The translations under genes and the position numbers were made by a program. The notes beneath the pieces were generated by a model. It had not been told where the DNA came from and did not search any database. It was given only the letters and a program-made list of their open reading frames with translations. Below are positions 1 through 64,000 of a stretch of 64,000 bases of DNA, in pieces (positions within the stretch are counted from its first letter, which is position 1; the number at the start of each line of letters is the position of its first letter). Source of the stretch: Mesaphorura yosii (Eukaryota > Arthropoda > Collembola > Poduromorpha > Tullbergiidae); contig WIXG01000111.1 in assembly GCA_009869945.1 (NCBI GenBank), positions 149,192 through 213,191 of the forward strand, given 5' to 3'.

Positions 1-3000
1 ACGAGAACAAGAATGTGATCTCAATAATAATGCGTGCTCATACGCAATTCATAGGCAATGGAAACCGCACACAGGTTCGCAGCGGTACGCACAACACACA
101 GCACACTGCCATGCTACGCTTGTTAACCCTGTGCCTCGTGCTTCACCTCTTGAAGTACCAGAATTCAATTTTAAAAAGCGTAAATCTTTGATGTGTCTGT
201 GTACCATCTTGAGTCATCGTCTTGGGATCACGGTCCTATAATAGTTTCGTTTTTGTGGCACGTAACGGTGAAGGTAGCCCAGCAATGACAACGAGGCTAA
301 GATGCTAATAGAAGATTCGAAATAAATTCCCATGTCATTGGGCAATGCCGCGCTGCTGTTACAAATTCCAAGCCGAATCAGCATGAGTACGAAAGAACTT
401 CATGGATATTAGCGATAATCCCATGCTAAATATTTATGTTACAAAATTTATGGTTTCGGTCTCGAGTCGAGGATGAGTCTACTGAAGTGCAAAAGTGTTT
501 GGCAAGTCGCAAGTTATAATTGTCAACCACAGCTACGGTTCAAGTTGCATAATACTTAGTTGATGGTCGCTATCCTGTCCTGTGGTTGACGTCGACACAT
601 TGGAGCAGAACATTAAATAGATTTTCGAATGCAGAATCCCAGACCACAAAGACCATAGGCTATTGCGTACAAAGTTTAGTTTAGTTTAAAAGGCTTACAT
701 TTTGCAAGATGAGATATTCGCACGAGTTCCCATCATTTGTGTTTGCATCATTGATATTGCTGCTATTTGTAGGCGTATGGCTTTGCACAAGACTCGGAGA
801 CAATGAAGAAAGCATTTTCTATTCAATTAATGACAATTTAAACTCACTTTACTTTCAACTTATGGTTTCATTAATGTCGTGCAGTGCGAGACACAGTCAT
901 ATATGGCACAGGCACATGGTGAATTCACTTCACACGTACGTTTTTTGTTTACTGACGCTGCACTAATTGCCAATGTAAACAATGAATGCGAGTTTCAAAC
1001 TGCCAACGCCAACAAAGTCCAGACTGCTCAATGCTCAAAGTGCTAAACACATGCGCTCGCGTAAGCTTTGCGTCTTATGTAACACAAAATTCAATTTATT
1101 GCATTGACTGAGACTGGGACTTCTCGTTCGCTTTTCGCTGTTCTTTGTCCTTGAGGTATACGAAATACACGATGCTAATTATTTTGTAATCTTCTATTCT
1201 TCAGATTCACAAAAGATTAATCACTTGACTTCTTCTTACGATAAGCCAAGTCTGCCTGCAATCTGCTGTTAGTTAGCAAGCTGGCATGGGACTAAATCGC
1301 GAATGGCGAATAGTTGCCGTCAACAAATTCCTAGCAGGCTTGTTTTCTATTGGGCTATTTCTATTGAATGCTTAAAGAATTCGGTATGCGTATGCGGCTT
1401 AATGCATGCTTTGGTGCTGTATTGGCAGTGCGCAAGCCACAATTATTTGTGGTGGCATATCAAATTCACAGAACATAACCTCATACACAGCAAGCAGCAG
1501 TTTCTTAGCTTCAACCGAATCCAAGTCCTCAGTCCTCGGCCGTATTTATTTTTATTTACTTTAATTTCATGGTTTATGGGTGCATTAACAATTACATGCT
1601 GATGCATAAAAATGTAACATTTTTAAACCATGGCGAAAACCACACGTTGAAAAAATTATGCACAACGCAGCGCAGTACAGGAGACAGACACACGAATTCT
1701 TGCCATGAAACACCTCGAAACTTGTTCAATGATATTTTTTTTCTCAGCGACAAGACAAGGCAAGGTTTTAAATTATCCTGATTTAAGTCTAGTCTACCTG
1801 CCCGGCGCGAATATGCGTTTAACGAAATTGCCATTGCGTGCGCTGTGAATTGAAATTGAGCGATCAAGTACGCAAAAATATCATCTTATAAACTAGCCAA
1901 TGTAATAAAATAGCACGGCATTGATTGACAATCAAATAAATGGGAAAAAAATTAGTTATTAATTCGCAATAATTCAAATCCTCATTTTTTGCACTTGTTT
2001 CAAGTTTATTGATGAAGTGCATGAAGCATGATGCGTGTTACCTTCAATATTAATGCATAAAATCATTAATGCACTGCGAGACTGTGACTGCCATTGTAAT
2101 TTTGAATCGAATGACATCATGCATCGCGAAGCGACTCCAGCATTGAAGTATTCGTGCTAGCATGAAGATCGTAAAAAATGTGCCCATTAGAATCAAATCA
2201 CGTTTGAAGAAGCACTGGCATAATGGCAAGTGGCAACAGCTAATAGCACACAGCACACGTGGCTCATAAAAGATGACAAGATATAATAGACTACCAGGAA
2301 GATGAAGTATGGGTTAGCTTTTCCAGCTAAGAGCTAACTTATGAATATTAATTGGAATCAAAATGACTCTTGGCTTGGGACTCCAATGCTGCTGTCTGCC
2401 ATATTCGCTACTTTTATTGCTGTTGTGAATCTTGAATCAATTCAAATCTATAAATTGGCAACACTCATCTCTTCTCCCTTCAGTTAAATTGGTCGACCCA
2501 ATAAATTCAAATTCAATGCGAATTCCTTTCTTTGTTTTCGAGTTTGCGTGCATGAATGGCTCACACCGTAAATATTTACATATCAAATTTCTGAGAAACC
2601 AATCACAAGAATGCAATTCATAAGCGAGCGAGTCGGGACTCGTTTAAATGAGATGAGAATATTCTTAGACGCTTAGTCAAGCCAGCACAACCACAACCGG
2701 GAGATCAAATTAATTCAAGTCCCGCACGGCAGGAAATAACTGGTTTGATTTCAATTAAAATTAATAAGAAATTCCCAATTCACGTTCGCACTTGCAATTC
2801 GCATCGAGTTCGTGCTCTCACATAAACAAGGCCTGGGACAATTAGTCGACCATAACAAGCGTCATAAAATTAAGCACAAGTAATTTGAGTCAAGCCGAAG
2901 AAAACGGTCAAAAGCCCTCGGCTACCACTTCATCGTATGCTAAAGCGAGACTGAATCCGGGATTAATCTAGACACTCGTCAGCCGTTACAAGACAACACA

Positions 3001-6000
3001 CTCTCATTGATTGTTGGATTGTTTATTTGAGATTCTCAAGATAAACACGTAATAAAGATAGTATCGTCCGTCAATCTTCAATCTACAACGCTATAAATTG
3101 CAATTAGTTCGAAAGAAATATGAGCGAGGGTTTGTTTGCATTTGGAATATTGTCTGTATTAATGAAATGAACTTCGTGATTGTTTTTCCATCATCGCACG
3201 GGTTCAGCGTACGCGTACGAGCATACGAAGCTCAATGCTCACGTGTTCCTCGTCATCGTTCGCATTCGCAGGCGATTAAGATAAATGACGGACATTAAGT
3301 TTGTGCTAACCTATGCGAATGAGAATGGCGAATTATATCATCTATGCAAATATTATGCTTTGCACTCGAAGCATAATAATAGCCCGTGTCTTGCCAGTGC
3401 AGTGCCCTGCTGACAACAATGAGCATTCGAGTTCACGTATGCATTCGCTGAAACATTTCTCATTTCTCTAACCGACGCAACGCATTATGCATGACCTGAA
3501 GCGAAAACTAAAATTAAAAATGCATTGTACTGTGGACTTGAGATACGCTACGCACTGAGCACACGAGACGTTGAGAGTGATTGTTACGTTCAACATTTCC
3601 TGTTTCTGTGATATGTGACCATCAATCAGTCTATTCACCCATCCATTCATCCTCCTCATTATTCGAAAACACGCAATCCGAAATCCAAGCTAATAAAATC
3701 CATGTCGGCTTTACACTCAACTCAGCGACAACGGGAACGAACGAACCAGGAACCAATGACTAGAATCGTAAAAAGTAAAATTGCCTTGGCCTGGCTTGGC
3801 CCTGAACGCGAAAAATTGCGATCGAATCACGCAAAACGCCAACGCAAAATTCATAAAATTTTTACGGTGCACCGGATCGTAAAGGAATGTACGAAGGCGA
3901 AGATCAAATGATGATGACGTGATTCGGCTCGGCGCGACGGTGAATGGCAAAGTGAAACGGTGACGAGGATCCTAAAAATAATCTTTGAAGTTCCGCAAGC
4001 AATAAAATGCCAGAACTGACGAGAAGAGGAGAAAATTACTGTACTTTGCAAAATGAAATCTCGCACTACCTCGCGAAGTAGGCGAATTAAAAAAACAAAA
4101 GCAATGCACTCGGAGCCAGCTGCAGTGTCTGCAGGTCTCTCGTCTATGCGATGACGATGAGATGACACATCTCATGAGTTATGATGATGAGATGATATGT
4201 TTTGTCTTTTTCGCACATGCGTGCTTTTCAGGTTAGTTCTTTTCCTGCTCTTTGTCTTGACTGGCATGCCCGCATGGTAGACAATAGGTTAATAACTTGA
4301 AATGCGCGTTCCCGTTACTTTTTGGAAGGAATGATTGAATGACGAGTCATGAACCAGTGCGAGCGAGTGCGAGTGCATCAGTTACACTTTCGTAGGCCTT
4401 TGGTTTTGGTTAAACATGACCATTAAACAATTCAAGATTAGATTACGCTGTTCATGCATTCACTTGCGCCGTTGTCTTAATGGAAATCCTTAATGAAATG
4501 AAAGTCATGCTCTATCAGAAGCAGAAGCAGATGCGAACGAGCTAAAGTCAAGTGACAAGAGACAGAAAGACTAAACAAAAACTACGAAAAGTGCAAATTC
4601 AGCTGAAAACCCCAACTCAGAAGCCCAGAACTGATAAACACGCTAATTCACACCAAAAAATGTTGATCGATCTTCTCCTTCGTGATGATGATGATCATCA
4701 TCATTGAATCTTTGAACCGCCGCCTCGGCCTCGATGCATGCGACGAACAAGGAACGATCTCAGATCGTGTCTTCTGTCATTTGCTTGTGCATCTTGAAAT
4801 TATCACTTGTCGCAAACTTTCCCTTCTTGCATGAAGCTTGCGCTTCCTTCTTGATCGACTGTGAGTTGCGCGTACGCGCACAATTCGTGTATGGTGCATA
4901 AATGGCCATTAATAACGTAATTAGAATCCTCAGCCTCCATACTCTAGTACCTCACCAACAGTGCGAAAAGAACACGCACGTGCAAGCGCAATTTCTAACT
5001 TTGAAGATTTATGCTTTTGTTTTTATTACACGCAGGGAGTGAGTGATGATTTCAGCGACATGTTCAATGATCATAAAATGAAATCACGCAAATCTCAGAA
5101 CAAAATGACTTAAATCAAAGTCAAAGAAAGCCATGTAGCACGATTCAGTCGTTAATTCAAAACAAACGAATGATTGCGAATAATTGAGTAATCTCAGAGT
5201 AAGGAAAGTGAATGACCGAATTAGACAATGTAGATTTGGAAAAGGATTACCTTAAGAGTTCTAAGAGCAAAAATCCGAATCATTCAGAGGCACTGAGTTG
5301 TCTTAATTAAAAGACATGTAGAGTCAGCGTCGGTTTACATAAGGAAATGAAAATAGGAAGAACTTGTCCTGAGACAATTGTTCCTCATTGTTGTGCTGTT
5401 GTAAATTGTTTCCAGGCAAATTGTTCGATTGTTCCTGACAAATTGCTAGTAAAGAAATGTCCCTGATGGGATGTGCGTGAACAACACAAGAGCAAAAGAG
5501 TTTCCAGCTATTCAGCCTTGCATGAGGACTGATGGACTGATCTGAACGTGCATCTATTGCCATCTCGTCGAGCGTCAAACTTTGATAAGCACCTTATCGC
5601 TAACTTCATGCACTTATTTAACAAAGCCAGTTTTCCACTGCACTTTAGACCGTGATGTGGTGTGGCACGAACCTGTCACGCATATCTAATCAATAACTAA
5701 TCGGACTCATCCTGGGCATACTGAGCAAAACGTCATGGAATATGATCTGCAGCTTTAATCATCAGATGTTCAAGTCGAGAGCGCCAAACAGAAACACAAT
5801 GTGCTTTCTATCTTCTACGTGATAACATTCTATCTAGCAAAACTAACAATAAATTATTACTTACCATGAATGTTTCCATTTCGCTCTTGGAATTTAAGTT
5901 TCCAAGCAGGCCAATCTTGCCAACAAAGCACACTCCCACTCTTCAACTCCAATTGCGACGTTTTCTTTAGGACATTTGAGATGAATTTCTCTTCAACTTC

Positions 6001-7538
6001 GGATCCTAACTGAACCTAGAAAGCTTTAAATTGCTATGCTAGGCAAGTACTTGATCAAATCTTTGTCAAAGTAAAGTGAAGTAGCACAGAAGTGTGTCAA
6101 AGCTGAGCTGATACGCATGAGACAGCTAAGAAGTCAATGGTTTCAATCGAACTGAATTCATTCTGGGTTCGTTTGAGCTTCCTGTGTGTAATCTGTCAAT
6201 GGAATAAAACAAACAACAAATTGATAAGTAATAGCAGTATAGCAGGATGCAGTCGACTCTCAGGTAAGAGAGCCTTGCTCTAACTAAAAGTCATTATAGC
6301 TGTATGTTTAATGCTACTATCAACTTCTTACCTCCGAATCTCCAACCTTATCAGTTGAAATGAAGCCAAGTTAGACTTGTGTGTTCATTGCGTCTCGCCA
6401 ATAACTCACAGACAAATGATCTGACTAGTTGACCAGTTCCTTAAATAATTACACCATTAACTTGATTCCCAGCAACACTGAAACTTCGAGTGAATCACTG
6501 ACTGGTGACTCTTATCAGCCATTTTGCCAATAAAATGATCATCAGTCATTGTTGAGTTTCCTTTTCTCCTATTGTTGTCTCTTGCAATTTTTGTACAGAA
6601 AAACCTTAACGAAGTCCTTTTCTTGAGCTCCTTTCTTGTTGGCTGAGCTGAACAGCGCTGCTCACTGCAACTGCTGCCTTGTCCTTATTCTTAATTTTAA
6701 TAACACATGAAGTAATAACTCGTCGACGACTCCAATTGCTGAGATTACACTCTATTGTTATGATATAACTAACAACATGTATGTTAAGAAAAGATACCTT
6801 TACCACTGCGCTCGCTACACTCCACACTCCACTACCTCCACTACTACCTTCTTCCGTCTATCTTTTCGCAAATTGCAGCAGCGCAGCGCAGCAGCCAATA
6901 AAGGATTTGACCAAGATAATTGAGAATCCTGCTCGAGTGTATTGTTGTGATGATCCTACTTTGCTCTACGCTGTACTGAGCGCATCTCGTCGATCTTGTT
7001 CATCTACTGTCTTGTCCGCCTGTCGTGGTCTGCTTTTACTCTGTTTATGTTTTTGCGATTATTGTGGCAACTGGCAATGGTATGGGGTTCGTTCGGATTC
7101 AACACTCGAGCTCGATCGAGTACATAGCACAAGCAGCAGCAGATGAGGTATTATTATGCGAAAATGTAACGTAACCCTTTGAATATACTTCGTGTTATCA
7201 CTCTTGCTTGCCTTGCTCTCAAATTGAAAACATCTGGTTGTGTATATGCGAGCCAGCTACGAGACTCAAAGAGACACCTATGGCTGTGATGGTGAGAGTG
7301 GATCTTGTCAACTCTTTTTGCACATGGTTAAACACTGAAAGGCGGAATTCTGAGCTTGAATCTTGAGTCGGCTGCGGAATACTTGTCATATCAGTGATAT
7401 CAGCTGTTTCTAAGTTGGAGTTGAACCATATCGAGGAAGTCCCCATTGATCCTTGAAGTCAGTACAACACAGAGTTCGGCGCTGTCTGTATCAACGTATA
7501 ATTCCGCGGACTTCAGTGAACGAAAGCAAGCAGAAAAA
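1..7538. other. Long stretch without a supportable gene
   Basis: No conserved protein segment, convincing exon chain, tRNA or repeat family was recognised in these 7.5 kb on either strand. Open frames are short, low in conserved residues and lack flanking splice signals. One at 709-966 has a hydrophobic stretch but nothing else in its favour. It may be intergenic or an intron or regulatory region of a gene to the left. The only structure noted is a short palindrome near 4.7 kb. Confidence 0.5.
4685..4704. repeat. 20-bp perfect palindrome of ATG/CAT triplets
   Basis: A run of GAT triplets meets a run of ATC triplets at a central GATC, giving ten perfectly paired bases on each side. It is probably microsatellite-derived. 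The surrounding 500 bp are also rich in GATGA-type triplets (4150-4200). No function is implied. Confidence 0.6.
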
Positions 7539-8526
7539 ATGGCCAGCATTTCAGAGTAAGTAACACCGATAGAACGTTTGCAAGCGAACGTCGATAGAAA
7601 GGGATTCCATTTAATTTTGCATCCATTAAAAAGGTCTGCGAATCGGACCGCTTCAGAGCCAGACACAGAGAATGCGGGTGGTCAATCTCAAGAGGAGTCT
7701 GATGTCACAGAGAAAAGATCCGTGGTAGACGACAATGAAGGAACCGAAGCCAAAGAAGCAGCTGATACGCAGGAGACTGAAGCCCCACCGCCGATCAGTT
7801 ACCCTTTACAGATTACTTATTGCGGGAATTGTGGGCTTCCACCAGAGGTGACTCATGTTGTAGCGTGGCCCGTTCGAGCCGCTGGCTTGATTTAAGTTAC
7901 AAAACGTTCTTTCTTGCAGTACTGTGAATACTTTCCTGATTATGAAAAGTGCCGAAAGTGGCTCGAAGTGAACTTACCCAGTCATATGGAAAGTGTAAGT
8001 ACTTTTGACGAATTTTGGCTTCTTGGCGAAGCACGGTGAACTTGCTTACGATATGTATCTTTAAATCTTCAGCTATCAGTGGGTGGTGGAGGAGAGGAAG
8101 ATGTCAAGAAAGGTCGTCAGAAACGTGGAGGGAAAGGCTTAGTCAAACCAAAGAAACCTGGAAAGTCCGGTCCAAAGCGGATCTGTTTATCAAGAGCTCC
8201 TCGTGGGAAAAAGAAATCGGTGACCGTCATAACAGGATTAGCATCTTGTGGAATTGACCTAAAAGCTGCCGCCAAGTTTTTGGCAACCAGATTTGCTTGT
8301 GGTGCTTCAGTGACAGGCGACGATGAAATTGTAATTCAGGGTGATGTCAAAGATGATCTATTTGATGTTCTACCTGAGAAATGGCCGGAGGTGAGAGCTC
8401 TCGTCTCGTGTGGCTCATTTTCATTTCTTGAGTCATTTTATGTCATTCTCACGAGTCCTATATCCTCTTTCTTTGTTTCAGATCGATGAAGACACGATTG
8501 ATGATTTGGGCGATCTTAAACGCTAA
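7539..8526 (+). CDS. DENR: Density-regulated protein (DENR), translation reinitiation factor
   Basis: Exons 7539-7555, 7634-7847, 7920-7994, 8073-8390 and 8482-8526 (669 nt, 222 aa). DENR pairs with MCT-1 to recycle 40S subunits and promote reinitiation after upstream ORFs; that role is family knowledge. The sequence shows the N-terminal Cys-rich zinc segment (YCGNCGLPPE then YCEYFPDYEKC), a basic Lys/Gly-rich linker, and the C-terminal SUI1 domain with the family's CGASVTG.DEI.IQGD motif ending in a DLGDLKR tail. The start MASISE matches the family N terminus. Intron 1 uses the acceptor at 7633, the only one that keeps frame. The acidic insert between start and zinc segment is longer than in vertebrates. 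It lies about 660 bp upstream of an HTATIP2 gene on the same strand. Confidence 0.95.
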
Positions 8527-9187
8527 TCATGATAAGCATTCAACCATTTTGTACTAAAAATTATTATCCATAATTATTTATGCAAATCTGAGTAAAAATT
8601 GCGTGGACCAATTGTGCCGAATGCCGAATCACATTTCCAGGCCCGTGTTTAAACTGTTTCATGTCTGATTGCGTACTTTATTGCGTAGCTTTACCAAATG
8701 AAAAGTGGACAATTGGAACTGGAATCTTTACCCACATAAACACAATAGATTCACCACGTACGCGATTCGCGTCTCAATTCGTGCCTGAGTTAAGCAAAGA
8801 CGCAATACGAGTTGCATTTACTTCCAAGGCTCAATCCAGGAAGTAAAACAGAATAGCCAAGCACAATGCCCGATGTACAAAGCAGTAACGTAGCACTTCC
8901 AGTTCTACCAGGCCCAGAACGTGCGCACTGCTGCGAAGGGCGGGTACATGACCATGTGGAATGTAGATGCACGCATAAAACCATAGCGTAGATAGTATGT
9001 CCGATAAAATTCTATATTTTATTGACAAGAGCGATTAATAATTCGTCAATTAATCCTCCGCGATTGTTGTTTGACAGCCAAATTCGGTAGCAGTTCTCAG
9101 CAAGCAATGCTTTAATGATTTAGTCAAAACCATTGAAAATACTGGTCAATTCTTGTCTGTTAATCTGGTAAGGAGTTCTCCTGCGTC

Positions 9188-10146
9188 ATGGGTTCTTCTG
9201 GTCCACTCACGGCATTTGTATTAGGTGAGAAATGAAATATCGACATCAACGGTTCGATAAGCTGCTTCAGATTGAGTAAAACTAGATGGTCTCAATTTCT
9301 CAATATTAATTGTCCTAATGGTTTCAGGAGCCACCGGAGAATGCGGCAAGGAGATAGTCAAGGAATTATCAAAGCAGCCATTGATTACATCGGTTACGCT
9401 TATTGGAAGACGCCAAATTGATCTACCCGAAACCTCGTTTGAAGAGGGAACCGATTACACGAAGTTTAAGCAAGTGGTGGTCGACTTTGATAATTTGGAG
9501 GAGCGCTCTGATGCATTCCAAGGCTTTGACATGGGATTCTGCGCCCTTGGAACAACTATAAAAAAGGCAGGCAACAAGGCAGCATTCTACAGAGTGGATC
9601 ACGACTACGTTGTTAATGCTGCAACGATGGCCAAAGCCGGAGGTTGTAAGCACATGATTGTCAGTAAGTCCACTAGCATTCGCACCAGCAAACATTTCGG
9701 GATTTTTTCGGCAGCTGTTGATTTGACCCCAACTTTTACTTGTACAGTTTCATCTACCAGCGCCAACAAAAATTCATTCATTTACTACTCAAAAGTTAAG
9801 GGACGAATGGAAGAAGATGTCACTGCAATAGGGTTCGAACGATTGACAATTGCGAGGCCAGGTGGGTTAAAATAATGCAAATGCCCCTCGCCTCAAATTG
9901 TCAAATTTTTAAACCACGATGCACCATGTTTTTACGTATATCTTAGGCCTTCTTCTGTGTGATCGAGCTGAACAGAGAACTGGCGAGAAGATAATGGGAA
10001 GTGTGCTTGGCACCGTCGACAAATGGAGAAGTACTTGCGTCGAAACGAGCAAAGTTGCTCGAGCATTGGTTGGGAATGCTTTGAAGCCGGCAAGTGGAGC
10101 TGTCGAAATTCTCGACAATGCTGCGTTGAACAAAGATGGAATTTAA
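9188..10146 (+). CDS. HTATIP2: HTATIP2/TIP30-like short-chain oxidoreductase, intron-containing paralogue
   Basis: Exons 9188-9224, 9328-9663, 9748-9861 and 9947-10146 (687 nt, 228 aa). This is an atypical NAD(P)-binding SDR of the TIP30 family. Visible are the nucleotide-binding Gly motif GATGECG split by intron 1, the VDHDYVVNAA segment typical of the family, the Y-x3-K catalytic pair (YSKVK), and the ARPG-LLLCDR block that vertebrate HTATIP2 also carries. The joining of exons 3 and 4 restores this block across a phase-1 intron. The C-terminal third is less conserved. It is convergent with GLOD5. A second copy lies 18 kb downstream at 27397. Vertebrate TIP30 is linked to nuclear import and apoptosis; the substrate here is unknown. 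Confidence 0.9.
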
Positions 10147-10552
10147 TCGTACTATTCTCATTGTTGTGTTGTGAAACTATAACTGTAGCCTGTTAATCGT
10201 CTTGAAGTAAGCAAATGTTAATTCAACATCGACATGTCTATGTTGTTTGTTGCACCTTAAGCTTTAATTAAAACAACATTGACCACCGAACTATGCAATC
10301 AAAACCACTTATGTACTCTCTGTTCCATTTTAAGACTGTTTTAAAATGTAACTGTTGTTGATAACGATGCGCACAGCTATCGGTATTATTCTATTACAAT
10401 TGTCACAAAGCTTATTTTTATAAGTTCTGTTTTCATGATATTTCTCGGAATATTGCGCTATTATATTTGCGATGAGTTGAAAAATTTTATTACAGTAAGT
10501 AAATACTCAGCCAATTAATTTAAACCGATCTGTAGTACTATTAAGAATTTAT

Positions 10553-10939
10553 TTAACTACCATAATACGCAATCTCAATCAAATTCTGATCCGGATCCCG
10601 AAGATAAACTGAATTCATGGGCCCCAACGCGCCAGTTCGCGGAACAGGACCTTCAACAATTTCCACGTTTATGGACCTCAGATAGATCTGCCATTCTTGC
10701 AAGGGTTGGCTGCTGACAAAGCACAAGTCCGCCGATCCGGGCGTCGGTCTGTATGCGTGTGGCTTGAATTCAGCACCCGATTTATGAATGTTAATTTTGT
10801 GGTTGCCAAACTGCAATGCGAGTCGACCTTCCCCGAACGTCACCAGTTTCATTCCAAGAACCTTTGTGTAAAATTCCACTGCCTTATCGATGTCGACCAC
10901 AGTAATGACAAAATGATCAAGACTTGTCACGGAACACAT
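10553..10939 (-). CDS. GLOD5: Glyoxalase domain-containing protein 5 (VOC superfamily)
   Basis: A single VOC/glyoxalase-like domain of about 128 residues, closest to animal GLOD5. Visible are LDHFVITV with the first putative metal His, an FYTKVLGM.LVTFGEGR strand, GNHKINIHKSG.EF.P with the second His, EGPVPRTGA.GPM.S and the closing RDPD.NLIEI with the acidic ligand. The first ATG is at 10939. A good acceptor-like tract lies about 40 bp upstream (cgtttgaacag), and the frame stays open to it, so the true N terminus may sit in an unseen upstream exon. The stop codon overlaps a polyadenylation signal on this strand (10548-10553), implying a very short 3' UTR. The reaction in animals is not established. 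Confidence 0.85.
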   Translation of the reverse strand: MCSVTSLDHFVITVVDIDKAVEFYTKVLGMKLVTFGEGRLALQFGNHKINIHKSGAEFKPHAYRPTPGSADLCFVSSQPLQEWQIYLRSINVEIVEGPVPRTGALGPMNSVYLRDPDQNLIEIAYYGS

Positions 10940-12752
10940 TTTCTGAGCGTTTTGCGTCACAGTCGCTGTCACAATATATCCTGTTCAAACGAAGCAAGAT
11001 ATCATTACGGACCAGGCCGGAAGAATGAAGAAGACGTACGTCAAAGTCAAAGGGTAAAATGTTTTTCCATTTTAAACAAATGGAGCGTGAACGACATGGC
11101 CGTATTGCAATGAATGAAAAGGCAAGACAAAAAGAGTGATGCCCTCAACTGGAACAAAGGCTAGTCGTGCGGGTCTTCACTCGTCAATGAATCAGAGAAA
11201 TAATGAAGCTACACAGGAAATTAAAATCTGTTATTTACCTTTAGCAAATTGCAAATGCAATTCCAATGCCGGTGGAATTGGACCACGCGTAGAGATATTT
11301 GCTTCAAACCTCACGTGCCCTGCGGAATTCTAAGCGAAGAAAGTGTTCAGTGCGCTATAATTCCAGATGAATCAACAACCAAAGGTTATGTAACCATATT
11401 TCAGTTCAACCTCAGATTCAAGTTCAACTCAAGGACGACAAAAAATTGCCCTTGAATTGTATCGCATTTTACGAGCTGAACTTTCTCTAACTTTGGGTTC
11501 TTGTGTGAATGAATGAATGACATGAATTCCAGTTACTCCTTGTCCAGTGCTTTGAAAATTTATGCAAACTGCCTTCTTCGAAAGTGCCAGTCGTAAATTC
11601 CATCTGCCAACAGCTTGCAGTTTGGCTTGGCAAATGGTCCGTCATCTCGCATCTGCTTTTATCTACTGCTATCGCAGAAAAATAGAATTTCCACTCCATG
11701 GAGTGTTTCGTACTTGAAAATTAGACAAAGAGCAAAGTTCCCATAATCATTGCCATTGTCATTGCATGATCCATACAAATTAGAATAAAACAGGCCCATA
11801 TGTTGAACTTTTAAACCTCTCCGGCTCTCCTCCATTACAATTACGGCGTACGGCAGTGCCCGTAGAAGAATTCATTACCATATTTGAATAATTTAGCGGC
11901 TCTCATTATTTCATTTTTTGCTCCACTTCGGTGTCCACGTCCACCGGGGAAAGTAAGTGAAAGCCCTCCCATTGAAATGTGATCTTAACCATCTCAAGCA
12001 GCAGCCGTGTATCCTCATTACTTATTTATGTGCCCTGCTTAATCTGGCATGAAACTGAGACCTTTGCTTTGCCTTGGCTTCCTGTTTTCTTGGAATTTTC
12101 CTATCCCACGGGCCACGGCATTCCGACTGCATTCCCATGTTCTGGGCCGTGGTAAGCTGGTACTTGAATGTTCACTTCATTATGTGACTGTGAACTTTCT
12201 CTGTTTACTTTTCCTCTACTGCTTTCTTTTGCACACTCGTGGCAAGGCTCCACGCTCGGACTCTGAGCTGGGAACCTTTTAATGAGCATGTAATACAGTA
12301 CACAAGGTACGACATGCATTGCTTTTATCTTGAAAACACACCCCGGGCCAGGCCAGCCTAGGCCGCCAAAAGAAAGAAAGAGGGAGACAGGGAATGGCGA
12401 ATGGGCGAAATGACGCGGACGAGAACTGGCAAATGAACAAGATGAAATTAGACGCCAAGACACTCACTTCCTGAGCGCTCAGTTTCAGTTTCGACATTTC
12501 CAGTATTCTCTGTTCACCCATTCGCCTGCAGAAAACATGTTTATTCAATTTATTCGATAAAAGGAAATTCGAAAACACGACACGGCCCAGTGACAACGCC
12601 AGTCTCGTTCGAGCCCTCATTTTCACTTGACACGTCATATATTTCTCTTTCACCAGCACAAAGAACAAATAGCTAAGAACACAAAAGCACAAGTAAATTA
12701 GCATTCGAATAGCAGTTTTCAATTTCAATTTAATTTGTAATCACTATTCAAC
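10940..12752. other. Intergenic interval, no gene seen
   Basis: Between GLOD5 and the first secreted-protein gene no conserved coding segment was recognised. Upstream noncoding exons of both divergently transcribed genes may lie here. Confidence 0.45.
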
Positions 12753-13414
12753 ATGAAGGAGGTACTCTATATTCAATTTGTGAACTCTGTCGCGATATTT
12801 GCGCTGCTCTTGGCGTCTGTACGGGCCGATGGAGTGACGCCAATAAAAGACATGCCTGTCACGCTCTTGAAAACTGGAGCACGTACTTTCGCCGGGCTAC
12901 AGGCTGGATCACCGTTGGTGGCGGTACAAGAAAAGCCCCGTCATAGCCAGCATGAGATAACGGAAGACGACGACAGGATATTGGCCGCCATCCTAAGGAA
13001 GGCCGAGGAAAAGCAGCAGGTGGCCGAGGCTGCGGCTGCAGGAGACGCCGGTGAGTACGAAGACGACGAGAAAGACTACTACGAGGACGACGAAGATGAC
13101 GACCGTTGTCCGGAGGAAGGTGAGATTTTCTTCGAAAAGAGTGGCCAATGTGTTCCACGAATATGCCCCACCGGAACACGAAGAGACCTTGAAACTGGAT
13201 TTTGCCACAAGAAACTCACAGGCTTGAGGCGTCATGGGATGGCCGGATGGTCGTACTCTCCCTACTACCACAGGTAAATCATACTTGATTTTTTTTTACC
13301 AGTCTCGGCTGGTCTCCATTAAGCCTGATTTTTCTTAATCTTTTCCGTAGGAGCAGTTTTAATAGATTTGCCGCTCCGCGGCCTCGTCTAATGTACCCCA
13401 GGTTCAGGGGGTAA
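12753..13414 (+). CDS. Secreted acidic cysteine-rich protein A
   Basis: Exons 12753-13273 and 13351-13414 (585 nt, 194 aa). Residues 1-25 look like a signal peptide (hydrophobic IFALLLASVRA core). A middle low-complexity region is followed by a strongly acidic Asp/Glu/Tyr run at about residues 95-113. Next comes a four-cysteine module with spacing C-x13-C-x4-C-x12-C that includes GQCVP and a D-x2-TG-x-C end. The phase-2 intron leads to a short, basic Arg/Pro C-terminal tail. A paralogue with the same module, the same intron phase and the same kind of tail follows 1.3 kb downstream. I do not recognise the family; the CP-x-G-x...GQC pattern weakly recalls insect DUF4789 proteins. An extracellular or matrix role is only an inference. 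Confidence 0.8.
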
Positions 13415-14681
13415 GGCCTTGTTTCTATTGAATGGAGACGAAAAGGTAGAATAGAATGTAATTTTTTAGTCAAAATCTTGCATTCGTGTTCCTGTTCCTA
13501 GACTTCTTGAATAAACTTTACCTTTGTGTGTTGTGCTCTCAAGTCCGGCAATTCAGTTGTGGCTGTCAACTCATTCAAAAACTGGAAGTATTAAAATTCA
13601 TTCATTTCAGCATCTTTGGAGCTTTAAGCTGGTCTGGCATCAAGCTGGAAGGCTGATCTCAAATAATTCCATTCATTCACCCGCTGACGGGATTGGGTGC
13701 TTCGAATGTGGTTCGAGCTACTCAGCTTCAGTCAAATGCCAAAATGTCAAAGGTGCAATAGGGCTATTCTGGCCTTGTTGACGAACTTAATTAAATGTTA
13801 AGACGTCTTGCCAGCCTGTCATTCGTTATTCGCTTTTGCTATCTCACTTTACATATCGAGTGGGCTGTGCCGTCAGCTTTGGCCCACGGAGGTCTATTCC
13901 ATTAGGCAGTCAAGTCTTTTGGTACTAATCCGAGCAGTTTTCGCGAACTCCAAATTCCGCGACATTTGGTTCGACTCGGCTTTAAAGAATTCTGTGGAAT
14001 ATTGCAAAATGTCACAGTCCTAGAACTAGATCCTCTTTTCTTGTTTGGAATTTATTTGGCTAATACTCTTAATAAAAGTCAGTCATTCAAATCCGAGGCA
14101 CGGCACGTCTCGTCTGTACAGGCATGCAGGCGGAGTTGGCGGACGGTGGAGGCAGATTGCTTTGCATGTTTCCATCTTTGAAAGGAGATCACTTTGCTTT
14201 GCCTTGTCTTGTCTTTCCATTTCCACTCAGTCAGTGTCGAGTCTCTGGAGCGCAGCTTAAAATAATATTATGGAAAGTTTAGTCAGTCGTAAAATACATT
14301 TTCACTCCTCCGCGAAGCACTAAAATGGTACTGGCGCATGCTCTGCAATTTAGGCCCACAGTCCTGGTACACTTGAGCCAAGCATATTGACTAAAGTCTA
14401 CACGGACGAAAGCCCACAGCATCCAAAAGGGGTTATTGATTATTTCGTATTTCGTACAAGAACCAAGATGTCTTTCTAGAAATGGCAAATGGCAAACCCT
14501 CCGAGTATAATTTGCTCATTGCCATTTGCGAATCGCGAATCCTAAATCGAGGCTTTATTTGAGGAGCAACAGGCGTGGGCTGCGGACCATTTTCCTAAGT
14601 CACTCCAACTAGATTTCTCTTGTCGATTCTTCCATTCTAGTCCGAGTTCCTTTCCCACTTGTCACGTGCCCAGTCTTAGCA
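13415..14681. other. Interval between the two secreted-protein genes
   Basis: Apart from the polyadenylation signal nothing was recognised. It presumably holds the 3' UTR of gene A and the promoter of gene B. Confidence 0.4.
13510..13515 (+). terminator. Polyadenylation signal of secreted protein A
   Basis: AATAAA about 95 bp after the stop codon of the gene at 12753-13414. Confidence 0.6.
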
Positions 14682-15200
14682 ATGGGTGAACGTAACTTCA
14701 TTCTCACCGTTCTGTTAATCACACTGGCCCTTGGAGTGCTTAGCGGGCGTCCCGTTCCGGGCGCCCTTCGAAAACTCGCAATGAACAACAACGGGCGTCT
14801 GTTCGCGAAGCGCGACGGATTACCCGGTTCCGTTGCTGAGCATTCGAACCAGATCCCATTGTTGCCGGACTACTACGGCGAATCAGAGGAGATTCGTTGT
14901 CCACCCGGGACAACTCTGTACTTCAGGAGTGGACAATGTGTACCTGACCGCTGCGGGTTTGGAATGGTGCGAGATCACGTTACAGGGGACTGCATCAACG
15001 ATGAGGACATGCCAAACAACATTCCACTCATGGATGCATTCATCGAACCGTAAGTTGCTCAGATTTAGTTAGCTTTCCATTTGCATTCTTTTTTTACACT
15101 TGACGGTTAACTCAGACTCAGGATTTCATACAGACGTCCTGCTCGGGGCCATGGAAGTCGCGGCAAGCCATCAAGAGCAATCATGAGAGTTTTGGGTTAA
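14682..15200 (+). CDS. Secreted cysteine-rich protein B, paralogue of A
   Basis: Exons 14682-15049 and 15134-15200 (435 nt, 144 aa). The N terminus is a clear signal peptide (FILTVLLITLALGVLSG). The mature part carries one four-cysteine module, C-x12-C-x4-C-x12-C, containing RSGQCVPDRC and a VTGDC end. This matches protein A in cysteine spacing and in the GQCVP core. The intron has the same phase 2 and lies the same way after the module, and exon 2 again encodes a basic tail rich in Arg/Gly/Pro ending in RVLG. B lacks the long acidic region of A. The conserved gene structure supports tandem duplication with divergence outside the module. Function unknown. Confidence 0.8.
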
Positions 15201-17128
15201 CAAACCTTGGAACATCAGCTACAGCTACATTTTCATCGAATCTTCTATATGTTGTCACTCTGATGACCGGCTGGGGCAAAATTAACTTCGTAGCTCCTGT
15301 TATTTCATTCTCATCTTTCAATATTCGAAACGGCTTGTAAACCTTGTAAAAGAAAACAGAATTCTGCTCCAATTCTTCAAGAAATGCACAACGAAGACAA
15401 TACTAATCGTATGGACTTTATTCAAGATTATTTATTAAAATGCATATTCAAGATTAGATTGGAACCCGAATACAGCCCATATCCTATTCTTAAGAGCTAA
15501 ATACAGTAGTAACTCCGGTAGACGCTATGAGGCAAAGTGAGACAATCCACAACCGAGCTTGCATTGCGTCTTGACGTTTGCTCTTCATCTCTTGTTGAAT
15601 TCGGGATCTGCATAAACTACGGGACAATAACAAAACCGAAATGATACTAACAATATTAAACTAAACCCATGTAATACGTAACTAAATTCTAATCCTAATT
15701 TAAATCCCATTACAATGTTCAGCGAATCACAAGAGAAATATCGACCTATTTTCTATTTTCATTATCTTCTATTTTGCACTTTACGTTCTTGTTTTATGCA
15801 AGAGTTCTCGAAAAATACTTGTACTTTGTCTCTGTCTCTGTCCTGTACATTTACTCTACCTTTAACCTAAGTATTTAGCTTAGGTTGAGTACTGGTAACG
15901 TTTGAATTACGTAGAATAATAAATCCATGTAGTAAATCAAATTTGACTAGACATTCTGAACATACTTGGTGCACAGTGCTATTTGTGTGTTGTGAGTATC
16001 AAAATGTAGTTTCTTAATGTGTGCGCTTTTACCTTTTCTTGGAATTCTTAGATACTTCCGTGTAATCTCTATTTTATGTGAATAAAATTTAAACTACTCC
16101 AAATACAAATGGCTCTATTGTGCGTGGGATGCCATTTGGCTTTTACGATGTCGTACCTGACTCAAGGTGCGGTCTTAATTTGACTGGATTTTGTTTACAT
16201 TTTGGAATTAGAAGAATTCTAATGAGATATACGAGTAGTTTCTGCTAAGAAAGAATGAACTTCACGTTGCTGTTGCAAAATGGGAGTAGGATTTTTCACC
16301 TGCAAGCAAGCAAACGGCATCAGAAAAATTCCTTTTCTTGTCTCAAAATAGCCCGAAATTCATTTATCCCCAAATCTAACATATGAATGCCAAATGCAAG
16401 TTTGACAACCAAGATATGCAAAAGCATGAAGACTCCAAGAAAAGCCCGTTCCGAATTCGCACTTTCAATTCTATCATCTTCGTCGAACAATGCACTTCTT
16501 TTGACAGCTAGTATTTTGCGCTTGCAAATTTCACCGCTTGTCTCTCTCGGTTCAGCAGCAAGATGCAAGCGAATTCTCATGTAAATACAAATTGCTAACT
16601 AAACATTATTTGCATAATGCCTATGTATTTATGTTTTTCGATCTTTGACACGAGAGCAGTTAAAAGCCAACTCTTGGCAGCTGCTGATTAGTTTGTTCAC
16701 ACTGGGGAAAACCACCACGAAAATATTGAAAGGCCCCAGCCAACGAGCGAATGAGTTCAAATATGATAAACTGTAGGCCGACGCCAAAATAAAAATACAG
16801 TTCATTTCTGTCCCCATTGTCCCATCTTTATGCTGATGCAAACTCACGCCTCCGAAACCGCATTATACTGGTTACTGATAAATGCTAAGTAAATATTTGG
16901 CCTAAGAGGGTATCCGGAGTTCGCCAGGGCAGGTCAATTTCAATTCAAGCCAACTTTAACCTTACGAGAGGAAGGCGAACTTACATTTAAAGAGGATTTA
17001 CATATTTGGCTGCACAATTCCAGAAGTCGCAAATTGTGTTATTGTTTTCATCGTCATTGTTAATTGATGAAACCAAATGTCCAGCTAAAATCAAACACAA
17101 ATTCTTTTACACACAATCCGCTATTAAA
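15201..17128. other. Intergenic interval, no gene seen
   Basis: AT-rich sequence with scattered AATAAA-like motifs but no conserved exon recognised. It presumably includes the 3' UTRs of the two convergent genes on either side. Confidence 0.45.
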
Positions 17129-17710
17129 TTAGAAAAATGCTTCACCTGGGCATCTAACTTCGCCGACTACGCTTTTCCAATCCAGCATTAAGTCCCTAGA
17201 TAAGAAGTGACCAAAAACTTTCACGTAACTTCTGTTGTCTTCTCCGTCTGACTTGAGTTTTTCGTACGCTGTTTGCAGCTCTAAAATTTCACGAACCAAC
17301 CCCTTGCATTCTTCGGCTTCTTCGTCTTCAATTTGATTCTGTTGCTGGAATTTATGTGCCTTCTGCTTTGCCAGGTTCTCAAGTTGTTTCTTAGCTTCTT
17401 CAATCTTCATCCTGAGATCTCTCTTCCCTGCGAATGAAATTTGGCAAAACCAATTGCGAGACGTGAGACTCATAAGTCTAGAATTACATCGATGTTGCGG
17501 GTTATCTTCGATTGCTGCTGCAACACGCGAAAGTTCTTTATTCACTGCAGCCGGATCGATCCTGGCGATATTAACAGCGACAGTTTGGGCTATGGTTTCA
17601 GTAAACTTCCGAAGATGAGTTGTGTTGAAGCTTCTACTTGATTGGGAGCCTCCAGGAGATATGGTTGGGGCGGCCTCGAGAGGCACAGCAGCTTCAGGAG
17701 TAGGAGCCAT
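17129..17710 (-). CDS. Small coiled-coil protein, unrecognised
   Basis: Two coding exons, 17488-17710 and 17129-17427 (522 nt, 173 aa). The start was placed at the ATG (17710) that follows a strong acceptor-like tract (ctgcctgttttag) some 20 nt upstream, so a noncoding 5' exon is likely. The phase-1 intron (17428-17487) is short and its length is a multiple of three, so the genomic frame reads through it. The protein has an Ala/Pro-rich N terminus, a helical middle (LRKFTETIAQTVAVNIARID), and a charged, Leu/Glu/Lys-rich segment at about residues 75-135 that should form a coiled coil. Coiled-coil subunits of kinetochore or cytoskeletal complexes would fit, but I could not assign a family. Confidence 0.65.
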   Translation of the reverse strand: MAPTPEAAVPLEAAPTISPGGSQSSRSFNTTHLRKFTETIAQTVAVNIARIDPAAVNKELSRVAAAIEDNPQHRCNSRLMSLTSRNWFCQISFAGKRDLRMKIEEAKKQLENLAKQKAHKFQQQNQIEDEEAEECKGLVREILELQTAYEKLKSDGEDNRSYVKVFGHFLSRDLMLDWKSVVGEVRCPGEAFF

Positions 17711-20108
17711 TGATACAGAAATCAAAATTTCTAAAACAGGCAGCAGAAAGGTTACTTCTAGATCCTTGGTGGAATTCGACACTAAATTGATTTACCTTGA
17801 CCACTACATGTTCAGACAGCGTCCGTACTAGATAAAAAAAATTCATAAATACTACATTGAGGAAGTTACTCTTCATGCATATGAGAATAATTCCGTCCCA
17901 TAATTTTCTTCAACTTTCAGGAACTCACAACATCAAAAAGAACGCAAAGTTCATTTCGCATTTTATTTCACGGCAATACTCTAGTGCCTATCACGTCCCA
18001 GTGCATTTTATAAAATGCAAAACCCATGCTCAAATTTCATGATAATCTAATTATTTGCTGTCAGAGGGTGTCGCCGATTAAATGGGATCAAATCAAAACA
18101 ACACCCTTCAGCTGCTGCGGTGCAATTTAATTTAACCTTCTCATGACTCATGACTTATTTGACTTTCAGAAAATATCATCAGCATCAAATTGTGGTTGAC
18201 TTGCGACAGCGAAATGGAAATTGCGCGTCCACTCTATCGGCTACCCCGTTCTCAGAGTTTCGCTAAAACCAGGCCTGTAAAGTTTATGGCACTGGCACTG
18301 GCACTCTTGTCATCATGCATCGTTCTTCGGTGTACTGCACCTCAAAAATATACATGGTAAACAAAATTGCGACTGGACATTGGATACCTTTCAAACGGTT
18401 GTCGATGCAGAAGTAATTTTGCATGCTATTCGCTATTTGAAACTTTTCTGGAAGCTCGATGTTAGCTGTAGTGCATTACCAAGCATTCCAGTTCCAGTCG
18501 AATTAACCGGATGCTGCGGGTTGCAGATTCTTCCTTTAAAGTTGCTGAGTTGCAGTACAGGAAAGTCAAACGAATGTCAATCCAGAATTCATTTACATTC
18601 TTTGCATTCCATTCCAGTCTCACTGTGGTATCGCCAAAACCACAACCAAAATATTTATATTTTTACTGTGTTCGGAACGCAAGGACATGTCGGTATGCAA
18701 TGCATCCAGCAAAAGCCAACATTTGTCCCGAGGCAAAGGGCAAAACAATCTGTTCCAGTAAGCAACCTTAAACGCTAAACCAGATAAATCCAGTTGTATG
18801 GCTGGTGCGGTGCAATCCAGGTCCTGGAGTCCTATCCCATCCTCTATATTTACGTGTGGGCGTAGTGTCAGTTAGCCGCTCAAGCTTTGTTTATGAAATT
18901 GCGAAACGAATATCAGTTTAACCTTCAAATCCAGCCAAGTGCGATCAAAAGTGAATTTTTCCGACTGCATAATAACAAAAACAAATACGACTCATTGCTG
19001 GCTTCGTTGCTTATGATTTCGAAATCCCATGCTGAAGTGTTTACGTCGCATTTCGCACAGTACCGTGTCTGCTTGATGATAGACGTATATTTATAACTTT
19101 AACTACACAACCACGATAATCATAATCATGAAGCTTACCGCACCAACTTCCTCTATTTGCTGTTTACATTTCGTGTTTATGCTCGTATTATGCGCTTATT
19201 TCTGGCAACGAGCTTAAAAACAAATGATGTCTCATTTTAACTCGTTGAACCCACCGCGACACGTATACATGTGGATGAACTGGCAGGAAAATGTAGCTGA
19301 TGCTGATACGAGTTGGCAACAACACCAAGGAGGACATTTAAGGTTATGCCGGGTGCAGGGCGCCGGCTCACATTATTCTTGACTTCCTTGACATCTTGAA
19401 TGATTAAGGATTTATGAACCATTTTCAAGCGTAATAAGGCTGGCTACTGATGGGATTTGGATTCTGGTTTATCCGGAAGCCTTCCTCTTCAAGATTTTTA
19501 AACCATACGTACTGACGCAATCGAGATGGCGGAAATCAAATGATAAAGTTCAATTATTTTGATGCCGATAGTTTTCATCTGCCGCTCAGTTCCCGCACGC
19601 ATGAATGCCAGGTAAATTTTGGGTCTACGTGCTCTGAAACATGTACGCACTTTTACGAACGTGCGTGCTCGCAGGTTCGCAAGACCTGAGAAGGGAAAGA
19701 AACGAGGGCAGCCGTACGCATACGCACAACGAACAATAGAACGCACATCAAGATGATGCTAAATGCCAGTGCTCAAGTCCTGATAGTGATCATATATCTC
19801 ATTTCGCTAAACGCGTTGCATAGCAAAGAATTGTACTGCACAAGTACAGCGCAGGTGCCCTGGCTGATCTAAACGGAGTACACTTTCAGGAGTTAACGTG
19901 GCTTGATTGGTCATTCATGCTGCAATTATGTACATTTAACCCTGTGGAAAGCCGAAAATAAGCACTGGTGCTGGGATTTCGAGACATTATGACAACATTG
20001 GGCTTGCGAAATGCTGTAAGGGCGTTCGACGGACGACGGTAATATGATGGACGTGGGCTTGGGTGGTCCTATCTGTGCAAATTGCGACTTAGTCTGGGGT
20101 TACGCGCC
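17711..20108. other. Intergenic interval, no gene seen
   Basis: No conserved coding segment recognised. The right end leads into the core promoter at 20.1 kb. Upstream noncoding exons of the minus-strand coiled-coil gene probably lie near 17.8 kb. Confidence 0.4.
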
Positions 20109-20150
20109 TATATAAGGAAGCAGCGCAACTCCAGCGAGTCGCAGATCAGT
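20109..20150 (+). promoter_or_regulatory. TATA/initiator-type core promoter
   Basis: TATATAAG at 20109-20116 is followed by an arthropod-type initiator TCAGT at 20146-20150, about 37 bp on. No coding starts for another 385 bp, where the small Ser/Pro protein begins. The spacing is slightly longer than the usual 30-33 bp, so the true start may be a few bases upstream. Confidence 0.55.
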
Positions 20151-20534
20151 GTTCGGCTTTTCAAGGTATAAGTCGTACGTACAGCCAACAGTGTACTAAA
20201 AGCCCGATTTTACGTTGTCACATTCATTCGGGCTCCAAAAAATTCCATACTACGAGTTACAAGTCGGTGCGGTACTGCAGACTAGTCGCCTAGCAAACAC
20301 AAACTTGCGACGCAGTTTCTTTCGTTTACATCCTGCGTTGTTCCAGGCATAGGCAGGGAGAATTGCATTTGAGGATCCAGCAAGCGAAGGAAGGCGTAGA
20401 AAAACCTAAACAAACTCATTCACCAAGTTCCTCTTGACAAAGGAAGACGTTTACTCTGAAGAGTGAAGAAAAGCATTCATCCAACCTTCTACAACGTGAA
20501 TTTCACTACATTGTGAATTGATTTGATTACTAAA

Positions 20535-21211
20535 ATGGTAAGTTCATTCTTAGGTTAACTAGCTCGTGTTTAGTTGAATTCGGTTTTCCAGTATTCGTTG
20601 GTTAAGTAGGACAAATAATCGATATGGCGAAAGAGCAGTGCTCGAGTTGGGCCCAAGATTTATTGATCTCCTTTTCTTTGTGCTTTGCAGGCTTCACAAC
20701 CGCAAGATATCGGAAAACAGAGTAAGCTTCTATTTTTAGTATTCAGGTATTCATGTTCGCAAATTGAGGTCTAATTTCGAAAATTCTCATTTTCCCCACA
20801 GCTCGCTACCATTGGTGGTATGACAACAAAGCTGCAGGGGTTCGCAACCCTCCAGGAATTGGTATGCAGAACAACACTCCGCCATCGTCACCGCCGGGCA
20901 CTGACAACGCTCCGCGCAGATTTTCATTGACCAGTGGCTTGACCAGCATGACCGGCACATCTCCACCATCAGGCGCAGGTAGCATGAAAGACAACTATGT
21001 CGATTTAAATCACCTACTCGGCAATATAGACATTTAGCTGTAAGCTAGATTCCTATTAATGCTTGATTTGTGCAAATTCTGTTCGATGGACACGATGGAC
21101 TAATTAAACGATTTCATTTTTGTGTTTGTTTCAGATATCGCTGCACGCCCGCGTCGTGACAGCCTCAAAAACATGTTCCACTTAAGCGACTTTGGAACCC
21201 CAGGAACATAA
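20535..21211 (+). CDS. Small Ser/Pro-rich phosphosite protein, unrecognised
   Basis: Exons 20535-20537, 20691-20721, 20802-20978 and 21135-21211 (288 nt, 95 aa). The first coding exon ends directly after ATG at a strong donor (ATG|gtaagt), so exon 1 supplies only the initiator Met. The protein has an aromatic N-terminal block (RYHWWYDNKAAG), a Pro/Ser stretch (NNTPPSSPPGT), and two basophilic kinase consensus sites, PRRFSLTSG and PRRDSLKNMF, either side of an intron. No domain or membrane segment is visible. If the intron at 20979-21134 is retained, the frame continues for about 20 codons to a TAG at 21037, giving an alternative C terminus ending in LLGNIDI. The look is that of a small regulatory phosphoprotein; the role is unknown. 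Confidence 0.7.
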
Positions 21212-21711
21212 ACAACTGCAACCATGACCAATCACTATCACAAGCCACTGCAGTACAAAATGGCGGTTAACAGAACGGTGACGACACCAAAATGGAACTG
21301 ATCTATTGTAGATATTCATAAATACCCAACATTCAAGTATACGTAATGTTAACCACAAACACAGAAATTCTAAAAAAAAATGTTAACGTGCGAGTAATAC
21401 ATTAGCAATACTTTCTAGTACTAAATTGAATCTTGATTTTTGATCTTGATACCCATGTCGGAGGAAAGTTCAGGAAATGTGTAGTTAAGTTTAGTACTTT
21501 TGTAGCTTTGCATTTACGTGTTTGAGAAGATTCGTCGGGCAATCTTCATTATCATAATGCTAGGTTTTTTGTTAGCGTTGATGAATGGTTATGTTTACAA
21601 CACACTTACACAATTTAAATGTGTACACCTAACTTTAGTTTTGCAGTTCTCTTTTGTTATTGGTTCAACAAAATAAGCTGTCAAAACCCTTCAACGAAAC
21701 TGCAGAATTGA

Positions 21712-21717
21712 AATAAA
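21712..21717 (+). terminator. Polyadenylation signal of the Ser/Pro protein gene
   Basis: AATAAA 500 bp after the stop codon. No other gene on this strand intervenes. Confidence 0.5.
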
Positions 21718-22055
21718 TTGTTGGTTGTTCGAAGAAGACAAGTGATTGCTGGATAATTGCTTTGAATCTTGATAAAACAGTCAAAACGAAGACTTTATTC
21801 AGAAAAATCAAGAGAAATATAGGCTTTTTACATGACATTTAGTAGTTAAAATAATGTTGACACATGCGTTCAGATTAAAAATGTGAATAATGTATAAACG
21901 TAATACTATAATTTACGTTGACTTCAAAAACTTGATCATCACGAGTGGAACTGAGGATCCCTGATTGATTAGTAGCGAATACGCGACCGCCTAATTTCCA
22001 AAGTGGAGCAGCTCATCGACATTGGTCTTGCGCTCGAGGATGCATACACTTGTAT

Positions 22056-23096
22056 TTATTCATCGACGATGTCATTTAGATTCTCCTCTTCTGCACCGTC
22101 CTCCTCGTCGCCCTCCTCTTCTTCCAGCTCACCCAGTTCTTCATCATCCGAATCCTCAAGCTCTTCTTCATCACTACTCAAATCGACGACAGTTACTGTG
22201 GCCGGTTTCGGTCTGGAGAGGAGTTTTAGTTCAAGGTCAAATTAATCACCATTCACTGCAGTTTCTCAAATAAAATTGATGAAAAACGAGTACGCTTACT
22301 TTTTTGCGTCTGCACTGCCGTTTAAGGTACCATTACTGGAGGATGCATCCGCTGAAAGAAACGGCAAACGTTTATGAAATGGTTAATACATCCGTGAACG
22401 TAAATGATGTATTTAAATTCTTCAAAGACATTTAGACATTTCGTCTATACCGTTATAAACATGTCGACACAACGGCGCGACGCGATAATGATATGTTCAT
22501 AGCCTCGGGAGCCTTATCGGTCTCAGTATCGTGATTCATACTCCAGCAAATTCTCACCACTTGCACCTCAACATCCTTAGACCTTTCCGTTTATCTGTGC
22601 AAAACAACACCCGTTGGGTGGCTTTTTCAGTCACTGCCCTGTAAGCGATTCGTTCAAAGACAACGTTAGTGCGCTCGTAATCGTAATGAAAAGTTACAGG
22701 CTTTGACGCCTGAATGGCTGAAGCTTTTAATGTGATTGTAATTCTAAGAGATCCAGAATTCTTGGGATTTTCGTCTTGTATAGCTTGGATTGGATACATT
22801 AACTTACATGTGCTCTCAGATGGTCTCTTTGCTCCTGGTTTTAAAGCAGCACCGCTTGCAGTTCCACTGCCGGTGCTATCTGGTGCACCTGGGTCGTCAA
22901 ACTCGGCTTCATCTCCGCCATCACTGCCATAGTCTTCATCATCTGAATCTGGTGGATTTCCTGCGTATCGCATCGGTCGTTTAGTAGCGAGAAACATACG
23001 TGGTGGCGGTCGTGGGTGCTTCACAGCGAGCTGCATCCGCGGCGCCATTCCTCCCGTTGATTTGCGAGCCGTTTGCTTGATGCGATCTTCACTCAT
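22056..23096 (-). CDS. Protein with histone H3 N-terminal tail mimic and acidic C terminus
   Basis: Exons 22808-23096, 22300-22351 and 22056-22212 (498 nt, 165 aa). All junctions are canonical: ACAT|gtaagt, tttctttcag|CGG, AAAA|gtaagc, ctctccag|ACC. Residues 5-26 align without gaps to histone H3 residues 2-23, with 18 of 22 identical, including an exact copy of H3 K4 to G13 (KQTARKSTGG). The differences are T3I, K14M, K18M and T22V. There is no histone fold. After the tail come a Pro/Arg stretch, an acidic segment (DSDDEDYGSDGGDEAEFDD), a Ser/Gly linker and a very acidic C terminus of Asp/Glu runs ending in NLNDIVDE. The architecture suggests a nuclear acidic protein that could bind histones or chromatin readers; this is inference. 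It faces TPX2 head-to-head 640 bp away. I do not recognise a named family. Confidence 0.85.
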
Positions 23097-23740
23097 TGTT
23101 GCAAAGTCTCAGAAATCGATCTTCAGTACTTCTTTTTTAATTTTACGATCGAATTAATAAAATTAAATGGATTCCCAAATTGTATAAATGTAATCAAATC
23201 AATCACGGCAAGGTACGAAAGAATCACTTCACGTCAAACTTCCAGCCAGAAAATGCTCACTTTTGGTAGGTGCTCCTTATTGGCCATGCATGAAGGATTC
23301 ACAAGGAAGTATGCGCATGAACGTCTCACCGCATGAAACAAAGGAAAAGTTCATCTTGTGCTGGCACTGTTGAAACAACGTCCCGCGATATTTTTCCATA
23401 AACCGTCTCATTGAAGAAGCCTCTCATAAGGGCTGGTGGCGCAATTCTGGAATTATCCATTCGTTCAGGGATCTGTTGGGATTAATTTTAATGTTTATTG
23501 GTGTTTTAAAACTTGCTCGAAGCTTACGCCTTACGCGACTGATTGAAATATTTTAGTGTTTTAACTGAAGTACCAAGTGCAAAAGCTGACACTGACCGAG
23601 ATTTTACCAGTGCGGATAAACCGCTCTTCCGACCACTGAATTAACCACCGTATTACTGTCCAGTAAGTAATTATTGGGGGGACGCATGTTGCCGATTTAT
23701 AACTTTCAATAAAATTAACTTCATAGGTTCGGTTTCAGAA
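23097..23740. promoter_or_regulatory. Shared 5' region of the H3-tail protein and TPX2
   Basis: The two start codons are 644 bp apart and divergent. On the plus strand a strong donor (CCA|gtaagtaa, 23662/23663) and an acceptor (ggtttcag, ending at 23738) mark a noncoding first exon of TPX2. On the minus strand there is an exon-like segment at 23330-23472. A bidirectional promoter is an inference from layout; no TATA box was evident. Confidence 0.45.
23330..23472 (-). other. Exon-like minus-strand segment with a 44-codon open frame
   Basis: The segment is bounded by an acceptor (attaatcccaacag, ending at 23473) and a donor (GCG|gtgaga). One frame is open throughout. From its internal ATG it reads 44 codons with a balanced, protein-like composition (begins MDNSRIAPPALMRG, includes FFNETVYGK). 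Spliced to the next acceptor-like site upstream of the H3-tail ORF (ctgag, about 23118), the frame would end in a TGA overlapping that gene's start region. It may therefore be a 5' UTR exon with an upstream ORF, or a coding exon of an unrecognised gene. I do not recognise the peptide. Confidence 0.35.
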
Positions 23741-26324
23741 ATGGATCCACAATTCAATGATGACGATTACGACGCAATCAACGCTCCACAATTTCTGGAC
23801 TTCAGCTTGCTGGGCATCAACTCGGACGATGAGGAAGCTGACAGATTTTTTGGTAAGATTAAGACGGCTAAATTAAATATAAGTTGCGAAAGTTGTTCAC
23901 ATTTCCCCACATGTTGCGTTGATGCGATACCAGATAGCAGTAACCGGTTATATTCTTCTCTTAGAAACTCACAAAGAAGAGGATGATAATTTCGTTCCTG
24001 TTGAAAATTTGTCACCAACGATTCATCTTATGGGCGACAGTGCTGGCCATGCGTCTAATACTGTTGAACCAGCTTACCCATACTCCTGTCAAGTGACTAC
24101 AATAGATGAAACGATGGGCGATGCACACATGGTCAATGTGGAGTCTCCACCAAGATCGTAAGATTACTTAACTTAGAATGCATAACGATGACAAATAAAA
24201 GTATGCTAATGCTAACACATTTGCAGACGCGAAATCGGTGAAATGCAAAAGTTGTGTTTGACTAAATCTGAAGGCGTAAATGAATTCATAAATGGTACAA
24301 ATGGTACTTCCTACGAAACTGAAGCAGGAAACGAAGAAAAACGAGAGTCAGGCTCGCCGAAAGTCAGGTTTGTAGACTTTGAATTGCCATATCTAAAGGG
24401 GTACCTTAACTCGTAATTATTATCTTACACTTATTCAGTGTTGTGATGGAAGGCATAGAACGTCTCGATAGTAGCATTGAAGACGACAAAGATGGAGATG
24501 AAGTACGCGCAGTTGCAGCCGAGAACTTGAAGAAGGACGTTTGTGTTGATGAACAACCGGAAAGTGACAAAGAGAATTTGGAAACAGAGCAGCCTAAGCA
24601 GCGTTATAAAGCTCCTACTCCTAAATCGCCGGAACGTAGGAAGCGACATAGCTCCATGCCGGAATCGTAAGCTAAACATTAAGAATAGCTTGATTATAAC
24701 ATTCGTGCGTCCTTTGACAAGGGACTGTGCTTATCAAACTCGAACCTTATTTTATTGATCGATTTTAGACGAACTAAAACTAAGGAGATTCCGAAGCAGG
24801 CTAACCAGCGTCCTATCGTGCATTTACTGTCCAAATATACCACAAAAGTAACGATCCCTCAGCCGTTCAATTTGCATCAAACCCGTCCAAGAATTCGTGT
24901 GGTAAGCTTAACCTGCTTAACATTCAGTACTAAAAAGTTCTAAGAAAAAAGTCTAATTCTGATGTGTGTAATAACGCAAAGTAAGTGGCAAATGGAAGTT
25001 TGAGCTGTCCTATTTTTTTTACAATACAGCAGGAAACAAAGGAGCAGTCAGAGTTTAAGTTCAAAGCTAATCCTGTCCCAATCAAGGCGCTCCAAGGGCC
25101 AGCAATGAAGCGCAAGATTGAAACTAAAGTTACGGAGCCCAAAGCACCTCATTTTGCATCTGAGGACAGAATTCGTGAACGACAGGAAAAGAAAGCTGCA
25201 ACCTTATCGCTACCGGTAGGTGGAATCAGTGCTAGTTTGTTACTTTGGAACCATGAATTTACGTGTATCATTTATATGAATATGTCACATGATCACATAA
25301 CGTACGTATTCAGGATTCTCCTAAGGATTCAGGGAACTTAAAGAAATCTGGACCGTCGTCAATTGCTAGTTCGTCAAGATCTTGCAGGCCACCCACTCCG
25401 AAGAAGGTTTTGCCGCCAACTCCAACGAAGGTGCAGCCATTCAGTTTCGCCGCAAGAGACGAAGAAATGTTGAAAAAGAAGGAACAAAAGATGCAACAGG
25501 TATACTCCTAAGGCTAAGCTAATTGAAATTGAAATTTGTTTCGTACAAACATGAGCCTTGTGCTTATATGGACATAGGAACTCGAGAAAAAGATAGAATC
25601 TTTCGCATTTCACGCCAAGCCTCTCCCTTCTTTCAAACCAAAACTTCCGAAGAAACTTTTAATCGAAGTCACGAGTGTGGAGCCATTTAAATTACAATCG
25701 GATGAACGTGGCGCGATGTATCAGCAAGCCTGGAAAGCGAAGGTAAGTTAGGGAATTGTCTCATGCTTTAGAAATATGAAATTTCATCGTCGGAACTATT
25801 TTACCGATCCTTAATGATCTCTAGCTCGAGAAGGAAGAAAGAGAATTGAAGGAGAACAAGGTTTTCCACGCGAATCCGCCAACAGTTCTTTACAAGAAAC
25901 CCTTTGAACCTGTTCTTGGAATACTTCCACTAGCAGAACCGATTGACATTCAATTAAATACGGACAAACGAGCCCAAGAGCGTGGACTTTATGAGGAGCA
26001 AATGCGGGAGAGGGACCGCGAGGAAGAGGAGCAACGCCAAATGGTGCGCTTGTGTGATATGAATTGTGAGACAATTGCACGAATGTTTATCACTACTCTG
26101 TTCCTTGCTTAATTTAGGAGGACGCCATGCGACGAGAGCAAGAGAGACAAGAACAGATTCAACTCAGGAAGCAGTTGGTTCACAAGCCCAATCCGCTCAA
26201 ACCGTTCAGAGTCTTTCAAGTTAAAGGATCTGACAAGCCGTTGACCAATCCGAAGAGCCCAGCTTTCGCTCCGTTGCCGTCTCAGCGTCGAGTTATGGAA
26301 AAGGGAAAGTATCCAAGTAATTGA
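23741..26324 (+). CDS. TPX2: TPX2 spindle assembly factor
   Basis: Ten coding exons: 23741-23852, 23965-24157, 24227-24367, 24439-24666, 24769-24901, 25030-25215, 25314-25499, 25578-25742, 25825-26043 and 26118-26324 (1770 nt, 589 aa; human TPX2 is 747). TPX2 nucleates spindle microtubules and activates Aurora A under Ran-GTP control. The N terminus keeps the Aurora-A-docking pattern (YDA...APQFLDFSLL then ADRFFE, compare human YDAPSDFINF and SWFEE). A KEN degradation box sits in exon 4 (SDKENLE), matching APC/C turnover of TPX2. The C-terminal half has repeated TPX2 motifs: FKFKANPVP, PFSFAARDEE, FAFHAKPLP.F, VFHANPP and PFEPVLG, with basic helical linkers. A noncoding first exon precedes it. 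Confidence 0.9.
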
Positions 26325-26656
26325 GGCCTTAACATTCCAATGTAAGCGCCGTCGGCTGGATCTTAATTTTAACGCTCTACAAATTGCGCAATTTGCGTTA
26401 ATTGAAAATCAACTTGTATTATATCGATTCATTTCAGTAATTCGGTAATTCCACTGCCATCGGATACAAATTTCAGACTTAAGCGAACCTAAGTATTCTT
26501 TTATGTATGTGATTTAAGGTTTATTGCTCTTAATCTTATTCGTTTCTATATTCTTGCATTCTCGGAGCGTGCAAACGCACTGCCATTGCTGTCTACATTT
26601 CTAACATATTGACTAAGGTATTTGAACAATGTAATTAATTACGAACACAAATGTCA

Positions 26657-26973
26657 CTACTCCTCTGCGGCAGGTTCTTCGTAGTTGGCCTTAATGTGTT
26701 TCCATAATTTCTGTGGATTAAATAAAACGCTCAACTTGTACGATTTTATCCTTATCATAGCCTGCGTTAGTACATGAATCTGCATTATAGGAGCCATTGA
26801 TGACCCATACCATAAGTATAAGATCAACTCACCCCTTTATTTCTGCTTTCGAAAATAGTATTCGCCAACAAATCAAACCCCCGTTCAAACATGAAGGCTC
26901 CTCCAAGTACGGCGAGGGCAAACGTCGATGTCCGGCGAAAAATGCCACGGTAAACTGTCTCCGCGAAGCCCAT
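26657..26973 (-). CDS. UQCR10: Cytochrome b-c1 complex subunit 9 (UQCR10)
   Basis: Exons 26833-26973 and 26657-26710 (195 nt, 64 aa; family length about 63). This is a small complex III subunit in the mitochondrial inner membrane next to cytochrome c1. Exon 1 encodes FRRTSTFALAVLGGAFMFERGFD, the family's single membrane helix, followed by the LLANTIFES.NKG segment. Exon 2 begins KLWKHIKANYE, which matches the conserved KLWKHIKHKYE end, and closes with a short acidic tail. The phase-0 intron falls exactly at the G/K junction. A likely polyadenylation signal for this strand is at 26520-26525. The gene is divergent from HTATIP2 copy b and convergent with TPX2. Confidence 0.93.
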
Positions 26974-27396
26974 TCCTCAATTTATGACTTGAAAAACACA
27001 CGGTTTGGAAACAAATTCCAATTCCCCGAACTGTCGCGCTTGCCTTATCAGCAGTAAATTCCACAAAATCTTCTATGGCCAAGCTTATTTTTTCTTTCAA
27101 TGAGATCCCAGAACCAGAGAAATGGCCATCATGTGATGAGAATACGCAAAACGGTGCGAGCGCGTGAGCTTGAAGTTCGAAGATGGGGACCAAGTACAGC
27201 TTTTTACGTGAGACTTTCTCACATTGACAAGGTGTGAATAGCAAAATTGGTGAATCGTTGCTGATGACAATGGTGAGGAGTTGTGGAACTATCAATCAAA
27301 TCAATAATAATCGAAGGTGAGATATTTGGTAACTGCTGAACTTTGAAGAATAGGGATATTAACTTTCAACCCGTGATTCTTTCCTGTCAGGAAGTA

Positions 27397-28227
27397 ATGC
27401 TGACTCGCCGAACGTTGCTGCAAATCCTGTTTACTACGGGCTTATCCGCGTTTTGCGTCCAGTATTTTGTTCTATCTCTGCCACTACCCTTATCTGGCCC
27501 AAATTCTGCGTCGGCGCAGTTCAACCTGACCAAATACTCATCGGGAAAGATGACAGCGCAAAAACTCAAGGTCGTTTTGCTTGGAGGCACCGGCGCCATT
27601 GGGCAGGAGGTGGTAAAAGCTTTGGCAGCTGAAGAAAAGATTCAGCACGCTACCCTTCTTCTTCGACGCGAAGTTGATCTCAGCAAGTACATGGAAAAGG
27701 AGCAACAGAGTAAGTTTTCTCAAAAAATCATCAACTTTGACCAACTCGACGGCGAAGATTTCAAAGATTTCGATGTCTGCATCAGTACTTTGGGCACCAC
27801 TCGTGGTAAATCTGGAGTAGACGGGTTCTACAAGGTGGACCATGACTATGTCGTGAATACCGCCAAGTTGGCTAAGGCTGGAAACTGCAGGCACTTCAAT
27901 TTGGTGACTTCTGGGGGCGCGAATAAGAATTCATGGTTCCTTTACCTAAAGACCAAGGGACAAGTTGAAGAGGAAATTTCAAGCATGGGATTTCCAAGAA
28001 CCTCCATTTATCGTCCAGGTGTTCTCCTTACGAGTACTCCAAGACCCGACTCGAGACGAATTGAAGCAGCATTGCAATTCGCAGCTAAGTGTGTGGATTT
28101 CATGAGGCTTTTAAGTATTGAAACGTCTGTGGTTGCAAAAGCGATCGTCAACAATTCAGTCCGCAGCTCCGACACACCGCTTGAAGTGTTGAGCAACAAT
28201 GATATTCTAAATATTGGCAGAAAATAA
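27397..28227 (+). CDS. HTATIP2: HTATIP2/TIP30-like oxidoreductase, intron-poor paralogue with N-terminal hydrophobic leader
   Basis: One uninterrupted coding exon of 276 codons. The ATG at 27397 lies 6 nt after a good acceptor (ctttcctgtcag), implying a noncoding first exon. The core starts near 27549 (MTAQKLKVVLLGG). It shows the nucleotide-binding GGTGAIG, STLGTTRGK, VDHDYVVNTAKLAKAG, catalytic Ser (VTSGGANKNS), Y-x3-K (YLKTK) and YRPGVLL. The 50-residue extension upstream of the core contains a long hydrophobic stretch (LLQILFTTGLSAFCVQYFVL) that resembles a signal anchor or targeting helix, absent from the paralogue at 9188. Translation from 27549 would give a plain cytosolic form. Lack of introns in the body, where the other copy has three, suggests a retrocopy or intron loss. 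Confidence 0.88.
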   Translation: MLTRRTLLQILFTTGLSAFCVQYFVLSLPLPLSGPNSASAQFNLTKYSSGKMTAQKLKVVLLGGTGAIGQEVVKALAAEEKIQHATLLLRREVDLSKYMEKEQQSKFSQKIINFDQLDGEDFKDFDVCISTLGTTRGKSGVDGFYKVDHDYVVNTAKLAKAGNCRHFNLVTSGGANKNSWFLYLKTKGQVEEEISSMGFPRTSIYRPGVLLTSTPRPDSRRIEAALQFAAKCVDFMRLLSIETSVVAKAIVNNSVRSSDTPLEVLSNNDILNIGRK

Positions 28228-28246
28228 GAATTGACCATGGTGCATT

Positions 28247-28252
28247 AATAAA
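28247..28252 (+). terminator. Polyadenylation signal of HTATIP2 copy b
   Basis: AATAAA 20 bp after the stop codon, implying a very short 3' UTR that ends about 200 bp before the convergent SAM-protein gene. Confidence 0.6.
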
Positions 28253-28473
28253 CATTATACCAGATGTTAAGTGATTTATTTCTTGTACCATACAATATGA
28301 AAAATCACAAACTTGCTTAAGTTAGTCATGTAACAGTCTTACAAATATTTAGTGAACTACTGGACAATTCGCGAGAGAATAAATACTTTGTTCTAAATGC
28401 CGTATATTCTTAAGTTAAAAACTTGTGCCCAGCTATGCGTCCTCCAGCTATTGTATTCCCGATTAGTAATTCA

Positions 28474-30262
28474 TTAGTCACTGTAATCATCTTCGAACAA
28501 ATTGATACGAGAAACAATTTGTTTGGCAGTCTGCAACGATTTCGGAACCTTCTTGACAATTGTGCGTTTCACAATGACTTTTCCCTTCGTCGCGCTAGGC
28601 ACTCGAACGGTCTTGAGGACTTGTCCGTCAGCAGCTCCGGCTCCACGAATGATATTCGACACCGACACCACCTTTTATTTAAAAATTGTGGTTCAAAAAC
28701 TTAAGAAAATGTTAACTCAAACAAACCTTGCTTAAGGAAGTTCTAGCAGGCAGTGTACCGGGCACCACTCTTGTCAATACTCTTCCCGAAGTACTGGACG
28801 GACGATCCAATCTTGATTCTATACCCACTCTCGACTTAACCTCATACTTTGGCAGCGTTGGTCGGCGCTCGAGCTCCAAACTTCGGCGATTTGTGTTACC
28901 ATTTCCAGATGATGAAGACGACGCACTTTGTTGACGTCCACCAAGTCGGTCAAAGACGGATACCTGGAAAAGTTATAGAACCAGTAAAGTGAAGAATACC
29001 TGGGATTCTGGCGTGATGATAATGCTATATTAAGATGCTTACTTTTTTCCCCGAACTCGTTGAAGACGACGGCTTCTCGAAATCTTCAGCCTGAAACCTA
29101 GGTTGGCTTCTCTCTGTGCTTATTTTCTTAGTTGTACTCGTAACTTTTGGGTCTCCGAGTCGGTCAAAAATTGACTTCGACTTTACGCTTGATGCGTCAT
29201 TCTTCGGGCCGACTGTAAAACCCAGTTAGTGATTAGTCCAATCCTCTGGTCTAAATATGCGTGGTAGTGGAAATAATGAATCAACCAAGACCAACTTACG
29301 GCGACCGTCAAGAAGTCTTTTGGCTCTGTCACCATCTGGCATTTTAATTTTATAGCCTCCTTCGTGTTCCGGCAAAACGCGAATCTTTTTCTGGAGAGGT
29401 ACCTCCTCCCTACATCTTTTAATTTCAGGGTCCGATTCGTCCGAGCTACTGTTGGTTCTGGTGTTGATAATAATGCGCTTCGCAGGAAGAGTTGGCTTCG
29501 GCGAAGGTTGACTGGGCTTAGTAATGATGGTTCTTGTGATTCCCATTTCCATTGTTTGTGGCTTGGTTGCTGTGCATAGAATGTTCAATGAACCACCCAA
29601 AGACAATGTGAGGTACACACTTGGCAAATACTGGAAAGTGGGAAGCTTACCATGAGAGGTTTTGGCAGCAGTAGTTCCAACCATACTAGTAGTCCTTGGA
29701 GCAGGCACAGCTCCAGGACAAGGTGCCACTGCAGCTTTTGCCACGGCCGGAGTGCTTACCACTGCCTGAACAGGAGAAGCCTTCGCAACGGCGGCAACGG
29801 GTTGAACAGGTTGTGTGTTTCTGACAGTTGCAGATGCAGGCAATTGAGTTGGAGGCTTTGCGCCGTCAAAGTCTTGTTCTTTTCTCTGCACGAAACGACG
29901 GACGCATAAGTTGAAACGATCTTCTAGTCAACACCGAAGCAACAATTACTCCTGGAAGTGCGATGACTCTTTACCTGGTCATGAACTTTCTTGGCATGCT
30001 TCAGAATTGCAATTATATCACCCATGGCCGAAATTCCCATATCTTTAAGGCATTCTTTTGTGAGGTCCATGAGCATATCCAGTTGTATGCGATTTTCGTC
30101 AAATACCAGTGCATATTTGGTGTCAAAGCCAGTAGGGATTCCAGCTTCACGGAAAAACTTCAACCATACAGCTGAAATGACCAAAAACACCACACGGCAC
30201 ATGTTAGAATCAATTTAATGCGGTAAGTGCTTAATTTAATACTTACATTTTCCAGCAGCCAT
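28474..30262 (-). CDS. SAM-domain protein, C19orf47 homologue
   Basis: Seven exons: 30247-30262, 29975-30171, 29651-29885, 29300-29569, 29043-29212, 28727-28963 and 28474-28671 (1323 nt, 440 aa; human C19orf47 is about 420). Residues 6-72 form a SAM domain very close to C19orf47 (WLKFFREAGIP...YALVF.ENRIQ...GDIIAILKHAKKVH). The middle is an Ala/Pro/Val low-complexity region, then a conserved basic block (YKIKMPDGDRAKRLLDGR). Two copies of the short motif FDRLG follow (SIFDRLGDPK and SVFDRLGGRQ), a motif the human protein also has. The C terminus is basic and ends EDDYSD. The molecular role is not established; the composition suggests a nuclear protein. It is divergent from alpha-actinin, about 980 bp between start codons. 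Confidence 0.88.
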
Positions 30263-30584
30263 TGTTGGAGTAATTAATTAATGAGTGTCGCTTCTTTCTT
30301 CGTAGTGTACTTGAGTTTGGGAGTAAAAGTTCTGGTGGTCGGTGGTTTAGCCAGAGCGATCACAAAAACCCGTACGCCAATGAAAATTGCATTACACCGT
30401 GCCTAACCAGTCGAGAATTGCTGATTGCTGCTGAATAGAAAGCACACAAATTCAATTCAGCCTGGGAGCTTTCTCCAGTGGCACTGCTATCAATTTCGTG
30501 AACTACAAAAGTTGAAAGTTGAAAAATGGGAACGGGATGAATTTAATTCATCTCCCGGTTTCATAAACCAGGCGAGAGATGCTG

Positions 30585-30600
30585 CAGCTGCTATAAATAG
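30585..30600 (+). promoter_or_regulatory. E-box next to MEF2-type/TATA element upstream of alpha-actinin
   Basis: CAGCTG (30585-30590, the MyoD-class E-box) directly abuts CTATAAATAG (30591-30600). The latter is a perfect match to the MEF2 consensus and also contains a TATA box. It lies 640 bp before the alpha-actinin start codon on the same strand. A muscle-type core promoter is the likely reading. Use as MEF2 site, TATA box, or both cannot be told from sequence. Confidence 0.6.
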
Positions 30601-31242
30601 AGAGGTACGAGAGTAAGGGGAGATTTTGCACTGCCAGTACTATTGATTATACAAACAACCCTTGCAAGCAAGTGTTTCAGTGCTAAGTGCTAGCAGTGAG
30701 CAGTTGAGCAATGGGTACAACCAAGAACTACGAGTACGAGCTGTTGTTGAATTGGTTGGATTCATATTTTCACACTACGCGATGCGAGCCGCAGAAAGCA
30801 AAAGGAGTTCTTGAGAGTGAGTGAACCTGGCAAGGCAGCAGCTTCAGCAAAATCTTGCAAGCAAGCATTTTTGAAACCACCGAACGCAACACAAGCAAAG
30901 GGTCGTCAATCCAAACGTCAACAGACAACAACTCCAAGATTCAAATTCGTCCCGTCTTGCAGTGGTCGCCGCCACATTCGTCACTCCATCAGGTTTTAAT
31001 TGCCGCTATTCCGAAATTGACATCCTTTCTCGCTTCGTAAACGAACGAACATATTTTCCGGTTCATGCCAAGATTCGGTGTCTGTACGGACATTCGGCAA
31101 GTGTGAACTGTCAATCGAGATCGAACTGTCTGCGCGATTGCTGCCCGAAAGTGTCCGGTGACTACACAACAGAGCTGAAGCGAGCCGGATTGGATCTGAA
31201 GTGCCAGCTTGGACTTGGACGAGCACAGTGAAGTAGTTTACA

Positions 31243-48133
<16,891 letters not shown>

Positions 48134-49792
48134 TGACTAGTTTAGTTTTATTAAGTACGAACAAGAGAATTCGAAATTTGAATTGTATGAGGATTTTTGA
48201 GAGTACCACGCTGAATTGGCTTGACTCCCTAATTAACTGAAATGCTGCAAATTTTGAATTTTAGATTAGATTAGATCTAATTGGACGCATGAGATTAAAA
48301 ATCCCGAACTAAAAATGTGCCATTGGATTCAAGAGTAAACTAATTTCTATTTTGAGTTAAGTTCAGATTATGAATTTACGTACGTATCCTTACCTTACTT
48401 GAGTACCTTTGAATTTCCTCCTGAAAATTTGATTTTATTGTTGAACGTTACGAAAACTTTGTTTTCGTTGTTGCTAGTCTTTATGTCAGCCGGAGAATTA
48501 ATTGCTACTGTTTTAGCTAGGTAAGAGTACTCGTATTTATAAGAATGAGACTATGAATGTGAATGTGAGATTGAGTTAATTCGAGCAGTACGTATTTATG
48601 TTTCGTCTTTGTAATGAGAAGTGTGACAAATGAAAATATGCAAGCAGTTCGAGCAGCTGAACGGCAGTTTTATGGCCAACTAACAGGTAATTAATTTTAA
48701 ATTAGATCTTGTTAGTGTCCTGATCAGGAACGCTTCTCAATGCAAGCAGTAAGCAGTTCTTTAGCTGTGCCAATGCCAACTATTGGTCAAGAGTCAATTC
48801 AGTTAAGTATTAAAGTACTAATCTGTACTACGCTAAATTATTAAGGAATTAATGCTAATTTTAATTTATGTGATTCTTAAGTGTTATGCGACCATATTGT
48901 TGTTTCCTATTGAATGCATGAATAGTTTGTAAAGTCCTGACTCCTTGATAAAGGCACAGAGGACAGCTTTTCTGGAAACTGATAACGTGGCAGCCATTGC
49001 AACAAGGCCACCGTTAGCAATTCAAGTACTGCTAGATTTAAAGCAGATAGCAATAAAATGTGTTTTGTAAGAAAAAGTCACTACCGAGAAGATGCAAAAA
49101 TGCAATAATTGTATCTATGCAAGTCTGCAGTAAGTTTGCGTGCGTAATTACAGCTATCTATGTTGATCTGTTCTAACGCTAATGACTATGTTCTGTTCAG
49201 CTAAGACCTAATTTGTATGCGTGAAGAACGAACGTAATAAAAGTAATTCGAAATTTCGTCTTGTGAATTTGTGTCGAGTGTCGGGCTTGTTTTAAATAAA
49301 ATTATTTACTCATAACAAGTTGAAGAATATAATTTAAGGTAAGCAAGGCTTAACCGTACATAAATAATTTTGTTGGTTGTATCACATTTCTCATGGTACA
49401 TAAGGACATGGCATAAATTCATTAATAGTTGACATCGTAAAATGTACAAGAGGTATGAAAGGTAACTTCTTAAGGAGAACAATGAATTTAATCCGAACAA
49501 ATTCTGATTCGAGACACAATAAAGGAAGATTCTTAATTACTAAGATCGAGAAGAATCTGTATTGTACAGTTATCTTTTAATACTATCATGGCTCACTTCA
49601 CTCTGAGATTTAGAATTTTGAATACTCGAAAAAAAAAGTTGGGATTTTGCATAAAACATCTTACTAACTGGAAATTACTCCTAAAAAATGACAAGTTAAA
49701 TTGTATTATGAACGATTGCGCTAAACGTAAACTGAATTCTATAAAGTTGAGAAGTGACGAAGCACGTGCCGTGCTTCCAAAATTATTTGTCA
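48134..49792. other. 3' UTR and spacer between convergent alpha-actinin and ADSS
   Basis: AT-rich, no coding segment recognised. It should contain the 3' UTRs of both genes. Confidence 0.5.
49236..49241 (+). terminator. Candidate polyadenylation signal of alpha-actinin
   Basis: AATAAA about 1.1 kb after the alpha-actinin stop. Another AATAAA at 49052-49057 could serve instead. Confidence 0.35.
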
Positions 49793-52700
49793 TTAATACA
49801 CTTTGATTATATCTTCACGCCCTTGCCCGACTCCTATCCATTTCACTGTTTCAAAACAAGAAGGACAATTTTTAAAATGTTTGAATCCAAAAGTAGACAT
49901 GAACTTGTACCTGGAACTTGCAAAAATTCCTCGATTTTGCGGACATATCTTTGCGCATTTTCTGGCAGCCCGTCGAAGGTACGTATACTGGCAATGGACT
50001 GCTGCCATCCAGGCACAGTCTCATAAACGACCTGATCAGAACAAAACAAGTTGATGCGTTATGCGTGTCCATTTTGTTTGGTTGATTAACTTGTTTACCT
50101 CAATCTTCTCAAAGTCGGCTTCGGCAGCGGGGTATTTCGTCAGAATTTCCCCTGTTTCTTTATCTTTATAAGCCATTCCGATCTTGATTTCCTTCATTTC
50201 GTCAAGAATATCCAGCTTCGTTAGTGCAATACTAAAACAAAGATTACAATTGCCAGGTCACTTCTGGTCCTATCCTAGAATGGTGATGTCCTGACACTTA
50301 CGCTGCATAACCGTTGACCATGTTTGTATAAGCCAGAAGTGGTAAATCCAGCCAGCCACAGCGACGTTTACGCCCTGTCGTGACACCGACTTCCTTTCCT
50401 TTCGACTGTAATGTGCTGCCAATTTCCTGTTAAGTTTCAGAAATTAATATTGGGCAGTTTGATCCTGTCACTGCAGAGCAGAGTCATACGCAAAGGCAAA
50501 CTCACATCGAAGCATTCAGTTGGAAATGGACCAACTCCAACTCTTGTAGTATAAGCTTTGACAACTCCAAAAACGTCTCCAATGCTCCTGGGTGGCACGC
50601 CGAGACCCGTGCAAACACCACCAACAATACAGTTTGACGAAGTGACATAAGGATATGTTCCTGATTGAAGCAAATGCATATCACAAATTAGTTTTCATAT
50701 CAGGCAATTTATGACAATGCTCGCCACACGAAACTTACCAAAATCAATGTCGAGCATCGCTGCATTGGCACCTTCAACAAGGACGCGTTTTCCTGCACGC
50801 AAAGCACAGTACAGGTACCTCGTTGTATCGTCCACTAACGGCCGCACCTGCATGGCAATAGAATATGTATGAATATGAGTGAACGGAATCGGAAAAAATT
50901 ATCTAAATTGTGCTTTCATTTTTTGTTTTTCATCTACTTACTTTTTCAGCGTATATTTTGTACTTCTCCAATTCTTCTTCAACATCTACTCTTAGGTCGG
51001 GAAACATGCGCTGATATGTTTCGACCAAAGATCTATATCTGCAAGCACACAAAGACATATCAAATGTTACAAACCGATTAGACCTTCCAACGTCAATTAG
51101 TCCTACTCACTTTTGACTAAAGATGGGGAAGTGGCCCAGTAAATCTGCCATGCGAATGCCGGCTCTCCCAGCCTTGCAAGAGTATGTTGGGCCAATGCCC
51201 TTCTTGGTGGTTCCCAGACTCGTCGTTCGTTCATTTTCTTGTAGACCGTCCACTTGCTGTAAAAAAGGCAACAATTACTTGATGGAAAACAATTCATCTG
51301 TCAAAAACGCAGGACTTCTGTTGCCGTAAAGGGGTAAATAGTACCTGATGAAGATCAAAGACCAAGTGAGCTCGATCGGAGATGAGCAAACGTTTCTCCC
51401 AGTTTGTCAGACCTTTCTTCTCATTCTTGCTGATCTCGTCGAACAATCCTGGCAGATGAATAACGACGCCATTTCCTGCAGGAAGTCAGTGTAATTAGAA
51501 AACACGAACATGAAGACATATTTCGTTGGTTTTTTCCGTCGCAAAAAGTCGTCATTCTCTTCATGTCTCATGAAATGATGTGAGGTCATATCTGTGTCGA
51601 TTAAGAAATCCGATCCCAAATAATTATTCTTTACTTTTTGCCTTATTGACTAGTATTTACGTCTTGCCCTTGCGTGAGAGTCAATTCAGTATGACAAATG
51701 ACGGCACATCGCGATGCCATATTCTGGTATCAATGGTACATAAAAATGATGACGTTGACATTAACAAAAGGTCGTCTCAAGTTTCTAGACCATGTACAAC
51801 GATTCCCCAAAACGATGACTACATACGTTTACGCAGTCTACTTTTGTTGCGCAACACAAATCTATTTATGAATTATGATGTAGACACTGGTACGACCAGT
51901 CGCCGTCATGTTTCATATTCCAGAACGGAAATGTGATATCTATGAAGTCCAACGAAAATAAATCATGCATATCAGTTTACAGACGCAGTCTTCCTATTTT
52001 TCCTATTGTTTCCAAAGAATAAAAGAATTACATAGCCTAGCACAGCAATTCCAGCCAGACATGACATGGCAAACACGGAAGGCAAAGGGCATTGATTACA
52101 ATCTGGGAAAATCTACTACTGTTTTCTGCTGCTTCCTACGAGCCGGACGCCGATCAAATTGTTGGGGCGACAGATGTGCGTCAATGCAGACTTACCAATG
52201 ATTGAGATGGCATTTTCTTGAATAATTCCGGAGGGCAGTAAATGAAAATCGTATTCTTTTCCGTCCACAACGACTGTGTGTCCTGCGTTGTTGCCACCCT
52301 GGAAAGAGATTAGAGATGATTAGCAACTCCAAACTCCGCACCGGTCCAATATGAATATGATTGATTGATTGTCCAGACAAGCCAGAGTTCGGACTCGAGA
52401 TATCGCGACGAAGACCTTTGCCCTTGCAGATGTTAAATTATTTGCATTTTGCCAACTTCTCAGGCTTTATCATCAATGAGAAGAAAAGCGGCTTTGCATA
52501 AATCGGTGCAGAAACATTTTTAAACTTTAATGAGAATGATACTATTAATAAATACGATAGAACATTAGATTATTTGTCTGATGGATGTGATGCACAATCT
52601 GACCTTTGACCAACTGGATCACTGAATGAATACAACCATTCACGAGTTCATTCCTGTTATGGTCTGAGTCTGGGGAAGCAAAACCTATATGCACGTGTCT

Positions 52701-53374
52701 GATTCTCAGCTGAAATCACGGCGTGCGAACTCAGAGAACTTTGTAACTTAGTTCATCGAATAGTTGAACGAAAGATTTTATATTTTGCTATCTCTATCAG
52801 GTCTTTAGGCATAGCATCGACCAGGAAGTAGAGAATACCATTGAAGGCCAGTCAGCCAAGCTACATCCAGGCCTTTGCATGTCGGCGCCAGTCATCCCGC
52901 TACATGCCTCATTCCAACCTTAAATTTTAATAGACTTGCTTTATGGCATTATGATCAATTTCCCAAATTATCTGTCGTATCTGGCGCTGCCCTGCTTTGG
53001 CTAATTCACAAGTTGTCTGATTCGATCAGCCACTTCTTAATAGATCAGCTCGCTCGCACAAAATAACGAGTTTGACTTTGCTTGTGAATTCATACTTGCG
53101 AAAATACAAATGACCTGCCCTGTGACCTTGATGTGGCTCAAGTACTTTCGTTTGACAATTTGTCATTCTCATGAACAAGAAATAAGAAATATAACAAACA
53201 CACTCTTACCTGACACCGGCAGACGATATCAGCGTCAGCTGCAAGAAGATCCACCAATTTCCCCTTGCCTTCATCTCCCCATTGAGCACCGAGGACCACA
53301 TTGATTTTTGACGCATAGGTGTTGTGACCATTTATGACACCGTTCGATGCCATGACGGATTCTGTACTCCCCAT
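49793..53374 (-). CDS. ADSS: Adenylosuccinate synthetase
   Basis: Eleven exons: 53210-53374, 52196-52298, 51345-51475, 51111-51256, 50942-51038, 50739-50847, 50506-50660, 50302-50426, 50099-50231, 49911-50031 and 49793-49845 (1338 nt, 445 aa; human ADSS2 456). It makes adenylosuccinate from IMP, aspartate and GTP, the first committed step to AMP, in the cytosol. Visible are the P-loop-like [11 protein letters not shown] with its catalytic Asp, [11 protein letters not shown] with the catalytic His, [60 protein letters not shown] and the C-terminal [15 protein letters not shown]. Exons 1 and 2 are separated by larger introns (911 and 720 bp). All family motifs are intact, so it should be active. 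Confidence 0.97.
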
Positions 53375-55945
53375 TGAGATTGGGGTTGTAAAAAATCAAC
53401 AACTTTAGGACTTGGTAAGAAGCTCCGAAAGGAGTGAACGCGGTGAGCGACCGTCTTTGTCTCAACAGAACTTGCTAAGCAACACGCGATTTTAAAGGAC
53501 GCTGGTTTAGCCATCAGCAGAATTATTAGTTGCCTCATGCAAAAATAATTTTTCGACATGTTACTAAAACCGTATGCTAAGTTGCTTTATCGGGTCAAAT
53601 TTTATTCACTTGGATTATGCAAAATTATTTAAAAGTTAGTACGAATTTTTGCCTTAATATTAGGTCAATTTCTGCCGATATTTAAAATGATACAAGGTAA
53701 AACGATAAAAAATTTAAATTTTAACGCACTGGAAGCATTTGAAGGTCCTCTCTTCCTTTTTCATTCCAAGAGGAACATTCTAGCCTCTGGTCGAAGTTGA
53801 ACAAGGCAAGGCTTCACAATTAACCCAGCAAATGTTAACTGTATAAAATCCACAATTCGCCATCTGATGGGTTTCCTATCTTAGTTTTAATCCACCTGAC
53901 AGCCCCGCTAATGACCTTCCTAGTTTTCACTGGCAGTGTACTTTCTGTATCACTGTCTCGGTCAGAAACAGCAAAAAACATAAGGCAGCAGTCGGGCGAT
54001 TTTCATCTGCCGTTTCAATATTTTAGCGGTGTAAATGGTTGAACAACATAGGGGAAAAGGAAGATGTGCATATTAATTCAGTAACATAACCAAAAAATAT
54101 TTTTACATACGTCAACTAATAAATTTGCAGACGGTATAATTTGTTCCCGATTTTAAACTCTGAGATGAGACTAATCACAACTCTATGTCAAACAGCGAGG
54201 TGAACGAAATTAAGGTACCAGTCACGAACTGAGTTATGCAGGCAAACCGTCAAAGACTTATGTTAGTAGCACAAGTGGTTATGCATCTTATCCACGTTCT
54301 TTGACTTATGTAACCACGTAAGAAGATATGGAAATGCTCAACTTACGATTCCTTAATGACGGATGAGGTCAATTTGCAAAGACGAAATGACGCAGTGTCA
54401 AGTCGGCACGCAGCGACAGGCAGTCCAGCAGCTGATGACAGATTTTAATGCTTAGTTAATGCTGTACAGGTGATCCATTCTTTATGTCCTAGCACGAGCA
54501 CGATTAAAGTACAGCGCAGCTATTTTTAATCCGTAGACTTCGTGACTAAAACTGGAACACACTAGTTTCCGTAACTAAATCCTAATTTACGTCTAAAATC
54601 TAAATAGTAACTTGTACGCTCGTCCTAGTGGAGTCCCGTGCCGTGCCGTGCAACGGTATGATGTGGGTCAAAACTGAAAAGGACAACGGAGGATATATCT
54701 GCCAAGGTTTCTTCTCGGCACGACACTAGAAAAATAGCAACAGCCAAGTAAAAATAGAGTGAAGAATTTGAAGCTGACTTTGGCTAGCTGGAATATCAGT
54801 CACTAATACACAAATATGCGATGACTGCCGCACACAGTACGCGAAAACGCGAACCTTGTTCAATATTTCTCCCGAAACCGAAACCGAAGGAAGACAAGAA
54901 AGGGTAACGTCGTGCAAAGCAGCGCGTGATCCACGCGGCCTTTTGGTTTTATGCTCTGTAAAAATCCCAGTACAGCAACGCAACAACAAAGGGAAAAGTT
55001 TCGAGGTCTTCTTTGATGGACTTCTCACGAGTCTCAATTTCTCATGCTCTTTTTATACGAATGCATCATTTCTCATTCGCTGTGGCTTGCTAATTTTAAA
55101 GCTGTAAATATGCAACGTTGCAAAGTGTCGTGCCGTTTGTACCACTGTTGCATGTCGTTACAGAGCCATGATGAAGAGTTGGACTTCGTAAACTGCAAAG
55201 TATCAAGTTCTGTTCCATCGTTCGCTGTGGTCACACCGTCTGATGCGGTTTACAATCGTCCAATCAAATTAGTAGCGAAATTTTCCACCACCGTTTTGTT
55301 CGATTCTGGTACATAAAAAGCCTGAATGCTGAATTTCAAATTGGCTTGTTTGCAGAAATTAGGACAGGTATCCGCCTGTAACCGGGTACAATTCCCGTCT
55401 CGTCGCTCGCACTTGTGTAAATAATGAATTCAAGGAATTCGAGAACATGAACATGATGCTTCATAACTAGTGATACAATTTTGGACCCAATACGACAACA
55501 GTAATAAATCCAGCACGAGCAAACGAAGTTTACGAACGCAAAAGATTTATTGCATACAAGTTGTGGTTTAAAAATCCTATCGTACGACTGCGACACGTCT
55601 GCGAATAAAAGCGATTAAAATATGCCCCTACTCGTACGATGCACAGTGCTAGTTCATAAGTTGATCGTGATTGCAATACGATTAAGATCGAAAAGAGATT
55701 ACCATGCGATACGACATAAGACCATAGCCATAAGATTAACATAGTACAATTGACTGGCCTGCATTCTTGTTTCCCTTACATGACGTGCACACTGCATTAC
55801 TTGCATACTTTATTTTTGTGAAATCGTGAAAATTAAAATGCGACAATTCGTTCGTTTGTTGACTCGCGCTTGTAATTTTATAGTTATAGTACTGCTTTGG
55901 TTTAGATAATTTAGATTTCTTGATCTTGTGACAGTAGTTTTAATT
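53375..55945. other. Upstream region of ADSS and 3' flank of KLHL20
   Basis: No conserved exon recognised on either strand. A few short open frames (for example 54726-55107 on both strands) are not supported by motifs. The KLHL20 3' UTR ends near 55.8 kb. Confidence 0.45.
55809..55814 (-). terminator. Polyadenylation signal of KLHL20
   Basis: AATAAA on the minus strand about 130 bp after the KLHL20 stop codon. Confidence 0.55.
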
Positions 55946-58771
55946 TTACCAGAAGGTCGATTCGGCTGGTGGTATTTTCATAACCTGAAAAGGCAGAAAA
56001 GAGAAATGCTCATTCGGGCTCTGACCCTTCGGCTTTGAATTAGTCATTCAAGTAAAAAAAATGTGAAGCATGTACCCCGACTCCACCTCCCAGTCTTCGG
56101 TAATTCATCGATCCGCATGGCTTCCAGACATTCGTTTCGGGGTCGTATATTTCAATAGTTTTCAGATACGTTGTTCCGTCGAATCCTGCAACGTAATTAA
56201 TAATTTGTAAATTCTTCCGGGCTTGCTTTTACTCGGTGTTGGCGAATGAGTGTGGGCTTACCCCCTACAGCCACGATTGTCGAGTTAACTACTGCCAGTC
56301 CAACCTTTGGAGAAAATATAAAATCCATTGATTACATTGCTGCAAAAATTGCACAATACAGACTCTTACCCCGCTACGTCTGGAGTTCATGGCTACAATT
56401 GGACTCCATGAATTCGTCAGTGGGTTATATCTTTCCGCACTGGACAATTCCATGCAATCGTCTCTGCCGCCAACAGCGTAAATTAAGTTATTATAAACTG
56501 CGCATCCCAAATGTTTTCGCCTCGTGGACATTGGAGCCACTAGAAGATAGAAGAGCAGATTTAGTCAATTGGGCACCTAATTTGCAGACATCGTTGTGAA
56601 AATACCTGCCACCCATTTGTTTTGCCGTGGGTCGTATCTCTCGACTGCAAATTAGGAATTAGTTCATAGTTATGAATGATTGAACTATATTTAGTCAATT
56701 AGTTTTGGTGTACCAGTGTTAAGTGGAGTCTGCCCATCGCTTCCTCCGATTGAGTACAAGTAGCCACCTAAAACTGCAACTGCTACTCCGAGGCGACGCG
56801 TATTCATCGGAGCAACTTTAGTCCATTTGTTCTCTTTCGGATCATATCGCTCAACTTGATTGAGACATTGAATTCCATCTTGACCGCCGACGGCCCACAA
56901 ATACCTTTACGGGAGCAGAATTAATTTGGTTTAATTACTCCCTGAAAACCGAATCTTTATTGTCAACAAAGTGAAAAACTACTGGACTGATCATTTACCC
57001 ATCCAAGCAGGCAACTCCAACACTTGTTCGCTAAAATACAAACGATGGTTTTTGCAAATTCCTATGCGGGATGTGATTTAACAATTTTAACTGAACTTAC
57101 GCATGAACTGGTTGGTGCAACGTCTGAAGACCATTGATTTGTTTGAGGATCATATCGTTCAATACTGTTTAGGTACGCCTGTCCATCGTGACCTCCTACA
57201 ATTGTGAGTAGAAATTTTAGTTTGAACATTTCGCCATTTTGCAGCTATATTCTCATTTTCTTTAACCTACCAACTGCGTACAACAGATCAGACAGCTGCA
57301 ATTATAAAGCAAGATTTAAAAATTATCAGAACCATATAACCCTTGTGTTTTCAGGGAGTAATCTTACGACTGCAACGCCGACGCCACATCGTCGCTTTGA
57401 CATAGCTGCAACCATTCGCCATTCTCCAGTTTGCGGGTCGTATCGCTCGACTGAAGCGATGGCGTCGCCGCTGCACCACCCCCCGACTGTAATTTAATAT
57501 ATAAATTCTAGAAAAGGAATCCCTGGCTTGCAGAATACACGGAATGGACACAATTCACACCTGCAAATAAGACTTCGCCCCTTCTGATTGGTTTCCTGGG
57601 CTTAGTTCTAGGTCCTTGCATTAATGGTCTTTCTTGAGGCAACAATAAATAGTTCTTGGCTTCGTCGACTAGATCTCTGGCGGCTCTGTTGACAAAAACG
57701 CAATGATTTGAGTGACTTTAGCTTCAACTCTTAGCACAATATCTTAACTTACTCGTCACTTTTGACAAGAATATCCCCGCCAACAGTTCCGACAAGAAAC
57801 TTTGGGTTTAGGAGTGGAAGTCGCACATGCTGCAGTACTTGGTATAAAGTTGGCCTTCGCTCACTGACATTATATTTGATCCATCCCATTACAGCACTGA
57901 AGACTTGCTCCTCTGATCGAACATTTAGTTCATCGCTGGAGATGATATCAATCAATTGATTGACAGGAAGCAGTAAAAATTCCTCGCTCGTCATTACTTC
58001 TTGCTGTAGAATGAATGTAAAAAAGAATATTTACTTCATGAACAGTAGAATATCTCGAGTAAATGCTCTAAGTGCTCTTAAAGATGAAAAGCTTACGAAA
58101 TTGTGTTGAGTAAACATGTCGGCAATTCGCAATAGCTCACGACAAGAATGAGTATCTGCAAATGCACGAATTCCTAAGCAATTCGACGGATCCAATTGCC
58201 GTTTTAGGAATTCACAACATTTTTCTTGAATTTCTTCAAGTTGAAGAAGACAAGCTGAAATGAAGTAGAATTTCGGTAATATTTGGGGCAAAGAAATTGG
58301 TATAGGCGAACTCTACCTGCAGGTAGTAAAGTCTGAACATTAGTTTCGTCAATTGTGACTTTCGATGTGTAACAGAATTCAATCAGCAATCCCATCGCGT
58401 GCTCATCAATATCTCGGATTGTAATTTCGGTTTGACGAGATTCAGCTAACTCTCCAGTAAACATAGCTCGAAAGTATGGCGATACTGCTGATAGGACAAC
58501 TCTGCAAGACGAAAAAAATTCGTTGTAGGACATATGAGGGCCTCAAAAGAGGACGTCTTAACATACTGGTGATGACCAACCTGTGAGCATAAATTGGTTC
58601 ATGAGATCCGACATTCAGAACGACATCGCAAAGTTCATGAGATTGCCGCAAAAGGTTCATCATATCCAGCATCGCCCGTGGATGACGATCAGATGTGTAG
58701 TCCAGGCGGTTTGGTGAACAGGCCCTTTCGCTTCCGCCGACATACTGAACCACAGAGACTGATTCGTACAT
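55946..58771 (-). CDS. KLHL20: Kelch-like protein 20 / diablo, Cullin-3 adaptor
   Basis: Fifteen exons: 58581-58771, 58317-58501, 58097-58254, 57753-58003, 57561-57685, 57368-57486, 57271-57295, 57101-57195, 56999-57030, 56714-56904, 56606-56644, 56370-56539, 56262-56304, 56076-56185 and 55946-55984 (1773 nt, 590 aa; human 609). It is a substrate receptor of CUL3 ubiquitin ligases. The BTB domain is at about residues 45-160 ([23 protein letters not shown]...[10 protein letters not shown]), the BACK domain at 160-270, and six kelch blades follow (repeats of VGG.DG..L..VERYDP..N.W..VAPM..RR). Three kelch exons are only 25, 32 and 39 nt long. The C terminus ([17 protein letters not shown]) is shorter than in insects. 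No key residue appears lost. Confidence 0.96.
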
Positions 58772-59921
58772 TTTGACTGGTGTTTTCTACCGTCGAAGAT
58801 GACTTCCTAGGAAGAAGAATTCGGACCCACGGTCCACGAGTTCCGCCGCTGGTTTTCCTGCCACCTTTACCAAAATTGACAGTATAGTACGGTGTGTAGT
58901 AGCGTAGTACAAATTACTCCAATCATTATATTTACTGTCACGCTGTCGCTACCTGACGAGATCAATCCACACGTCGCTTGTCTTTTGAACGGGCCGCACC
59001 GATCCTTTTATAGAATCGATGTCATGATGGACCGGATGCACAATTAAATCAGACAGCGTTTACAAATGCTCGGAAGGACGACTGGAATTCGAGCTCCTCA
59101 GATAAAGAGACGATGAATGTAACGGATGGCGAAGACGATAGGCAATTTGCTTTACAGTAATTATCACTAATACGCACGGTGTAAAATAAATATAACGAAA
59201 AGTTGCAGTAAAATCAAAATAAAAATGACTGTGTGCAGTAGCAAGTTTAAAGCGTTGACACAATGCAGCATTTAAATGTAAAAACGTCTTTGGTATGTGT
59301 ACTGTGTACCTTTCATAGTGAATAAATTAACTTCCGAATTGTTAACATTCGCGAATCACAATTCGCGAAACTGGCTTCCAATCTTGGTTTGTCAACTCAA
59401 TTTTTGGTTTCTATTTACTTTTATTTAAAAGGGTTCAAATTATTTCAATGTTATGAGTTCAGAAGAGCTTGTGTGTTTCTGTACGAAGATGTCGCCCAAG
59501 CCATGCGATCCATCCTTTAACAAGAGGCTCCTATGCATTTATCACGCTGAGATCAACCAAAACAAATGTGGACATTTCATATGTGATTTGGAAAATATGG
59601 GAAAATAGAGTCTGCGTTTTCTTTATTCAAGATATTTGAATGATGAAATTGTCCAATATTATTGTTGAATCTGATATTGCATTCAATCTGACCAGCTAAT
59701 CTCCGCAGCGTTAGTCACAAACCAAGAGCTTTGTAGTATGAATGATTCATGACACTTAACGTAACTTCGCGTGGATTGTACACGTGTATTTTCTTATCAT
59801 GCCTGACATTCTCTACCTTTGCATTGATTCAGAATATAAATGCAGTCCAATTTGACGACGATATTGTCCGACTTTTGATTTCAATTAAGAATATTTTCAG
59901 CAGCGCACCACAACCACCAAA
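58772..59921. other. Divergent promoter interval between KLHL20 and the dioxygenase gene
   Basis: No coding exon recognised. The acceptor just before 59922 (aatattttcag) implies a noncoding first exon of the dioxygenase gene somewhere in this interval. Confidence 0.45.
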
Positions 59922-60707
59922 ATGGCAGATCCAAGATTTGGTATCTCCAGCAAACCACCGTGTGACACGTTGGTGTCATCACTTTCAAAGAATTTCAGCG
60001 CAGAGAGCATTAAGAAGACTTCAGTTGACCTAAAGACGCTGCTGGGTCCTGCCTACAATGGCCAGCCATTGCCTCTTGCTTTTGTACTGGACAACGTTCT
60101 GGCTCATGAGGAATGTGAGAACTTAATCGCCTTGGTCGAAAAGCAAGGTTTTGACCCGGCCCTGGTGAGTGTTGGCGAATCATTTTACAAGATTAGCCAG
60201 CCCGACTTTCGCAACAACTATGAAACCAGGATATGTGACCAAGAATTTGCAGATGCGCTGTGGAGTCGAATTTCGGACTTTATTCCGCCTCTTCTTCAGA
60301 AACGTCCGGCAGCAAACTTGAGCCCGGACTTGCGATTTATACGGTATGATCCAGAACAGAAGTTCGGCCCGCACCGAGACGGGACGAATCGGACGCGAAA
60401 CAAGAATGGCGGTTGGCTGGGAGGAAATGTCAGCATGGTCACGTTGCAATTCTACCTTAACGAAGGATTCGAAGGTGGTGAGACTAGTTTCCTTAGCTGG
60501 AACACGGACAAGCGTGTCGACGTAGTTCCAAAGACCGGCAGCGTGTTAGTCTTCGAACATTCTTTGCTACATCAAGGATCGCTGCTGAAGTCAGGCCGAA
60601 AATATTCCTTCATCACCGATGTCATGTACCGAGAAGTGGAGTTGGACGAAGAAGAAGCATCGCCAGCCCAAAATAGTTACTGGAAGCAGAATTGTTCTGT
60701 CATGTAA
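59922..60707 (+). CDS. 2OG-Fe(II) dioxygenase of the prolyl 4-hydroxylase-like type
   Basis: A single coding exon of 261 residues starting MADPRFG shortly after an acceptor-like tract, so the 5' UTR is probably split. The C-terminal 170 residues form a P4H-type double-stranded beta helix. They carry the iron triad H-x-D in FGPHRDGT, the distal His in EHSLLHQGS, and the 2-oxoglutarate-binding basic residue in SGRKYSF. LRFIRYDPEQKFGPH and FEGGETSFL are typical of the family. There is no signal peptide or membrane segment, so a cytosolic or nuclear enzyme is likely, unlike ER collagen hydroxylases. Similar proteins occur in fungi, plants and some invertebrates; the substrate is unknown. The one-exon body stands out in this intron-rich region. 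Confidence 0.85.
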   Translation: MADPRFGISSKPPCDTLVSSLSKNFSAESIKKTSVDLKTLLGPAYNGQPLPLAFVLDNVLAHEECENLIALVEKQGFDPALVSVGESFYKISQPDFRNNYETRICDQEFADALWSRISDFIPPLLQKRPAANLSPDLRFIRYDPEQKFGPHRDGTNRTRNKNGGWLGGNVSMVTLQFYLNEGFEGGETSFLSWNTDKRVDVVPKTGSVLVFEHSLLHQGSLLKSGRKYSFITDVMYREVELDEEEASPAQNSYWKQNCSVM

Positions 60708-60731
60708 CTTGCAAATTGTAATGACGCGTTG

Positions 60732-60737
60732 AATAAA
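60732..60737 (+). terminator. Polyadenylation signal of the dioxygenase gene
   Basis: AATAAA 25 bp after the stop codon. Confidence 0.6.
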
Positions 60738-61384
60738 TTACAATCCCTTCAAATTCAAATTGACTGTCACAGCCTAAAGACTTATTTACATTATCGCATC
60801 GTCACCGCAACGATGAATCAAGTTAACAGGCTAACAGGCAGAGTCAACAGTTTTAACATTACCCTTCTGCCTTCTGTCTTTTAGCGTTTACTCTTCTACC
60901 CTTGGCCTTGAAAGGAGCATATCCACCTTCCTACGAGTGTACAAGGTGCTAAATGTGAAATGCTAATCCAAAGTGGTGTACTCATCCTAATTGTTTTTCA
61001 ATAATCAAATTTGTGTGAGTGGTACAACGTAATAAGAAACTCAATTATCTCATTGGAGTTGGTGTGGTGTGAAGTTCTTCGCGCGACCTACTCATTCATT
61101 CTCCATCAACAAAAACATCAATCACAATTCACAATCCCCTGACCACGCCAAATTGTACAGCTGCAGTCTGCGTACGTGCCGTGTACGAACGAGAGGAGAC
61201 GTACCTGGTGGTAACTTCCACAGCTTATTATCTGATTAAGGTGAGGGTTGGTCGGGGCGAGCAGTTGGTGGTCCATTGTTAGTCATTAGGATAATAAGGC
61301 ATGGAATATTTTATGCAACAGATTTGCATAGGGATGGAATAAACAGGTTCTTGGTCAATTGTGATGGCTCATTAAATTGTGTTC

Positions 61385-61428
61385 ATAAATAGCCTGCAAG
61401 GCGAGGAAGAGGAAGCGCCTGCGTCATT
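61385..61428 (+). promoter_or_regulatory. Likely core promoter of the secreted SOD gene
   Basis: ATAAATA (61385-61391) followed by an initiator-like TCATT at 61424-61428, 73 bp before the SOD start codon. The spacing of about 37 bp is similar to that of the promoter at 20.1 kb. Confidence 0.4.
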
Positions 61429-61500
61429 CGATCTTCCAGTGTCACCCTTTCAACAACACAGACAAGTACTCTCACGTCGCCTCGAATTATTAAGCTAAAA

Positions 61501-62330
61501 ATGCAACTTCAATTCGCTTTAGTGCTCTCCGCGCTGTTGGCCATTGTTGGCTCACAACAAGTTGTCGACCCAGTGCCACTTCCAGTTCATCACGGGGTCA
61601 AGCCGGCTGAGGGGTCCGATAGGTCAGTGTATGCGAAGGCCGTCTCATCCGTCACAAATGTCACCAGCGACGTGTACAGAGTGTTCGTGGGGCCAGTCGA
61701 AATAGTATGAGTTTCATTTACACATTCCGCATTCGCCATTGATGTTGGTAAATTATTATTCAATTAATTTATAAATAGCATCAGCCCAAGTCCGCCGTGG
61801 TCATCTTTAACACTGGCACCGCCGCTGACCAGGTAAAGGGCACTGTAATGCTGACTCAAGAAAAGAACTTTGCTCCCGTACGCATCAATGGAACCATCAC
61901 CGGACTCACTCCAGGGAAGCACGGATTCCACGTGCACGCGACCGGCGACCTTCGTGATGGGTGCGCGTCCGCTTTGGGACACTTTAATCCATTCAAGGTG
62001 AGAAGAATGCACGAATGTTTGCAAGCATGGCAAGCAGGGTAGTGAATACAAAATGTCTTTATAACTTCCAAGCAACCTCATGGCGCCCCTGATGACAAGA
62101 ACCGTCACAGTGGAGATCTTGGAAATATTGTTGCTGGAGACGACGGAGTCGCCAACATCGATTTCAGCGACTCCATCATCAGCTTGTTCGGCCCGAACAC
62201 GATTCTTGGCAAGGCCATTGTGATCCATGAGAAGGAAGATGACTTGGGACGGACCGCTCACGCTGACAGCAGAACAACCGGGAACGCTGGAGGTCGCCTC
62301 GTGTGTGGTATCATTGGCTCCATCGCATAA
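61501..62330 (+). CDS. SOD3: Extracellular Cu/Zn superoxide dismutase
   Basis: Exons 61501-61704, 61779-61997 and 62073-62330 (681 nt, 226 aa). The N-terminal [17 protein letters not shown] is a signal peptide, followed by a 60-residue linker before the SOD domain. All metal ligands are visible: FHVHATGD (two Cu His), GHFNP (bridging His), HGAPDD and RHSGDLGN (Zn ligands, with Asp), and [11 protein letters not shown] (last Cu His). The structural disulfide Cys pair is in DGCAS and RLVCGIIG, and the active-site Arg lies in the conserved C-terminal stretch. It should convert superoxide to peroxide in the extracellular space or hemolymph. The gene name follows function, not strict orthology to vertebrate SOD3. 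Confidence 0.95.
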
Positions 62331-63313
62331 GGCCTTGGGCTGCTTGGGTTGCTGTTGAAGTCTGATGTTAATCACCGTTTCAATTAAGGAACCAGAAGCC
62401 CGTAACTGTCTCAAAATTTATGAACGATCTGCTGCTGATTCTACATCTTCTATCTTCTTTGAAGCTAATAAATCAATTTTGCCAGTTTGCCAATAAGTCA
62501 CACCCACAAAACTGCGTGTGTAGTATCTTCATTTAACACTTCTTTGGCCTGGCCTGAGCTCGGGCTTAAACGAGCAAAAACTTTCTCCACACAAAAGATT
62601 ATAATCTCTTAATCCTTTCTTTTCATTTCCCTCACTTTGTTGCCTGCGTCGGGAGTCATCAAAGCCAGCCCTTTCATCAATCTCCTTTCTATGCTACAAT
62701 GGCGTGCTCCTGCCTACCGTCATTGTCGTGTCGTGTCTATCTGAACTTTCTTCCGTTTCATCGCTTCTTCAAGGTGAGGATTCCAAGTTCCGAGGATCAA
62801 CATTTTGTTCTGTGGTTTGGTTTTAGTTGGTTTTTTATAGTGCAATACTTTGGCTTTGGCGTCAACAAAGTATTTAGCCGCTCTTAAGCATGTGCTATGC
62901 CTTTTACTACGTTCGGCATTCTACTGCCGCCGCGACTTTTGTGAGTTTGCCTTTTATTGACTTGTAAACAACCGAAAGTTAACTTTAGATTTAAGTCGAA
63001 GGTTGCATGATTTTGAGTTGATCCTTCATTCTCTTTCCATTCTATTTCTCGAGACCTTGTCGAATTGAATAGGATGAGCGCGAATCGAATAAAGAGGTTG
63101 GTCGTAATCAGTGACAATAGTAGTTGGCAGTTGGCAGAAGTTTGATGTAATAAAATCTCTTGAACAATGACACCCAGCAGGAATCGTGGGACGGCATTGT
63201 CGTCATATGTTGCATTGATTCTATAAGATTTCTTGATTGTAAACGTAAACTTCGGCTTTGGCTCGGCTCAGACATAAGCGAAAGTGCTGCAAGCGTCTTC
63301 GCCTTCACAAGTT
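62331..63313. other. 3' flank of SOD, no gene seen
   Basis: Contains the SOD 3' UTR and then sequence in which no conserved exon was recognised, up to the inverted repeat. Confidence 0.45.
62467..62472 (+). terminator. Polyadenylation signal of the SOD gene
   Basis: AATAAA about 137 bp after the stop codon. Confidence 0.6.
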
Positions 63314-63414
63314 ACTAGGCAAGCCTAGCCCGCTTCGCGGGTGCGTGGACCTCGGGCAGGGGCCGTCGCTGGCGGTCAGACAGTAATTTGGGTGATATCT
63401 AGAGTCGGGGATGT
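63314..63414 (+). repeat. Left arm of a 101-bp perfect inverted repeat
   Basis: Pairs base for base with 63443-63543 across a 28-bp spacer. The arm begins ACTAGGCAAGCCTAG, carries a CCCGC-TTC-GCGGG mini-hairpin, and is clearly GC-richer than its surroundings. Confidence 0.95.
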
Positions 63415-63442
63415 TATTTTATGAAGGTTGCATATCGCGGTC

Positions 63443-63543
63443 ACATCCCCGACTCTAGATATCACCCAAATTACTGTCTGACCGCCAGCGACGGCCCCTG
63501 CCCGAGGTCCACGCACCCGCGAAGCGGGCTAGGCTTGCCTAGT
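63443..63543 (-). repeat. Right arm of the 101-bp perfect inverted repeat
   Basis: Exact reverse complement of 63314-63414, ending with a CCCGC-GAA-GCGGG hairpin, then GGCTTGCCTAGT. The zero divergence between arms suggests a recent origin or ongoing conversion. A foldback or non-autonomous mobile element is the best guess. Confidence 0.95.
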
Positions 63544-63563
63544 CTCTCTTTATAAGGATATAT

Positions 63564-63775
63564 TTTTGCTGTTCTTTTCCCACCACCACCCGTTCTGACA
63601 TTCCAGAACACAACAAATGCATGAATATGCTCTGATTTTATTTTGTTGTTGTTTGCCCACCACCACCCGTTCTGACATTGCAGAACACAACAAATACGCA
63701 AATACCCTGTATGATTTTAATTTTGTTGTTGTTTGCCCACCACCACCCGTACTGGCATTGCAGAACACAACAAAA
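63564..63775 (+). repeat. Three-unit tandem repeat, 77-80 bp period
   Basis: The core CCCACCACCACCCGTTCTG starts at 63579 and 63656 and, with a changed base (CCCGTACTG), at 63736. Each unit continues with acatt-C/G-CAGAACACAACAAA and is preceded by a T-rich TTTTGTTGTTGTTTG-like run. In units 1 and 2 GTTCTG pairs with CAGAAC around a 6-nt loop. It starts 20 bp after the inverted repeat and ends just past the stop codon of the next gene. Confidence 0.85.
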
Positions 63776-63831
63776 TATAGAAAAGTTTTGGTTTAATGTT
63801 TTGTATGATCGGATGTGACGCTGCACTCCGA

Positions 63832-64000
63832 TTATTTACGCAATAAGTTCCCATATATGTCGAAGACATTTGGTCCGTGCGTATTGGGATGAGGTGCAGG
63901 TTCGTACTCAATCCCATTTTCGCCATATCCAGCGAACACGGCCATGTCATTCTCACATCGAGGAACCGAATTGGTACCCAACGTACTCCAGTCATCCATC
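63832..64000 (-). CDS. 3' end of a gene continuing beyond the window
   Basis: The last 55 codons of a minus-strand gene, with TAA at 63832-63834. The peptide is protein-like: begins MDDWSTLGTNSVPRCEND, then MAVFAGYGENGIEYEPAPH, and ends FDIYGNLLRK. The Gly/Tyr/Asn/Pro composition and the lack of stops in this frame to the window edge support a real exon. No family was recognised. The Met at 63999 may be internal. The tandem repeat lies immediately in its 3' UTR. Confidence 0.6.
   Translation of the reverse strand, partial: MDDWSTLGTNSVPRCENDMAVFAGYGENGIEYEPAPHPNTHGPNVFDIYGNLLRK

Follow-up and report, generated by a model that had tools for sequence, protein, structure and literature searches.

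How does a protein that is not a histone come to begin with the tail of histone H3, and what could such a tail do away from the nucleosome? The question is raised by a gene in a 64,000-nucleotide stretch of contig WIXG01000111.1 of the collembolan Mesaphorura yosii (hereafter, the window; coordinates count from its first base). A preliminary description of the window had proposed a spliced gene for a 165-residue acidic protein with an H3-like N-terminus. We therefore examined the gene model, the extent and origin of the resemblance, the selection acting on it, and the host proteins that might recognise it.

The gene was modelled as three exons on the minus strand (23096-22808, 22351-22300 and 22212-22056), which join into a coding sequence of 165 codons and a stop. 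Its parts are the following:

22808 to 23096, minus strand: exon 1, from the ATG at 23096 through the H3 tail-like segment, the first acidic segment and a Ser/Gly linker to the donor GTAAGT; it encodes residues 1-96 and the first base of codon 97
22300 to 22351, minus strand: exon 2, a Ser/Asn/Gly linker
22056 to 22212, minus strand: exon 3, the SIM-like motif, the acidic C-terminus (residues 117-165) and the TAA stop
21794 to 21799, minus strand: AATAAA, a candidate polyadenylation signal 256 bases past the stop

Both introns are of the GT...AG type (GTAAGT...TTTCTTTCAG and GTAAGC...CTCTCCAG), and the exon junctions of the preliminary description, 22808/22351 and 22300/22212, proved to be exact with respect to both the splice sites and the joined open frame. 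A codon table built on 12 ORFs (1903 codons) gave the complete coding sequence a score of 0.146 in its own frame and of -0.126 and -0.606 in the two shifted ones; the segment of residues 47-96 scored 0.106 in frame versus 0.103 in the +1 frame and was thus not separated. The synonymous preference was equalled by 88 of 2000 background draws, and the GC3 of the coding sequence was 0.41, beside a GC of 0.418 for the window and 0.524 for the training ORFs. Judged from the sequence, the support for coding is positive and modest. The Rfam scan of positions 20000-25000 returned zero families above the gathering score, and a search of 21400-22200 at E<=10 gave 11 weak matches, none of them to the histone 3' stem-loop RF00032, so that the gene does not carry this hallmark of replication-dependent histone genes. 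A tRNA scan of the window returned no genes.

The H3-like part of the protein lies entirely in exon 1 and is divided as follows:

23019 to 23084, minus strand: residues 5-26, matching H3 2-23 with 18 of 22 residues identical
23049 to 23078, minus strand: KQTARKSTGG, the unbroken H3 K4-G13, with the ARKS core in which K12 equals H3K9 and S13 equals H3S10
22962 to 23018, minus strand: residues 27-45, aligned without a gap to H3 24-42, 5 of 19 identical (R26, K36, P38, R40 and Y41)

The ungapped match of residues 5-26 to H3 R2-K23, which had been noticed on the predicted protein, was confirmed. The four differences are T3I, K14M, K18M and T22V, and none of 200,000 shuffles of residues 5-26 reached 18 identities in register. 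When the protein was compared with PDB chains by phmmer, H3 was the top match (E 3.6e-5, with an alignment spanning residues 5-45) among the best 60 of 130 distinct sequences at E<=1. The phmmer and shuffle results reject a chance origin of the match. Meanwhile, residue 26 had been taken as the end of the resemblance. The stretch up to that point stands as described, but the ungapped match runs weakly on to H3 R42, giving 23 of 41 identities over H3 2-42. Over this length K4, R8, K9, S10, R17 and K23 are kept, and K14, K18 and K27 are changed, the last of them to Pro.

It should be noted that the second block of the match is far less secure than the first one. In-register shuffles reached the match over the 19 residues of H3 24-42 in 4,283 of 200,000 cases (p about 0.02) and that over its last nine residues in 937 of 200,000. 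In addition, PPRMFLATK in residues 27-45 partially repeats APRMQLAVK (38 of 20,000 shuffles). The resemblance to H3 24-42 may therefore be explained in part by an internal repeat, and homology and repeat may both have contributed. Met also occurs at H3 positions 31 and 39, which brings the substitutions to Met to 4 of the 18 in H3 2-42 and means that the gain of Met is not restricted to acetylation sites. The excess has a P of about 4e-4 to 6e-4 under a codon model and was noticed post hoc.

The genome of the animal (93.0 Mb in 1127 contigs) was searched with the tail piece, residues 4-46. All four candidates were scored, and they were the mimic itself and three H3 genes (E values of 8.3e-6, 2.3e-5 and 0.03), with no second mimic among them. 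A search with the whole protein yielded three matches from 17 candidates and likewise no second mimic.

The remainder of the protein holds two further features that may bear on its function:

22881 to 22958, minus strand: first acidic segment, residues 47-72, net charge -11, containing SDDEDY and DEAEF
22161 to 22196, minus strand: VTVVDLSSDEEE, a SIM-like sequence with a hydrophobic core followed by Ser/acidic residues

The C-terminal acidic segment (residues 117-165) has a net charge of -26, and the basic N-terminus of the mimic one of +9. By eye, we take SDDEDY and DEAEF to resemble the acidic-aromatic DEF/Y histone-binding motifs and, also by eye, assign VTVVDLSSDEEE to the class of SUMO-interacting motifs. 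The Pfam scan of the 165 residues gave no family at E<=1, neither the histone fold (PF00125) nor a chaperone domain, and the search of introns and flanks (20000-25500) for a remnant of the H3 fold gave nothing better than E 4.3. The protein has the acidic tracts of acidic histone chaperones and no recognised chaperone domain; the likeness to these chaperones drawn in the preliminary description thus holds for the acidic composition but not for the domain. The main proposal of that description, by which an acidic protein other than a histone carries an extended mimic of the H3 tail, is supported.

From which gene could the tail have come? In the H3.3 gene of the same genome (contig C283), the tail lies on a separate coding exon. 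The first coding intron of this gene splits codon R42 (...TACAG, then GTAATAA; exon 2 opens with G CCT GGA), and the end of the H3 match in the mimic coincides with this exon-1 boundary. Descent from an H3 coding fragment, suggested earlier, gains support from both the ungapped match to R42 and the boundary, and the source was probably H3.3 rather than canonical H3. The boundary argument, however, depends on the weak match to H3 24-42 (p about 0.02), part of which may instead reflect an internal repeat.

The codons of the mimic point to an old separation. It shares its codon with H3.3 at 7 of 23 common residues and with a divergent H3 variant on contig C667 at 6 of 24, and H3.3 and the variant share theirs at 21 of 37; the DNA identity of the mimic is 65 of 123 bases to H3.3 and likewise 65 of 123 to the variant. 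With so few codons in common, the tail is neither a recent copy of one of the assembled H3 genes nor the product of a misjoining with one of them. A chimeric assembly with an H3 fragment, considered earlier as a possible artefact, is ruled out for the assembled H3 genes by these values, canonical H3 being outside the comparison. The earlier explanation of K14M and K18M by a change of AAG to ATG requires one step at each site if the parent had AAG, but H3.3 has AAA at both positions, two changes away from ATG; the C667 variant agrees with the explanation at K14 (AAG) but not at K18, where it has Arg AGG. No canonical intronless H3 was present among the scored matches of two genome searches (at least 14 and at least 28), and contig C62 starts within an ordinary H2A gene (L057; 22-residue match, bases 3-68; G000:C62:3-68). 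The canonical histone genes, those of H3 included, seem to have been left out of the assembly, which makes both the codons of the parent and the time since the split uncertain. The tail is probably an old H3 derivative, the K4-to-K23 part of which has been maintained by selection though the fold is gone.

Several other histone loci were observed in the same genome. The C667 variant (L004, G000:C667:4961-5371) is intronless, has K18R, A25P, S28M and A29V in its tail and is followed by the stem-loop RF00032 (39.0 bits, above the gathering score). There are seven more divergent H3-like loci, on contigs C237, C469, C287, C339, C335, C998 and C11 (L005-L009, L013-L016); RF00032 matches after those on C237, C469 and C287 score 27.6-32.4 bits, below the gathering score of 34, and the frame of the C287 copy is interrupted by a TAG. 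H2A and H2B, too, are represented by divergent variants. H3.3 and the divergent H3 variants share the tail with the mimic, and H3.3 is the probable source of the exon, but they retain the histone fold. By eye, the tail of the mimic has changed less than those on C469 and C237, and the tail on C287 keeps 17 of 22 residues. In the divergent variants the fold is kept and the tail eroded, whereas the mimic presents the reverse.

Selection within the tail was estimated with a codon model of two branches, in which kappa was 2, both branches had the same length in time and H3 was kept almost constant. At the best-fitting times, omega was about 0.07-0.1 for H3 2-23 and 0.7-1 for H3 24-42. Two omegas were preferred to one with p 2.5e-7 when H3.3 was the relative and 2.4e-7 when it was the C667 variant, and an omega of 1 for H3 2-23 was rejected with p 2.1e-5 and 7.9e-6, respectively. 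As the breakpoint had been picked after the data were seen, the order of sites was permuted and the contrast maximised over 30 breakpoints; the observed contrast was reached by 2 of 3000 orders, the best break falling after H3 residue 21. The contrast is independent of the split time but presupposes that the H3 24-42 block is homologous. Should this block have arisen as an internal repeat, the argument for constraint would fall back on the retention of 18 of 22 residues although few codons are shared, and it would be weaker as the parent's codons are uncertain. In the one genome examined, the H3 2-23 part thus appears to be under selection and the H3 24-42 part appears to have drifted.

Could the host recognise such a tail? 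For this, the genome was searched for parts of the H3K9 methylation pathway, with an HP1 sequence as a query. Seven chromoshadow matches fell on six loci, and chromodomain sequence was present in the DNA of all six. Pre-SET matches were found at three loci (L054, L055 and L056). The chromodomain was not found in the fetched DNA of L054 and L055; in L056, Pre-SET is preceded by a chromodomain and followed by the SET motif NHSCDPNL, which is the Su(var)3-9 arrangement, and two TGA codons within its Pre-SET match were taken as an intron. Genes for both the writer and the HP1-type reader of H3K9 methylation exist in the host genome. HP1 chromodomains read QTARK(me)S, and QTARKS is intact in the mimic. 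Given the HP1-like and Su(var)3-9-type genes, we infer that methylation of ARKS with HP1 binding is the best mechanism.

The neighbouring gene is the following:

23741 to 26324, plus strand: TPX2-like neighbour, divergent and head-to-head with the mimic gene; the outer bounds are ORF ends

If 23741 is the start of the neighbour, 644 bases lie between the two ATG codons. The two halves of the TPX2-like PF06886 match at 25846-26109 (E 2.4e-5, 24.6 bits) and 26127-26321 (E 1.7e-5, 25.1 bits), the cut-off being 25, and PF12214 at 24985-25338 (E 0.0027, 18.5 bits) is below its cut-off of 29.5. The first ORF of the neighbour (23741-23983) has no Pfam match above cut-off, and we join it to TPX2 on the likeness of its N-terminus. 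The head-to-head arrangement suggests that the mimic may be expressed in dividing cells.

Other ORFs of the window were noted in passing. Two NAD(P)-binding proteins on the plus strand (9276-9872 and 27343-28224) are alike by eye and presumably HTATIP2-like; the second, the only one of the pair scanned, matches PF13460. Two secreted-looking ORFs, also on the plus strand (12741-13274 and 14613-15050), have in common, by eye, a short Cys motif around SGQCVP and are possibly tandem duplicates. An ORF at 47109-47681 has an EF-hand match and is alpha-actinin-like, resembling, as we assume, Drosophila alpha-actinin.

The best explanation, which we hold tentatively and with somewhat less than even confidence, is a histone mimic by descent that acts through methylation of Lys12 as a ligand of HP1. 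An H3 tail-coding exon, probably of the H3.3 type, would have been placed at the front of an acidic, disordered-looking protein without the histone fold. Lys12, the H3K9 equivalent, would be methylated by the Su(var)3-9-type enzyme of the genome and bound by HP1 chromodomains, which would make the mimic a soluble, chromatin-independent HP1 ligand, either a recruiter or a competitor. The acidic tracts and the SIM-like motif would bind histones or, putatively, SUMOylated heterochromatin partners. With Met at K14 and K18, the mimic would be blind to acetylation there, and phosphorylation of Ser13 (the H3S10 equivalent) in mitosis could release HP1. The HP1 mechanism rests on a motif, and it has a point against it, as the acidic tail might mask the basic mimic segment in cis. 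A narrower version, in which capture of the H3.3 tail exon gave rise to a maintained free H3 tail, acetylation-blind at K14/K18 and serving as a soluble HP1 competitor or recruiter, seems to us possible rather than likely. Readers of a free N-terminus should be kept out by the added MSED and by T3I; survivin, to which the first alanine is essential (PMC9253516), is one of them.

Part of this evidence would also fit a histone chaperone or import adaptor, a reading that we consider unlikely. In it, the tail would be a handle for importins or for acetyltransferase or chaperone complexes, without H3K9 readers, or it would form an electrostatic switch by folding back onto the acidic tracts of the same protein. 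The opposite charges of the acidic segments and the N-terminus and the SDDEDY and DEAEF pieces agree with this, as does the extension of the conserved block to H3 K23, since HP1 needs less of the tail than that. The reading accords poorly with the missing chaperone domain and with the replacement of K14 and K18, the lysines of charge and acetylation, by Met, while the ARKS core is perfect. Trapping of an H3-tail enzyme by a K-to-M tail (K14M, K18M and a second R-M at 33-34), in the manner of EZHIP and PRC2, is improbable in spite of the post hoc excess of Met. The SET target lysines K4, K9 and K36 stay Lys and K27 is Pro, so that Met stands at none of them; the established cases of K-to-M trapping concern SET enzymes, and we know of none for K14/K18 acetyltransferases. 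What speaks for the trap, besides the excess, is the R-M dipeptides at 20-21 and 33-34, which recall the VRMR of the EZHIP motif as given in PMC12713659.

That the locus is a decaying, functionless H3 fragment, either a pseudogene exon or an untranslated open frame, we regard as quite improbable. The genome does contain many divergent H3 copies, including the one on C287 with its internal TAG, and GC3 and codon preference support coding only modestly. Against decay stand the retention of 18 of 22 residues despite few shared codons, the rejection of omega = 1 for H3 2-23 with either relative, and a frame that stays open across three exons, with canonical splice sites and an AATAAA. The least probable of these readings is convergence, by which an unrelated disordered protein would have gained an H3-like N-terminus without descent from H3. 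The published mimics compared here are short motifs, and the DNA identity to H3.3 is low, both of which would suit convergence; but the 18 ungapped identities together with the in-register K36, P38, R40 and Y41 make a match longer than convergent mimics, and its second block and last nine residues are reached by few shuffles. A viral or bacterial carrier was also considered: 14 viral and 196 genome contig stretches matched the peptide pattern and none was confirmed at E<=1e-3, in a scan with a single query sequence that reaches close relatives only.

Among known systems, the non-histone substrates of G9a/GLP (WIZ, LIG1, ATF7IP, CDYL and EHMT1/2 themselves) have an RK-centred H3K9-like motif that an H3K9 enzyme methylates and that CBX proteins presumably read, according to PMC10611923. 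With ARKS at residues 10-13 of a non-histone protein, the mimic has a motif of this type, although here it is known from sequence; in PMC10611923, a four-residue core is drawn from ten-residue segments, unlike the 22 aligned and probably inherited residues of the mimic. EZHIP (CXorf67), as presented in PMC12713659, is an H3K27M-like PRC2 inhibitor with a conserved 14-residue motif and VRMR core. It is likewise a non-histone protein bearing an H3-like peptide with Met in place of Lys, but it copies H3K27M, whereas the mimic has Pro at K27 and Met at K14/K18. Shugoshin Sgo1, likewise no histone, also starts with an H3-like tail, namely the four residues AKER, which require an N-terminal Ala1 (PMC9253516); the mimic differs in having MSED ahead of R2 and Ile at T3. 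Literature searches for the mimic peptide and for an H3.3 exon or retrogene returned no publication, and nothing alike appeared among the matches listed for H3-like tails, K-to-M mimics and exon capture or fusion. To our knowledge, there is no earlier case of a whole-tail histone mimic by descent, and within the literature matches listed, the protein would be the first one.

The published mimics compared copy 4 to 14 residues, and the match of this mimic is 22. If the favoured explanation is true, the H3.3 tail exon, closed by an intron within codon 42, would be a movable module that gained a function of its own, and the mimic of M. yosii would serve as a natural experiment on the importance of single tail residues once the nucleosome is gone.
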